This document shows, piece by piece, positions 1-64,000 of a stretch of DNA of 64,000 nucleotides (position 1 is its first letter; the number at the start of each line of letters is the position of its first letter). The stretch covers positions 588,162-652,161 of the forward strand of contig JAMOUJ010000005.1 of NCBI GenBank assembly GCA_027068075.1, written 5' to 3'. A program made the translations under genes and the position numbers. The stretch is from Candidatus Aminicenantota bacterium. GTDB lineage: Bacteria; Acidobacteriota; Aminicenantia; S016-38. The notes beneath the pieces were generated by a model. That model worked only from the letters and a program-made list of their open reading frames with translations. It was not told where the DNA came from and made no database searches.

Positions 1-156
1 GGCCACGGGGCCAAATCCCGTGCCCAGTTCCAGGGCGAATCCCTTTCCCTCCACATAGGAGGCCAGAAGAACCGCATCCAGAGAAAAACGATAACCCCTC
101 CGGGGCTGGGCTATTTTTACCCTGCCCCGGAGGAAGGGAGTGATGGTTTTATCCAC
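1..156 (-). CDS. tRNA1(Val) (adenine-N6)-methyltransferase-like protein, N-terminal fragment
   Basis: The reverse strand stays open from a GTG directly after the sdhB stop (TGA-GTG) to the window edge, giving 52 residues; the ORF track missed it because it is cut off. The translation contains GYRFSLDAVLLASY followed by ALELGTGFGPVA. This is the arrangement at the start of TrmN6/YfiC-type SAM-dependent methyltransferases, where a substrate-side helix precedes the glycine-rich SAM-binding motif I. Zero spacing to sdhB implies translational coupling. No Shine-Dalgarno is obvious. The catalytic NPPY-type motif lies outside the window, so the exact target base is an inference from the family. Confidence 0.72.
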   Translation of the reverse strand, partial: MDKTITPFLRGRVKIAQPRRGYRFSLDAVLLASYVEGKGFALELGTGFGPVA

Positions 157-858
157 TCAGAACTGGTTATTTACCGCCAGGTTCTGGAGTTTTTTGATGT
201 AGTGGGTGATGTTTATGTTCTTGGGACAGGCTTCGGTGCAGTTAAAGATGGCGTGGCACCGCCAGAGGCCGTTTCGGTCGTTTATTATCTCCAGGCGTTC
301 CTTGCCCCCTTCGTCCCTGGAGTCAAATATGAAGCGGTAGGCCTTGAGAAGGGCCGCCGGTCCAAGGTAGTCAGGATTGGCCCAGAAGGAAGGACAGGAG
401 GTGGTGCAGGCGCCGCATAGAATGCACATGGCCGCTTCGTTGATGAGGTCACGCTCTTCCGGGGTTTGGAGTTGCTCTTCTTCCGGCAGGGGAGAGTATT
501 TTATGAAGTAGGGCTTTACCTTTTCCAGGTTGCGGAAGAAGGGATCCATGTCCACCACCATGTCCTTGATTATGGGAAGGCCGGGCAGGGGCTCTATTTT
601 TATGGTTCCGCTTCCCAGGGTTTTTATCTGGGTTTTACAGGCCAGGCGGTTTTTCCCGTTGATTCGCATGGCGCAGGAGCCACAGATCTCCGAGCGACAG
701 GCCCTTCTGTAGGCCAGGGTTCCGTCAACATACCAGTGAATGTGGTTTAAGGCGTCCAGAACGGTCCAGCCGTCCTCTATCTCTATCTCGTATTCCTTGT
801 AGTAGGGCTTTTTGTCCTTGTCCGGCTGATATCTAAAGATTCTGAATTTTCTCTTCAT
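157..858 (-). CDS. sdhB: Succinate dehydrogenase/fumarate reductase iron-sulfur subunit
   Basis: Carries electrons from the flavoprotein to the membrane quinone site through three clusters. The 233-residue protein shows the [2Fe-2S] ligands Cys54, Cys59, Cys62 and Cys74 (RSEICGSCAMRI...ACK), the [4Fe-4S] motif CILCGACTTSCP at about 145-156, and the [3Fe-4S]/[4Fe-4S] motif CHAIFNCTEACP at about 201-212, so all cluster ligands are present. It is the last sdh gene; the start has a strong AAGGAGGG site 6 bases upstream and lies 11 bases after sdhA. Whether the complex works as succinate dehydrogenase or fumarate reductase cannot be read from this subunit. Confidence 0.96.
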   Translation of the reverse strand: MKRKFRIFRYQPDKDKKPYYKEYEIEIEDGWTVLDALNHIHWYVDGTLAYRRACRSEICGSCAMRINGKNRLACKTQIKTLGSGTIKIEPLPGLPIIKDMVVDMDPFFRNLEKVKPYFIKYSPLPEEEQLQTPEERDLINEAAMCILCGACTTSCPSFWANPDYLGPAALLKAYRFIFDSRDEGGKERLEIINDRNGLWRCHAIFNCTEACPKNINITHYIKKLQNLAVNNQF

Positions 859-869
859 TTCGGCCCTCC

Positions 870-2594
870 TTAGTATTTCCTTTCCTGGGGCTGATACTTG
901 GTGATAACCACAGGTTTGTAATCAAATTTTACGCCCTCAGGGGTTTTCCACGCCAGGGTGTGCTTGAGCCAGTTTTCGTCGTCCCTTTTGGGATAATCCA
1001 CCCGGTAATGGGCTCCCCTGCTTTCCCTGCGGTTGAGGGCCCCTGCGGCTATCACCTCCGAGAAGACCAGGAGGTTTTCCGTTTCCAGGGCCTCCTGAAG
1101 GTCCAGGTTGAACCTCACCCCCTTGTCCTCCACATGTATGTTGGGTATTTCAGCCTCCAGTTCCCTTACCTGACGCACGGCTTCGGTGAGGTCCCTTTCG
1201 TTTCGGAAAATCCCCACCTTGTTGGTCATGATTTCGTGGAGCCTTTCCCGCAGTTCAAAGGGTCTTACGCTTCCCTTGCCCTCCAGATACCTCCTTACAT
1301 GGGCCTCTGCCTCCTCCACCGCTTTATCTGGAACGGGCATAAGGTCCGCCTTCTTCACGAACTCCGCCATGGCCAGGCCGGTAATCCTGCCCATGGTGAT
1401 GGCCTCCTGCTGGGAGTTTGTTCCCAGACGGTTGGCTCCGTGGATGGAGACGCAGGCCGCCTCCCCGGCGGCATAAAACCCTGGAACCACCTGGCTCTTT
1501 CCGTCACCCAGAACCTCCCCCCTCTTGGTAGTGGGAATTCCTCCCATCTGGTAGTGGGCCGTGGGCTGGATGGGGATGGGTTCCTTGATGGGGTCAACCC
1601 CCAGGAAGTTCATGGCCAGTTCCCTTATCTGGGGGAGCCTTTCCTTGATTTTTTCGGCCCCCAGATGACGGAGGTCCAGGTATATGTAATCCTTCCCGTC
1701 AATACCCCTTCCTTCGTTTATTTCCGTCTGCTCCGCCCGGGCCACCACATCCCTGGGTGCCAGTTCCATTTTCTCCGGGGCGTATCTCTTCATGAATCTT
1801 TCACCCTTACCGTTTATCAGGTATCCCCCCTCTCCCCTGGCCGCTTCGCTGACCAGGATTCCCAGCCTGTAAAGTCCGGTGGGATGAAACTGGACGAATT
1901 CCAGGTCCTCAATAGGGAGGCCCTCCCTGAGAACCAGCGATAGCCCGTCGCCGGTGTTGGTGAAGGAATTGGAGGTTATCTTAAAGGCCCTGCCGAAGCC
2001 CCCGGTGGCAAAGAGGGTTGCCTTGGCGTTGAATATGTGAAGTCCACCGTTTCTTATGTCCCAGGCCACCACTCCGCTTACCACCCCGTCTTCTCTCAGA
2101 ATGAGTTTGAGGACGAAGAATTCGTTGAAGAACCTCACCTTCTTTTTAATGCACTGCTCAAATAAGGTGTGGAGGAGAACATGCCCTGTGTAGTCGGCGG
2201 CGTAAACCGCTCTGGGCCTGGAGTGTCCTCCGAAGCGCCTCTGGGCTATTCTCCCATCGGGCATCCTGGAAAAGACCACCCCCATGTGCTCCATTTCGTA
2301 GACGGTTTTTATGGCTTCGTTGACGAACATTTCAATGGCGTCCTGGTCTCCCAGGTAGTCGCTTCCCTTGACCGTATCCCACATGTGGAGTTCCGTGGAG
2401 TCGTCGGAGGCGTGGCCGATGGCCGCCGCTATGCCCCCCTGGGCAGAGACCGAATGGGACCTGGTGGGGTAAACCTTGGAAATGGTTATGGTGTCAATGC
2501 CCGCATCGGCCAGGGCCAGGGCCGCCCGCAGGCCTGCAAGCCCCGTTCCCACCACCAGGGCGTCGGATTTGTGATAGTATTTCTCAATCTGCAT
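870..2594 (-). CDS. sdhA: Succinate dehydrogenase/fumarate reductase flavoprotein subunit
   Basis: Catalytic subunit that interconverts succinate and fumarate at the cytoplasmic face of the membrane. At 574 residues it has the usual family length. The dinucleotide-binding motif VVGTGLAGLRAAL is at about residues 14-27. RSHSVSAQGG contains His47, the expected covalent FAD attachment site. FHPTG and the following AARGEGG, together with HGANRLGTNS, match the substrate and FAD sites. Gene order is sdhC-sdhD-sdhA-sdhB, and the start is 10 bases after sdhD with a GAGG site just upstream. Nothing is truncated. Confidence 0.96.
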   Translation of the reverse strand: MQIEKYYHKSDALVVGTGLAGLRAALALADAGIDTITISKVYPTRSHSVSAQGGIAAAIGHASDDSTELHMWDTVKGSDYLGDQDAIEMFVNEAIKTVYEMEHMGVVFSRMPDGRIAQRRFGGHSRPRAVYAADYTGHVLLHTLFEQCIKKKVRFFNEFFVLKLILREDGVVSGVVAWDIRNGGLHIFNAKATLFATGGFGRAFKITSNSFTNTGDGLSLVLREGLPIEDLEFVQFHPTGLYRLGILVSEAARGEGGYLINGKGERFMKRYAPEKMELAPRDVVARAEQTEINEGRGIDGKDYIYLDLRHLGAEKIKERLPQIRELAMNFLGVDPIKEPIPIQPTAHYQMGGIPTTKRGEVLGDGKSQVVPGFYAAGEAACVSIHGANRLGTNSQQEAITMGRITGLAMAEFVKKADLMPVPDKAVEEAEAHVRRYLEGKGSVRPFELRERLHEIMTNKVGIFRNERDLTEAVRQVRELEAEIPNIHVEDKGVRFNLDLQEALETENLLVFSEVIAAGALNRRESRGAHYRVDYPKRDDENWLKHTLAWKTPEGVKFDYKPVVITKYQPQERKY

Positions 2595-2604
2595 TTTTAC
2601 CTCC

Positions 2605-2967
2605 TCAAGATTTTACTGAGAAAATGGTAACTACTCCCACGGTGAATAGAATCACCGCCAGGGTCAACAGAACGGCGAAGAGAAACAGACGCAGTCCCCG
2701 GTTTCTCACATAGTCTTCCAGAACCTGCCATAGACCGTTTATTCCGTGGTAAAGGGCAAATATCAGAAAAAGGAGGTCCCCTGCCTTCCACAGGGGCGAG
2801 GAGAGCCGGGGGGCTACGGTTTCGTAGGTTACTTCACCGCTACCTGCAAAATGCATCATAACGAAATGGCCGATGAGGAAGACGAAGAGGTAGATGGCGG
2901 TTATCCTCTGGAAAAACCAGGCAAGGGCTCCCCTGTTTCTTTTAATCAAAGATTTGCTGGCTATCAT
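2605..2967 (-). CDS. sdhD: Succinate dehydrogenase membrane anchor, SdhD-like
   Basis: A 120-residue membrane protein with three predicted helices, lying between sdhC and sdhA. The first helix contains AWFFQRITAIYLFVFLIGHF. A second part has LYHGINGLWQVLEDYV, resembling the 'H..G...V..DY' region of SdhD/FrdD anchors. His34 and His39 in helix 1 and the His of the second helix are candidate haem b ligands. It should form the quinone-reactive membrane domain with SdhC. Assignment as the D rather than the C subunit is by gene order and sequence resemblance. Confidence 0.85.
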   Translation of the reverse strand: MIASKSLIKRNRGALAWFFQRITAIYLFVFLIGHFVMMHFAGSGEVTYETVAPRLSSPLWKAGDLLFLIFALYHGINGLWQVLEDYVRNRGLRLFLFAVLLTLAVILFTVGVVTIFSVKS

Positions 2968-2979
2968 TTTTAACCTCCC

Positions 2980-3342
2980 TTAAAGGAAAAACTTCCATGC
3001 TGCCGGTATCCAGAGGGCCAGGAACAAAGCGAAGGCTATCCAGAAGAGGGTTTTCTGATATTTAGAGGCCCCGGCAAAGTCTATGAGAACCAGCCTGATG
3101 CCGTTGAAGGCATGGAAAAGTATGACCCCCCACAGTCCCCATTCCAGAAACTTGAAGGTGGGGGTGGAAAGGGCCTTCATGGTTGAGTTGAAGGCCTCCG
3201 GTCCCGCCGCCAGTCTGTTGGTGACGAAGATGTGGAGGAGAAGGTAAAGCATGAGAGCCAGGCCTCCCAGTCGGTGAAGAATCCAGGCCCACTCCCCCAC
3301 ATCCTTCCTGTAGGAAGGATAAAACCACTTCGGTTTCAGCAT
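2980..3342 (-). CDS. sdhC: Succinate dehydrogenase cytochrome b556 subunit, SdhC-like
   Basis: First gene of the sdh operon: 120 residues with three membrane helices. The motifs HRLGGLALMLYLLLHIF and FHAFNGIRLVLIDF match the SdhC signature regions, with histidines suited to haem b binding. The start ATG has the strong site AGGAGGAAG upstream, and a sigma70-type promoter lies further up, giving a conventional leader. The gene is divergent from the unknown gene at 3431, with only 88 bases between them. Confidence 0.9.
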   Translation of the reverse strand: MLKPKWFYPSYRKDVGEWAWILHRLGGLALMLYLLLHIFVTNRLAAGPEAFNSTMKALSTPTFKFLEWGLWGVILFHAFNGIRLVLIDFAGASKYQKTLFWIAFALFLALWIPAAWKFFL

Positions 3343-3372
3343 TTCTTCCTCCTGCTATGAATTTAAGGGAAA

Positions 3373-3402
3373 ATTTTAACTCATTCACCCCGCTATGTTC
3401 AA
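3373..3402 (-). promoter_or_regulatory. Promoter of the sdhCDAB operon
   Basis: On the reverse strand TTGAAC (3397-3402) and TAAAAT (3373-3378) are separated by 18 bases. The -10 box is 30 bases upstream of the sdhC ATG, leaving room for a short leader that contains AGGAGGAAG. This is a conventional leadered unit, in contrast to the leaderless starts nearby. Confidence 0.6.
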
Positions 3403-3418
3403 CTAATCCTTTTTTTGG

Positions 3419-3424
3419 TAGAAT
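3419..3424 (+). promoter_or_regulatory. -10 element predicting a leaderless start for the 3431 gene
   Basis: TAGAAT ends 6 bases before the ATG at 3431, so transcription would start at or next to the start codon. No Shine-Dalgarno sequence is present. The -35 region is poor and overlaps the divergent sdh promoter. Confidence 0.45.
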
Positions 3425-3430
3425 TTCTCT

Positions 3431-4297
3431 ATGCGAATAGAGGGCTTTGAACTTCTCACCTACGGGAAATCTCCGGAGAACTTTCCCCTGGACCCATTCC
3501 AGGAGATGGTCTTTGATAATACCTATCTGGAAATTCCCGTGGGAGACACCCTCTTTATGCTTTCTCCTTCTCTTAGAATAGCCTATCCCGGCAAAAACGA
3601 AGAGGTAGAGAGGGAAATAATAAAAAGGGAGCGGGAACTTTATTCCCTGAAGAGGCTTATCCTGGAGAGCATAATAAAATTCACGGCCCTTCTGGAGGCC
3701 AACAGTTATTTCATAGCCCAGAGCGATTACCTCCTTCTGGCCAGAATCACCCTTCATCCCGGCGAGGGGATTTACCGGTTGAAGTTCTACACCCACGAAG
3801 TAAGGGAACTACTTACCAACTACGAGGATAAAATTTATCTGGGCCAGGATTTTCTTTATTTAAAGGAAGAGAGGAAGTATTTTGGCCTTGACGACTTCAT
3901 TCCCTACCTGGACAACGAATTCTCCTACCTAAAGGACAAGGTTTCGGAGTTTAACATAAGAAATCCCCTGGTGAGGGATTACCTGGTGGAAATAGGGGAA
4001 CTGGTGGGGGATTCCCTCATCACCTGGGAGGAGAACAGGATGGACTTCTGCGTGGATGAGGCCTCCCTGGAGCAGTTGAGGGAGGCCACCATGAGGTTTA
4101 TGGAGGTCAAGCACATGCTGGTGGAACTCCACGACGAAGTCCGGGAGTTTGAGTACAAACTCAGGGCCCGTGGGGAGGCGGAAAACCACCTTTCTCGCTA
4201 TGTCACCAAGTTGAGAAAGGATGTGGTCAACATCCTTCACTACATAAACATGAAATTACTCTCCAGAATACAGAGGAGGATAAACACCCCGGGTTGA
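3431..4297 (+). CDS. Conserved-looking hypothetical protein at the head of the miaA-hflX operon
   Basis: A 288-residue soluble protein with no signal peptide or membrane segment. I recognise no family. It is rich in charged and aromatic residues. The middle part (about 60-110) and the last 80 residues look helical, with a basic helical C-terminus (KLLSRIQRRI) that could be a short coiled coil. The stop overlaps the miaA start (TGATG), so the two are probably translated together. The first codon has no Shine-Dalgarno and sits 6 bases after TAGAAT, suggesting a leaderless mRNA. A role alongside tRNA modification or ribosome rescue is only a guess from position. Confidence 0.7.
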   Translation: MRIEGFELLTYGKSPENFPLDPFQEMVFDNTYLEIPVGDTLFMLSPSLRIAYPGKNEEVEREIIKRERELYSLKRLILESIIKFTALLEANSYFIAQSDYLLLARITLHPGEGIYRLKFYTHEVRELLTNYEDKIYLGQDFLYLKEERKYFGLDDFIPYLDNEFSYLKDKVSEFNIRNPLVRDYLVEIGELVGDSLITWEENRMDFCVDEASLEQLREATMRFMEVKHMLVELHDEVREFEYKLRARGEAENHLSRYVTKLRKDVVNILHYINMKLLSRIQRRINTPG

Positions 4298-5178
4298 TGA
4301 AGGTCCTGGCCATCCTTGGACCCACCGGAAGCGGGAAATCAGAACTTGCTTTGGAAATAGCCGGGAAGGTTCCAGCAGAGATAGTAAGTTGCGATTCCGT
4401 CCAGATTTACCGCGGATTTGACATAGGGGCGGACAAGGTTTCTGCTGAAGTAAGAAGGAGGATTCCCCATCACATGATAGATGTGGTTTCGGATTGCCGT
4501 CGGTTTTCGGCGGCGGATTATGCCAGGATGGCCGCCGGGATAATAAAGGATATCCATCGTCGGGGAAAACTTCCGGTGGTGGTGGGTGGAACCCTCCTTT
4601 ACTTCAGGGCCCTGGAAAGGGGCCTGTTCCCCTACGGTCCTGCAGGGAGGGAGTTCAGGGAGGCCTGGTGGGGATACCCCCGGGAACTTCTACGCAGGAC
4701 CGTGGAACTTGACCCGGAGTATTACATCAAAATAGGGGCCAACGATATCAAAAGAATGGTGAGGTTGATGGAAGTTTTTTATCTCTCCGGAAGGAACATG
4801 AGCGAGGCGGCGGCCCTTACCCGCCCACCCCTTCCCCGGGCAAGGTTCCTGAAGTTCGCCATAAACCTTCCCCGCCAGGAACTTTACCGGAGAATAGAGA
4901 GGAGGACGGAAGAAATGTTCAAAAGGGGATTAGTGGAGGAGGTGAGGAAACTCCTGGGCTCCGGATACCCTCCCCATTGTCCCCCCTTTGAGGCCATCGG
5001 CTACAGGGAAGCCCTGGCCTTCGTCCGGGGAGAAATTGATCTGGAGGAAGCCATGAAACTGGTGAAAAAACACACCAAGGAATACGCCCGAAGGCAGATC
5101 ATGTGGCTCAGAAAGGAGGAAAACCTGGTGTGGATAAGGCCGGGGGAGGTTCATCGCATCCTCAAGGAGGTCTCGTGA
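4297..5178 (+). CDS. miaA: tRNA dimethylallyltransferase
   Basis: Adds a dimethylallyl group to N6 of A37 in tRNAs that read UNN codons. The translation starts MKVLAILGPTGSGKSELA, with the P-loop at residues 8-15. CDSVQIYRGFDIGADK follows, the family's substrate-recognition motif. The length of about 293 residues is normal. The ORF track begins at a TTG 3 bases earlier; I prefer the ATG at 4297, which overlaps the preceding stop by one base. The end overlaps hflX by 4 bases. A miaA-hflX neighbourhood also occurs in enterobacteria, with hfq between the two genes; no hfq is seen here. Confidence 0.95.
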   Translation: MKVLAILGPTGSGKSELALEIAGKVPAEIVSCDSVQIYRGFDIGADKVSAEVRRRIPHHMIDVVSDCRRFSAADYARMAAGIIKDIHRRGKLPVVVGGTLLYFRALERGLFPYGPAGREFREAWWGYPRELLRRTVELDPEYYIKIGANDIKRMVRLMEVFYLSGRNMSEAAALTRPPLPRARFLKFAINLPRQELYRRIERRTEEMFKRGLVEEVRKLLGSGYPPHCPPFEAIGYREALAFVRGEIDLEEAMKLVKKHTKEYARRQIMWLRKEENLVWIRPGEVHRILKEVS

Positions 5179-6395
5179 AAAGGGAAAGAGCCATTGTGGT
5201 GGGGATATACAGAAGAAAGGAGGAGAAGTCCATGGCGGAGGAGACCCTCCGGGAACTGGAGGAACTGGCTGCCTCTGCCGGTGCCGAGGTGGTGGGGTGG
5301 GTCCTCCAGAGAAGACCGAAATTTGACCCCGGCTTTCTCCTGGGTAGGGGGAAAATTCAGGAGATAGCCCACATGGCCGAAGAACTCCAGGCGGACCTGG
5401 TGCTCTTTGACGAGACCCTTTCTCCGGCCCAGCATCGCAACATAGACCAGGTAATACCCTGCAAGGTTCTGGACAGAACCCAGTTGATACTGGACATTTT
5501 TTCCCAGAGGGCCATTTCCCGGGAAGGAAAACTTCAGGTAGAACTGGCTCAGTTGAACTACCTTCTTCCCAGGCTCATCGGCATCGGCAAAAAAATGAGC
5601 CGTCTGGGGGGTGGAATAGGCACCCGCGGTCCTGGGGAAAAGAAACTGGAATACGACAGAAGGAGGATCGCAAAGAGGATTAAGCGTATAAGGACGGAGA
5701 TTGAGGAAATCAGGAAGAGAAGGGAACAGCAGAGAAAGCACAGGAAGAAGACCAGCATACCCACTGTGGCCCTGGTGGGATACACCAGCGCCGGCAAAAC
5801 CACCCTTTTCAACAGGTTAACCGGGGAGAATCTTCAGGTTTCCAGAGCCCTTTTCACCACCCTGGACCCCATTTTAAGGAGGATAACTCTTCCCTCCGGC
5901 CTTCCTGCCATATTATCGGACACGGTGGGCTTTATAAGGAAATTGCCGGTGGAATTGGTGACTGCCTTCCGGGCCACCCTGGAGGAGACGGTGGAGGCGG
6001 ATCTTCTTCTCCATGTGGTGGATTTTTCCCGGGAGGATTACCGGGAAGAGGAGGAGGCGGTGGAAAGGACCCTTCAGGAACTGGAGGCCTCCGCCAAGCC
6101 CCTGATTAAGGTTTACAACAAAATAGACCTGATGGAGGATCCCGGAAGGTTTCTTGAAAGGAATTCCCTTTCGGAGGATAAGGTTTACATATCGGCAAAA
6201 AAGGGCTGGGGAGTGGATGACCTCCTGGAAAAGATAGAGGGAAAACTCCTCGTGAACTACGAAATAGAGACGGTTTTTTATCCCTATTCCGAAAAAATCC
6301 CCTGGGAAAATCTTTCCGGAGAAAGTATAATTTTAGAGAGAAGAAACGAGGAGGATGGGATACGGGTGAAACTCGCCAGGAGAAGGCCTAAATGA
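5175..6395 (+). CDS. hflX: Ribosome-associated GTPase HflX
   Basis: HflX splits stalled or stressed 70S ribosomes. The N-terminal HflX domain has GRGKIQEI and LFDETLSPAQHRNI. The linker contains LDRTQLILDIFSQRA and the glycine-rich SRLGGGIGTRGPGE. The G domain has G1 GYTSAGKTT, G3 DTVGF and G4 NKID. The track start at 5103 runs back into miaA; the likely start is GTG at 5175, which has AAGGAGG 4 bases upstream and overlaps the miaA stop as GTGA, giving 406 residues. The downstream stop overlaps the lipoprotein start (ATGA). Confidence 0.95.
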   Translation: MKRERAIVVGIYRRKEEKSMAEETLRELEELAASAGAEVVGWVLQRRPKFDPGFLLGRGKIQEIAHMAEELQADLVLFDETLSPAQHRNIDQVIPCKVLDRTQLILDIFSQRAISREGKLQVELAQLNYLLPRLIGIGKKMSRLGGGIGTRGPGEKKLEYDRRRIAKRIKRIRTEIEEIRKRREQQRKHRKKTSIPTVALVGYTSAGKTTLFNRLTGENLQVSRALFTTLDPILRRITLPSGLPAILSDTVGFIRKLPVELVTAFRATLEETVEADLLLHVVDFSREDYREEEEAVERTLQELEASAKPLIKVYNKIDLMEDPGRFLERNSLSEDKVYISAKKGWGVDDLLEKIEGKLLVNYEIETVFYPYSEKIPWENLSGESIILERRNEEDGIRVKLARRRPK

Positions 6396-7555
6396 AAAAA
6401 TATCTTTTAATCGTCCTGTCTTTGTTTTTGGGTTTTTGCGCTCCTTCCCTTCGGGAACCCTTCCTGGAACCCCACCCCCCGACTTCCCTGTGGTCCCTGG
6501 TGGAGAAGTCCCCGGAGAAGGTCCTGGAGAGGGAGCCCCAGGATGTCTACGACCGGGTAGCCCGGGGTTTTGCCTTCTACAGGCTGGGAAGGCTGGAGGA
6601 GGCCAGGAAGGAATTTGAGACGGCCCTGGAGGCGGGAGAGGAGGAATTCTCCCATCTGGGTTTGGGTATGGTGGAGGAGGCCCTGGGAAATTTCCCGGAG
6701 GCCTACCTGCACTACCTCCACTCGGGGCATCCCCTGGCCATTGCCAGGGCAGAGAGGATTAAGGAGAGGGCCGTTCAGCAGATCCTCTCCTCCGATGATC
6801 CCCGGAGGTTGCTGGATGGTCTGGCCATAGCCCCGGAGGACAGGAGAGTTTACCTGGCCCTGGGCAATTATTATCTTCGTCAGGGAAAGCCCTTTCTTGC
6901 CCGGGCTTACATTACCAAGGGGATAGAAAAAATAGGGGAGGACGAGGCCCTTCTGAAACTCCTTCAACTCTCCTACGAGCAGGAGGGGAACCTGGAAAAG
7001 GCCCTGGAAGTAGCCCGGAGAATTTATGCCCGATACCCCACACAGGAAAACCTCAGGCAGGTGGAAGTCCTGGAAGAGGAGGTGGAAAAGAAAAGGGTGA
7101 GGGAAAAACTTTCCCCCCTGGAGGGAAAACCGGTAATTACCCGGGGAGAACTGGCCCTTATGATAGATGCCTATCTGGGTAAATATCTGCCGGATAAAAA
7201 GCCACCGATTATAGTGGACCTCTACAGAAGCGGTCAGATGAAGGCCATTCTGAAGGTCACTGCCCTGGGAATAATGAGCGTGTATCCCAACCACACCTTC
7301 CAGCCCGACGGGGAAGTAAGGAGGATAGTTCTGGCCAGGGTTCTTTACAAACTTGCGAGGACCCTGGGCCTGGACCTTAAACCTGCCCCGGTGAGGTTAA
7401 GAGATACTTCCAGCCGGTACGCTGTTTTTGCAGTGGGTTCGGGTCTTATGGAGGCCAGGGATGGGTTTTTCCACCCTTATAATACGGTAAGTTTTAAAGA
7501 GGCTTCCCGGGCCCTGGAGACCCTCCAGAGGCTTTTGAGGGAGAACCGGAGATGA
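6392..7555 (+). CDS. Probable lipoprotein with TPR-like repeats and a C-terminal SLH-like domain
   Basis: The 387-residue product begins MKKYLLIVLSLFLGFCAP, a signal peptide ending in a lipobox with Cys16. Residues about 45-230 contain tetratricopeptide-like helical pairs, for example FAFYRLGRLEEARKEFETAL and LSYEQEGNLEKALEVARRIY. The last 130 residues resemble a surface-layer homology domain: ITRGELALMIDAYL, then GIMSVYPNHTFQPDGEVRR, then GLMEARDGFFHPYNTVSFKEAS. SLH domains bind cell-wall polymers, so an envelope-tethering or periplasmic scaffold role is plausible. Start and stop overlap hflX and pgsA. The function is unknown. Confidence 0.8.
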   Translation: MKKYLLIVLSLFLGFCAPSLREPFLEPHPPTSLWSLVEKSPEKVLEREPQDVYDRVARGFAFYRLGRLEEARKEFETALEAGEEEFSHLGLGMVEEALGNFPEAYLHYLHSGHPLAIARAERIKERAVQQILSSDDPRRLLDGLAIAPEDRRVYLALGNYYLRQGKPFLARAYITKGIEKIGEDEALLKLLQLSYEQEGNLEKALEVARRIYARYPTQENLRQVEVLEEEVEKKRVREKLSPLEGKPVITRGELALMIDAYLGKYLPDKKPPIIVDLYRSGQMKAILKVTALGIMSVYPNHTFQPDGEVRRIVLARVLYKLARTLGLDLKPAPVRLRDTSSRYAVFAVGSGLMEARDGFFHPYNTVSFKEASRALETLQRLLRENRR

Positions 7556-8094
7556 TAACAATTCCCAATCTCCTTTCCCTGGTGCGGATAATACTCATCC
7601 CGTTTTTCATTCACTTCTTCCTCAAGGGAAAGATTCAGGTGGCCCTGGGAATACTTTTTCTGGCTTCCTTTACCGACCTGCTGGACGGTTTCGTGGCCAG
7701 GGCCTTCAACCAGCGCTCCCGGGTAGGCTACATCCTTGATCCCCTGGCAGACAAACTCCTGATGGATTCCACCTACATACTCTTTTCCCTCAAGAACCTT
7801 GACCTTACTGTTCACATTCCCCAGTGGATCGCCATAGCCGTGGTTTCCCGGGACATCATAATCCTCATAGGCGCTTCCATTCTCTACTTGATGAACCCCC
7901 AGCGGGTTTTGAAGCCCCACTGGCTGGGAAAACTCACCACCACCCTTCAGATGATAACCGCCATTGCAGTCCTCTTCGTCAACATGAGCAAATTTCCCCT
8001 TCCCTACCTGTCCACACTCTTCTGGGCCACGGGTATTATCACTATAATCTCCGGGATTTATTACATATACAAAGGTCTTCTGGAGATGGAGTGA
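7552..8094 (+). CDS. pgsA: CDP-diacylglycerol-glycerol-3-phosphate 3-phosphatidyltransferase-like enzyme
   Basis: A 180-residue CDP-alcohol phosphatidyltransferase. The catalytic signature DG-x2-AR-x8-G-x3-D-x3-D is intact, as DGFVAR then GYILDPLAD, in the first cytoplasmic loop. Length, several membrane helices and the N-terminus MITIPNLLSLVRIILIPFF fit PgsA, which makes phosphatidylglycerol-phosphate. Other CDP-alcohol transferases share the motif, so the acceptor is inferred. It is the last gene of the 3431-8094 unit. Its TGA abuts the TCA (reverse TGA) of the convergent gene, forming the palindrome TGATCA. Confidence 0.87.
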   Translation: MITIPNLLSLVRIILIPFFIHFFLKGKIQVALGILFLASFTDLLDGFVARAFNQRSRVGYILDPLADKLLMDSTYILFSLKNLDLTVHIPQWIAIAVVSRDIIILIGASILYLMNPQRVLKPHWLGKLTTTLQMITAIAVLFVNMSKFPLPYLSTLFWATGIITIISGIYYIYKGLLEME

Positions 8095-9453
8095 TCAGGG
8101 CTGGGGGAATCTCCACAGGGTCATGATTATTATCTTGAGGTCAAGCCACAGGGACCAGTTTTCAATGTAGTAAAGGTCGTAATTTATCCTTTCTTCTATG
8201 GATGTGTCTCCCCTTAAGCCGTGAACCTGGGCCCATCCCGTCAGTCCGCTCTTTACCTTGTGGCGGAGCATGTATTTGGGGATCATTTTCTTGAATTTCT
8301 CCACATATTCGGGCCTTTCCGGCCTGGGTCCCACTATACTCATGTCCCCCTTTAAAACATTGAAGAGTTGGGGGAGTTCGTCCAAACTCCACCTTCTGAG
8401 AATTTTCCCCAGGGGAGTCATCTTATCCTCCGGGGCGGCCCAGGATTTATCCGCCCCGGGAAGCATGGTTCTGAACTTGTAGATGACGAACTCTTTCCCG
8501 TCCAATCCCATTCTTCTCTGCTTGAAGATTACCGGCGGGCCGGAGGTTATGAGGATGAGGAGAGGAATTATTACGAAAGCCGGAAGGAAGACCACGATGG
8601 CTCCCAGGGAAACCAGAATGTCAAAAATCCTTTTTACTATAAGGTTCCATCCCTGGAGGGGCACATGGGTTATGTTTATGGCGGCCACCCCGTTCAGTTC
8701 CTCCAGGCTGTGGTGGAGGATTACGAAGCCCAGAAGGTCTGGCACCACCTTTATTTCCAGAACATTTTCCGAGAGGGCTTTTATGAGTTCCATGGTGTCC
8801 ATTTCCCGCAGGGGATGGAGTATGTATACTTCGTCCACCCTGTTTCTGGCCACGAAGTCCAGCACTTCCCTTTCACCCCCCAGGGTTCTTGGGGAGGGAA
8901 AATCGCCGAAAATCCCCACCACCTCTATACCCAGGGGGGAAAACCTTTCCAGGGCGGAAAGCAAACTCCCCACGGTTTTCCCGCTCCCCACGATGACCAC
9001 CCGGGTCTTTTGCCATTTCCACTTTTTCTTCAGAATAGCCCTTATCCCTCCCCGGAACACGGGGCCCAGCACCGAGGCCACTCCGAGATAGGTGGCCAGG
9101 AAGAGGTGGGAGATTTCGTGGGAAAGGCCCAGGTATGTGCGGAGATAGGAAATTATCCCCAGGGAAAGGAAGACCACCACCAGGTTCACGAAAAACAGGG
9201 TCAGGGTCTCGTCGGACCTCCTCCAGATGAGTTGTCGGGAATAGGGTCTGATCAGGGAGAAGGCCAGCAGGTGAAGGAAGAGGAAGAGAAGGGAAAACCA
9301 GAGATAATACCGGAGGGGAGGGATGCCTTTGGTTACGGGCAAAAGACCCGAATAGAACCTCAGCCAGAAGGAGAGGTAAAAGGCCGTGAGGACCAGGAGA
9401 ATGTCCGAGAACAGAAGGTAAAGTCCGCTTACAAATTCCTTTCTTTTGATCAT
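8095..9453 (-). CDS. Polyprenyl-phosphate sugar-1-phosphate transferase (WbaP/WcaJ-type)
   Basis: A 452-residue enzyme that starts repeat-unit assembly of surface polysaccharide by placing a sugar-1-phosphate on undecaprenyl phosphate. There are four N-terminal membrane helices, then a Rossmann-like central region (VVIVGSGKTVGSLLSAL, about 150-165). The catalytic C-terminus has KRIFDILVSLGAI, IYKFRTM, WSLDELPQLFNVLKGDMS and VGPRPERPEYV, followed by KSGLTGWAQVHG. These are the standard bacterial sugar transferase motifs. It is the third gene of a unit with two glycosyltransferases; the start overlaps the upstream stop. The sugar cannot be deduced. Confidence 0.92.
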   Translation of the reverse strand: MIKRKEFVSGLYLLFSDILLVLTAFYLSFWLRFYSGLLPVTKGIPPLRYYLWFSLLFLFLHLLAFSLIRPYSRQLIWRRSDETLTLFFVNLVVVFLSLGIISYLRTYLGLSHEISHLFLATYLGVASVLGPVFRGGIRAILKKKWKWQKTRVVIVGSGKTVGSLLSALERFSPLGIEVVGIFGDFPSPRTLGGEREVLDFVARNRVDEVYILHPLREMDTMELIKALSENVLEIKVVPDLLGFVILHHSLEELNGVAAINITHVPLQGWNLIVKRIFDILVSLGAIVVFLPAFVIIPLLILITSGPPVIFKQRRMGLDGKEFVIYKFRTMLPGADKSWAAPEDKMTPLGKILRRWSLDELPQLFNVLKGDMSIVGPRPERPEYVEKFKKMIPKYMLRHKVKSGLTGWAQVHGLRGDTSIEERINYDLYYIENWSLWLDLKIIIMTLWRFPQP

Positions 9454-10529
9454 TTCAGAACTTCCTCCACCGCCTTTATTATGGCAGAGCGGAAATTCTC
9501 CCTGGAAAACCTCAGAGCGTTTTTTCTTATCTTCTGGGGATCGTAGGAATCCGCCTGGAATTTTTCAAGGACCTCCAGGAGGGCTCCGCTGGTCTGGGGG
9601 TAGAAGAATTCCCCGGTGCCCTCCGTAATGATGTCCAGGGCTCCGCCTTCCCTGTAGCCTATAACCGGGACCCCGCAACTCTGGGCTTCCGCCATGACCA
9701 TGCCGAAGTCCTCCCGGGCGGGATGTATGAGGGCCAGGGCTCCACAGTATAGTTCCCGGAGTTCTTCTCTGGTTACGGCAGGTATTAATTCAACATTTTT
9801 CCCGGCCATCTTCCGGTGCCTTTTATACAGGGGGCCGTCCCCCACTATGATGAGTCTGGAGTCCCCCAGGGATGAGAAGGCCTGAAGGAGCAGGTCCAGC
9901 CTTTTGTAGGGAACATGGGAAGATACGGCGAGGAAATGTCGGGGTTCTCTTCTTTCACACCGGAAGAAATCGGTGTCCACCGGAGGATGTACTACCCTCG
10001 CCTCCCTCCGGTAATACCGACGAATTCTCTCCTTCACCAGAGTGGAATTGGCCAGGAAAAGGTCCACTCTGACGGAGGAGGACACATCCCAATTTCTCAG
10101 GGATTTCATCAGGAGGTTTACCATTATCCTTCTCATCCCCCTGTAGTGGCCGAAATAATCGGGAAAAAGGTCCCAGGCGTACCTCATGGGGGTGTGGCAG
10201 TAGCAGATGTGGGGAACCCCAGGCGGTGGAATTGCTCCCTTGGCCACGCAGTGGCTGGAGGAGAATATCAGGTCAAAGTTCTCAAACCTGAACTCCTCCA
10301 CGGCGGCGGGGAAAAGGGGGAGGTAGTGCCGATAAAACCTGCGGGAAAAGGGAAGTCTCTGGACGAAACTGGTGTGGATCTTTTTGCCCTCTATTTCTTC
10401 GTTGAGTTTTCCCCTGCGGTAAACCAGGGTGAAGATCTCCGATTCGGGAAAAATGCGTATCAACTCCCCCAGCACGAATTCCCCACCCCTCATTCCGGTG
10501 AGCCAGTCGTGAACCAGGGCTACCTTCAT
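9450..10529 (-). CDS. Glycosyltransferase, GT4 family
   Basis: A 359-residue GT-B glycosyltransferase. The N-terminal fold starts MKVALVHDWLTGMRGGEFVL. The C-terminal nucleotide-sugar domain has a VSSHVPYKRLDLLLQAF region and the E-x7-E-like stretch (HPAREDFGMVMAEAQSCGVPVI), typical of retaining GT4 enzymes. Both ends overlap neighbours by four bases (ATGA). With the sugar transferase downstream and another GT4 upstream it probably builds a short glycan on the lipid carrier in the cytoplasm. Donor and acceptor are unknown. Confidence 0.9.
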   Translation of the reverse strand: MKVALVHDWLTGMRGGEFVLGELIRIFPESEIFTLVYRRGKLNEEIEGKKIHTSFVQRLPFSRRFYRHYLPLFPAAVEEFRFENFDLIFSSSHCVAKGAIPPPGVPHICYCHTPMRYAWDLFPDYFGHYRGMRRIMVNLLMKSLRNWDVSSSVRVDLFLANSTLVKERIRRYYRREARVVHPPVDTDFFRCERREPRHFLAVSSHVPYKRLDLLLQAFSSLGDSRLIIVGDGPLYKRHRKMAGKNVELIPAVTREELRELYCGALALIHPAREDFGMVMAEAQSCGVPVIGYREGGALDIITEGTGEFFYPQTSGALLEVLEKFQADSYDPQKIRKNALRFSRENFRSAIIKAVEEVLK

Positions 10530-11545
10530 AGCAATCTCCTGTAAACCTCAAGGTGGCCCCGGGCGGACTTCTCCCAGGTGAGGTCTTTCACCCGCTCCCT
10601 GGCTCTGAGGGCCTTTTCCCTGGCCCGCTCTGGATTTCTTAGGACCTCTTCCAGGAGAACTTCCAAGTCCTCCCTTTCTTCAAAATAATAAACTTCTTCC
10701 CCAAGGATTTCGTCCACCGCCCCCACCCGGGTGGTTATTACCGGCACACCGAAGCACGAGGCCTCCATGGGTGGAAAGCCAAATCCTTCGTAGAGGGAGG
10801 GGTGGACCAGAACCTCCGCCCTGGCATACAGGGCTACCAGGGCCTTCAGAGGAATTTTCCCAAGGGTTTCCACCCCCTCGGGCACATCCCCTTTCCATCC
10901 CGCAATCACCAGGGTCAGTTGTGGAAATTTTTTCCTGATTTTCTGGAAAACTTCTATCAGCAGAGGGAACCTTTTATGGGGTTTGTTGTTTCCCACCGCC
11001 AGAATGTAAGGTGAAAACCCCTGGGCCCACTTCACCCTTTCCGGCGAGGGAGGAGTGAAAAACACGGGACTCAAGCCGTTGTGGATTACCCGAAGTTTGT
11101 CGCGGGCTGCGGGGAACCTCGTGGAAAGGTCCCGGGCCGAGCGGGAGGATACTGTGATCACCGTTCTGGCCCTTTTCACCGCCCTGGACATCATGAATTT
11201 CGCGTAGGCGGATGCCCCCCGGGGAAAGAATCGGGGAAAGAGGATGTGAATTATGTCGTGGACGGTTACCACCAGGTTTCCCCGGTACAGTAGGGGGAAA
11301 ACATAGTGGGGGGAGTGGAAAATGCGGTGATGGATTTTTTTTAAATGGCGCCATATTTCCCACTGTTCTCCCAGGGAATATCCACGACTCTTTACGGTCC
11401 AGCACCTTCCGGGAAGTTTTCCCCGATCTTCGGGATAACATAGGAACCCCATTTCAATTTTTCCCTGGAGCCCTTCCACCAGGTTCTGAATGTAGACCCC
11501 TATTCCGTAGTCCCTGAGTTTTCTCGCATCCATGAGAACTTCCAC
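10526..11545 (-). CDS. Glycosyltransferase, GT4 family, probable leaderless GTG start
   Basis: A GT-B enzyme that heads the polysaccharide operon. The C-terminal half contains GNNKPHKRFPLLIEVF and HPSLYEGFGFPPMEASCFGVPV, the donor-binding region of GT4. The track starts at 11581, but the GTG at 11545 gives VEVLMDARKL, aligning with the usual 'MKILIDAR' family start and leaving 339 residues. This GTG is exactly 7 bases after a TAAAAT box with TTGCAT 17 bases upstream, and there is no Shine-Dalgarno. I infer a leaderless GTG-initiated mRNA. Confidence 0.88.
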   Translation of the reverse strand: MEVLMDARKLRDYGIGVYIQNLVEGLQGKIEMGFLCYPEDRGKLPGRCWTVKSRGYSLGEQWEIWRHLKKIHHRIFHSPHYVFPLLYRGNLVVTVHDIIHILFPRFFPRGASAYAKFMMSRAVKRARTVITVSSRSARDLSTRFPAARDKLRVIHNGLSPVFFTPPSPERVKWAQGFSPYILAVGNNKPHKRFPLLIEVFQKIRKKFPQLTLVIAGWKGDVPEGVETLGKIPLKALVALYARAEVLVHPSLYEGFGFPPMEASCFGVPVITTRVGAVDEILGEEVYYFEEREDLEVLLEEVLRNPERAREKALRARERVKDLTWEKSARGHLEVYRRLL

Positions 11546-11552
11546 AAGGTTT

Positions 11553-11581
11553 ATTTTAAGACGGTAAAACCCGCCATGCAA
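11553..11581 (-). promoter_or_regulatory. Leaderless promoter of the polysaccharide operon
   Basis: On the reverse strand TTGCAT (11576-11581), 17-base spacer, TAAAAT (11553-11558), then 7 bases to GTG (11545). The predicted transcription start falls on or beside the start codon. It lies in the 84-base gap to the divergent gene at 11630, which has its own AGGAGG site. Confidence 0.6.
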
Positions 11582-11629
11582 ATGAGGATTTTTTGCTTTC
11601 CCATCGTAAAAAGATGTAGGAGGTGGTCC

Positions 11630-12160
11630 ATGAGGAAATTCGTAATCTTTCTATTCTTAATTTCAAGCCTTCTTCAGGCCCGGGGATTGTGGTGGATCAA
11701 GGGCAGGAGCGGAGAAATGAGTTTCCAATTCCTGACGCCCGAGGAGGTTTTCGTCAGAGGAAAACGGATGAAGATAAAGGGATGGGAAGTGGACCTGGGG
11801 GAATTGAAGGCCCGGAGAAGAATTCAGATTAAGGACCGGGATTCGGAGGTTGAAATCTGGGTGGAGCCTTTCCGTTTAAACCTTAAGAACCCCTCCTCCG
11901 GAGCCTACAGAAAAATGCGCCTCCGGGTCCGGGGGGAGGACGATGTGAGCATAAACATCCCCCTCTGGCTGCTGAGGGTCTTCATGTGGTTCGCATCCCA
12001 TGTGGATATGGAGGGGGATACCCACGGAGAGGAGGCTCTGGTCAGGGGGTTTTTCAAGTTTTTAAAACATCCTGAGCAGTATGTGGGGGGATACATAGGT
12101 CCTTTGAAATTCGCCTATTTCAAGGATGAGGATGAGGAGGTGGAAATAGTTTTTTATTAG
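11630..12160 (+). CDS. Small exported protein of unknown function
   Basis: The track opens at 11576, but the ATG at 11630 has TAGGAGGTGG just upstream and begins a clean signal peptide (MRKFVIFLFLISSLLQARG), giving 176 residues. The mature part is rich in charged residues and beta-prone stretches (RRIQIKDRDSEVEIWVEPF), with a more hydrophobic helix near 115-125. I do not recognise a family. It precedes the Ser/Thr kinase gene by 18 bases, so the two may be co-expressed, and it could act as a periplasmic partner of the kinase's N-terminal part. That link is inference. Confidence 0.72.
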   Translation: MRKFVIFLFLISSLLQARGLWWIKGRSGEMSFQFLTPEEVFVRGKRMKIKGWEVDLGELKARRRIQIKDRDSEVEIWVEPFRLNLKNPSSGAYRKMRLRVRGEDDVSINIPLWLLRVFMWFASHVDMEGDTHGEEALVRGFFKFLKHPEQYVGGYIGPLKFAYFKDEDEEVEIVFY

Positions 12161-12167
12161 TTTAAAA

Positions 12168-12173
12168 TATAAT
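12168..12173 (+). promoter_or_regulatory. Possible -10 box directly before the kinase GTG
   Basis: TATAAT ends 5 bases before the GTG at 12179; an overlapping TAAAAT lies at 12163-12168. The -35 is weak. GAGG is only one base from the GTG, too close for a normal ribosome site. A leaderless or translationally coupled start is possible. Confidence 0.35.
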
Positions 12174-12178
12174 GAGGT

Positions 12179-14608
12179 GTGACGAAGAAATTTATATGTT
12201 TTTTTCTGATCTTCTCCCTGCGGGCCGCCGTGGTGGAGGACTATTATCGCCTCATGTTTTCCTCCGCTCCCCTGGAGCGGAAACTGGAGGGGCTTTTTGA
12301 AATCTTGAAAGAGAGGGGGGATTTTTACCATGCCTACTCCTCCTCCGCCGGGATAATGGCCTATGGGGGCCTGGGTTTTTCCACTCCCTTTTCCCCGGGG
12401 TCCTTTCAACACAAATTTCTTCTCTTCCTCTATAAAAGGGATCTTTCCAGGTCGGTTCAGGACCTTCTTCCCCGAATCAAGAACCCACCTTTCAATCCCT
12501 TTATCCTCAAGGACCTTTTTGAAGCCGGATGGGAGGGCAAGGGAAATGTGGATCCCAGAACATCGGCCTATTTGAAGAGTTTGAGTAGGGGATTTCCTTC
12601 CCTTTCCGAGGCAGAGTGGTTTTACACCAGGTTTTCCCGCCACCGCCAACGGGAGGTTTCCCTCTTCTTCGTCTTCTGGTACCTCAATTCCCTTTTAATA
12701 AAAAGAAGGGCGGCCTCGGCCCTTCCTATGATAGAGTCCTGGCAGAAAAAAAGTCCCTTTAAATATCCCTTCTGGTTTCTCCTCCATTATTACTATGTCA
12801 TAGTGAAAAAGCCTCACCAGCGCCTGCTTTACATTTTGAAGGCCACCCGGGAGACCGAAAAACTCTATCTCCTGGACCTGCACAACCTTTATAAGAGGAT
12901 GCTGGCCACCAGTTACGGAAAACTTGGGCAATTCAACAAGGCCCTGGAAAAATTTAACGAAACGCTTAAATTCTACAGGACCTTCGGTAAGAGGAAGGCC
13001 GTGGTGGATGTCCTCATTTCCAGGGCCTATTTGTTCTACGAGAACTATCTTTACGAGGCCGCCCGGGAAGACCTGATAAAGGCCCTGGATATATTGAAGA
13101 AATACCCTTCCTATAAAAGGGCGTATGTTTATTCCCTCCTGGCCCTGGTCATGGTGAAACTGAACAGGGTGGATGAGGCTGAACGCTACGCTAAACTCGG
13201 GCAGAATGAGGCGAAAAAATACAGATTCTCCACGGCCCTCTACTCCTCCAGGCTGGCCCTGGCCAGGGCTTACCTGGGCAAGGGTCGGGTGGGGGAGGCC
13301 CTGAGCATTGGAAAGGAAATGGAGGCGGTGGGAAGGAAGAAGGGGGACAGGGAACTTCTTTTTTCCAGCCTGGAACTGGAAAGGCTGTGCTACGAGCGGA
13401 TGGGGGATTATTCTAAGGCAGCGGCCAAGACGAGGGAGGCCCTTTCCTATGCCCCTACCCCCCGGGACAAACTCAAAATTTACTTAGAACTGTATAAAAC
13501 CCTTTCTTCCCTGGGAAGAAGGGGTTTAATCCCCTGGGTTATTTATTCCCTGAGGGCCTACCCTTACATCGTGAAGGCCCGACGCCTGGCCTCCAGTATG
13601 AGGCTGGAGGACTTCCCCACCCGGGAGGTTCGCTACGAATTTCTGAAGAACACCATGGAAATATACACCCTCTTCGGCAAGGCCTCCATGAATGTGGCCG
13701 GGATAATGGCGGGGCTTTTCCTTCTCCTGGTGCTTTCGGTGGGAGGTGGATTTTTCCTACTGCACAGAATGAAGCAGGATGTTCTGGGTTCGTATCAAAT
13801 CGTCAAGGAACTGGGTCGGGGAGGGATGGGGGTGGTTTACCTGGCCAGAAGCATAAAGACGGGAAACAAGGTGGCCTTAAAGGTCATGGACGGGATAAAA
13901 GCCAGCCCCCAGGAGTTGAGGAATTTTATAGAGGAGGCCGAAATACTGAAGAAACTTTCCCATCCCAACATAGTCCGCTTTCTGGACAGCGGCCAGGAGG
14001 GAACTACCCTTTACATAGCCATGGAATACATCAGGGGGAGTTCCCTGTCCGCCATTGCCTCCAGCACTCCCCCTCCCTTCGCCCTGGCGGATGTACAGGA
14101 GGTGGCCCTGGGCACCGGCCTTGCCCTCTCCTATCTTCACAGGCACAATGTGGTCCACAGGGACATAAAGCCCTCCAACATACTGATTGAGGGCCGTTTT
14201 GAGGACCTGGAGGGGGTTAAAAGCGAGGATGTAAAACTTACCGATTTTTCCATCGCCAGGACCCTGAAGGCCTTTCAGGAATCCACCGCCAACATAGTGG
14301 GAACCCCCCACTTCATATCCCCGGAGGCCCTCAAGAGCGGAATCATAACCCCTGCCTCGGATGTTTACGCCTTCGGGGTTCTTCTTTTCTGGATGCTCAC
14401 GGGGAAATACCCCTTCCACCACTCGGATTTTTCCATCATGATCTCCTGGATCCTTACGGTGCCTCCCCCATCCCTTTCCCGGTTCGTGGAGGTTCCACCC
14501 TGCTGGGAGGAGATTGTGGGGACCTGTCTTGCCAAGGATCCTTCCGAAAGGTTCCCCTCGGGGAAGGAACTTCTGGAGGCCCTTCTCCGGTGCGGTTCGG
14601 TTGACTAA
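12179..14608 (+). CDS. TPR-containing Ser/Thr protein kinase with C-terminal kinase domain
   Basis: An 809-residue membrane kinase. The N-terminus MTKKFICFFLIFSLRAAVV looks like a signal sequence or anchor. Residues about 200-470 hold tetratricopeptide-like repeats, for example LGQFNKALEKFNETLKFY and GDYSKAAAKTREALSYA. A membrane helix (IMAGLFLLLVLSVGGGFFLL) is near 508-530. The Hanks kinase domain then runs to the end: GRGGMGVVYLA, VALKVM, HRDIKPSNILI, GTPHFISPEA, DVYAFGVLLFWMLTGKYPF. The DFG motif reads DFS. The order is inverted compared with PknB, where the kinase is N-terminal. GTG start. Confidence 0.9.
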   Translation: MTKKFICFFLIFSLRAAVVEDYYRLMFSSAPLERKLEGLFEILKERGDFYHAYSSSAGIMAYGGLGFSTPFSPGSFQHKFLLFLYKRDLSRSVQDLLPRIKNPPFNPFILKDLFEAGWEGKGNVDPRTSAYLKSLSRGFPSLSEAEWFYTRFSRHRQREVSLFFVFWYLNSLLIKRRAASALPMIESWQKKSPFKYPFWFLLHYYYVIVKKPHQRLLYILKATRETEKLYLLDLHNLYKRMLATSYGKLGQFNKALEKFNETLKFYRTFGKRKAVVDVLISRAYLFYENYLYEAAREDLIKALDILKKYPSYKRAYVYSLLALVMVKLNRVDEAERYAKLGQNEAKKYRFSTALYSSRLALARAYLGKGRVGEALSIGKEMEAVGRKKGDRELLFSSLELERLCYERMGDYSKAAAKTREALSYAPTPRDKLKIYLELYKTLSSLGRRGLIPWVIYSLRAYPYIVKARRLASSMRLEDFPTREVRYEFLKNTMEIYTLFGKASMNVAGIMAGLFLLLVLSVGGGFFLLHRMKQDVLGSYQIVKELGRGGMGVVYLARSIKTGNKVALKVMDGIKASPQELRNFIEEAEILKKLSHPNIVRFLDSGQEGTTLYIAMEYIRGSSLSAIASSTPPPFALADVQEVALGTGLALSYLHRHNVVHRDIKPSNILIEGRFEDLEGVKSEDVKLTDFSIARTLKAFQESTANIVGTPHFISPEALKSGIITPASDVYAFGVLLFWMLTGKYPFHHSDFSIMISWILTVPPPSLSRFVEVPPCWEEIVGTCLAKDPSERFPSGKELLEALLRCGSVD

Positions 14609-14629
14609 AGGGCCTGCCTGTGGCAAAAT
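14601..14629 (+). promoter_or_regulatory. Promoter of tRNA-Leu and the tig-clpPX-lon operon
   Basis: TTGACT (14601-14606) overlaps the kinase stop region. CAAAAT (14624-14629) follows after 17 bases and ends 10 bases before the first base of the tRNA. No other promoter is evident before tig, so the tRNA and the protease genes may share this transcript. Confidence 0.5.
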
Positions 14630-14639
14630 ATCCAAGGTT

Positions 14640-14721
<82 letters not shown>

Positions 14722-14730
14722 TTTAAGGTT

Positions 14731-16065
14731 ATGCAAATCCATCTGGAAAAAATCAGCGAAACCAAAAGGAAAATTTCTATGCATCTGGAGCCCGAGGAGG
14801 TGCTCCCCGATTACAGAAGGATTCTGAGGTTTTACGCCCAAAATGCCAAGGTTCCTGGGTTCAGAAGGGGGAAGGTTCCCCTTTCCCTGGCGGAGAGGTT
14901 ATTTCACGAAAAGGCGGTGGCCCGGCTCCTGGAGGAAAAACTCATTCCGCTTCTCAGGGAGGAAATCCTCAAGAGGGCTAAACCCGTGAGGAATCCCCTC
15001 CTCAAAGACTGGAGTTTTGACAGGGAGAAGGGGGTGGATCTGGAGGCGGAGTTTGAAGAGATGCCGGAATACGAAGTGGAGGGATACGAGGAACTTGAGG
15101 TGGAGGTGGAGAAAATAGATACATCCCCGGAAAAAATGGTGGAAAATACCCTGGAGGACCTCCGCCGCAAGAACACGGTGCTGGAAAAGAAGGATGAACC
15201 GGCCCAGGTGGGCGACCAGGTGTACATTCACCTTCAGAGGATGGATAAAAACACCAAAAAGCGGTTTCCACTGGAAAAATACATGGTGGAAGTTTCAGAC
15301 CAGGAGGGTTTACCCTCCAATTTGATAGGGAAAAAGGCCGGAGAAACCTTTTCCTACACCGAGACCTACCCGGAGGATTATCCGGTGAAGAGGCTGGCTG
15401 GGAAGGAGATAGTTCACGAGGTTAAGGTCCTGGATGTGAGAAGGCCCGTTCTTCCTCCTCTGGACGACGAGTTCGCCAAGAAGTACGGATACAAAAACCT
15501 CCAGGAGATGAAAAAAGAACTTCTGAAGCGGGCGAAGGAGCAGATTAAGGAAATGAGGGAAGGGAGGATAGAAGAGGAGATAAAGAAGAAATTAAGGGAG
15601 AAAAACCCCATCCCTCTCCCGGAGGTCCTGGTGGATGAGGAGTTCAGAAAACTGGCCACCTCCACCCTCATGGACATAACGGCCAGGGGAGGAAGGGTGA
15701 GCGAGGAGGAGTGGGTGGCCATGAGCCCTCAGATAAAGAAGGAGGCGGAAAGGAGGGTTAGAGACCGGTTTATACTTTTAAAGATAGGTGAAAAACAGGG
15801 CTTTCAGGTGGAAAAAAAGGACATCAGGGAGAAAATAAAGGAGATGGCATCGGCCAGGGGAATAACCCAGAAGCGCATGAGGGAACTGTTGAAAAAGGAA
15901 GGCATAACCGACGAGGACTTGAAGGAGAGCCTTCTCATAGAAAGGGCCCTCAATTATGTGAAGGAGCATGCTATAATTAAAGAGAAGGAGAAAAAGACCC
16001 GAAAAGGAAAAACCAAGGATAGCAAAGGAACGAAAAAAGGAACCAAGAAAGGGAAGAAAAAATGA
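14731..16065 (+). CDS. tig: Trigger factor, ribosome-associated chaperone/prolyl isomerase
   Basis: Binds nascent chains at the ribosome exit. The track start at 14683 lies inside the tRNA; the ATG at 14731 gives [15 protein letters not shown], the expected first strand, and 444 residues. The ribosome-binding signature is present as [10 protein letters not shown]. The FKBP-like domain spans about 150-240 and a helical C-terminal domain follows. Unusually, the last 25 residues form a lysine-rich tail ([13 protein letters not shown]). There is almost no leader after the upstream tRNA and only a weak AAGG. The stop overlaps clpP by 4 bases. Confidence 0.95.
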
Positions 16066-16652
16066 CATATATACCCATACCCTATGTAATTGAGCAGACC
16101 GGAAGGGGGGAAAGGGCCTACGACATTTATTCCCGCCTTCTGAAGGACAACATTATTCTTCTGGGCTTTCCCATTGACGAAACCACCGCCAACCTGGTGG
16201 TGGCTCAACTTCTTTTCCTGGAGGCCCAGGACCCTGAAAAGGACATTTACCTTTACATAAACAGCCCCGGGGGAGAGATAACCGCCGGCCTGGCCATTTA
16301 CGACACCATGCAGTTCATAAAACCCGATGTGGTGACCATCTGCATAGGACAGGCGGCCTCCATGGCGGCGGTTCTCCTGGCCGCCGGGACCAAGGGTAAA
16401 AGGTTTTCCCTTCCCCATTCCCGGATAATGCTCCACCAGCCCATGGGAGGCTATCAGGGCCACGCCCCGGATGTGAAGATATGGACCGATGAAATTTTGA
16501 GGCTCAAGGACATGCTCCTCTCCATCCTCCACAAGCATACGGGCCAGCCCAAGAAAAAATTGGAGCGGGATACGGAGAGGGATTACTTCATGGACCCCAA
16601 GGAGGCCCTTGAATACGGCATAATAGATAAAATACTTGAAAAAAGGGAATGA
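16062..16652 (+). CDS. clpP: ATP-dependent Clp protease proteolytic subunit
   Basis: Serine peptidase that forms the double-heptamer barrel working with ClpX. At 196 residues it is of normal length. The catalytic triad is visible: Ser100 in [10 protein letters not shown], His125 in [10 protein letters not shown], and Asp174 in [11 protein letters not shown]. There is no long propeptide. It overlaps tig and clpX by 4 bases each, so the chaperone, the protease and its unfoldase should be made together. Confidence 0.97.
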
Positions 16653-17863
16653 GAAAGGAAAAACGCTGCATAATCTGCGGAAGGAAGGAGGGGGAAGCCC
16701 CTGCCTTTTTCACCGGAACCGGGGGCAGCATTTGCTCCTACTGCGTGGAGGAAATCTATCAGAGGTTCCTCCTTCCGCGGCCCAAGCCCAAGAACCGGGA
16801 AATAAAACTACTAAAGCCCCACGAGGTAAAAGAGGCCCTGGACGAATATGTCGTCGGCCAGGAGGAGGCGAAAAAGAAGATCGCCGTGGCCGTTTACAAC
16901 CATTACAAAAGGATACTCTACGGGGAAAAAACCGGGGATGTGGAACTTCAGAAAACCAACATCCTTCTCATAGGACCCACCGGGACCGGAAAGACCCTCA
17001 TCGCCGAGACCCTGGCCAAGATTCTTTCCGTTCCCTTCGCCATCGCCGATGCCACCACCATCACCGAGGCCGGCTATGTGGGTGAGGATGTGGAAAACAT
17101 CCTCCTTCGCCTCTACGAGGCGGCGGATGGGGACCTGGAACTGGCGGAAAAGGGAATCATTTACATAGACGAGATAGACAAAATTACGAGAAAATCCGAG
17201 AACCCTTCCATCACCAGGGATGTATCCGGTGAGGGGGTTCAGCAGGCCCTTCTGAAAATAGTGGAGGGGACCATAGCCAATGTTCCTCCCCAGGGGGGCA
17301 GGAAGCATCCCCATCAGGAATTCATCCGCATGAACACCAAAAACATCCTCTTTATAGCGGGGGGAGCCTTTGTGGGTCTTGAGGACATAATAGCCCAGAG
17401 GCTTAGAAGGAGCACCATGGGATTTCACGGCAAGCCCATGCCCTCCAAGGAAGAGAAGTTTCAACTTCTAAGGGAAGTTATCCCCGACGACCTCATAAAA
17501 TACGGATTGATCCCGGAACTGGTGGGGAGGTTCCCTGTGGTGGGGGTATTCCACGAACTCACCCAGGAGGATCTGGTAAGAATTCTAACCGAGCCGGCCA
17601 ATTCCCTGGTAAAACAGTATAAGAAACTCCTGGCCCTGGACGGGGTTGAACTTGAGTTTACCCCGGCGGCCCTCAGGGCCATAGCCTCCATCGCCCAGAA
17701 AAGGAAACTGGGGGCCCGGGCCCTCAAGTCCATCATGGAAGAACTCATGGAGGACCTCATGTACCAGGTGCCGGCCCTGGGAATAAAGGGTAAAATAATA
17801 GTGGACGAGGACGATGTTCTGAAGGGAGAGGTTTCCCTTCAGAGGTTGAAAAAGGCGGTATGA
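16649..17863 (+). CDS. clpX: ATP-dependent Clp protease ATP-binding subunit ClpX
   Basis: AAA+ unfoldase that feeds substrates to ClpP. The 404-residue protein has the N-terminal zinc-binding domain (Cys7, Cys10, Cys29, Cys32). The Walker A motif is [15 protein letters not shown] near 113, Walker B is IIYIDEIDK, and the pore-loop GYVGEDVE precedes it. The C-terminal AAA+ lid ends in a normal position. Its start overlaps the clpP stop and its stop overlaps the lon start. Confidence 0.97.
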
Positions 17864-20133
17864 GGATAGAATTAGAATACTTGCCTCTAATCCCCCTGAG
17901 GGACATGGTGGCCTTTCCCGGGGTGAACTTCCCCTTTATCGTGGGGAGGGAGAAATCTCTCAAGGCCCTGGAGAAGGCGAGGAATTCCAACGGATTGCTG
18001 TTTCTCGCTTCCCAGAGGGACAGCGAAATTTCGGACCCATCCCCCGGGGATATTTTCACCACCGGAGTGGTGGTGGAGATCAAGGAGATAATTACCACCC
18101 CTTCCAAAAGTTTGAAGGTGATGGTGGAGGGGCTTTACCGTGCCAGAATAGCAGAATTCGTCTTTTCTAATCCCTACTTCTTCGTGGGGGTCAACCAGGT
18201 GGAGGACCTGGAGGTCTCCTCCTCACAACTTTCCAGGCTCGTGGGGCGGGTAAAGGAACTCTTTGATAAATACAAGGAGACCCACCGAAAAAGGCCCCTG
18301 GTTCTGCCGGCGGTAAGCGTGATGAACCCCTCCTATTTTTCCAACTTCGTGGCGGCCCTTCTTCAGGTTCCCATATGGGAAAAGCAGACCCTCCTGGAGA
18401 TAATAAACCCTGAGGAAAGATTGCTCTTCCTTTCCTACATTCTTGAGAGGGAACTGGGGGGACGGCGGGGCCGCAGAAAGGCTGAAATACCCCCTCCCCC
18501 TGAACCGGGCAACGAGGTGGAGGAACTGAAATACAAAATCGCCACCTCCGAGATGCCCGAGACCGTAAAGAAAAAGGCCCTCCAGGAGGTGGAGAGGCTA
18601 CAGCACATGCCCCCCATGAGCGCAGAGTTGGCTGTCATCCGCAGTTATGTGGACTGGCTGGTTTCCATGCCCTGGAAGAAGAAATCCCGGGAGAACCGGG
18701 ACATAAAGAAGGCGTGGAAAGTTCTTGATTCTTCGCATTACGGCTTGAAGAAGGCTAAGGAGAGGATAATAGAGTACCTGGCCATAAGAACCCTCATCCG
18801 AAAACCCAAGGGAGCCATCCTTTGTCTGGTGGGTCCTCCCGGGGTGGGGAAAAGTTCCATAGCCAAGGCCATTGCCCAGGCCACCGGAAGGAAATTCGTC
18901 CGGGTCTCCCTGGGGGGAGTCAGGGACGAGGCGGAAATCCGGGGACACCGGAGGACCTATGTGGGGGCCTATCCGGGCCGGATTATCCAGGGGATCAAGA
19001 AGGCAGGGGTCAAAAACCCCGTTTTCCTCCTGGACGAAATAGACAAGATGAGTGCGGACTTCCGGGGAGACCCTGCCGCCGCCCTCATGGAGGTTCTGGA
19101 CCCGGACCACAATTCTGCCTTCCTGGACCACTACCTGGATGTGGAATTTGACCTTTCTGAAGTTCTTTTTATCACCACCGCCAATTACAAACAGGGCATT
19201 CCCCGTCCCCTTCTGGATCGGATGGAACTCATAGAGATTCCCGGATACACGGAGGTGGAGAAGTATTACATCGCCAGGGATTACCTGGTTCCCAAGGAGA
19301 TAAAAGCCCACGGTATAAAGGAGAAAAACATACACTTCACCAGGGAAGCCCTTTACTACATAATCCGGTCCTACACCCGGGAAGCCGGGGTCCGGGAACT
19401 GGAGAGGGAGATAGGGGCCATATGCCGGAAGGTTGCCCGGAGGGTGGCGGAGGAGGGTAAGAAGTATTTTGAGGAAATTACTCCGGAAAGGGTCAGGGAA
19501 TATCTCGGTCCCGAGAAATACCTTCGGAGGTCGGTCCAGGGGAAGAAGGAGGTGGGGGCCGCCACGGGCATGGCCTGGACCGAATACGGAGGGGACATCC
19601 TGATCATAGAAACGGCCCTTAGCCAGGGAAAGGGGCAACTTCTCCTTACGGGAAGGTTGGGGGAGGTGATGAAGGAATCCGCCCAGATAGCCTTCACCCT
19701 GGTGAAGACCAAACTTTCCTCCATGGGGGTGGACCTTTCTGGGTTCAAGGATTACGACATACATGTGCACATACCCGAGGGGGCGGTTCCCAAGGAGGGT
19801 CCCTCCGCAGGGATAACCCTCGCCACGGCCCTCATATCCCTCCTTTCCGGAATTCCGGTGAAACTTGATGTGGCCATGACGGGGGAGGTCACCATAAAGG
19901 GAAAGGTCCTCAAGGTGGGGGGGATAAAGGAAAAACTTCTCTCGGCATATCAGGCCGGGATTACCAGGGTGGTGGTGCCCCGGGAGAACCTGGCCGATCT
20001 GGAGGAACTCCCCGGGGAAGTTCAGGAGAAACTGGAGGTTTTTCTGGTATCCGACATAGACCAGGTGCTGGAAAAGGTCCTGGACCGGCCCCTGGTGGCC
20101 AGAGAGTTCAACCTTCCTCAGGCTACCAATTGA
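17860..20133 (+). CDS. lon: ATP-dependent Lon protease
   Basis: A 757-residue LonA-type protease for misfolded and regulatory proteins. The N-terminal substrate-binding domain begins [15 protein letters not shown]. The AAA+ module has Walker [16 protein letters not shown] and Walker [10 protein letters not shown]. The C-terminal peptidase domain has the catalytic Ser in [15 protein letters not shown] and Lys in the [16 protein letters not shown] stretch. Domain order and length are normal for a soluble bacterial Lon. It is part of the tig-clpP-clpX-lon arrangement common in bacteria. Both ends overlap neighbours by four bases. Confidence 0.97.
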
Positions 20134-20713
20134 GAAGAGACTGGAAAAAGGTGAAATTCTTGAAATCCGTTTATTCAAAGGAGGGATTCCTCCATTTTCC
20201 TTACCCGGTTTTTACCTTCTGCGGAAGGTCCAATGTGGGCAAGTCCTCCCTTATTAACCTTCTTGCCTTCAACCGAAAACTGGCCAAGGTAAGTTCCCGT
20301 CCCGGTAAAACCGCCTCCATCAATTACTTCCTGGTGGATGGAAGTCTTGTTCTGGCCGATCTTCCAGGTTACGGCTACGCCAGGAGGTCCAAGGCCGAAA
20401 GGGAAAGATGGGCTTCCCTCATGGAGGATTTCTTCCGCCTCCAGAGGGGGATAAGGACCAATTTTGTTCTAATTGATTCAAGGATAGGCTTAACTCCCCT
20501 TGACTTGCAACTTATAGATTGGTTAAAATTTCTGGGCCAAGATTTCGCCTTCATTTTAACCAAGGCCGATAAGGCAAAAAAACAGCAAATCCAGAAGTTG
20601 GTCAGGGAAATAGCGGAGAGGTTTTCCAGACCGGCTATCCCTACATCTGCCAAAACGGGTGAGGGAAGAAAGGAACTTATATCGTGCATAGAGAAATTAG
20701 AGAGAGGTGAAAA

Positions 20714-20726
<13 letters not shown>
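20130..20726 (+). CDS. engB: Ribosome biogenesis GTPase EngB/YihA
   Basis: Small essential GTPase for 50S subunit assembly, 198 residues. G motifs: [14 protein letters not shown] (G1), ADLPGYGYA (G3), LTKADK (G4) and TSAKTG (G5). The first codon is a TTG that overlaps the lon TGA (TTGA). The downstream overlap with rho is 13 bases, and an AGAGAGG site for rho lies inside this gene's 3' end. Confidence 0.95.
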
Positions 20727-25679
<4,953 letters not shown>

Positions 25680-25707
25680 ACGTATTTTCCAATTCACCTT
25701 CAAATGA

Positions 25708-25715
25708 TATAAAAT
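25708..25715 (+). promoter_or_regulatory. -10 region of the 25727 gene
   Basis: TATAAAAT lies 11 bases before the ATG at 25727 with no Shine-Dalgarno between them, predicting a leader of only about 4-6 bases. A TTCCAA at 25687-25692 is a weak -35 candidate. The divergent YjiH-like gene starts 48 bases away. Confidence 0.4.
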
Positions 25716-25726
25716 ACCTTTTACGA

Positions 25727-27138
25727 ATGAAAACCCTGAGTTTGCTTCTTTTGCTTTCCCTTTTCCCCGTGTACCTTTCCTCTCCGCCGAAGGGAATTTC
25801 AGGGGCCGGTAAGGCGGTGGACGAAGTCTACCTCCTCCAGGCCGCCGGCCCATGCCTGAAACTTCTTCCCCGCCTGGACGAAAAGAAGAGGAGGCTTTTT
25901 CTCTTCAATTTCGGCCCCCTTTCCAGAATCGCGGGGAAGTTTTTTCTGGAGGAATGCCATTGCCTGCCTGGATGCGGCAATTATCCTCCTAATCTGGACC
26001 TGCAGGCCCTGCGGGAGGCGATGAAGGAGGACAGGACCGGGGAACTGAGGATCGGAGTGAACTCTCCTCTGACGGTGGTGGTCCAGGGGGAAGAGGGGTT
26101 CAGGGTCGTTCCCTATCATCAGTTTTACGGGGATAAACTTAAGGAACTTTCCGAACAATTGAGTAAAATAGAGACTTCGGACCCTTCCCTTAAGTCCTAT
26201 CTTGACCTCAGGGCCCGGGAGGTTCTGACGGATAGATTTGAGGAGGGGGATAAACTATGGCTGGAAATAAACGGGGAATTGAAGATTTACTTTGGACCCG
26301 CCGAGGTGGAGGATCCCTATCTAGGGGTGAAAATGGCCTACGGTGGGGTGGTCTTTGAGGTCCTTCCCTGGGAATTCGCCGATTCCCTTTCCCCTCTGCT
26401 TCCCCGTCTTCAAAGGGAACTCCCCCTTCCCTGGAAGAATCTTTCACCCCTCCCATATCCCGGCATCCGTCTGGCCAGGCTTCTTCAGGCCTACGGAAAA
26501 TTTCGGGCACCGCCGGCGACTTCCTTTGCCGTCCTTCCGCCCTTCCTTCCTACCCGGGCCAGGAAGTACCTCTTCCTCAATGTCATGGAGGCCCGGTTTG
26601 AAAACGCCCTGGCCAAGGCCGGGGAGATGATCCGGGGCTGGAAGGGAAGCCTCAGGGCATATCTTCGTTACCTTGCCCTCCACGACCTTTCCCATTTCCT
26701 CAACATCACCATGAAGGAGGGTTCGGGTTTCGTTAAGGAAATTTTCGCCGATGCCGGGGCCGTAAGGGCCGTTGAAATATTGAAAAAAGGGGGAACGTGG
26801 AATGGGGATTTAAGTGAGGCCGTTCTTCATTCTTACCTGGCTTCCCTCCTTTATTATTCCGCCCGGGGGAAGAAGCCGGCTCTGGTCCAATTGAACTACC
26901 TCCTTTCCCGGGGAGGAATAAAAATAGGCCGGGATGGTAAAATTGAAAAAATGGATTCCTTTGATAGGGTAATGTCCTCCATGTGGAGGGTTTCCACGGT
27001 GGCCATGCAGGGCAAGGGCCACTTCCCTGCCAGCATGGTTCTTCCCCGGGAACTTGCGTCTCCACTCAAACCCCTTTCCGGGCTTGACTTTTACCTTGAG
27101 TTTAATAAAATTAAAGAGATTTCAACAGGAGGAGGAAG

Positions 27139-27142
<4 letters not shown>
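25727..27142 (+). CDS. Secreted M49 (dipeptidyl peptidase III)-like protein with altered HEXXH motif
   Basis: The ATG at 25727 gives a signal peptide (MKTLSLLLLLSLFPVYLSS) and 471 residues. Residues near 320-350 read YLALHDLSHFLN and then KEIFADAGAVRAVEIL. This has the layout of bacterial DPP III-like proteins, in which a HE-x2-H zinc motif is followed by an EE-x-x-AD helix and a helical C-terminus ending near QGKGHFPAS. The usual HE is HD here, so activity is uncertain. Four cysteines cluster in CHCLPGCG and upstream. It overlaps the next TPR gene by 4 bases. The family call is by motif pattern only. Confidence 0.6.
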
Positions 27143-30214
<3,072 letters not shown>

Positions 30215-30263
30215 TTAGAATAATTTAAAACACAATCTATCCAAAACTAAAGGAGGTACTTGT

Positions 30264-33200
30264 ATGCGAGAAGCCAGGAAGAAGAAAAGATGGGTGTTCC
30301 TGATTACCCTGTCTTTCCTTCTTGTTTTTTCCCCCCTGTTTGGAGCCACCTCCCGGCCCAGGGTTCTTCGCCCGGCGAAGATCCTCAGGGGGCTTAAGGC
30401 AGTGGTCAGGAATATTGATCTAAGAAGGTTGAGAAGAATCCCTCCGGGAAAATTTCCCCGGTGGGCGTCCAAAAGAAGGGAGATGCCGGAATTTGAGAAG
30501 GAATTCCGGTTCATAAAGAAAGGCGATTACGATCCCGTGGTCCAGAGAAGTCTTCCCATCCGACCCCTCATAGCCAATCCCATTATCTCCTTCGCCGGTT
30601 TGGACCAGAACAACTGGGGAGCAGGCTGGCCCCCGGACACCAACGGCGATGTGGGAAGGAGCAATGTAGGCAACAACAATACCGGGTATTACATCCAGAC
30701 CGTAAACACTTCCATCGGAATTTTCAACAAGGCCGACGGAACCCGGGTGGCGGCCTTCACCTTTGACGACTTCTTTGACGGTACCAACACCGACTGCGAC
30801 AGCCACAACATGGGGGATCCCATAGTCCTCTACGACCGCTACCTGGACCGCTGGATAATCACCGACTTCGCCTTCCAGAGTTCCACTTCCTCCCCCCACT
30901 ACGAATGCATTGCCATGAGCAGGACCAACGACCCTGTAAACGGTGGCTGGTACATGTGGGGCGTGAGGTTTGAAGAGAACGACGGGGTAAATACTTCCAA
31001 CAATGTTTTAGGCGATTACCCCAAGGGCGGCGTATGGAGGGATGGATATTACTTCACCTTCAACGATTTTGACATGGCCAATAACGGTTCCTTCATAGGA
31101 GTTACCGTCTGGGCCCTGGACAAAAACTCCATGGCTGGCGGGCAGATCAACCTGGTGAGTTTCTTTCTTAACGCAAATAACGACGACTACGCCTGGTCCC
31201 TCCTTCCGGCCAATTCCAAGGGACCCACGGCTCCCCCCAACGGTGCCCCCAATTATTTGATTTCCATGGGGGACGACGCCTGGGGAGGGAATGTGAACAA
31301 CGACTCCCTGGCCATCTACAGGTGCCATGTGGACTGGAACAACACGGCGAACTCCACCCTTACCGGTCCCACGGTGGTGAATGTGGCGGCCTTTGATTCC
31401 AATATGTGCGGCTACAACCAGAATTGTATTTCCCAGAGGGGAGTTAACCAGAAACTGGATGCCCTGGCCAGCCGCCTAATGAATTCCGCCTTTTATTGGA
31501 ACTACGGAAACCACGAAACCATAGTGGTGGCCCACACGGTGGATGCCGACGGAAACGACCACGCCGGCGTCCGGTGGTACGAACTCCGGAACCCCGGCGG
31601 AAACAGCCCCTCGGTTTATCAGCAGGGGACCTATGCCCCGGATACCAACAGCCGGTGGATGGGCTCCGCCGCCTGCGATGCCGACGGAAACATAGCCATA
31701 GGCTACAGCATATCCTCTTCCAATGTATATCCCAGCATAAGGTATGCCGGCAGGCTGGCCTCGGACCCCCTGGGCGAACTTTCCCAGGGCGAGGCTACCC
31801 TTCAAGCCGGGAGCGGTTCCCAGAGGCAAACTAACCGCTGGGGAGATTACTCCATGTTGACCATAGACCCCGACGACAACTATACCTTCTGGTACACCAC
31901 GGAATACTACGCCACCACGGGAACCAACTGGCAGACCAGAATAGGGGCCTTTAAACTCCACACCAGCGATCCACCCACGGTTAAAATCACCAACCCCTCC
32001 AACGGCGACACCGTGTCCGGGAATGTCAGTATAACCGCCGACGCCTCCGACGATGTGGGGGTGACCAAGGTGGAATTTTACATAGACGACACACTTAAGA
32101 GCACCGACACTTCATCCCCCTACGAATACACATGGGATAGTTCCTCGGTGATAGACGGGGACCACACCATAAAGGCGGTGGCCTACGACGCCGACGGCCA
32201 GACCGCCCAGGACGAGATCACCGTCACCACCGACAACGGGGTTACGGCCCCCATGGTGGTGGTGGACCTGGACGGAAACACCAACAGTTGCAATGTCATA
32301 AAGACCCAACTGGAAAACAAGGGCTACAATGTGAATTACGAAACCTCCATGCCCTCCGAGATACCCAATGGGACTCCTGCGGTCTGGGTTTGCCTGGGAA
32401 TGTACAATCAGAACCATGTCCTTTCCGAGGATGAAGGCAATGTCCTGAAGTCCTACCTTGACTCGGGTGGAAACCTCTACATGGAAGGAGGGGACACCTG
32501 GTGCTACGACACTTCCACCCCGGTACATTCTTACTTCGGCACCTGGCTCAAGGGGGATAATGGATGTAGTGATGGTAGCGGAGATCTATCCACTATAAAC
32601 GGAGTTTCAAATACCTTTACGGATGGTATGAGTTGGGACTACAGCGGGGACAACAAGTGGGTGGACCACATAGGGGCCAACCAGAACGATTCCTTCAACA
32701 TATGGGACAACAACAATCCGTCCTACCACACGGGGGTTGCCCGGGACAACACCACCTCCGGCTACAAGACCATAGCGGCCTCCCACGAGTTCGGCGGTGC
32801 CGGAAGTTCCGACCGCTCCGACATCATGGACAAATACCTGGAGTTCTTCTTCGGTGCCCCGGACAATGCTCCCACCGCCACCTTCAACTATCCCCAGGAT
32901 GGAAGCGCCGTCTACTCCGTCATAAAGGTGAGGGTCCGGGGAGAGGACGACCACGGGGTTGACAAGATAGAGATATACCTGGACAACACCCTGAAACACA
33001 CCGAGAACTGCAACAGCGCCACCACCTGCGACGCCGTCTGGACCTGGGACACCACCACCGTCTCCGTGGGCAACCACACCCTCAAGGCCATCGCCTACGA
33101 CACCGCCAACCAGACCGGCGACAAGAGCATAACCGTCAATGTCCATCCGGGATACGGAACCCACTGGGGAGGTTCCGGCGACGACTACGGTAAAGACATC

Positions 33201-34268
33201 GCCATGGACAGCAGTGGAGACCTTCTGATGGTGGGAAGCACCAATTCCGTCAGCAACGGAGGAACGGACATACTCCTCTACAGGGTTAACCCCAACGGAA
33301 CCAAGGAATGGCACAAGAACTACGGCTCTTCTCATAACGAATCCGGTGAAGCGGTGGCGGTGGATTCCAGCGACAACATCTTCATAGCCGGTTATGTTTC
33401 CGACGGTAATCAGGAGGACATCCTGGTCAAGAAACTCAATTCCGGAGGAGTGGAGCAGTGGACCAAGACCCTGGGCGGAAGCGGCGATGACGGTGCCTAC
33501 GGTCTGGCCCTGGATAGCAACGGCAACCCCATAGTGGTGGGTTATACCACATCCTATACATATGGTGGCTCCGATGCCGTCTATTACAAACTGAAGAGCC
33601 AGGACGGCACGGTGATGTCCTCCAGACACCTGGGAGGTTCCAACGACGAGGTGGTTTACGGAGTGGCGGTGGACTCCTCCGACAACGCCTACCTGGTGGG
33701 TGAAACCAGCAGTTATACCTACGGAGGGAAGGACATAGCCCTGTGGAAACTGGATTCCAGCGGAGCCAGGGTTTACGGAGTTCACTTCGGCGGCTCCAAC
33801 GACGATGTTGGATACGATGCCGTGGTAGTGGGTTCCAGCCTTTATGTGGTGGGCTCCAGTTCTTCCTACACCTACGGAAACAGCGACATAGTGGTTTACA
33901 AGATAAAGCCCAGCGACGGTTCCCGCCAGGAAGCCAGGCACTTCGGAGGCACTTCTGCCGACTACGGATACGGAATCGCCTACAATTCCTCCAGCGGAGA
34001 CATAGTAGTGGTGGGATATTCCAGCAGTTACACCAACGGCGGCGAGGACATAGTGGTTTACTCCCTCAAGTCAGACACCCTGAAGAAAAACTGGGGGCAG
34101 CACTACGGAGGCTCCAACAACGACGAAGCCTATTCCGTGGTGGTGGATTCCAACGGCCACATCTATGTGTTCGGTTCCACCAATTCCTTCACCTACGGCG
34201 GCTACGACTTCATGCTCTACAGGCTTTCCTCCTCTGGAGTGAAGATGCCCATATCGGTAGGGGAATAA
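30264..34268 (+). CDS. Large secreted protein: Ig-like domains and seven-repeat SBBP beta-propeller
   Basis: A 1334-residue exported protein. A signal peptide (LITLSFLLVFSPLFGA) follows a basic start. Residues about 95-560 form a long Asn/Asp-rich domain (DQNNWGAGWPPDTNGDVG) without known catalytic motifs. An Ig-like domain is at about 570-660 (HTIKAVAYD). A middle domain of about 665-865 resembles a glutamine-amidotransferase-like fold (VWVCLGMY, GGNLYMEGGD). A second Ig-like domain lies at about 870-960. Seven about 50-residue SBBP-type repeats then run to the end, enough for one seven-bladed propeller. AAGGAGG site upstream; an intrinsic terminator follows. Probable surface or extracellular binding protein. 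Confidence 0.88.
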   Translation: MREARKKKRWVFLITLSFLLVFSPLFGATSRPRVLRPAKILRGLKAVVRNIDLRRLRRIPPGKFPRWASKRREMPEFEKEFRFIKKGDYDPVVQRSLPIRPLIANPIISFAGLDQNNWGAGWPPDTNGDVGRSNVGNNNTGYYIQTVNTSIGIFNKADGTRVAAFTFDDFFDGTNTDCDSHNMGDPIVLYDRYLDRWIITDFAFQSSTSSPHYECIAMSRTNDPVNGGWYMWGVRFEENDGVNTSNNVLGDYPKGGVWRDGYYFTFNDFDMANNGSFIGVTVWALDKNSMAGGQINLVSFFLNANNDDYAWSLLPANSKGPTAPPNGAPNYLISMGDDAWGGNVNNDSLAIYRCHVDWNNTANSTLTGPTVVNVAAFDSNMCGYNQNCISQRGVNQKLDALASRLMNSAFYWNYGNHETIVVAHTVDADGNDHAGVRWYELRNPGGNSPSVYQQGTYAPDTNSRWMGSAACDADGNIAIGYSISSSNVYPSIRYAGRLASDPLGELSQGEATLQAGSGSQRQTNRWGDYSMLTIDPDDNYTFWYTTEYYATTGTNWQTRIGAFKLHTSDPPTVKITNPSNGDTVSGNVSITADASDDVGVTKVEFYIDDTLKSTDTSSPYEYTWDSSSVIDGDHTIKAVAYDADGQTAQDEITVTTDNGVTAPMVVVDLDGNTNSCNVIKTQLENKGYNVNYETSMPSEIPNGTPAVWVCLGMYNQNHVLSEDEGNVLKSYLDSGGNLYMEGGDTWCYDTSTPVHSYFGTWLKGDNGCSDGSGDLSTINGVSNTFTDGMSWDYSGDNKWVDHIGANQNDSFNIWDNNNPSYHTGVARDNTTSGYKTIAASHEFGGAGSSDRSDIMDKYLEFFFGAPDNAPTATFNYPQDGSAVYSVIKVRVRGEDDHGVDKIEIYLDNTLKHTENCNSATTCDAVWTWDTTTVSVGNHTLKAIAYDTANQTGDKSITVNVHPGYGTHWGGSGDDYGKDIAMDSSGDLLMVGSTNSVSNGGTDILLYRVNPNGTKEWHKNYGSSHNESGEAVAVDSSDNIFIAGYVSDGNQEDILVKKLNSGGVEQWTKTLGGSGDDGAYGLALDSNGNPIVVGYTTSYTYGGSDAVYYKLKSQDGTVMSSRHLGGSNDEVVYGVAVDSSDNAYLVGETSSYTYGGKDIALWKLDSSGARVYGVHFGGSNDDVGYDAVVVGSSLYVVGSSSSYTYGNSDIVVYKIKPSDGSRQEARHFGGTSADYGYGIAYNSSSGDIVVVGYSSSYTNGGEDIVVYSLKSDTLKKNWGQHYGGSNNDEAYSVVVDSNGHIYVFGSTNSFTYGGYDFMLYRLSSSGVKMPISVGE
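33163..34250 (+). repeat. Seven tandem SBBP-type repeats inside the 30264 gene
   Basis: The translated repeats follow 'GGS-x-D-x2-Y/A-x(2-4)-A-x-DS-x-G-x4-VG-x-T/S-S-x-S-Y-T-YGG-x-DI-x-x-Y-K-L'. The fourth, fifth and sixth are closest to one another (SYTYGGKD, SYTYGNSD, SYTNGGED). They make one domain of about 360 residues and have diverged at DNA level, so they are not a recent tandem duplication. Confidence 0.85.
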
Positions 34269-34290
34269 AGGCTTTAAGCGAATAGATTAA

Positions 34291-34319
34291 GGGGGCGGCG
34301 CACGCCGCCCCCCTTTTTT
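34291..34319 (+). terminator. Intrinsic terminator after the large secreted protein gene
   Basis: A GGGGGCGGC / GCCGCCCCC stem of 9 pairs with a 4-base loop is followed at once by a run of T. It lies 22 bases after the stop and is the only textbook intrinsic terminator I could find in the window. Confidence 0.9.
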
Positions 34320-34337
34320 ATTTGTGGAAAATTCGCA

Positions 34338-34366
34338 TTGCCCTTTGCCGCCCTTGAAGATAAAAT
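34338..34366 (+). promoter_or_regulatory. Promoter of the PutP-like symporter gene
   Basis: TTGCCC (34338-34343), 17-base spacer, TAAAAT (34361-34366). The leader of about 22 bases contains CTGGAGGAGAGGAG before the ATG at 34395. Confidence 0.5.
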
Positions 34367-34394
34367 TATCCTAAATTGACCTGGAGGAGAGGAG

Positions 34395-35831
34395 ATGCTG
34401 AGCGTTTTCGTAGTGTATCTGGCCTTCACTCTGATTCTGGGTCTGTGGCAGGCGAGAAAAACGAAGACCCAGGCCGACTTCGTCCTGGGAAGTTCTAAAC
34501 TCCCTGGATGGATGCTGGCCCTTTCGGAGAGGGCCACCGGGGAAAGCGCCTGGCTTCTCTTAGGTCTTACGGGGTTCATCTTCGCCAGGGGTTTTTCCGG
34601 AATATGGGTGGCGGTGGGCTGCTTGCTGGGTATAATCACCGCCTGGGTGGTTCTGGCCAAAAAATTCCGCCAGGAAGCGGCCCGATATAACGCCCTCACC
34701 ATGCCGGAGTACTTCTCCGCCAAATTTCCCGGAGACGCCGTGACTATAAGGATTCTTTCCACCCTCATAATAGTGTTTTTCTTCGTCTTTTATGTGGGAG
34801 CCCAATTTTCCGGGGCCGGAAAAACCATCTACCAGACCTTCGGCTTGTCTCCCCTGTGGGGCCAGATAATTGCCGCCGTCATTATCCTGACCTACGCCAC
34901 CCTGGGTGGATTCGTAAGCATAGTGGCGGTGGATACCTTTCAGGCCCTTTTGATGATTACGACCCTGGTGATAACCCCCATAATCATGGTGGTGAAAATA
35001 CTCACCTCCCACATTGATGTGGGGGCGGTTCTGGCCTCGGCCCCGCCGGGTTATACCTCTCTGACGGGGGGACTTTCGGGATTTGCCGCCGGGATTTTGA
35101 TTTTCAACAACCTGGCGTGGTTCTTCGGCTACTTAGGGGGGCAACCCCAACTCAACGCCCGGTTCATGGGGATGAAGGACGACGCCAATGTCAGGCTGGG
35201 GAGAAATATCGCAGTTATCTGGACGATCCTGGCCTATTCCGGGGCCTTCATCATAGGCGTTGGGGCCTTCGTCCTCTTCGGAGGTTCGGCGGTGAAGGAC
35301 CCGGAGATGATTTTGCCCCATGTCCTTACCCATCTCTTTCCTCCGTGGCTTGCGGGAATCCTCTTAGCAGGAGCCGTGGCCGCCATGATATCCACCGCCG
35401 AAAGCATGCTCCTGGTGGCCGCCTCCTCGGTGAGCGAGGATGTCTACAAAGGCATAATAAAAAAGGGAAGGGCAGACGAGAGGAAGGTTCTGGCCATTTC
35501 CAGGGCCGCCACCCTGGGGGTGGGTCTCTTCGCCCTGGCCCTTTCCCTTACCACTTCCAAACTGATTTACACCATAGTTAGTTACGCCTGGGCCGGCATA
35601 GGATGCTCCTTTGCTCCGGCGGTTCTCCTATCCTTCTACTGGGATAAGTTCAATTCCAAGGGGGTGATAACCGCCCTGGTGGCGGGCCTTGTTACCACGG
35701 TAGTGTGGATGGTCACCGGCCTGGAGAAGGTGATAACCGCCCGGGCTGTTACCTTCTTCGTGGCCATGGGCCTGGCCATCCTCGTTTCTCTCCTAACCGG
35801 GGAAAAGCGGGGGTTATCCCGGAACCTTTAA
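34395..35831 (+). CDS. Sodium/solute symporter, SSS family (PutP-like)
   Basis: A 478-residue membrane transporter with about 13 helices. Characteristic SSS stretches are ADFVLGSSKLPGWMLALSERATGESAWLLLGLTG near the start, YATLGGFVSIVAVDTFQALLM around 170-190, and AAMISTAESMLLVAASSVSEDVY in the second half. It resembles the proline/Na+ symporter subgroup, so amino acid uptake is likely, but the substrate is not fixed by sequence alone. It is monocistronic between a terminator and the convergent moxR gene, with which it overlaps by 18 bases at the 3' end. Confidence 0.9.
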   Translation: MLSVFVVYLAFTLILGLWQARKTKTQADFVLGSSKLPGWMLALSERATGESAWLLLGLTGFIFARGFSGIWVAVGCLLGIITAWVVLAKKFRQEAARYNALTMPEYFSAKFPGDAVTIRILSTLIIVFFFVFYVGAQFSGAGKTIYQTFGLSPLWGQIIAAVIILTYATLGGFVSIVAVDTFQALLMITTLVITPIIMVVKILTSHIDVGAVLASAPPGYTSLTGGLSGFAAGILIFNNLAWFFGYLGGQPQLNARFMGMKDDANVRLGRNIAVIWTILAYSGAFIIGVGAFVLFGGSAVKDPEMILPHVLTHLFPPWLAGILLAGAVAAMISTAESMLLVAASSVSEDVYKGIIKKGRADERKVLAISRAATLGVGLFALALSLTTSKLIYTIVSYAWAGIGCSFAPAVLLSFYWDKFNSKGVITALVAGLVTTVVWMVTGLEKVITARAVTFFVAMGLAILVSLLTGEKRGLSRNL

Positions 35832-36734
35832 ATTCCGGAGGATTTCCCGGAGGATTATCTCCAGGTCCCTTCTTCCCCTTTCTCCCCGGGGAAATATCCT
35901 GTGAGCCAGCACCGGCACGGCCATCTTTTTAACATCGTCGGGGACCACATAATCCCTTCCTTCCATGTAGGCCCTGGCCTGGGAAGCCCTGGTGAGATAA
36001 AGACTGGCCCTGGGACTGGCCCCCAGCCGGAGGGAAGGATGGTTTCTGGTGGCCTCGCTTATGTCTATTATGTAGTCTGCGATCTCCTCCGCCACCCGGA
36101 CCCGCCTTACTTCCCGTTGCATTTCAAGGATTTCCCCCTTTTCCAACACCGGAGAAAGTTTTTCCAGGGGATCCCTTCCCCTCTGCTCAAGGATTATTCT
36201 CCTCTCCTCCCTTCTTTCCGGGTACCCCAGGGACATGCTTATGAGGAATCGGTCCAACTGGGATTCGGGAAGGGGATAGGTGCCGTGAAGTTCCACGGGA
36301 TTCTGGGTGGCTATTACCAGGAAGGGTTCCGGGAGCGGCAGAGTTTTCCCTTCTATGGTCACCTTTCTTTCGTTCATGGCTTCAAGGAGGGCACTCTGGG
36401 TTCTTGGGGAACCCCGGTTTATTTCGTCTGCCAGGAGGATGTTGGTAAAAACGGGACCCTTGCGAAAATAAAATTCCCCTTTCCTCTGGGAGAAGACCAG
36501 GGTTCCCAGGATGTCCGAGGGGAGCAGGTCAGAGGTGAACTGAACCCTGGAAAAGGAGGCGTTTATAGAAACGGCCAGGGCCCTGGCCAGTAGGGTCTTA
36601 CCCACGCCGGGAATGTCCTCTATAAGAAGATGTCCGTCGGCCAGAAGGGATAAAAGGGCCAGTTCCACCTTCCTTCTTTCCCCGCGGAAGACCCTTTCCA
36701 CATTGAGGATTATTTTTTCCACCGGAGTTCTCAT
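35814..36734 (-). CDS. MoxR-family AAA+ ATPase
   Basis: The ATG at 36734 overlaps the upstream stop (ATGA) and gives 306 residues; the track start at 36836 is inside the symporter gene. Motifs: Walker [15 protein letters not shown], Walker [24 protein letters not shown], and sensor region [22 protein letters not shown], which are typical of MoxR. MoxR ATPases usually act as chaperone-like partners of DUF58 and VWA proteins encoded next door, but none is here. It is the last gene of the NMO-AGCS-moxR unit, and its end overlaps the convergent symporter gene. Confidence 0.93.
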
Positions 36735-38074
36735 AGGTATTTCCTCGTCTCTGCCACGATCACCCCGCTGAGGCCCAGGAGTCCCACCAGGTTGGGAAAG
36801 GCCATGAGGCCGTTCATCACATCGGAAAGGGTCCACACCAATTTCAGGGAGGAAATGGCTCCCACGAAGACGAAGATGGTAAACAGGGCCCTGTAAGGAA
36901 GGACGGATTTTTCCCCCAGGAGAAATTCAATGGACTTCTCGCCGTAATAACTCCATCCCAGTATGGTGGAATAGGCGAAGAGGACCAACCCCAGGGCCAC
37001 CACGGCTCCTCCCAGGGTATCTCCCAGGGCTGGACCCAGAACCCTGGAAAAGATGGCCTTGAATCCGGAATAAGAAAGGGGGGCACCGGTCTGACCGCTG
37101 GTCCAGACCCCGGAGGTTATGATTACCAATCCGGTCATGGTGCACACCACCAGGGTGTCTATGAAGGTCTGGGTCATGGAGACCAGGGCCTGGTTTACAG
37201 GGTTTTTCGTCTGGGCAGCCGCCGCCGCTATGGGCGCGGAACCCAGTCCGCTTTCGTTGGAAAAGAGTCCCCGGGCCACCCCCATCTTTACTGCTTCCTT
37301 CACTCCGGCTCCCAGGAATCCCCCGGCGGCAGCGGTTCCGCTGAAGGCTCCCTGGAAAATCAGGGAGAAGGCCTGGGGGATTTTCCCTATGTTCATGGCC
37401 AGGGCCACCAGGGCGGCGGTGAAGTAGACTAAAATCATAAAGGGCACCAGAACCGAGGTTACATTGGCAATGGATTTTATGCCGCCAATTATCACCAGTC
37501 CGGTGAGGGCTGCCAGGGCCAGGCCCGTGGCCCAATAGGGAATTTTCAGAAAGGAGTGGACGGCGTCGGCCACGGAATTGGATTGGACCGTGTTGCCTAT
37601 CCCGAAGGCGGCGAAGGCGGCAAAAACGGCAAAGGCCACCCCCAGCCACCGGGCTCCCAGTCCCAGGGAGAGGTAGTACATGGGACCTCCGCTCATGGTG
37701 CCCAGTTTATCCCTGACCCTGTACTTTACCGCCAGGAGGGCTTCCGAATACTTGGTGGCCATGCCGAAGAGCCCGGTGATCCACATCCAGAAGAGGGCTC
37801 CCGGACCTCCGGCGGCTATGGCGGTGGCCACGCCGGCGATGTTCCCCGTGCCCACCGTGGCGGCCAGGGCCGTCATCAGCGCCTGAAAATGGCTTATATC
37901 CCCCTCGGCCTCTTCCCTCCTTTTTATGAGGGCCAGGTAAAGGGCGGGAAACAACCTGGTGAATTGAAGGCCCCTGAGCCTGACGGTGAGGTAAATTCCC
38001 GTTCCCAGGAGAAGGATTATCAGGGGGGCTCCCCAGATGAAGTCCCTTACCGCGGTAAGGTAGGTCATGGGCAA
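36731..38074 (-). CDS. Alanine/glycine:cation symporter (AGCS family)
   Basis: A 447-residue sodium-coupled amino acid transporter with about 10-11 helices. Family regions: [36 protein letters not shown], then [12 protein letters not shown], then [19 protein letters not shown]. These match AlsT/DagA-type proteins that import alanine or glycine with Na+. Start codons at 38074 or 38068 are both possible; either overlaps the end of the NMO-like gene. Confidence 0.93.
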
Positions 38075-39093
38075 ATGGATTCCCGGACCCTCTTAATTTC
38101 CCTCAGCATCCCCTCCACCATGTATTCCATAATTTCCGGGATGCTCATTTCCCTTTTGACGAGGCCCACGCTCTGGCCCGCCATGAGGGATCCCCTTTCC
38201 AGATCTCCCTCCTGGACGGCCCGCCGCAGGGCTCCCATCCAGAATTCCTCAAGTTTCAACTGGGCCTCCTCCTTGGTTATTTCTCCGGCCTTTATCTTCT
38301 GGAGGAGTTCTATTTGAAGTTCCTGAAATTCATCCATTCCTTTGTTTTTAAGGGCTCTGACGGGATAGATTTTGAGGTCGGGATGGACTTGAGGGGTGAA
38401 AACCGCTTCCCGGGCCTTGGCCTTCAGGTATCTCTTTTTGAATTCAGGATGGGCTTTGCTCTCCTTGGAGACGGCGAAGATGGTCCCCATCTGTATGCCC
38501 GAGGCTCCGGCCATGAGAAGGTGGGCGGCCATTTCTCCGGTGGCTATTCCCCCGGCGGCGAAGATGGGAACCTCATCCCTGAAGTTAAACAATACCTGCT
38601 GAATTAGAACCACCAAGGAGACATAGCCGATGTGGCCCCCGGCCTCGCTCCCCTCTATTACCAGGGCATCCATGCCTTTGCGTATGAGCCTCTTGGCCAG
38701 AACATCGTTGGATGCGAAGGCGATTATTTTCGCCCCGGCCTCCTTGAGTTCCTTTACTTCCTTGTCCGAAGGAAAACTCCCGGCGAAGACGATAAACTTA
38801 ACCCCCTTTTCTTTGACTATCCTGAGGTGTTGGGGGTAATTGGGGGCGATCACTATCAGGTTCACACCGAAGGGTTTATCGGTGAGTTGACGGGTTCGGT
38901 CAATTTCCTCCGCCAGGAGTTCAGGAGGCATGTTTCCCGCCGCCAGCACCCCGAACCCTCCGGCGTTGCTGACTGCCGAGACAAGACCGCTGTCGGATAT
39001 CCAGGTCATGGCTCCGGAAATTATGGGGTAACGGACCCCCAGAAATTCCCTCCCCCTTTTCCAGAGTTTTTCTAAAACTTCCTTTTCGCTCAT
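38065..39093 (-). CDS. NAD(P)H-dependent flavoenzyme, nitronate monooxygenase/FabK family
   Basis: A 342-residue TIM-barrel FMN protein. It shows [32 protein letters not shown] at the start, [10 protein letters not shown], then [11 protein letters not shown] (catalytic His region) and [27 protein letters not shown] (phosphate-binding loop). Nitronate monooxygenase and the enoyl-ACP reductase FabK share this fold and motifs; I cannot separate them here, and no fatty-acid genes are adjacent. It heads an operon with the AGCS symporter and MoxR. The ATG is preceded by a near-consensus promoter placed for leaderless transcription. Confidence 0.88.
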
Positions 39094-39100
39094 GTGGTGA

Positions 39101-39129
39101 ATTTTAAGGGAAACTCAGGGGGCTGTCAA
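39101..39129 (-). promoter_or_regulatory. Near-consensus leaderless promoter of the NMO/FabK-AGCS-moxR unit
   Basis: Reverse strand: perfect TTGACA (39124-39129), 17 bases, TAAAAT (39101-39106), then 7 bases to the ATG at 39093. There is no ribosome-binding site between the -10 box and the start codon. Confidence 0.75.
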
Positions 39130-39136
39130 ACCGATG

Positions 39137-40414
39137 CTAAAATAATATCCCGGAGTCCACCAGTTTTTTGCTGAATTTCCCCTTGAAGTAGTCCCTGTGT
39201 TCCTCAAAGATGGAGGCCTGTTGTTGGATGAGTTTTTCTGCCTCTTCCCAGGGTTTATCCATGACTTCTCTGGAGTATGCCGCCGTTCTCCCGAAGTAAA
39301 GGGGAACCATGATGTTGACGAGCCTTCTTCTGTTCCTGCTCCATGTCTGGTAGGTGGCGGCGAAATCGTATATTATCCTGGCCCACAACTGGGGAGGAAA
39401 CCTCAGGGGGTCCCCGGAGGCCCTTTCCAGATAACTCTGGGAAAGTCCTTCAAAGGCCCGGGCCGAGAGGATGGCCTTGTAGAAAGGTTCAAAATGCTTG
39501 AATCCCTCCATGAATTCCAGTTCCATTTTTTCCACGCTCACCCTGATGTCCTCCAGAGGTTTTTCCCTGGCCTCCGTGGGGAGTATGGGGACGGGTTCGG
39601 TTTCCTGTTTTTTCATCCAGGCTTCCTTGTATTCTCCTATCATGTAGAAGAGGGTGGAGACCACCTGGGTGAACATGGCGGAAAGGTCCTGGGCAGGGTC
39701 CTTGGCGTTGTGAACCTTGGTTCCCAGGTAGACCTGGGCGTATTTCCTTGCCTCGTGGATGGCAATAGAGGTCATCCAGATGTCTATCCCAAATTTCGCC
39801 ACATCGGTGTCCCACACATCCCGGGAGATGAAAAGTTCCGCCATCCTCCGGGTAAAGGAAAAATCACCTCCGATGGGCTGTCTTATGTCCTTGAAGAAAA
39901 CCGCCCTGGTCATGGGGTACACGATCATGTTCGTAATGGTGCCGTCAAATTTATGTCTTTTGTAAAAGGGCCATAGAAAGTCGTATCCATCCTTAAGGAC
40001 GGGTTCCCCCATGAATTTTATCCACTCCGGGGTTATGCTCCTGAGGTCCGAGTCCATAACCAGGATCGCCCTGGCGTTTAAACTCACGGCGGCCTCAAAG
40101 ATAGCCCTGAAGGATGTTCCCTTTCCAGGAATTCCCCGGTAGATTTCCACATGCTTCTCCACCGTGGAGGGAACCTCGGCCACCAGGGCGTTTTCCCGGG
40201 TGTTGTCGGTGGAGCCTCCGTCGGAGACGAAGATGGCGGTTTTTAGATCCCTGTAGTACCTGTGGAGTCCTACGCCGGCCTGGGTTATCACATAGCCCAC
40301 CGTGTCCTCGTTGTTGTAGGTGGGAATCCCCACCAGGATGTCCACCTCCTTTATTCTGCTGAGCCATTTTAGGGTTCTTTCCCGAAGGGCCGTGGAATAC
40401 TTTTTAAAGGGCAT
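39137..40414 (-). CDS. GT-A glycosyltransferase, GT81/GT2-like (possible glucosylglycerate-type synthase)
   Basis: A 425-residue inverting- or retaining-type GT-A enzyme. The donor site is visible as VGIPTYNNEDTVGYV, SDGGSTDNT and the DxD-like VMDSD. Further on, GTITNMIVYPMTRAVFF and DIRQPIGGDFSFTRRMAE resemble the acceptor region of GT81-type glucosyl(phospho)glycerate synthases, which make compatible solutes in thermophiles and halophiles. The specific assignment is from memory of that motif and is tentative. The start has AAGGAGG and overlaps ribD by 11 bases; it is the last gene of the tRNA-His-ftsY-ribD unit. Confidence 0.7.
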   Translation of the reverse strand: MPFKKYSTALRERTLKWLSRIKEVDILVGIPTYNNEDTVGYVITQAGVGLHRYYRDLKTAIFVSDGGSTDNTRENALVAEVPSTVEKHVEIYRGIPGKGTSFRAIFEAAVSLNARAILVMDSDLRSITPEWIKFMGEPVLKDGYDFLWPFYKRHKFDGTITNMIVYPMTRAVFFKDIRQPIGGDFSFTRRMAELFISRDVWDTDVAKFGIDIWMTSIAIHEARKYAQVYLGTKVHNAKDPAQDLSAMFTQVVSTLFYMIGEYKEAWMKKQETEPVPILPTEAREKPLEDIRVSVEKMELEFMEGFKHFEPFYKAILSARAFEGLSQSYLERASGDPLRFPPQLWARIIYDFAATYQTWSRNRRRLVNIMVPLYFGRTAAYSREVMDKPWEEAEKLIQQQASIFEEHRDYFKGKFSKKLVDSGILF

Positions 40415-41450
40415 TTTTTTCCTCCTTAAAAGAGAATTGTATGTAATGCTCTCCCTGGGAAGAGCACCAGTGTTTCTTCAAATCCACGGAGGTGGGGGAA
40501 ATCTCCAGCCTTCTTTTCCCGCCTATTTTCGGAGAGTGGACCAGATAGAGTTCGTTCAAAAGGCCTTCATCCGCCAGACTACCCATCAGGGATGGGCCGC
40601 CTTCCACCAGGACGGAGATTATCTCCCTTTCGGCCAGTTGTCTTAGAACCTCCCGGAGGGATAGTTTTCCCTCCTTTCCTGGTATTCTGACGATTTCCGC
40701 CTGGGGATTGTCAAAGGGTTTTGGGGAGGAGGTAAAAATCAGCACCGGGTCCCCGGTGGTAAAGAGTCTGGCCCGGTAAGGGGTTCTTAGATAGGAGTCC
40801 AGAATTATTTTAACGATTTTTTTCCCCTTAAACCGGGGATGGCGTATGTTCAGCAGTGGGTCGTCCTTCAGGACGGTGTTTATACCCACCATTATCCCCA
40901 TGTGGTTTGCCCTCAACCAGTGGGCGAAGAGAAGCGCCTGGGGCGAGGATATGTATTTTTCCTTCCAGACGGTGGCTCCGTCCGCCGTCAGGGCCATTTT
41001 GCCCGTAAGCCATGGTTTGCCCCGGCGGTGGAAGTGGAGGAAGGCCCTGTTTAGTTCCTCCGCCTCCCTGGCCAGAACCCCCACCCGGACCTCAATGCCC
41101 CTGGAGCGGAGAAATTCTATTCCCCTGCCGTTTACCCGGGGATTCGGGTCCTGGACGGCCACCACCACCCTCCTTATGCCCGCCCTCCATATGGCCTGAC
41201 AGCAGGGTGGTGTTTTGCCCTGGTGGCAACAGGGCTCCAGGTTAACATAGAGGGTGGCTCCCCGGGCCCGCTCTCCGGCCCTCTCCAGGGCCACCGCCTC
41301 GGCGTGGGGAAGGCCGAAGCCCCTATGATATCCCGTGGAGACTATCCGTCCTTCCTTCACCACCACCGCTCCCACCATGGGGTTGGGGTGGGTCCTTCCC
41401 ATTCCCTTTCTGGCCAGGGAAAGGGCGAGCCTCATGAAATGTTCATCCAA
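40404..41450 (-). CDS. ribD: Bifunctional riboflavin biosynthesis deaminase/reductase
   Basis: Performs two steps after GTP cyclohydrolase II: deamination and side-chain reduction of the pyrimidine intermediate. The N-terminal deaminase has the zinc motif HAEAVAL plus PCCHQGKTPPC. The C-terminal reductase domain starts at about residue 145 (PWLTGKMALTADG) and includes LVEGGPSLMGSLADEGLLNELYL. The track start lies deep in ftsY; the TTG at 41450 (MDEHFMRLALSLARKG, 348 residues) overlaps the ftsY stop and is preferred. No other rib genes or FMN riboswitch are seen nearby. Confidence 0.92.
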   Translation of the reverse strand: MDEHFMRLALSLARKGMGRTHPNPMVGAVVVKEGRIVSTGYHRGFGLPHAEAVALERAGERARGATLYVNLEPCCHQGKTPPCCQAIWRAGIRRVVVAVQDPNPRVNGRGIEFLRSRGIEVRVGVLAREAEELNRAFLHFHRRGKPWLTGKMALTADGATVWKEKYISSPQALLFAHWLRANHMGIMVGINTVLKDDPLLNIRHPRFKGKKIVKIILDSYLRTPYRARLFTTGDPVLIFTSSPKPFDNPQAEIVRIPGKEGKLSLREVLRQLAEREIISVLVEGGPSLMGSLADEGLLNELYLVHSPKIGGKRRLEISPTSVDLKKHWCSSQGEHYIQFSFKEEKNAL

Positions 41451-42291
41451 ATACGGCCTCCAGAAAGGCGGTGGGTTCAAAGGGGACCAGGTCCTCCATG
41501 CCCTCCCCCGTTCCCACGAAGAGGACGGGAATTTTGAGTTTCTCCACGATGGGGACCACCGCTCCTCCCCGGGCGGTTCCATCCAGTTTTGTCATTATCA
41601 GCCCGTCCACCTCCATGGCCCTGGAGAACTCCCGGGCCTGGGCTATGGAATTCTGGCCTATGGTTGCGTCCAGCACCAGGATTACCGTGGGTTTTCTTCC
41701 CGATGCCTTCTCCACCGCCCCCTTGATTTTCACCGCTTCCTTCATCAAGTTCTCCCTGGTGTGGAGCCTTCCGGCGGTGTCAATTATTATGTAGTCGTAG
41801 GGCTTACGCGAGGCTTCGTAGGCCACGGCGGCGGGGTCGGAATAGCCGGTGGGAGAAAAGAAGTCCACCTCCACCGCCTCCGCCAGTTTCTGGAGTTGTT
41901 GGCTGGCCGCCGGCCGGAAGGTGTCCGCCGCCACCAGGAGGACGCTTCCTTTTTCTTTCAATCTCAGGGCAAGTTTGCCGCAGGTGGTGGTCTTCCCGCT
42001 TCCGTTGACCCCCACCATCAGGATTATCTTCGGAGGAGAAAGGGCCGGGGCCGGGTACTGAGAGAGAATTTCCTTTATCCTCACCTTCAGGGCGGATTTT
42101 AAGCCCATGGTTTCCCCTCCCATTTCTTTCCTCAGGGAGGCGAGGAGTTCCTGGGTGAATTGGGGACCGAAATCCGCAAGGAGGAGGGCTTCCTCGGCGT
42201 CTTCCCAGGAAAAAACTCTCCCTTCCAGGAGGGAAAGGTTTTCCCTGGTCTTCCTCAGGGCTTTTTTCAAAAGAGAAAGGCTTTTTTTCAT
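41443..42291 (-). CDS. ftsY: Signal recognition particle receptor FtsY, short form
   Basis: GTPase that receives SRP-ribosome complexes at the membrane. Starting at the ATG at 42291 (MKKSLSLLKKALRKT) it has 282 residues: the N domain, then the G domain with GVNGSGKTTTCGKLA, DTFRPAASQQL, DTAGR and TKLDGTARGG. The acidic A domain of E. coli FtsY is missing; only a short basic amphipathic helix precedes the N domain. The track start at 42357 is inside the tRNA. The ATG is only 8 bases after the processed end of tRNA-His with no Shine-Dalgarno. Confidence 0.95.
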   Translation of the reverse strand: MKKSLSLLKKALRKTRENLSLLEGRVFSWEDAEEALLLADFGPQFTQELLASLRKEMGGETMGLKSALKVRIKEILSQYPAPALSPPKIILMVGVNGSGKTTTCGKLALRLKEKGSVLLVAADTFRPAASQQLQKLAEAVEVDFFSPTGYSDPAAVAYEASRKPYDYIIIDTAGRLHTRENLMKEAVKIKGAVEKASGRKPTVILVLDATIGQNSIAQAREFSRAMEVDGLIMTKLDGTARGGAVVPIVEKLKIPVLFVGTGEGMEDLVPFEPTAFLEAVFG

Positions 42292-42299
42292 AAAAAAAG

Positions 42300-42372
42300 G
42301 GTGAGCGAGGGGATTTGAACCCCCAACCCTTGGATCCACAGTCCAATGCTCTGCCATTGAGCTACGCTCACC
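42300..42372 (-). tRNA. tRNA-His (anticodon GTG)
   Basis: On the reverse strand the acceptor stem GTGAGCG/CGCTCAC is extended by G-1 and C73, the identity pair of tRNA-His. The anticodon arm TTGGA-CTGTGGA-TCCAA gives anticodon GTG. The T arm is TGGGG-GTTCAAA-TCCCC. CCA is not encoded. A run of seven T follows directly and leads into the ftsY ATG. Confidence 0.96.
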
Positions 42373-42385
42373 ACATCTGAACTAT

Positions 42386-42414
42386 ATTTTATAATAGATC
42401 TCCTTTTAAATCAA
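42386..42414 (-). promoter_or_regulatory. Promoter of tRNA-His and the ftsY operon
   Basis: Reverse strand: TTGATT (42409-42414), 17-base spacer, TAAAAT (42386-42391), ending 13 bases before the tRNA. No separate promoter for ftsY is visible. Confidence 0.6.
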
Positions 42415-42446
42415 CGGAGGATTCGGGTGGTTTCCAGGGTTGTACC

Positions 42447-42475
42447 TTGAAAAGAGTAGGAGGAATTAGGATAAT
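42447..42475 (+). promoter_or_regulatory. Promoter of the patatin gene
   Basis: TTGAAA (42447-42452), 17 bases, GATAAT (42470-42475). The ATG at 42491 follows a GGGAGG site, so the leader would be very short but includes the ribosome-binding site. Confidence 0.45.
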
Positions 42476-42490
42476 TACCCGGGAGGCGAG

Positions 42491-43363
42491 ATGAAATTAG
42501 GAATTGCCCTGGGAGCCGGGAGTGCCAAGGGGCTGGCCCACATAGGGATACTTCAGGTTCTGGAAGAGGCGGGGATAAAGCCCGAGGTGGTGACGGGAAC
42601 CAGTATGGGGGCCGTCATCGGCGGATTTTACGCATCGGGGCTCAGCCTGGACAAAATGGAAGATATGGCCACCTCCATAACCAAGGAGGAGGTTAAAAAA
42701 CTTCTTCCCCGGAGACCTTCCCTCACCCACTTGGTGGACAACCACAGGATAAAGAAACTTTTTCGCAGGGTCCTGGGAAACCAGAGGATAGAAGCACTTC
42801 CCGTAAAGTTTGGCTGCGTGGCCACCGATATTCTTTCCGGGCGGAAGGTCCACTTCACCTCCGGCCCCATGGTGGATGCCCTTCTTGCCAGTTCGGCCAT
42901 TCCCGGATTTTTCCCGGCGGTCAAAATGAAAAACACTTATCTGGTGGACGGGGGCGTGGTGGATCCCATTCCGGTGGAACTGGCCAGGTCCCTGGGGGCC
43001 GATTTCGTGGTGGCAGTTAATGTAATGAACTGGAAAGCCCGGAGGGCGGAGGAGGAAGAACCGGAGGAGGAGGGTAATTTCGCAGAGAAGGTAAAACGGG
43101 CCATTTTAAAACTCGTCGTGGGGGAGGAGAAGGGACCGCCCCACATACTCAGCACCTTCCTCTATGTGGTGGATATAATGCAGGAGCAGATCGTCCGGTC
43201 CAAACTGAAAATTACATCCCCGGATTTTCTCATCCATGTGGACACCTCGGATTTTTCCTCCAACGAGTACTACAGGGCCCGGGAGATAATTGCGCGGGGC
43301 AGGGAGGTGGGGAAGAGGATGATAGGTTATCTTGAATACCTTATAAAAAGATTCCCGAGGTGA
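42491..43363 (+). CDS. Patatin-like phospholipase/acyl hydrolase (RssA-type)
   Basis: A 290-residue protein with the catalytic dyad layout of patatins: oxyanion loop GAGSAKGLAHIG at residues 8-19, nucleophile Ser in GTSMGAVIGG (about 37-46), and Asp in LVDGGVVDPIPV (about 155). It most resembles bacterial RssA/YchK-type cytoplasmic patatins. No signal peptide. Directly followed by mlaE, so a role in membrane lipid turnover with the Mla system is plausible but inferred. GGGAGGCGAG precedes the ATG. Confidence 0.9.
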   Translation: MKLGIALGAGSAKGLAHIGILQVLEEAGIKPEVVTGTSMGAVIGGFYASGLSLDKMEDMATSITKEEVKKLLPRRPSLTHLVDNHRIKKLFRRVLGNQRIEALPVKFGCVATDILSGRKVHFTSGPMVDALLASSAIPGFFPAVKMKNTYLVDGGVVDPIPVELARSLGADFVVAVNVMNWKARRAEEEEPEEEGNFAEKVKRAILKLVVGEEKGPPHILSTFLYVVDIMQEQIVRSKLKITSPDFLIHVDTSDFSSNEYYRAREIIARGREVGKRMIGYLEYLIKRFPR

Positions 43364-43369
43364 TAAAAT
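43341..43369 (+). promoter_or_regulatory. Possible internal leaderless promoter of mlaE
   Basis: TTATAA (43341-43346), 17 bases, TAAAAT (43364-43369) directly after the patatin stop, then 7 bases to the mlaE ATG. The -35 match is weak; the spacing of -10 to ATG equals that of the stronger leaderless starts. Confidence 0.45.
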
Positions 43370-43376
43370 ACCCTGT

Positions 43377-44159
43377 ATGGAAAAAAAGGGTTTTCTGGAA
43401 TCCCTGGGGGAGAAGGGCATAAATTTCTTCGTGGCCGTTTACGAAGCGGCGGTTTTATTCGCAGAAACCCTGAAGCAACTTCCCAGAATTTATTTCTACA
43501 GAAGGCAGATTATAGAGCAGTTCTACTCCCTTACGGTTTCCACCCTTCCCGTAACCAGCCTCATTGCCATTTTTATAGGCCTCGGCTCTACGGTTCAGGG
43601 GACCTATCAGACCTCAGCCCTCACCCCCCGGTATTTTACCGCCAATGTGATCTTTAAGAGCACCATAATAGAACTAACCCCTATCGTTTTGAGCCTGGTC
43701 CTGGCGGGCAAAATCGGGGGCTCCCTGGCGGCAGAGATCGGGAGCATGAAGGTTTCCGAGCAGATAGATGCCTTGGAGACCCTTTCCTTGGACCCGGTGG
43801 GATTTCTGGTGATGCCCAGGGTGCTTGCGGGGATAATAATGCTTCCGGTAATGACCATATTCGCCAATTTCCTGGCCATCTTCTCTTCCTTTCTCATGTC
43901 CACCGCGGTCCTTCACTGGATAAACCCCGGAGAGTATGTTTCGGGGATGAAGATGGGGTTCAAGGCCTTTGAACTTTACTTCGGGAATTTTATAAAACCC
44001 TCCATCTACGGCTTCATAATAACCTTCAGCGGAAGTTTCTTCGGCCTCAGAACCAGGGGAGGAGCCAAGGGCGTGGGGATAGCCTCCACCACCTCGGTGG
44101 TGGTCTCCGCCGTCCTCATAGTGATCCTTGACTATTTTCTGGGGGAACTTTTGCTATGA
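43377..44159 (+). CDS. mlaE: MlaE-family ABC transporter permease
   Basis: A 260-residue inner-membrane permease of the Mce/Mla lipid transport type. About six helices are visible, with family regions PVTSLIAIFIGLGSTVQGTYQT, VLAGKIGGSLAAEIGSMKVSEQIDALETL, and a C-terminal GFIITFSGSFFGLRTRGGAKGVG. In known systems MlaE, with MlaF ATPase and MlaD MCE protein, moves phospholipids between inner and outer membranes. The ATG lacks a Shine-Dalgarno and sits 7 bases after TAAAAT. It overlaps mlaF by four bases. Confidence 0.93.
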   Translation: MEKKGFLESLGEKGINFFVAVYEAAVLFAETLKQLPRIYFYRRQIIEQFYSLTVSTLPVTSLIAIFIGLGSTVQGTYQTSALTPRYFTANVIFKSTIIELTPIVLSLVLAGKIGGSLAAEIGSMKVSEQIDALETLSLDPVGFLVMPRVLAGIIMLPVMTIFANFLAIFSSFLMSTAVLHWINPGEYVSGMKMGFKAFELYFGNFIKPSIYGFIITFSGSFFGLRTRGGAKGVGIASTTSVVVSAVLIVILDYFLGELLL

Positions 44160-44884
44160 TCCGAATAAGGGACCTGTGGAAGAGGTTTGAGGATAAGGAG
44201 GTGTTGAAGGGTGTAAATCTCAGCATTGAGGACGGTCAGACCACCGTTATCCTGGGGCCCAGCGGGCAGGGGAAAACCGTTCTTCTGAAAACCCTGGTGG
44301 GGCTTTTGAAGCCGGATCGGGGGGAAGTGTTGGTAGACGGAGAGGACATAGTCCGGGTCCCCAGAAAAAGGCTCTTTGAGATAAGGAAGAAGTTTTCCTT
44401 CGTGTTCCAGGGAGGGGCCCTCTTTGATTTTCTCACCGTTAAGGAGAATGTAGGCCTTTTTCTCCGGATGCATACCAGGATGAAGGAGGAAGAGATAGAT
44501 GCGAAGGTGAGGGAAGCACTGAAGGTGGTGGGGCTTTCCGGCACCGAAAACCTTTATCCCGAGGAACTGAGCGGTGGAATGAAGAAAAGGGTGGCCATAG
44601 CCAGGGCCGTGGTTTCCTCTCCGAAGTACATTTTGTACGACGAGCCCACCACCGGACTGGATAGGACCAATGCCCGGGCCGTCAACAATTTAATAAATAA
44701 ATTGAAGGACCAGTACGGCGTAACCTCCGTGGTGGTCACCCACGACATAGAATGCATGGAAACCGTGGCGGACAAGGTGGCTCTGCTGAAGGAGGGAAAG
44801 ATGTTCTTCGTGGGGAAGAAGGAAGAGGTGGAGGAAAAATATCTGGATTATCTATACAAACTGGAGGAGTCCTATGGAATATAA
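44156..44884 (+). CDS. mlaF: MlaF-type ABC transporter ATPase
   Basis: A 242-residue nucleotide-binding subunit. Walker A GPSGQGKTVLLKTL, Q-loop FVFQGGALFDFLTV, signature LSGGMKKRVAIARAV, Walker B YILYDEPTTGLD and H-loop VVTHDIECM are all intact. The GMKKR form of the signature is typical of Mla/Mce ATPases. It lies between the permease and the MCE protein with overlaps at both ends. Confidence 0.95.
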   Translation: MIRIRDLWKRFEDKEVLKGVNLSIEDGQTTVILGPSGQGKTVLLKTLVGLLKPDRGEVLVDGEDIVRVPRKRLFEIRKKFSFVFQGGALFDFLTVKENVGLFLRMHTRMKEEEIDAKVREALKVVGLSGTENLYPEELSGGMKKRVAIARAVVSSPKYILYDEPTTGLDRTNARAVNNLINKLKDQYGVTSVVVTHDIECMETVADKVALLKEGKMFFVGKKEEVEEKYLDYLYKLEESYGI

Positions 44885-45746
44885 GAAAATGGCATCCATA
44901 TTCGGGGCGGCAATTTTTTCGGCCCTTTTCATTTTTTTCGTTACCGTCATATGGCTGGCGGAAAGCCGCATCTTTTTCACCAGGGATTACATAGTCTACA
45001 TTGAATTCAAAGATGTCTCCGGCCTCAAGAGGATGTCTCCGGTTTTCATGAGAGGCTACAAGATAGGATGGGTCAAAGGGGTGAAGTTTGAAAAGGACCA
45101 TGTGCTGGTCAGGGCGGATATTAACAAGCATTATCCCATCCCCCGGGGCTCCCGGGCAGAGATCTTCGCTCTGAACATCCTGGGAGAAAAGGCCATAAGG
45201 ATAATTCCACCGCCTCCTCCCCATACATCTTACCTTTCCAACCGGGATAGGATGGTGGGGGTTAACAAGGACATCATGTTTGAGGCCCAGGCCCTCCTTG
45301 GTAAACTCAGGAAACCCCTGGAGGAGAACTTTCCTATGGTGGTAGACAGGGTTTATTCAATCCTGAACAATGTGAATTCTCTCCTTGGCAACCTCAAGGC
45401 CCAGGTGGCGAATTCCCGGGCCAGGGAAAGCATTGAGAAACTCGGGAGGGCCGCCGAGGCCTTCAGAAAACTGGTGGAAGAAAACCGGGGAGAATTGGGG
45501 GCGGACCTTAAACAACTTCAGGAGACTTTGAAGGCTATTCAGGATGCTTCCCAACAGATGAAGGCCGCCGCGGAGAACCTCAATAAAACCCTGGATTCTC
45601 TTAACAGGGGGCAGGGAACCGCCGGGGCTTTATTGAAGGAAAGGCAACTTCTGGATAGGACCGAAAAACTCCTGGAGGAATTGGAAGCCCTGATCCAGGA
45701 CATCAGAAAAAACCCCAAAAAATACTTTAAGTTGTCCATATTTTAA
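44874..45746 (+). CDS. mlaD: MCE-domain lipid transport protein (MlaD-like)
   Basis: A 290-residue protein with one N-terminal membrane helix (IFGAAIFSALFIFFVTVIWLAE) and an MCE domain at about 38-125 (VYIEFKDVSGLKRMSPVFMRGYKIGWV). A long helical C-terminal part (about 130-285) is rich in Leu/Glu/Lys with coiled-coil character, resembling longer MCE proteins rather than short E. coli MlaD. It should form a periplasmic ring on the MlaE/F complex. No MlaB, MlaC or MlaA homolog is in the window. Overlaps mlaF by 11 bases. Confidence 0.92.
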   Translation: MEYKKMASIFGAAIFSALFIFFVTVIWLAESRIFFTRDYIVYIEFKDVSGLKRMSPVFMRGYKIGWVKGVKFEKDHVLVRADINKHYPIPRGSRAEIFALNILGEKAIRIIPPPPPHTSYLSNRDRMVGVNKDIMFEAQALLGKLRKPLEENFPMVVDRVYSILNNVNSLLGNLKAQVANSRARESIEKLGRAAEAFRKLVEENRGELGADLKQLQETLKAIQDASQQMKAAAENLNKTLDSLNRGQGTAGALLKERQLLDRTEKLLEELEALIQDIRKNPKKYFKLSIF

Positions 45747-46598
45747 GTGAAGATTCTGGATGCCTACAGGAATTTTTTGCTTTCCCGGGGCTTTTCCCGC
45801 AACACCATGGACGGTTATCTCCGGGATGTGGAAAGGTTCCTCAGGTTTTGCCGCAATTACAGCGATAAAAAATGTTTAAGAGATTTTGTGAGGGAAATTT
45901 CCCCCCTCCTTTCCCCCCGTTCCTACGCCAGGATGATCTCCTCCCTCCGCTCCTTCTTTAACTTCCTGATGGTTACCGAGAGGATAGAGGAAGACCTCAC
46001 CCCCACCCTGACCCTGCCGAAAATTCCCCCTTCCATCCCCCGTTTCCTTACCCACGAAGAGGTGGAGAGGCTCATGGAGGCCGTGATGGGGGATAAGGCG
46101 GAGAAGATAAGGGATAGGGCCATGCTGGAACTTCTTTACGCAACGGGGATGAGGGTATCCGAACTGGTAAACCTCAGGCTGGAGGACCTGGACCTTCAGG
46201 AACGATTTGTGAAGGTGAAGGGAAAGGGGGACAAGGAAAGGGTGGTTCCCTTCAGCCGCAGGGCTTCCATGTGGTTGAGGCACTACCTGGAAAAAAGGGA
46301 GGAAATTTGCGATAAGCCCTCCCCTTTTCTTTTCCTTACCAGGCGATGTCGCCCCATGACCAGGCAGGGGTTCTGGAAAAAAATAAAGGCCTATGCGGAA
46401 AAAGCCGGTCTGAAAGAGCAGGTGTGGCCTCATATCCTGAGGCACACCTTCGCCACCCACATGCTGGAGGCCGGGGCGGACCTAAGGATCATTCAGGCCA
46501 TTCTGGGCCACGCTTCCCTCACCACCACACAGATATACACTCATGTGGACCTGGCCCGTCTGAGGAGCGTCTACGACAAGTACCATCCCAGGGCTTGA
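45747..46598 (+). CDS. Tyrosine recombinase, XerC/XerD type
   Basis: A 283-residue recombinase. The N-terminal SAM-like DNA-binding domain is about residues 1-85. The catalytic residues are all visible: Arg in TGMRVSELVNL, Lys in VKGKGDKERVVPF, HILRH (His and Arg), His in ILGHASLTTT and Tyr in QIYTHV. Length and sequence fit chromosome-dimer resolvases XerC/D rather than phage integrases. The start is GTG immediately after the mlaD stop, with zero spacing. No mobile-element borders are present, so a housekeeping role is likely. I cannot distinguish XerC from XerD. Confidence 0.93.
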   Translation: MKILDAYRNFLLSRGFSRNTMDGYLRDVERFLRFCRNYSDKKCLRDFVREISPLLSPRSYARMISSLRSFFNFLMVTERIEEDLTPTLTLPKIPPSIPRFLTHEEVERLMEAVMGDKAEKIRDRAMLELLYATGMRVSELVNLRLEDLDLQERFVKVKGKGDKERVVPFSRRASMWLRHYLEKREEICDKPSPFLFLTRRCRPMTRQGFWKKIKAYAEKAGLKEQVWPHILRHTFATHMLEAGADLRIIQAILGHASLTTTQIYTHVDLARLRSVYDKYHPRA

Positions 46599-46622
46599 CT
46601 TAACGATTTTTTAGTATATAAT
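46595..46622 (+). promoter_or_regulatory. Leaderless promoter of the ArsR-type regulator
   Basis: TTGACT (46595-46600) overlaps the xer stop codon; a 16-base spacer is followed by perfect TATAAT (46617-46622) and 7 bases to the ATG at 46630. No Shine-Dalgarno. Confidence 0.72.
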
Positions 46623-46629
46623 AAAATTT

Positions 46630-46962
46630 ATGATTGATGAGAAAATGAGAAAAATTCTTCAGTTACAGGCGGACATCTGTAGCGCTTTGTCCAATGTAAC
46701 CAGGCTGGAAATTATTTTCCTTCTGAGGGAGGGGGAGAAGACGGTGTCGGAACTTTCCCTGGAGTTGGGAGTTTCCATGTCCAACCTTTCTCAGCATTTG
46801 AGAATATTGAAGGAGAAGGGACTGGTGAAGTTCAGCAAAAGGGGACAGCACATATATTACTCTCTGGCCCATTCCTCGGTGGAAAACATTTGCAACAGCA
46901 TGAGGCAGATAGTCAAGGAGAACCTGGAGACCATCCTATCCCTCAGGCCCTCCAACCTCTGA
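46630..46962 (+). CDS. ArsR/SmtB-family winged-helix regulator
   Basis: A 110-residue DNA-binding protein. LSNVTRLEIIFLLREGEKTVSEL and VSMSNLSQHLRILKEKGLVKFSKRGQHIYYSL show the winged helix and beta-wing of the family. The metal-binding ELCVCDL of arsenic sensors is replaced by TVSELSLEL, and only two cysteines remain, so it is probably not a canonical arsenic sensor. Its own start codon is 7 bases from the -10 box, so the protein, if autoregulatory, could bind at the start codon itself. The target is unknown; convergent with def. Confidence 0.9.
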   Translation: MIDEKMRKILQLQADICSALSNVTRLEIIFLLREGEKTVSELSLELGVSMSNLSQHLRILKEKGLVKFSKRGQHIYYSLAHSSVENICNSMRQIVKENLETILSLRPSNL

Positions 46963-46970
46963 GGTGGCGT

Positions 46971-47471
46971 TCACACCCGGGATAATTGTTTGCGGAGTTT
47001 TTTCAGCGCCAGTCGTCTCTTCAAGGGAGTTAGTCTGTCTATAAAGAGTACTCCGTCCAGGTGGTCCACCTCGTGGCAGAATACTCTGGCTAAAAGACCT
47101 TCCGCCTCAATTTCCCTCTCCTTTCCTTCCAGGTCATAGCCCTTTACCAGAACGCGGAAGGGCCTTTCCACCATCTCGCTTATTCCGGGTACGCTGAGGC
47201 AGGCCTCTTCGTCCAGGTCCTGCCCTTCCTTTTCCTGGATAACGGGGTTCACCAGGATGAAAAGTTTTGAAGGGTCTTCCCCCACGGTTAGGTCCACGGT
47301 GATGAGTCTCAGGGAGTAGCCCACCTGGGGGGCAGCCAGTCCTATGCCCGGAGCGTCGTACATGGTTTCCACCATGGCCCGGGCCAATTCCACCACCTCA
47401 CCGTTTATGTCTTTTATTTCCTGGGCCCTTTCCCTCAGAACCTTCTCGCCGTATTTTTTTATCTCCAGCAT
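46971..47471 (-). CDS. def: Peptide deformylase
   Basis: Removes the formyl group from nascent proteins. The 166-residue protein has the three metal-enzyme motifs: motif 1 GIGLAAPQVG (about 41-50), motif 2 EACLSVPG (usual EGCLS, here with Ala for Gly), and motif 3 HEVDHLDG. Length is normal. It is a single gene convergent with the ArsR gene (8 bases apart) and divergent from the small ORF before tatA. No Shine-Dalgarno precedes the ATG; a TAAAAT box 6 bases upstream suggests a leaderless message. Confidence 0.96.
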   Translation of the reverse strand: MLEIKKYGEKVLRERAQEIKDINGEVVELARAMVETMYDAPGIGLAAPQVGYSLRLITVDLTVGEDPSKLFILVNPVIQEKEGQDLDEEACLSVPGISEMVERPFRVLVKGYDLEGKEREIEAEGLLARVFCHEVDHLDGVLFIDRLTPLKRRLALKKLRKQLSRV

Positions 47472-47477
47472 GGGAAT

Positions 47478-47483
47478 ATTTTA
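47478..47483 (-). promoter_or_regulatory. -10 element for leaderless def
   Basis: TAAAAT on the reverse strand, 6 bases before the def ATG at 47471. The -35 region is poor. Confidence 0.45.
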
Positions 47484-47505
47484 CCACCACCTTGCCCCTT
47501 TGTAG

Positions 47506-47511
47506 TAAAAT
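47506..47511 (+). promoter_or_regulatory. -10 element for the small ORF-tatA-tatC unit
   Basis: TAAAAT ends 6 bases before the ATG at 47518, again without a ribosome site. The -35 is not clear. It faces the def -10 box across a gap of 22 bases. Confidence 0.45.
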
Positions 47512-47517
47512 ATGTAT

Positions 47518-47652
47518 ATGAGGAAAATTGTCATCTTTCTTCTTCTCTTCATCCTGATCTTTCTGGCCATAGTCCTGGGACTGGACTTTAAGCCTTCCAG
47601 GGAAAGCGCTGCCCTTCTCAGTTTCGTCCTCGCTTTCCTTTCGGGAACCTGA
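47518..47652 (+). CDS. 44-residue membrane protein upstream of tatA
   Basis: Too short for the ORF track. ATG at 47518 to TGA at 47650 encodes 44 residues. One strong membrane helix (IVIFLLLFILIFLAIVLGL) is followed by a short polar turn (DFKPSRE) and a second hydrophobic stretch (LLSFVLAFLSG). The pattern resembles a shortened LapA/DUF1049-type protein, but this is tentative. It starts 6 bases after a -10 box and ends 2 bases before the tatA ATG, so it is probably co-translated with the Tat genes. Confidence 0.55.
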   Translation: MRKIVIFLLLFILIFLAIVLGLDFKPSRESAALLSFVLAFLSGT

Positions 47653-47654
47653 GA

Positions 47655-47864
47655 ATGTTCGGTCTGGGCTGGCAGGAACTCCTTCTTATCTTCTTTATAG
47701 CCCTGCTAATTTTTGGCCCCAAGAAACTCCCGGAGATCGGGCGGTCCATCGGTAGGGCCATCGCTGAGTTCAGGAAGAGTTCCGAACACCTGAAGGAAGA
47801 GATTGAGAAGGCGGTGGAGGAGAAGGAGCCCGAGCCGGTAGATGAAGAAAAAAAAGCAGGATGA
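47655..47864 (+). CDS. tatA: Sec-independent protein translocase TatA
   Basis: A 69-residue protein with the N-terminal helix and hinge typical of TatA: WQELLLIFFIALLIFGPKKLPEIG, then an amphipathic helix (RSIGRAIAEFRKSSEHLKEEI) and an acidic/basic tail. TatA rings form the pore for folded proteins with twin-arginine signals. Only one TatA-type gene and one TatC are present here; no separate TatB is seen, which suggests a two-component TatAC system unless tatB lies elsewhere. It overlaps tatC by 23 bases. Confidence 0.94.
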   Translation: MFGLGWQELLLIFFIALLIFGPKKLPEIGRSIGRAIAEFRKSSEHLKEEIEKAVEEKEPEPVDEEKKAG

Positions 47865-48597
47865 AGACCTGAGCATCCTGGACCACCTGGAGGAACTTAG
47901 GAAGAGGGTTTTTTATTCCCTGGTGGCGGTGCTGGTGGTTTTCGTGGTCAACTGGTTCTTCGCCAGGGACCTCTTCAACATAATAGCCCGACCCATCGTT
48001 AAATACCTTCCCCCGGGACAGAGGTTGGCCTTTACTTCCCTTACCACTCCCTTTATGGTTTATCTCAAGGTGGCCTTCCTGGCGGCCCTTTTCTTTGCCT
48101 CCCCCTTTGTGGCTTATCAGGTCTGGAAGTTTGTAGCCCCCGCCCTTTACCCCCACGAGAAAAAATATGTGATTCCCTTCGTTCTTTCCACCTCCTTCTT
48201 CTTCTTGTTGGGAGGTGCCTTCGGATACTTCGTGGTTTTTCCTTTTACCTGTCGGTTTTTTCTCCACCTGGGAAGCGATTTCACCCCCATAATAACCATA
48301 GACAAATACTTCAACCTGGCCATTGAGATAATATTGGGGATTGCCATAATCTTTGAACTACCTGTGGTTATCTTCATACTTTCCAGGCTGGGAATTCTTA
48401 CGCCGAAGTTCATGATAAAAAACCTTAAATATGCGGTGCTTTTTGCCTTCGTGGCCGCCGGAATAATCACCCCCACCCCCGACGCCATCACCCAGACCAT
48501 AGTGGCAGGGCCCTTTATTCTTCTTTACCTTATAGGGGTTCTGGTAAGTTGGCTTGCCTCCCCCCGGGACAAGGTTGACAGCCAGGAGAGCACTTAA
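47842..48597 (+). CDS. tatC: Sec-independent protein translocase TatC
   Basis: A 251-residue integral membrane protein with six helices, the receptor for twin-arginine signal peptides. LSILDHLEELRKRVFYSLVAV at the start, FASPFVAYQVWKFVAPALYPHEKKY in the first third, and VVIFILSRLGILTP and ITPTPDAITQTIVAGPF near the end match the TatC signature. It is followed by an independent leaderless promoter for the SLC6 gene that lies inside its last codons. Confidence 0.96.
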   Translation: MKKKKQDEDLSILDHLEELRKRVFYSLVAVLVVFVVNWFFARDLFNIIARPIVKYLPPGQRLAFTSLTTPFMVYLKVAFLAALFFASPFVAYQVWKFVAPALYPHEKKYVIPFVLSTSFFFLLGGAFGYFVVFPFTCRFFLHLGSDFTPIITIDKYFNLAIEIILGIAIIFELPVVIFILSRLGILTPKFMIKNLKYAVLFAFVAAGIITPTPDAITQTIVAGPFILLYLIGVLVSWLASPRDKVDSQEST

Positions 48598-48604
48598 ATA
48601 TAAT
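48575..48604 (+). promoter_or_regulatory. Consensus leaderless promoter of the SLC6 transporter
   Basis: Perfect TTGACA (48575-48580), 18-base spacer, perfect TATAAT (48599-48604), then 6 bases to the ATG at 48611. It is embedded in the tatC 3' end and has no ribosome-binding site. Confidence 0.78.
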
Positions 48605-48610
48605 CCCTCC

Positions 48611-49963
48611 ATGGCAAAGAGGGGTAAATGGAATTCCACCCTGGGCTTTGTCCTGGCGGCGGCGGGTTCCGCCGTGGGCCTTGGAAACATATGGAGGTTC
48701 CCTTATGTAACCGGCAAGAACGGGGGGGCGGTCTTCTTATTCTTTTACATACTGGCCGTGGTCTTCCTGGGATTGGTGGTGATGTATGCGGAACTTTCCC
48801 TGGGCAGAGCCACCCAGAGGAACCCCGTGGGGGCCTTTGAGAGAATAAAACCGGGCTCCCCCTGGAAGGCGGTGGGTTTTCTGGGGGTTTTTACCGGCGT
48901 GGGCATACTATCCTATTATTCGGTCATAGCCGGCTGGACCCTCTATTATTTTTACATCTCTTCCCTGGGGAAATTCTCCCAAGGACTCACCGAGGCCCAG
49001 ATAGATGAAGTCTTCTCCGTCTTTGTTTCCAATCCCTTCCTCACAGTTCTCCTTCTGGTGGTTTTTATTTTTCTGACATGCTTCATAGTATCCCGGGGCG
49101 TTTCTTCGGGGATAGAGAGGTGGACCGGGATTCTCATGCCCCTGCTTTTTCTCATACTTTTAATTCTTTCAGTGTATTCCCTTACCCTACCCGGTGCCGG
49201 TGAGGGGCTTAAATTTTATTTGAAACCCGATTTTTCCAAGGTGAGTTTGAAGATGATACTCAGCGCCGTGGGACAGGCTTTCTTTTCCCTGAGCCTGGGC
49301 ATGGGGGCCATGATTACCTACGGGAGTTATCTGTCTAAAAAGGACAATCTCTTTGCCTCGGGGATTGAGGTGGTGGCCTTTGACACCCTGGTGGCCTTCC
49401 TGGCAGGGATAATAATTTTTCCCACCGTTTTTACCTACGGTCTTTCCCCCCGGGCAGGCGCCGCCCTGGTTTTCAAGACCCTGCCCTTCACCTTTTCCAA
49501 ACTGCCCCTGGGCAGGTTGTTCGGTCCCCTGTTCTTCTTCCTCCTGGCCATAGCCGCCCTGACTTCCACCATAAGCCTGGTGGAGGTGGCCACATCCTAC
49601 CTGGTGGACGAAAGGAAGTTCTCCAGGCCCCGGGCCGCCTTCCTGGTGGGTGCGGTGGCCGTCCTTCTGGGAATTCCCTCGGCTCTATCCACTTCTTCGT
49701 CGGTCTTTTCAAAATTCGCCTTTGGAAAGAGTTTTCTGGATCTGATGGATTACATATGGGCCAATATTTCTCTCCCCCTGGGGGCCCTTCTCCTTTCCGT
49801 TTTCGTGGGATACATCTGGGGAGCGGAGAAGGCTGCCCTGGAGATCAGGCCTGAAAAACACAGAAAGTTTCCCGGGGAGGACCTCTGGATCTACGACCTC
49901 AAGTATTTCGTGCCCATAGTTCTTTCCGCCATTCTTCTCTTCTCGCTTCTGGGGAGTTCATGA
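48611..49963 (+). CDS. Sodium-dependent neurotransmitter-type transporter (SLC6/NSS family)
   Basis: About 450 residues with twelve helices. The LeuT-like first helix is present (GSAVGLGNIWRFPYVTGKNGGAVFLFFY), containing the conserved Na+ and substrate residues. FSLSLGMGAMITYGSYL in helix 6-7 and the TSTISLVEV region of helix 8 also match. Family members import amino acids with Na+, for example leucine or tryptophan. The track start at 48554 is inside tatC; the ATG at 48611 starts the family sequence MAKRGKWNSTLGFVLAAAG. The stop overlaps the next gene by 4 bases. Confidence 0.93.
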   Translation: MAKRGKWNSTLGFVLAAAGSAVGLGNIWRFPYVTGKNGGAVFLFFYILAVVFLGLVVMYAELSLGRATQRNPVGAFERIKPGSPWKAVGFLGVFTGVGILSYYSVIAGWTLYYFYISSLGKFSQGLTEAQIDEVFSVFVSNPFLTVLLLVVFIFLTCFIVSRGVSSGIERWTGILMPLLFLILLILSVYSLTLPGAGEGLKFYLKPDFSKVSLKMILSAVGQAFFSLSLGMGAMITYGSYLSKKDNLFASGIEVVAFDTLVAFLAGIIIFPTVFTYGLSPRAGAALVFKTLPFTFSKLPLGRLFGPLFFFLLAIAALTSTISLVEVATSYLVDERKFSRPRAAFLVGAVAVLLGIPSALSTSSSVFSKFAFGKSFLDLMDYIWANISLPLGALLLSVFVGYIWGAEKAALEIRPEKHRKFPGEDLWIYDLKYFVPIVLSAILLFSLLGSS

Positions 49964-51057
49964 AGGAAATCTTCTGTTTTTTATTTTCCCTTTCACCCTT
50001 CTTTTCCATAACCCTGGCCGAGGGCCTGGTAATTCTGGGAGCCCTGTGGACCGGCTATCGTCTGCTAAGGGGAGAGAAGATAAAACCCCCGGTTTTTTTC
50101 TGGGCCCTCGCTCTCTTTGCGGTTTTTTCCTTCCTTTCGGCGCTGTTTTCCCTGGACCGGGGAATTAGCCTCCGGGACACCCGGGAATTGTTCCTCTACC
50201 TGATACCCCTGGTGGTGGTTTCCTGTGCCCCCGGGGCCTTGAAGAAGGGAGTAATTCTGGGGGCGGGCCTGGCTTCCTTCCTGGGAATTGTCCGGGAGGT
50301 CTTCGTGAGGCAGGAGAGGCTTACGGGGTTCGTAGGGCATTACATGACGGAAGGGGGGCTCATGATGATGGCCCTGATTTTTACCCTGGGGGTTCTTCTA
50401 TTTGAGGATTTCAGGTGGGAGTACCTCGCTTCGGCCTTTTTTATCCTGGTGGCCCTACTCCTTACCCTCACCCGCAGCGCCTGGGTAGGGGCGGTGGTGG
50501 GCGCCCTTTTCCTGCTCTACAGGAAGAAGAAACTTCTGGCAGGGTTGTTCATCCCTGCGGTCCTGATGGTGTTTCTCATCTCTCCCGCTAAAATTAAGGA
50601 GAGGGCCCTATCCATTTTCTCCCTGAGCAATCCCACCAATGTGGAGAGGATAAACATGTGGCGGGTGGGGCTCAAAATGGCTAAACTCCGTCCTCTGCTG
50701 GGAATCGGCCAGAACATGGCCTCCAGGGTTTACCCCTCATACAGAATAAAGGGCCAACCCCCTGAGGAGATTCCCCATCTTCACAACACATACCTCCAGA
50801 TAACGGTGGAAAGGGGACTCCTGGGGATTTTGAGTTTCCTGGCCTTCGTATTTCTGGCCCTCAGGGAATTGTGGAGGAGAAAGGGGATGGCCCTGGCCCT
50901 TCCGGCCCTGGCCGTGGTTCTGGGGTTTCTGACCTCTGGATTCTTTGAGTACAATTTCGGCGATTCCGAGGTAAAGATAGCCTTTTTGATCATCGTATCA
51001 CTTCCCTTTGCTTATAACAAGGAGGTTTTAAATGATAAAAATTCCCAAGAGGCTTGA
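49960..51057 (+). CDS. O-antigen ligase/polymerase family protein (WaaL/Wzy-like)
   Basis: A 365-residue polytopic membrane protein with about ten helices. The periplasmic loop region carries PHLHNTYLQITVERGLLG, the pattern of the Wzy_C domain in O-antigen ligases and polymerases, and LTLTRSAWVGAVVG precedes it. It may attach or polymerise the polysaccharide made by the 8095-11545 glycosyltransferases. The position between an SLC6 transporter and hisC gives no functional clue. It overlaps hisC by 26 bases. Confidence 0.85.
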   Translation: MKEIFCFLFSLSPFFSITLAEGLVILGALWTGYRLLRGEKIKPPVFFWALALFAVFSFLSALFSLDRGISLRDTRELFLYLIPLVVVSCAPGALKKGVILGAGLASFLGIVREVFVRQERLTGFVGHYMTEGGLMMMALIFTLGVLLFEDFRWEYLASAFFILVALLLTLTRSAWVGAVVGALFLLYRKKKLLAGLFIPAVLMVFLISPAKIKERALSIFSLSNPTNVERINMWRVGLKMAKLRPLLGIGQNMASRVYPSYRIKGQPPEEIPHLHNTYLQITVERGLLGILSFLAFVFLALRELWRRKGMALALPALAVVLGFLTSGFFEYNFGDSEVKIAFLIIVSLPFAYNKEVLNDKNSQEA

Positions 51058-52123
51058 GAAATACGAGGTCTATGTTCCCGGAAAGCCCCTGGAGGAGGCT
51101 CAGCGGGAACTGGGGGTGGAGAGGGTCGTAAAACTGGCCTCCAACGAAAACCCCATCGGGACTTCTCCCCGGGCCCTGGAGGCCATAAGGAGGTGGATGG
51201 ACAGGGTTCGCCTTTATCCCGATTCAGGTTCCTATTATCTTTCCCGGAAGATTTCATCTTTTCTGGGGGTTTCTCCGAAGCAGGTCCTGGTGGGACCCGG
51301 CTCTGCGGTCATAGCCAAGTGGATAGCCCGGGCCCTTCTGGAGGAGGGGGACAGGGTGATAACCTCGGACAAGACCTTTCTAATTTACAAAATAGCGGTT
51401 CAGGAGACCCCGGCGGAACTTATAAAGGTTCCTGCCAAGGATTACCGATACGACCTGGAAGGCATCCTCTCCCGGGTGGATTCGCGGACCCGTATAATTT
51501 TCATAGCCAACCCCAACAATCCCACGGGAACCCACATAGAGGAGAAGGAATTTCACAAATTCATGGAGAACATCCCGGAGGATGTCCTGGTGGTTTACGA
51601 CGAAGCCTATCGGGAATATGTGGAATCTCCCCATCACCCCAGGGGTGAGGAACTTCTGAAGGAGTTTTCCAATCTGGTGGTTCTCAGAACCTTCTCAAAG
51701 ATATACGGGATGGCGGGGATGAGGGTTGGATATGCCCTATTCGGGGAGAGGGCGGTGAAGGACGCCGTATGGAAGGTTGTTCCTCCCTTCCCCGTGGGCC
51801 TTCTGGGTCAGAAGGCGGCGGAGGCGGCCCTGGACGACGAGGATTTTGTAAAAAGGAGTTTTGAGAACAACCTGGCAGGCAAGGAGTACCTCTACGGAGA
51901 ACTTCGCCGCCTGGGGCTCAAATACATCCCCACCCAGACCAACTTCATATTTATCCTTCCCCTTGGGGATGCCAGGGAGGTGGTGAGGGCCTTGTTCAAA
52001 AGGGGAATTATAGTCAGGCATACCCGGGCCTTTGATGCCCCCGAGGGGTTCAGGGTGACCATTGGAACACCGGAGGAGAACAGAATCTTTATTGAAAACC
52101 TGGAGGATGTCCTTGGCGGCTAA
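51032..52123 (+). CDS. hisC: Histidinol-phosphate aminotransferase
   Basis: PLP-dependent class I/II aminotransferase, 363 residues. Visible motifs are LASNENPIGTSP, FIANPNNPTGTH, VVYDEAYREYV and the Schiff-base lysine region RTFSKIYGMAGMRVGY. These fit HisC, which makes histidinol phosphate; some HisC-like enzymes act on aromatic amino acids instead. No other his genes are near. AAGGAGG lies just before the ATG. Confidence 0.92.
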   Translation: MIKIPKRLEKYEVYVPGKPLEEAQRELGVERVVKLASNENPIGTSPRALEAIRRWMDRVRLYPDSGSYYLSRKISSFLGVSPKQVLVGPGSAVIAKWIARALLEEGDRVITSDKTFLIYKIAVQETPAELIKVPAKDYRYDLEGILSRVDSRTRIIFIANPNNPTGTHIEEKEFHKFMENIPEDVLVVYDEAYREYVESPHHPRGEELLKEFSNLVVLRTFSKIYGMAGMRVGYALFGERAVKDAVWKVVPPFPVGLLGQKAAEAALDDEDFVKRSFENNLAGKEYLYGELRRLGLKYIPTQTNFIFILPLGDAREVVRALFKRGIIVRHTRAFDAPEGFRVTIGTPEENRIFIENLEDVLGG

Positions 52124-52778
52124 TCCTGCAGTGGCCATTGACGGGCCCGCCGGCGCGGGAAAGAGCACCCTGGCCAGATTGCTGGCCGAAAAATTGGGGT
52201 TCGTTTATGTAAACACCGGGGCCATGTATAGGGCCGTAGCCCTCCTCTGGAAGGAGAGGGGAGGCGATCCGGTGGAGATCGCCCGAAACCTTGAATTTGA
52301 CATGAAAGGGGATAGGATTCTGGTGGAGGGAAGGGATGTTACCGATAAACTTTACACCCCCGAAATATCCGAACTTTCCTCCAAGATTTCCACCGACCCC
52401 CGGGTTAGGGAGGCCCTGGTGGCCCTTCAGCGATCCATGAGGGAGAGGTACCCCGTGGTGATGGAGGGCCGGGACATAGGCACGGTGGTTCTTCCCGATG
52501 CCGAGGTCAAGTTTTTCGTCACCGCTTCTGCCCTGGAGCGGGCCCGGAGGAGGAAGGCCCAGTTTTCAGACCCCAGGCCCCTGGAGGAGATAAGGGAGGA
52601 GATTGAAAGGCGGGATCGGAGGGATTCCTCCCGGCGGGCATCCCCCCTCCGCAGGGCACCGGATGCCCTGGTGGTGGATACCACGGGGATGGGGATTGAA
52701 GAAACCCTGGAAGTTCTTTTAAGATTTGTAAAGGATAGGTTAAAGGCCTATAATAGAAAAAACCAAAAAAGGAGGTAA
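52107..52778 (+). CDS. cmk: Cytidylate kinase
   Basis: Phosphorylates CMP and dCMP. P-loop IDGPAGAGKST near the start; VYVNTGAMYRAVAL; EGRDIGTVVLPDAEVKFFVTA; and the lid region RRDRRDSSR all fit Cmk. The track start at 52062 is too early. The ATG at 52107 has GGAGG directly adjacent, whereas a TTG at 52113 has the same GGAGG at a normal spacing of 6, so the true start may be 52113. It overlaps hisC in either case. Confidence 0.94.
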   Translation: MSLAANPAVAIDGPAGAGKSTLARLLAEKLGFVYVNTGAMYRAVALLWKERGGDPVEIARNLEFDMKGDRILVEGRDVTDKLYTPEISELSSKISTDPRVREALVALQRSMRERYPVVMEGRDIGTVVLPDAEVKFFVTASALERARRRKAQFSDPRPLEEIREEIERRDRRDSSRRASPLRRAPDALVVDTTGMGIEETLEVLLRFVKDRLKAYNRKNQKRR

Positions 52779-52780
52779 AC

Positions 52781-53170
52781 ATGAGTGCGGGGATCTTTAC
52801 GGCAACAGGGATTATCTTTTTGGTGGTGTTTCTTCTTATAGGAGCCCTTTTCCTTTGGGTAGGGGCTAAGGTCGCTAAAATAGCCGGAGCCACCTTTGGA
52901 AAGGCGTTTCTGGCGGCTCTTCTGGGAGTGGTAGCCGGGCTTATTCTGGGTCTGGTTCCGGCCATCGGATGGCTCCTGGGAATAATTGCCTACATCATCA
53001 TTATCAAGTATGTGTTCAACACCGATTGGGGCAAGGCCATAATCGCATGGCTCATAGCCTTCGTGGCCAGCCTCATCGTGGGCTTCATCCTGGCCAAGGT
53101 TTTCGGAATTACCCTGTTTGCTCTGGGTAAGGCCGGGGCTTCTGCTGGGATGCTTTATCTTCTCACATAA
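52781..53170 (+). CDS. Small membrane protein of unknown function
   Basis: A 129-residue protein with about four hydrophobic helices (IIFLVVFLLIGALFLWVGA; LGVVAGLILGLVPAIGWLLGIIAYIIIIKYVF; IIAWLIAFVASLIVGFILA; ITLFALGKAG). It is glycine/alanine rich with few charges. I recognise no family. A strong AAAGGAGGTAAAC site precedes the ATG, 2 bases after cmk. Its 3' end overlaps the convergent exchanger gene by 16 bases. Confidence 0.75.
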   Translation: MSAGIFTATGIIFLVVFLLIGALFLWVGAKVAKIAGATFGKAFLAALLGVVAGLILGLVPAIGWLLGIIAYIIIIKYVFNTDWGKAIIAWLIAFVASLIVGFILAKVFGITLFALGKAGASAGMLYLLT

Positions 53171-54198
53171 GACTTTCTTCTAACTTCTCGTACACCCAGT
53201 AGGTATTCTTCTGCTTCCAGCAGGAGAAGGACCAAACTGAAGGCGGCCAGGTATTGCTTCGGGAAATGCTGGGGGAAGTGGACGCTGAAACTCAAAATCA
53301 TGGCCACAGATAGGGGGGAAAGGGATAGGAAGCCCTTTTCCCCCAAAACCACTCCGTATAGGGTTTTAAGGGCGAAAAATAACAGGGCCAACCCCAGGGC
53401 CTTCCAGGTTAAGTAGGGGAAGGATGTAAAGCCCAGGTAGAGCAGCAGGAAGATGAAGATGGGTTTTTCCATGGGAATTAACCTGGGGATCATCCTTTCC
53501 GTTCCCACCAGTTTGGGCAGGTTGGCGTAGAGGAGTCCCGAGGCGAACCCCACGAAGATGGGGGAAAGAAGGAGGAAGGAGGAGGTGCCGGAGGAGAACA
53601 GGAGAAGCCCCAGGAGCAGGGCGTTTACCTCACCGGGGGTGGCCTTTATACCCAGGGAAATGTAGGCTATGGCTCCGAAAATCAGGGCCAGACCCAGGTG
53701 ATAAACCAGGGAGGTGAAAAAATCCCCCCTGGCCAGGGAGAATATGATGGCTAAGAAGGGAATACCCAGGATTTCCCATAAACCCACCATGGCCCTCTTT
53801 TCTTCGTCTACCCCGTAAAGGGAGACCAGGGATAGGGCCAGCCCCAGGGCAAGGGCTGGGAGAAGGGCCCTTGTCAACAACCAGGATACCAAGAAGAAAA
53901 AGAAAAGGGTGGGGAAGAAATAGATGACGGGTCTTCGGAAGTCCACCCTGGCCCTGAGCCTGGCGAGGTCCAGGGCAGCCCCTTCTAAGAATCCCACCAC
54001 CCCCAGGGAAAGAAGTAAGAAGGGAGACAACACCTCCATTTTCCCATTTAGAAGGGGATAGAAGGCGAAGCCCACCAGGACATAGAAGATGACCATCATA
54101 GGATAGGTGGCCCTCTCCATCCTGAGGACCTTCTTGCCCACCACTATCAAAAAGGTTATGAGCAGAAGGGAAAACAGAATTTTTACGGGAATGTTCAA
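53155..54198 (-). CDS. Cation/proton exchanger-like membrane protein (CPA2-like)
   Basis: About 347 residues with ten or more helices. Repeated small-residue helices (LALGLALSLVSLYGVDEEKRA; GLLLFSSGTSSFLLLSPIFVGFASGLLYANL) resemble Na+/H+ or K+/H+ exchangers of the CPA2/Kef type. I cannot locate a clear ion-binding aspartate pair, so function is tentative. The track starts at an ATG at 54222, but the TTG at 54198 has AGGGGGG 6 bases upstream and overlaps the flavin-reductase stop as TTGA, so it is preferred. Confidence 0.65.
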   Translation of the reverse strand: MNIPVKILFSLLLITFLIVVGKKVLRMERATYPMMVIFYVLVGFAFYPLLNGKMEVLSPFLLLSLGVVGFLEGAALDLARLRARVDFRRPVIYFFPTLFFFFLVSWLLTRALLPALALGLALSLVSLYGVDEEKRAMVGLWEILGIPFLAIIFSLARGDFFTSLVYHLGLALIFGAIAYISLGIKATPGEVNALLLGLLLFSSGTSSFLLLSPIFVGFASGLLYANLPKLVGTERMIPRLIPMEKPIFIFLLLYLGFTSFPYLTWKALGLALLFFALKTLYGVVLGEKGFLSLSPLSVAMILSFSVHFPQHFPKQYLAAFSLVLLLLEAEEYLLGVREVRRKSYVRR

Positions 54199-54716
54199 GG
54201 CTTCCCCCCTGAGAATCCCCACCTTTCCAATTTCTTACCCACCGAAAAATATCCCATGGAACTGTAGGAACTGACCACGAAATCTTCGGGGGTTGCCCCT
54301 TCCCTGGCCCAGGCCTTCCTGACCTCTCCCAGGATCAGGATGTGATCGGTGAATTTTACCTCTTCCAGGTAAACCACCTCCAGGGAGAGGGGGGCATCGG
54401 CAATTCTGGGGGAGTTTATGGTGGAGGAGGGTTCCCACCGGAAAAGGTCGGATTTATCGTGCCTTCTTCCGCTTAAGAGCCCCGCAGCGTCCGCCCGGCG
54501 GAGCATGGGGGGATCCACGAAGTTTACGGAAAAATCTCCGGTTTCCTTTATCATCCGGTAGGTATGTCTTTTTTCCTTTATCCCGATCCCCACCACCGGT
54601 GGATGCTCGTTGAACTGGCCGAAGAAAATGTAGGTGGAGGGATTGGGCTTCCTGCCGGAGACCACCACTACCAGAGGATAGGGGGCGGGATACTGGGGAC
54701 GGAGCCATTCAATCAT
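54195..54716 (-). CDS. Flavin reductase-like domain protein
   Basis: A 173-residue protein of the flavin reductase/FMN-binding split-barrel type: PYPLVVVVSGRKPNPSTYIFFGQ at the start, PPVVGIGIKEKRHTYRMI and SVNFVDPPMLRRADAAGLLSGRRHDK follow the fold's FMN-contact order. Such proteins supply reduced flavin or act as small NAD(P)H:flavin oxidoreductases. It overlaps the alcohol dehydrogenase gene by 8 bases, so the two could form a redox pair. The substrate is unknown. Confidence 0.85.
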   Translation of the reverse strand: MIEWLRPQYPAPYPLVVVVSGRKPNPSTYIFFGQFNEHPPVVGIGIKEKRHTYRMIKETGDFSVNFVDPPMLRRADAAGLLSGRRHDKSDLFRWEPSSTINSPRIADAPLSLEVVYLEEVKFTDHILILGEVRKAWAREGATPEDFVVSSYSSMGYFSVGKKLERWGFSGGKP

Positions 54717-55836
54717 AGGCCGCCTCCAGAATTCTTCTCAGATCATCCCGGGAAAGGTCAACGCTTTCCAGGCGGCGGTGACTGGTTTCCCAGGCCTTTC
54801 CCTCCACCGCCTTCAGGTCCCGGGCACCCAGTTCCTTCAGGGTCTTGTGAAGCCCCCATTCCTTCATCCATTTTTCAAACTCCCCCAGCCCTGTGTTCCA
54901 ATGGTAAACATCAAACAGGGCCTTGGTGAGGGAAGAAACCCTCCGGGGCCTTTTCTCCGCTACGATTTTCAGGTAAGGAATGAGAAGGGCCGCCAGTCCG
55001 CTTCCGTGGCTTATGTGGTCGTAAATTCCCGAAAGGGCGTGTTCTATGCCGTGCAGGACGAAGTGGCCGCCCCTTCCTGCCGAGAGGAAGGGGGATATGG
55101 CCAGGGTGGATGCCCAGCAGAGGTCGTCCATGCTTTCCTTATCCCCCCGGGATACCCTTTCCCAGGATTTCATGACGGTTTTGACGATAACTTCGGTAAA
55201 GCCGTTCTGAAGGGTGGCTTCATCTCCGGAGATGTAGCCCTCCAGGGCGTGGGAGATAATGTCCACCACCCCATCTCTTAGGACGGAGGAGGGAAGGGTG
55301 TGGGTGAGGAGGGGATCCCATACGGCTATCCTGGGCCAGAAGGCCGGGGAAAAGAGCCCTCTTTTCTCCTTAATCTCGGGATTGGAAAGCACCGCAAAGG
55401 GATCCGCTTCTGAGCCCGAGGCCGGCACGGTAGGGATGGCCACCAGCGGAAGGGAAGTTGAAAATTTCTTTTCCCCTGTCACATATTCCCAGGGCCTTCC
55501 TCCGCTTGGGACCAGGGCCGCTACGAACTTGGAGGCGTCCATGACGGAGCCACCACCCAGGGCTATAACCGCATCCACCCCTTCCCGGCGGGCCAGTTCC
55601 ACGCCCCTTTCCACTTCTTCCACTTTGGGATTGGGGGTTATTCCGTTGAAGTGAACGATTTTTTTGCCTTCCAGGAGTTTCCTCAACCGGTCCACCAACC
55701 CAAGTTTTTTAGCGGAGTTTCTGCCGGTTACCAGGAGGAAACTGTGGCCCAAGGGGGAAATTATTTCTCCCACACGGTCAAAGGCCCCCCTGGAGAAGAT
55801 TATCCTGGTGGGAAAGGTGAATTCAAATTTTCTCAT
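54709..55836 (-). CDS. Iron-containing alcohol dehydrogenase
   Basis: A group III (Fe-ADH) enzyme of about 375 residues starting at the ATG at 55836 (MRKFEFTFPTRIIFSRGAF). The NAD(P)-binding GGGSVMDASK is present, and the metal ligands are in the HALEGYISG and VLHGIEHALSGIYDHISHGSG regions. It resembles butanol dehydrogenase-like proteins; the physiological alcohol or aldehyde is unknown. The ATG is 6 bases after a TATAAT box with no Shine-Dalgarno, suggesting a separate leaderless unit with the flavin reductase and exchanger genes downstream. Confidence 0.92.
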   Translation of the reverse strand: MRKFEFTFPTRIIFSRGAFDRVGEIISPLGHSFLLVTGRNSAKKLGLVDRLRKLLEGKKIVHFNGITPNPKVEEVERGVELARREGVDAVIALGGGSVMDASKFVAALVPSGGRPWEYVTGEKKFSTSLPLVAIPTVPASGSEADPFAVLSNPEIKEKRGLFSPAFWPRIAVWDPLLTHTLPSSVLRDGVVDIISHALEGYISGDEATLQNGFTEVIVKTVMKSWERVSRGDKESMDDLCWASTLAISPFLSAGRGGHFVLHGIEHALSGIYDHISHGSGLAALLIPYLKIVAEKRPRRVSSLTKALFDVYHWNTGLGEFEKWMKEWGLHKTLKELGARDLKAVEGKAWETSHRRLESVDLSRDDLRRILEAAYD

Positions 55837-55842
55837 AGGGAA

Positions 55843-55848
55843 ATTATA
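55843..55848 (-). promoter_or_regulatory. -10 element for leaderless alcohol dehydrogenase
   Basis: Perfect TATAAT on the reverse strand, 6 bases before the ATG at 55836. TAGAAA at a 17-base spacing is a weak -35. It lies in the 32-base gap after the M14 gene. Confidence 0.5.
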
Positions 55849-55868
55849 TAAATTGGCGGTGTGGTTTT

Positions 55869-58800
55869 CTACCACGCGGGCCTTATCAATTTCTGGGTTA
55901 TTTCAAAGGTAGTTCGGTGAAATATCTCCATGGTTTTCTTCCCATGCCTCTGGAGAAAATCGGCGTGGGCTTTCAGGTATTTTAACCCGCAACGGATAAG
56001 GTAGCGGAGAAAATCGCCGGAGGCGGTCTCGTCCATGAATTCCGGAACCTCCCGGGAAATGGGAACGGTGGATTTCAACTCCACCTTCCTGCCGTCTTTC
56101 CAGTAAACATTGTAGTTCTCCAGAACTTCCACGCGGAAGGCGTGGGGATTCCACCGCTGGGCCCAGCGGTAATACCTTCCGTAAAGCCTTCGGTTGAACC
56201 GCCTTATTTCCGGGTCCGAAGACAGGGTTTTCGCCAGGAACCTCAGCAATTCCATGCTCCTGGTGGAAAATTCCCTGTTCAGAGGGTTTTCCCGGGAGGA
56301 GAAGTAGAAGAAATGTCCCCGGGGTATCCAGTAGTTTCTGTAGGGAAAGGGCAAGTAGCCGGTGAACTGCTGGACCCATTCGTGGGATGGGTAGCCGTGG
56401 AGGTTCAGGAATATGTCCGCCTTCCACCTCTCCTGGATGGTGGCCCGGGCGTAACCCTCCGGGGCGTAAGGGAAGAATTCTTCGGTGTGGTATCCGATGT
56501 CCGTACCCAGGGCGTTGTATCTGCCGGCGTGGAGGGAGTGGAGGGGACTTTCCCTTTCCATCATCTCCAGGGCCAGTTGGGCGCCGTCCGGATTTTCCAC
56601 CGGAATGGCGGCGTAGTTCACACCCCTGGGAGGGGAGCCCATGAGGAACCTCAGAAGATAGGAGGTGGAAGAAACTTCGTTGGCGTGCTGGCGGGCGTTC
56701 AGCAGGAGGGTGGGTTTTTGGAGGTTGAAGTGGGAGGGGGAGTATCTGGGGCCGATGGCGGTGAGCCTTTCTACGGCCACAATCCATCTTCCCAGGAAAC
56801 TTTCCGCTATGGGATAGGCGAAGCCCGCCTTCTCCGCAAGACACCGGGCCTGGTCCGGGGAAAGGGGAGCCTCCCAGCGGGGTTTTGCTCCGGAGCAGGT
56901 GGGTTTTTTAAGTTTTCCTTTCAGGGAGAAACTCCTCGTTCTCTCCCTGAACTTCAGGGTAAGGATGATGTCTGTGGGGAATTCCACCGTTTTTATCCTG
57001 GAAAATCCCCGGCCGTAGAGGACGAAATCCTCTTCCTTTTCAAATTCAAGGCTTGCCCACAGGTTTTGTGGTCCCCATCCAAGGAGTTGGAGTTTAATCC
57101 TTCCCAGGGGATAGAACCTGGAAAGTTGCCTTTCCCTGAGGTAAACCCCGGGTTTTCGGTAATCGTAAACCTTAATGGAGAACTTCATTCCCCGGGGGGA
57201 GGTTTTCGCATAGGGAAGGATGGCCCCGGGGAAGATGTGTTCCTTGAGTTTTCCTCCCTCCTCCGTGGGCTTCAACATTTTTGAGACGAAGTATAAGGTG
57301 AAGAAGTACAGTTCGTCGTGGAGGGCCTCCGTGGTGCTCACCAGTTCCTGCCCCAGACCGAGTTTCATGTCGGGCTCCGGAGCCTGAAAATCCATTTCAA
57401 TGTAGGAGAAAAAGGGTTGTTTGTCCCAGGTGGGGTTTCCCCGGGTCCTTTTCATTATGAAGTTCCAGAGCCAGGGGAGGAATTTCTGCCTGTAAAATTC
57501 CCAGGCCAGTTCGGGATCGGTTTTTATCCGCCTGGAAAGCACCGTGGACTTTCCCCGCCAGGCGGTAACCCATCCCTCCACCCGGGGAAAGGGATCCCTC
57601 ATCACGGGAGGGTCAAGTTCAAACCTTCCCATGGATTTTCCTCTGGTGAAGGCCTCCACCGCATAAAGGGGGCCGCTGTCCTCCAGGACGAATTCTATCC
57701 TTTCCAGGGGGATTCCCAGCCTTTTGGACAGGATTTCGTCCACGGGGTAGAGTTCGTAGAGGAATTGATTGGGCGAGGAGGTGATTTCTCCCCCCCGGCC
57801 TGGCTTAACCCTTTTTACATGGATTACGATGCGGTCCGCCCCCTTTATCTTCGGCAAAACCTCCTCCAGAATCCAGAAGAGCCCGGCTTTGTAGGCCGAG
57901 CGTATCTTCACCCGTCCCCCAAATTCCCTTTCCAGGCTTCTTCTCCGTTCCGGGGATTCGCTCAGGTAGGCCAGGGCTCTTGTGTAGTTTTTCCCCTTCA
58001 GGATCTCCTTCAATCTTTCCCCTTCGTCCTTCTCCTCTATTTCCCGGGAATAGACCAGAACCTTTCCGTAGGTTTCCCCGGAAATATAAGGCCTTCCGAT
58101 GTGCTCTCCCAGCATGGCCCTTTGGGCCGCCGGGGGCAGGGCGAACCTCATTTTCTCCAGGAAGAACCTTGAAAAATACAGATTTTTTTCCTTTCTCAGA
58201 GCCGGAAAAAGGAAGGAAGAGGAGAAGTTCTCTGCACATTCCGGCCGAAGAAACCAGAAGGTTTTTCCCCTTTCCAGGCATAGGCCGTGGGTTTCTTCCA
58301 CCGCCCTGTGAATTTCGGTGAGCCTGCCCATCCCCAGAACCACGGCGGTCCTTTCCGGGGGGAGGTTTTTCTCCGAGAGATAAACGAAGGGGAAGTGGGC
58401 TTCGGTTGTTGAAAGCCCTGCCCGGAAGGCAAAATCTATGGCTCCCCTCCCCGCTTTCCTTTCCAGGATTAGAGCCAGGGGGGAGGAGAAGAGCCTTTCC
58501 AGTTCCGGAGTCTTTCTCCTTTTTTTGCCGGGAAAGACCCCGTAGGAAGGTTTCAAAAATTCCTCGGGACTCCCCCACCTCTCCAGGGAAACTCTGTTCT
58601 TTCCGGAGATGAAGGTGAGTTTTCTTATGTAGGGAAAATTGAGGGCATGGGGATTTTCTCCCCGCCTTCTATCCCGGGATAGTTCTCTAAGGTATTTTTC
58701 AAGTTTCCTGAAGTTACCCCTGACCTGGAAGGCCGCCTCCAGCACTTCCCCCCTTTTCTGGTAGGTGGAGAAGGTGGGAGAGACTTGTCCGATTATCTTC

Positions 58801-59288
58801 ACCCACTTGAGGCTTAACTTTACCCCGATCCCTTCTTTCCGAAGTTCCCCTTCCATCCTCTTTATCGCCCGGGTCCATGTAAGGCTTCCAGCCCCTTCCA
58901 CCTTCCAGAGATAGGGCCATCTCCAGAAGAATTCCCGGGCCGCCAGCAGGCCCTGGTTGTCGTTTCCCTCAATCAAAATGTTCCTTCCCTCCAGTCTTAC
59001 CGCCCCCACCCCCCGGGGAAGTTCCCTGTTTCTGCGGAGGATTATTCTGGCTTTATCCTGGCATTGGTTGAAATCCACATATTCTCCAGAGTAAAGACCG
59101 AGTTTGTAGGCCACCTCCGAAGCCACCGCCAGTTGGACCAGGTCCTCCGGCTGAAGGGAAAAACAATATCGGGATGCGTCGTATAAGCCGTCTCCGTTGG
59201 AATCCCTGAGGACCATAGAAACGAAGTTTTCAAGACCCGCCGCCATGGAGTAGATAATGAAAATCACGAAAACCAAGGCCTTTTTCAT
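55869..59288 (-). CDS. Large secreted M14-family zinc carboxypeptidase
   Basis: A 1139-residue exported protein (signal peptide MKKALVFVIFIIYSMAAG). The peptidase domain is near the C-terminus: the zinc motif HxxE in RQHANEVSS (about 866-870), PVENPDGAQLAL (substrate Asn-x-Asp region), second zinc His in NLHGYPSHEW (about 963), and a candidate catalytic Glu in FRVEVLENY (about 1053). The first roughly 800 residues have no family I recognise. It probably cleaves peptides outside the cytoplasm. It is the last gene of the GNAT-M24-SSS operon; the start overlaps the upstream stop. Confidence 0.87.
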   Translation of the reverse strand: MKKALVFVIFIIYSMAAGLENFVSMVLRDSNGDGLYDASRYCFSLQPEDLVQLAVASEVAYKLGLYSGEYVDFNQCQDKARIILRRNRELPRGVGAVRLEGRNILIEGNDNQGLLAAREFFWRWPYLWKVEGAGSLTWTRAIKRMEGELRKEGIGVKLSLKWVKIIGQVSPTFSTYQKRGEVLEAAFQVRGNFRKLEKYLRELSRDRRRGENPHALNFPYIRKLTFISGKNRVSLERWGSPEEFLKPSYGVFPGKKRRKTPELERLFSSPLALILERKAGRGAIDFAFRAGLSTTEAHFPFVYLSEKNLPPERTAVVLGMGRLTEIHRAVEETHGLCLERGKTFWFLRPECAENFSSSFLFPALRKEKNLYFSRFFLEKMRFALPPAAQRAMLGEHIGRPYISGETYGKVLVYSREIEEKDEGERLKEILKGKNYTRALAYLSESPERRRSLEREFGGRVKIRSAYKAGLFWILEEVLPKIKGADRIVIHVKRVKPGRGGEITSSPNQFLYELYPVDEILSKRLGIPLERIEFVLEDSGPLYAVEAFTRGKSMGRFELDPPVMRDPFPRVEGWVTAWRGKSTVLSRRIKTDPELAWEFYRQKFLPWLWNFIMKRTRGNPTWDKQPFFSYIEMDFQAPEPDMKLGLGQELVSTTEALHDELYFFTLYFVSKMLKPTEEGGKLKEHIFPGAILPYAKTSPRGMKFSIKVYDYRKPGVYLRERQLSRFYPLGRIKLQLLGWGPQNLWASLEFEKEEDFVLYGRGFSRIKTVEFPTDIILTLKFRERTRSFSLKGKLKKPTCSGAKPRWEAPLSPDQARCLAEKAGFAYPIAESFLGRWIVAVERLTAIGPRYSPSHFNLQKPTLLLNARQHANEVSSTSYLLRFLMGSPPRGVNYAAIPVENPDGAQLALEMMERESPLHSLHAGRYNALGTDIGYHTEEFFPYAPEGYARATIQERWKADIFLNLHGYPSHEWVQQFTGYLPFPYRNYWIPRGHFFYFSSRENPLNREFSTRSMELLRFLAKTLSSDPEIRRFNRRLYGRYYRWAQRWNPHAFRVEVLENYNVYWKDGRKVELKSTVPISREVPEFMDETASGDFLRYLIRCGLKYLKAHADFLQRHGKKTMEIFHRTTFEITQKLIRPAW

Positions 59289-59755
59289 TGGATTTCCCCC
59301 GTTTGGTTTAATATGAAGTCTATTATCATCTCTCTGGCAAAAAGATTTTCCTTTTTCCCCGTCACCCCATCAAAGACATCCAGGGAGTAGCCGGAATTTT
59401 TTCTCCTGTAATAAACGATGAAGGGATAGAGCACCCTCTCCAGGAACTCCAGCCGCATCAATCTGGCCTTGAAGAAGAGGCTCAGGGGAAACCTGGCCTC
59501 GGGCATGAGGATTTCCCTGGCTCTGGAGGGGGAAATTTTCGCCGGGAAATCTTCCCTGGCTTCCCGGGCTTGTCGCAAGAGGGAGTCGCTTATCCGGAGG
59601 GTTTTTCCCCTGAGGGCGTCCACCATGTAAAGGAGTTTTCTTCCGGTGGAATAATGCGCTGCAAAAAGGTAAAAGGGCAGGTGGATTACCTCCTTTTTCA
59701 GGTAGGAAGAGGGGGTTTTTTTGCCCTCGTCCGCCGAAGGAAGTATGACCTTCAT
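59285..59755 (-). CDS. Hypothetical protein in the SSS-M14 operon
   Basis: A 156-residue soluble protein, basic, with several aromatic residues (HLPFYLFAAHYSTGRKLLYMVDALRG; LERVLYPFIVYYRRKNSGYSLDVFDGVTG). No signal peptide or membrane segment. I recognise no family. The two repeated 'F..Y/A..Y..G....Y.VD...G' stretches suggest a small internal duplication. It overlaps both neighbours by four bases, so co-translation with the small membrane protein and the M14 peptidase is likely. Confidence 0.7.
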   Translation of the reverse strand: MKVILPSADEGKKTPSSYLKKEVIHLPFYLFAAHYSTGRKLLYMVDALRGKTLRISDSLLRQAREAREDFPAKISPSRAREILMPEARFPLSLFFKARLMRLEFLERVLYPFIVYYRRKNSGYSLDVFDGVTGKKENLFAREMIIDFILNQTGEIQ

Positions 59756-59931
59756 TTCCGCCGGTGGTCCAGGTAGAAAAACAACCCGGCCATGGCCATG
59801 AGAACGGCTCCGGATATCATGTTGGTGGCCCGGGAGATCTTCTCATCCACCAGGAAACCCGACAGGAAAACTATGAGCCCGAAGGTCCCCCAGAAGGCGG
59901 CGACGATGGCGAAGGCCCTTAATTTTTTCAT
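59752..59931 (-). CDS. 59-residue membrane protein
   Basis: Not in the ORF track. The ATG at 59931 follows a GAGGT site 6 bases upstream and ends with TGA overlapping the next ATG (ATGA). Two hydrophobic segments: LRAFAIVAAFWGTFGLIVFLSGFLV and MISGAVLMAMAGLFFYL, then a basic end DHRRK. It is probably a small accessory membrane protein. The function is unknown. Confidence 0.65.
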   Translation of the reverse strand: MKKLRAFAIVAAFWGTFGLIVFLSGFLVDEKISRATNMISGAVLMAMAGLFFYLDHRRK

Positions 59932-59939
59932 GTTTTACC

Positions 59940-60143
59940 TCAGAACAGAAAATAAAGAATTATTTGAATCCCTATGAGAACCAGGGCCCAGAGCCTGAGG
60001 TCCCTCCACCGGCTTTTATCCTCCGTTCCCCGGAAGATGAAGTCCCGGGGTCGGGTTATCACCCACAAGCCCAGCAGCAGATAGAGGAGGGCGGCGATTA
60101 CCTTGGCCCAGTAAAGGGGAAGTCCCCTGAAAAAATCACCCAT
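59940..60143 (-). CDS. 67-residue membrane protein following the SSS symporter
   Basis: A small protein with two helices (AKVIAALLYLLLGLWVIT and LWALVLIGIQIILYFLF) separated by a charged loop (DKSRWRDLR). The start overlaps the last 8 bases of the symporter gene in another frame, supporting a real coupled gene. Position and size suggest a small subunit or assembly factor for the symporter, as seen with other SSS proteins that have short partners, but this is inference. Confidence 0.7.
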   Translation of the reverse strand: MGDFFRGLPLYWAKVIAALLYLLLGLWVITRPRDFIFRGTEDKSRWRDLRLWALVLIGIQIILYFLF

Positions 60144-61653
60144 TTATCCTCCTCTCCACGGCCCTTTTGAAATCCTCGTCCTTTTCCAGATAACCATACA
60201 CCAGTCCCCTCAACTTCTGGGGAGGTTCCGGGGGTGTAAGGTAACTTACCACCACATTGACCACGAGGGAGAAAACGAAGGACCACCAGGCCACATAAAG
60301 AAAATTCACCTTCAGCACGGAGAGGAACACCGCCAGAAGCACCCCGGAGGTCAACCCCACCAGGCCTCCCCATCCGGTGGCCCTCCACCACAGGACCCCC
60401 AGCAGGAGGGTGGCCAGGGTGGGGCCCTGGAAAAAGGAAAGCAGGGTCTGCATGGCCACATATATCCCGGGGAATTTTTCCGTAAACGGAGCAAAAATTA
60501 CCCCGAAGACTATGAAGGCAAAGGTTAAAATTCTTCCCACCAGGAGGTAATGCCGATCCGAAGCATCCCTTTTGATGTACCTTTGATAAATATCCCTGGT
60601 CCAGAGGGTGGCGGCGGAGTTCAGGGTGGAGTCCACGCTGGAGTGGAGCGCCGCTATAAAGGCCACAAAGACGAGGCCTCCAATTCCCGGGGGAAGGAAG
60701 TTTTTAACAACCCAGGGCAGGGCCTGGTCTGGGTTTTTTATGGTCCCGGGAGGGGCGAACATGAGGGCAAAGAACCCGGGCAGGACCACCAGTATGGGAA
60801 TCAGGGTTTTGGGAAAGGCGGCAAATAGCATCCCTGCCCTGGCGTCCCATTCGCTCCTTGCCCCCAGGGTTCTCTGGATTATGGACTGGTTGGCGCACCA
60901 CCAGGCCGGGGATAGGACCAGACCCAGGCCCAGGATCATACCAAGCCAGGGGTAGGCGGGATTGTCCAGGGGAAGGAAAACCTGAAGGTGCTGGGGATGG
61001 GCGGCCTTGAGGGCGGCGAAGAATTTGAGGACCCCTCCGGCCTTGGCAAAGCCCACCGCCGCCACGGCAAAACCCCCCACGAACATTATTCCCAGTTGGA
61101 CCACATCGGTTATGGCCACCGCCGCCAATCCGCCGGATATGGTGTAAAAACCCACCACGATGGCGGTTATCACTATGCTAAATCCTATGGACCATCCCAC
61201 ATAGGTATGGAGCATTATTCCCGAAGCCCAGAAGAAAATCCCCAGGAGCATCACCAGGAAGACACCGTAAATTACCGCCTCAATGACCCTCACCGCCTCC
61301 TTGTATCTTTTGCCCAGGTATTCCGGCACGGTGTAAACTTTGTTTTTCCAGTAATAGGGAATTATCACCAGGGCGGAGACTATCATGGCGGGGATTGCCC
61401 CCAGCCACTCGTAGTTGGCCTGGGCTATTCCGAATCGGTAGGCCCCTCCGGCGGCCCCCACATAATCGTAGGCCCCTATATTGGTTCCTATGATGGACAT
61501 GCCTATAACCCACCAGGGAAGGGCTCTTCCTGCCAGGAAGTAGTCCTCGGTGCTCTTGACATATTCGCGGAAGAGAACTCCGAAGAGAAATATGGCGCCC
61601 AGATAAACTATTATCAGGAAGAGGTCCACATGCTGGGCTAAGACTTCCTTCAT
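60136..61653 (-). CDS. Sodium:solute symporter, SSS family
   Basis: A 505-residue, about 13-14-helix transporter. SSS features: STEDYFLAGRALPWWVIGMSIIGTNIGAYDYVG near the start, YTVPEYLGKRY, FYTISGGLAAVAITDVVQLGIMF at about 170-190, and FIAALHSSVDSTLNSAATLWTRDIY in the second half. The substrate is unknown; SGLT-type sugar carriers and amino-acid carriers share these features. It overlaps the M24-like gene upstream and the 67-residue protein downstream. Confidence 0.92.
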   Translation of the reverse strand: MKEVLAQHVDLFLIIVYLGAIFLFGVLFREYVKSTEDYFLAGRALPWWVIGMSIIGTNIGAYDYVGAAGGAYRFGIAQANYEWLGAIPAMIVSALVIIPYYWKNKVYTVPEYLGKRYKEAVRVIEAVIYGVFLVMLLGIFFWASGIMLHTYVGWSIGFSIVITAIVVGFYTISGGLAAVAITDVVQLGIMFVGGFAVAAVGFAKAGGVLKFFAALKAAHPQHLQVFLPLDNPAYPWLGMILGLGLVLSPAWWCANQSIIQRTLGARSEWDARAGMLFAAFPKTLIPILVVLPGFFALMFAPPGTIKNPDQALPWVVKNFLPPGIGGLVFVAFIAALHSSVDSTLNSAATLWTRDIYQRYIKRDASDRHYLLVGRILTFAFIVFGVIFAPFTEKFPGIYVAMQTLLSFFQGPTLATLLLGVLWWRATGWGGLVGLTSGVLLAVFLSVLKVNFLYVAWWSFVFSLVVNVVVSYLTPPEPPQKLRGLVYGYLEKDEDFKRAVERRING

Positions 61654-62795
61654 TTTACCAGTATCTCAGGAACGGGAAATTTCCTGCCCCTAAATTCCAC
61701 AAAATGATATGGCCACCTGCCCGTATATGTCAAGACCTCCACCCCCTTTTCGGTTACCAGGACCGTATCCTCCACCTTGGCCCCGGCCAGGGTGGGATTG
61801 AAGGCGAAGGCCTGGTTCAAGTGGACCCTTTCCCGGCTATTACCCGTCACTATGAATTCCCGTTCCGCATATCCGATTCCCCCTCCCTGGTGGTGGTTCT
61901 TCCACTCCCCGGGATAGCCCAGCCTCTCGTAAAGGGCCACTGCCCGGGTGAAGACTTCCGAAAGGTTTGAGCCAGGGGTGAGACCGTATAAAAAGGCGGC
62001 GTATACCTTCTCTGCCACCTCCTGTCTCCTCTTTATTTCCTCCGGGAGGGGACCGAAGTGGACCAGCCTCGTGAGGGCCACCACCAGACCGTATTTCCTG
62101 GCGCATATGTTTATCTGGGCGTATTTGCGAAGGATTCTTCCCCGGGGTATAACATGTCTGTACTTCATTATCCCCTGGTCCACGCCTATGAGGAGAACCG
62201 TGGGAACTAATCCCCTTTTGAAAAGTTCGTAGGCCACCCGGGCCCTTATTGCTTCTTCGCTCATCCCTGGCTTTAGTTCTCGGGCCGCCTTCTCCGCTGC
62301 CTCCGCCGCCAGGCGGGCTACCTCCCTGTACCTTCCCACCTCCTGTGGGAGAAGTTGATACCTGAGCCTCTTCAATTTGTCCCCCACGAAAACAGTGCCT
62401 TCCCTGGGGAGGTCTGAGCCTATTTTGGGGCCTCCGTATTCCCGGGCCAGTCTCAGAACCTCGTCCCCCTCCACCCCCTTGTACCAGGGATAACTGAGGA
62501 CCTTTACGGGAAAACCCTTGAGTTCTTCCTGGGTGAACCTGGGCACCTCGTCGTTGGGGGCTATGAGGAAAAACGCCCCGGGGGTCACCAGCAGGGATAC
62601 CGCCCCCTGCTCCGAACTTATGACCACCGTGCTGGTTCCCCCGCCGGTGAGCCAGGAGAAGTTCCTCTGAGACGAAAGCAGGACCGAGGAGAGTTTTTCC
62701 TTTTCCATAAAATCCCTAAGTTTCTTAAGTTTGGTCTGGAACTCCCCTCCCATTATGAGAAGGGAGAAGACCGCCAGGGCGAGCAATTTTTTCAT
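61650..62795 (-). CDS. Exported M24 (Xaa-Pro peptidase)-like protein, probably without metal site
   Basis: The ATG at 62795 begins a signal peptide (MKKLLALAVFSLLIMGG) and has GGGGGGAA upstream; 381 residues. The creatinase-like N-terminal domain (FSWLTGGGTSTVVISSEQGA) is followed by a pita-bread fold (AAEKAARELKPGMSEEAIRARV). In active M24 enzymes two Asp ligands lie in a 'D.G....SD.TRT' stretch. Here the region reads INICARKYGLVVALTRLV, so both are lost, while HHQGGGIGY and VEDTVLVTEKGVEVLT remain. It is probably a non-peptidase or uses another chemistry. Confidence 0.82.
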   Translation of the reverse strand: MKKLLALAVFSLLIMGGEFQTKLKKLRDFMEKEKLSSVLLSSQRNFSWLTGGGTSTVVISSEQGAVSLLVTPGAFFLIAPNDEVPRFTQEELKGFPVKVLSYPWYKGVEGDEVLRLAREYGGPKIGSDLPREGTVFVGDKLKRLRYQLLPQEVGRYREVARLAAEAAEKAARELKPGMSEEAIRARVAYELFKRGLVPTVLLIGVDQGIMKYRHVIPRGRILRKYAQINICARKYGLVVALTRLVHFGPLPEEIKRRQEVAEKVYAAFLYGLTPGSNLSEVFTRAVALYERLGYPGEWKNHHQGGGIGYAEREFIVTGNSRERVHLNQAFAFNPTLAGAKVEDTVLVTEKGVEVLTYTGRWPYHFVEFRGRKFPVPEILVK

Positions 62796-62821
62796 GGGAA
62801 ATTCCCCCCTTCCTTCAAATT

Positions 62822-63928
62822 TCAAAATTCCTTGTCAAATATCCCGAATTCCTTATACCTCCGGGCTCCCATGTCCAGGAGGATTTTGTTCATCTGGTAG
62901 TTGTTGTCCAGGATCCATCCCAGATCCGCCTCCCGGTATCCCTTCCTCAGTCCCTCCTGGATGGTCCGGTAAATCATGAGGGCCTCCAGGCCCCGGAGTC
63001 GGAATTTTTCCCGAACTCCCATGGCATAGGTCCTCAGTCGGTATATCTCCTTTTTGTGGATGAGGAGTTTGATCAGCCCAAAGGGGAAGAGGCGGCCGTT
63101 GGCGTATTTTAAAATCTGGTTGAAGTCAGGAAGGGAAAGGGAAGCGCCGGCGGGCTCGCCGTTGATTTCGGCGAAGAATACCAGGTCAGGGTCTATGACG
63201 GGCTTGAGTTCCTTGGCGATGTGCTCTATCTCCTCGTCGGTCAGGGGAACGAATCCCCAGTTCTTTCCCCAGGCTTCGTTGTAAATAAGTTTGAACCTCT
63301 CAATCTCCTTCCTGAATTCTTTCATTCTGGCCTTCCTCACATTTATCTTCTTTAGCCTGGCCTCGGCCACCCTTTTCAGTTTCTCCGGGATGGGCTGGTC
63401 CTTGGTGAGTTTATAGGCGTAGAGGGTTCTCACCAGGGAAAGCCCATAGTCTTCAAACAGGTTCAGATAATATCTGGGATTGTAGGTGTATTCAATCACC
63501 GGCGGGGAGTCAAAGCCCTTCATCAAAAGGCCGCAGGTTTCGTTGGTGGAGAAGTTCATGGGACCCCTCATCCTGTCCATTTCCTTTTCCCTGAGGTACT
63601 CCTCCGCCTTTTCAAAGAGGGCTCGGGAGACTTCTTTGTCGTTTATGGACTCAAAGAAACCGAAAAAACCCGTCTTTTCGTTCCAGTATTCGTTGTGGCG
63701 GAAGTTTACGAAGGCGGCTATCCTCCCCACCACCTCTTCGTCCTTCAGGGCCAGGAAATACTCCACCTCGGCGTGCTTGTGGAAGGGATGGCGTTTTCTA
63801 TCCAGGAGTTTTTTTACATCGGAAATAATAGGTGGCACCCAGTTGGGGTCTCCCCGGTAGATCTTCCAGGGAAGCATTATAAATTTCTTCAGGTCCCTTC
63901 GGTTCTCAACCTTCTTGATTTTTACCAT
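62822..63928 (-). CDS. GNAT-fold acyltransferase-like protein
   Basis: A 368-residue cytoplasmic protein. The N-terminal half (KKFIMLPWKIYRGDPNWVPP) and the C-terminal half, with GEPAGASLSLPDF and a long GNAT-like stretch RLRGLEALMIYRTIQEGLRKGYREADLGW, resemble the YghO-type family of GNAT-like proteins that are common and mostly uncharacterised. Start with GAGAGGTGAGCG upstream. It is the first gene of the operon that continues through the M24-like protein and SSS symporter. The substrate is unknown. Confidence 0.8.
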   Translation of the reverse strand: MVKIKKVENRRDLKKFIMLPWKIYRGDPNWVPPIISDVKKLLDRKRHPFHKHAEVEYFLALKDEEVVGRIAAFVNFRHNEYWNEKTGFFGFFESINDKEVSRALFEKAEEYLREKEMDRMRGPMNFSTNETCGLLMKGFDSPPVIEYTYNPRYYLNLFEDYGLSLVRTLYAYKLTKDQPIPEKLKRVAEARLKKINVRKARMKEFRKEIERFKLIYNEAWGKNWGFVPLTDEEIEHIAKELKPVIDPDLVFFAEINGEPAGASLSLPDFNQILKYANGRLFPFGLIKLLIHKKEIYRLRTYAMGVREKFRLRGLEALMIYRTIQEGLRKGYREADLGWILDNNYQMNKILLDMGARRYKEFGIFDKEF

Positions 63929-63960
63929 TATCGCTCACCTCTCTAAGGAGATTTAATAAA

Positions 63961-63988
63961 ATTCTAAGAATTTCTCACCTAAAAACAA
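63961..63988 (-). promoter_or_regulatory. Promoter of the GNAT-M24-SSS-M14 operon
   Basis: Reverse strand: TTGTTT (63983-63988), 16 bases, TAGAAT (63961-63966). A leader of about 26 bases contains the GAGAGGTGAG site before the ATG at 63928. Confidence 0.45.
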
Positions 63989-64000
63989 AAAAAATCTTGG

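Follow-up and report, generated by a model that had tools for sequence, protein, structure and literature searches.

What is the functional unit of a gene run in which a sodium symporter and two tiny membrane proteins sit between peptidase-like genes, and what does its symporter carry? The question arises from a 64,000-nucleotide stretch of Candidatus Aminicenantota DNA (the window), for which the sequence-only reading had described seven tightly packed genes. All seven ORFs are indeed present, on the minus strand (Table 1), overlapping by 4-8 bases except at the 8-base gap between the genes for the 67- and 59-residue proteins (p67 and p59), and Pfam support within the run comes from matches to GNAT (above cut-off), M24, Creatinase_N and SSF. 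Because their proteins are conserved across phyla, p67 and p59 can be taken as genuine genes. The chain of overlaps continues past M14 through genes for an iron-containing alcohol dehydrogenase, a flavin reductase-like protein and a 355-residue membrane protein, an extension that the earlier reading missed; the order of these three is retained among relatives in the genus.

Table 1. Genes of the run and of its continuation past M14, in window coordinates.
Gene	Coordinates	Strand	Features
GNAT	62822-63928	(-)	Pfam Acetyltransf_1 above cut-off; GNAT-like, genus-level neighbour
M24	61650-62825	(-)	TTG start, ATG at 62795 likely; creatinase/prolidase fold, secreted, family-level addition
SSS	60136-61653	(-)	SGLT-type Na+/solute symporter, 505 aa, TM0-TM12, without C-terminal TM13
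p67	59940-60143	(-)	67-aa two-helix membrane protein
p59	59752-59931	(-)	59-aa two-helix membrane protein, second of module
p156	59285-59755	(-)	156-aa soluble protein, signal-less, probably tandem PepSY-like
M14	55869-59288	(-)	M14-like secreted peptidase, genus-level neighbour
Fe-ADH	54709-55875	(-)	Iron-containing alcohol dehydrogenase; Pfam Fe-ADH E=2e-49
Flavin reductase-like	54195-54716	(-)	Pfam Flavin_Reduct E=3.9e-23
355-aa membrane protein	53155-54222	(-)	ORF, no Pfam match

The whole run is retained in the four genomes of the host genus, as far as their contigs reach. In the sister genus (g2) M24, SSS, p67, p59 and p156 are contiguous in all three genomes, with GNAT elsewhere in each and M14 likewise elsewhere, found in two of the three. 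Only SSS-p67-p59-p156 are left in G008 (JdFR-78), which belongs to another family of the class; here they lie directly behind a galactokinase gene, and M24 and SSS are on different contigs. GNAT occurs throughout the class (39 of 40 relatives) and joins the symporter module solely within the host genus, M24 adjoins SSS only in the host's family (7/7 genomes), and M14 is across the class a stand-alone gene for a protein of ~1300-1600 aa with variable, unrelated neighbours. The placement of M14 and GNAT elsewhere in the sister genus, and the survival of only four genes in G008, therefore indicate that the seven-gene operon was put together at the level of the genus, around a four-gene core that is older. 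The proposal that all seven genes form one envelope system, which was to be judged by conservation of their order, holds in part: the four-gene core is kept across phyla, and the seven-gene unit is lost beyond the genus. As a functional unit the seven genes were consequently rejected beyond that level, GNAT and M14 being unlinked there and M24 unlinked beyond the family. The M24 and M14 genes are merely local neighbours of the conserved four-gene module.

When named genomes were scanned with the SSS alignment, 28 loci came up, spread over Aminicenantes, WOR-3, KSB1, Chitinispirillaceae, Phycisphaerae, Eisenbacteria, Gemmatimonadota, CSSED10-310 and unnamed bacteria; the named relatives recovered in this way put the host among Candidatus Aminicenantes. 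Linkage was counted by profile searches of these loci together with those of the host family itself, provided that the contig continued beyond SSS; p67 was found at all 26 such loci, p59 at 25 and p156 at 22. Two KSB1-type loci (L167 and L168) have the order p59-p156-SSS-p67, which shows that linkage of the four genes survives rearrangement. At these same two loci a nitroreductase-like ORF comes next. Searches with the p67 profile, made independently of SSS, gave 20 matches in 396 genomes of Acidobacteriota and 21 in 392 of Planctomycetota, every one adjoining SSS, even where identity of the symporter drops to 37-49%; SSS lies beside the p67 gene in 49/49 loci. The second small membrane protein, p59, is present in each of the 22 Acidobacteriota p67 loci and is missing from many divergent Planctomycetota loci. 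The suggestion that the small membrane proteins partner the symporter is supported by these searches, as the p67, p59 and p156 genes travel with SSS.

The symporter itself is of the SGLT type. It matches Pfam SSF at E=7.6e-61 (206.6 bits against a cut-off of 22.8), among solved structures its closest matches are vSGLT and SGLT1/2 (PDB vSGLT, E=1.4e-71), and its AF2 model (pLDDT 83) finds SGLT2, SGLT1 and vSGLT as its best folds in Foldseek, with a TM-score of 0.86 and E=2e-21 for SGLT2. With vSGLT, the Na+/galactose symporter (SSS/SLC5) of Vibrio parahaemolyticus, it has a common fold and ~30% identity. The serines of the Na2 site (vSGLT S364 and S365) are invariant across the 28 SSS sequences and so, among the residues that contact galactose in vSGLT (Q69, E88, N260, K294 and Q428; PMC8037263), are E88 and K294, Q428 being kept in 24 of the 28. 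Two differences from vSGLT stand out. That protein is a single polypeptide with a C-terminal TM13, whereas the symporters of the clade have no TM13, and at four vSGLT sugar contacts (Q69, S91, N260 and Y263) the clade has, almost without exception, D, G, S and W.

The gene neighbourhood also bears on the solute. In other phyla a galT-galK pair follows the module at L156 and L160, galK precedes it at L171, and elsewhere it stands beside glycoside hydrolases of families GH2, GH9, GH20, GH29 and GH127 or related enzymes, all of these being plain occurrences counted without a control frequency. No carbohydrate gene lies next to the module in the host's family. The host does have a galactokinase-family gene, located away from the module (G000:C2:195464-195607; L200:8496-9629). 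From carrier type and neighbours we infer that a sugar is taken up; galactose would be the best single candidate, although another sugar is quite possible. Indeed, since the four contact changes relative to vSGLT are fixed, the substrate may not be galactose, and we put only a little short of even the chance that the clade carries some other sugar-like solute such as a sugar acid, an amino sugar, a disaccharide or a polyol. This would suit both the altered and nearly invariant pocket, with its aspartate in place of Q69, and the varied hydrolases (GH9, GH20, GH29 and GH127) found nearby, but it fits less well with metabolic neighbours that, where they recur, are galK and galT.

The M24 protein (Pfam E=6.7e-16) had been described as a defunct peptidase, and its defect is real: against Pyrococcus prolidase (1wy2) the metal ligands read N231, A242, G307 and N335, with E344 alone kept, and four of the five ligands (D, D, H, E, E) are replaced in all eight homologues. 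The subgroup (window 61650-62825; L143:9615-10826) has motifs YRH216, HHQGG, NPT and EDT at the active-site region, invariant in eight genomes. It is conceivable, although we lean against it, that loss of the metal site has not abolished activity and that the protein is a creatinase-type, metal-independent hydrolase acting on a solute related to the symporter. The invariance of these polar motifs despite the four lost ligands, and the linkage to SSS throughout the family, would be accounted for in this way; yet the gene is unlinked to SSS outside the family, and a binding role is equally possible.

The absence of TM13 from the symporters of the clade is matched by the presence of p67. Same-class SGLT-like symporters without a p67 gene have a hydrophobic helix at the C-terminus (...LNIIFW, ...LYIIFW), whereas the p67-linked proteins end in a polar tail without a C-terminal helix; the maximum hydropathy of the tail over 18 residues is at most 0.51 in 45 p67-linked sequences, which include a few from overlapping loci, and at least 2.22 in 22 p67-less ones. 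In the AF2 model the last membrane helix of the window's symporter spans residues 451-472, corresponding to TM12 in SGLT numbering. When the p67 profile is compared with full-length p67-less SSS it lands unprompted on the C-terminus (E=4e-5), and hhalign places its second half on columns 514-539 of 546 (26 columns, E=1.3e-5). None of 300 class-preserving column shuffles reached the score of the real alignment (at most 20.9 against 32.9), nor did any of a separate 100. The match is gone when the C-terminal helix is removed from the p67-less SSS, and no C-terminal match is seen between p67 and the p67-linked SSS. In a tree of 81 SSS all 58 p67-linked sequences fall in one clade (support 0.957), placed among TM13-bearing symporters. 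Comparison of p67 with PDB SGLT chains gave no significant match, so the TM13 homology rests on bacterial relatives.

Because p67 and TM13 are complementary, the match to that helix comes from p67's second half, and the p67-linked symporters form a single clade, p67 most likely carries a detached TM13 plus one extra helix. On these sequence comparisons the simplest reading would be one split event, in which TM13 was moved to, or replaced by, a separate gene also encoding a new first helix. We do not claim that this first helix is a copy of TM12, as the full-profile alignment covers helix 1 but helix 1 alone scores E=0.18 and the first half of p67 has no match in the p67-less SSS profile. Two other candidates were rejected: p59 as donor of TM13, since it has no match to that helix, and a frameshift or split ORF, since p67-linked symporters have polar tails of their own and, across phyla, p67 starts at a separate initiation codon and includes an extra helix.

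Small genes, mostly for two-helix proteins, are known beside SSS genes: DUF485 (YjcH, with ActP), DUF4212, DUF997 (YhdT, with PanF) and DUF3311 (with MctP). These precedents in other SSS subfamilies allow that p67 and p59 are ordinary accessory or regulatory subunits of the YjcH/DUF485 type, that the loss of TM13 is coincidental and that p67 replaces nothing. Similarity of p67 to the symporters is confined to one helix and does not extend to PDB SGLT chains, as such a reading would have it, but the complementarity between p67 and TM13 is complete, the profile match is specific to the C-terminal helix alone and unmatched in the 300 shuffles, and the p67-linked symporters share one clade, all of which makes coincidence unlikely. 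Nor do p67 and p59 belong to the families named: p67 has no convincing Pfam family among its matches at E<=0.5 and none in NCBIfam, p59 has no confident one among the matches listed, and DUF485, DUF4212, DUF997 and DUF3311 appear in neither set.

It is thus likely, in our judgement, that the functional core of the locus is a four-gene Na+/sugar uptake module, composed of the SGLT-type symporter, p67, p59 and p156, in which the second helix of p67 fills the TM13 site. With somewhat less assurance we favour the fuller view that this is a naturally split SGLT, an obligate two-polypeptide carrier whose TM13 resides on a separate p67 that also adds a MAP17-like helix; p59 and the PepSY-like p156, the latter in the cytosol, would be further conserved but undescribed subunits or regulators.

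The fourth protein, p156, is confidently modelled (AF2 pLDDT 90.4, pTM 0.84), and its model has no match among PDB folds at E<=0.001. Its repeat pattern suggests two PepSY-like units: like PepSY domain proteins it shows helix-hairpin units with VDAxTG-like ends and a weak profile similarity, which is detected in six of 19 members (best E=0.0088), reaches E=0.0011 with a PDB PepSY chain (9vy3) and lies below family thresholds. It differs from PepSY proteins in the absence of a signal peptide, in this sub-threshold score and in its recurrent linkage to SGLT genes. Within the phylum 23 of the 24 matches to the p156 profile stand beside an SGLT-like SSS, 19 of the 24 at p67-SSS loci, and one weak match is unrelated. 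Four p156 genes (L261-L264, in genomes G385, G060, G352 and G251) lie directly behind a TM13-bearing SSS without p67, one of them (L264) being followed by a galactokinase gene, and the association of p156 with SGLT carriers therefore extends beyond the p67 clade.

How the pieces would work together can be sketched. If p67 is inserted so that its R/K-rich loop faces the cytosol, as the positive-inside rule predicts, its C-terminus would be outside and its second helix would run from inside to outside, as TM13 does. That helix would then fill the TM13 site and complete the transporter, and the first would lie alongside, positioned like MAP17 on human SGLT2, where the single MAP17 helix packs on TM13 and the way in which it supports the carrier is still debated (PMC10803289). 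The human SGLT2-MAP17 (PDZK1IP1) heterodimer is likewise an SGLT carrier with a small membrane subunit, but MAP17 has one helix and SGLT2 a TM13 of its own, whereas p67 carries a pair of helices, the second of which resembles TM13; homology with MAP17 is not claimed. Sodium flow would drive the uptake of a hexose, in all likelihood galactose or a sugar close to it, that glycoside hydrolases may have freed and galactokinase would phosphorylate. A further membrane subunit would be provided by p59, and p156, as a cytosolic PepSY-like partner, may have a regulatory or stabilising effect on the carrier. In the host genus the module has become part of a longer transcription unit whose GNAT, M24, M14 and redox genes do not belong to the transporter.

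The carrier falls within a known family. No description of a split SGLT, or of p67, p59 or p156 as companions, was found in the literature searched, which excluded preprints and most subscription papers. SGLTs are textbook examples of transporters as well as targets of drugs. If the split is real, a clade that keeps TM13 on a small subunit apart from the carrier would offer a natural experiment for learning what this helix and its partner do in folding, stability or gating, and two unannotated families of membrane micro-proteins, together with a PepSY-like family, would be identified as sugar-transporter components in many uncultured phyla.

The last gene of the original seven, M14, scores below the Pfam cut-off (12.3 against 21.6 bits) and has its zinc ligands H868, E871 and H964 (HxxE...H) in all 19 homologues, so that, as far as sequence can tell, it is probably an active peptidase. 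A scan of the genome contigs with a single M14 sequence returned no match. The idea with which the locus had been introduced, that secreted M14 frees residues which the M24-like protein binds and the symporter with its small partners imports as amino acids or peptides, has in its favour a tight run that is conserved in the genus, an M24 gene that remains with SSS in the family and signal-like sequences at the start of both peptidase-like proteins, but it was discarded as very improbable given an SGLT-type carrier with sugar contacts, the carbohydrate neighbours of the module elsewhere and the absence of M14 and GNAT linkage outside the genus. Irrespective of the symporter, M14 belongs to a class-wide family of very large secreted M14-like proteins (~1300-1600 aa; L038-L050 and window 55869-59288), in which intact zinc ligands are combined with an uncharacterised N-terminal region of at least 800 residues.
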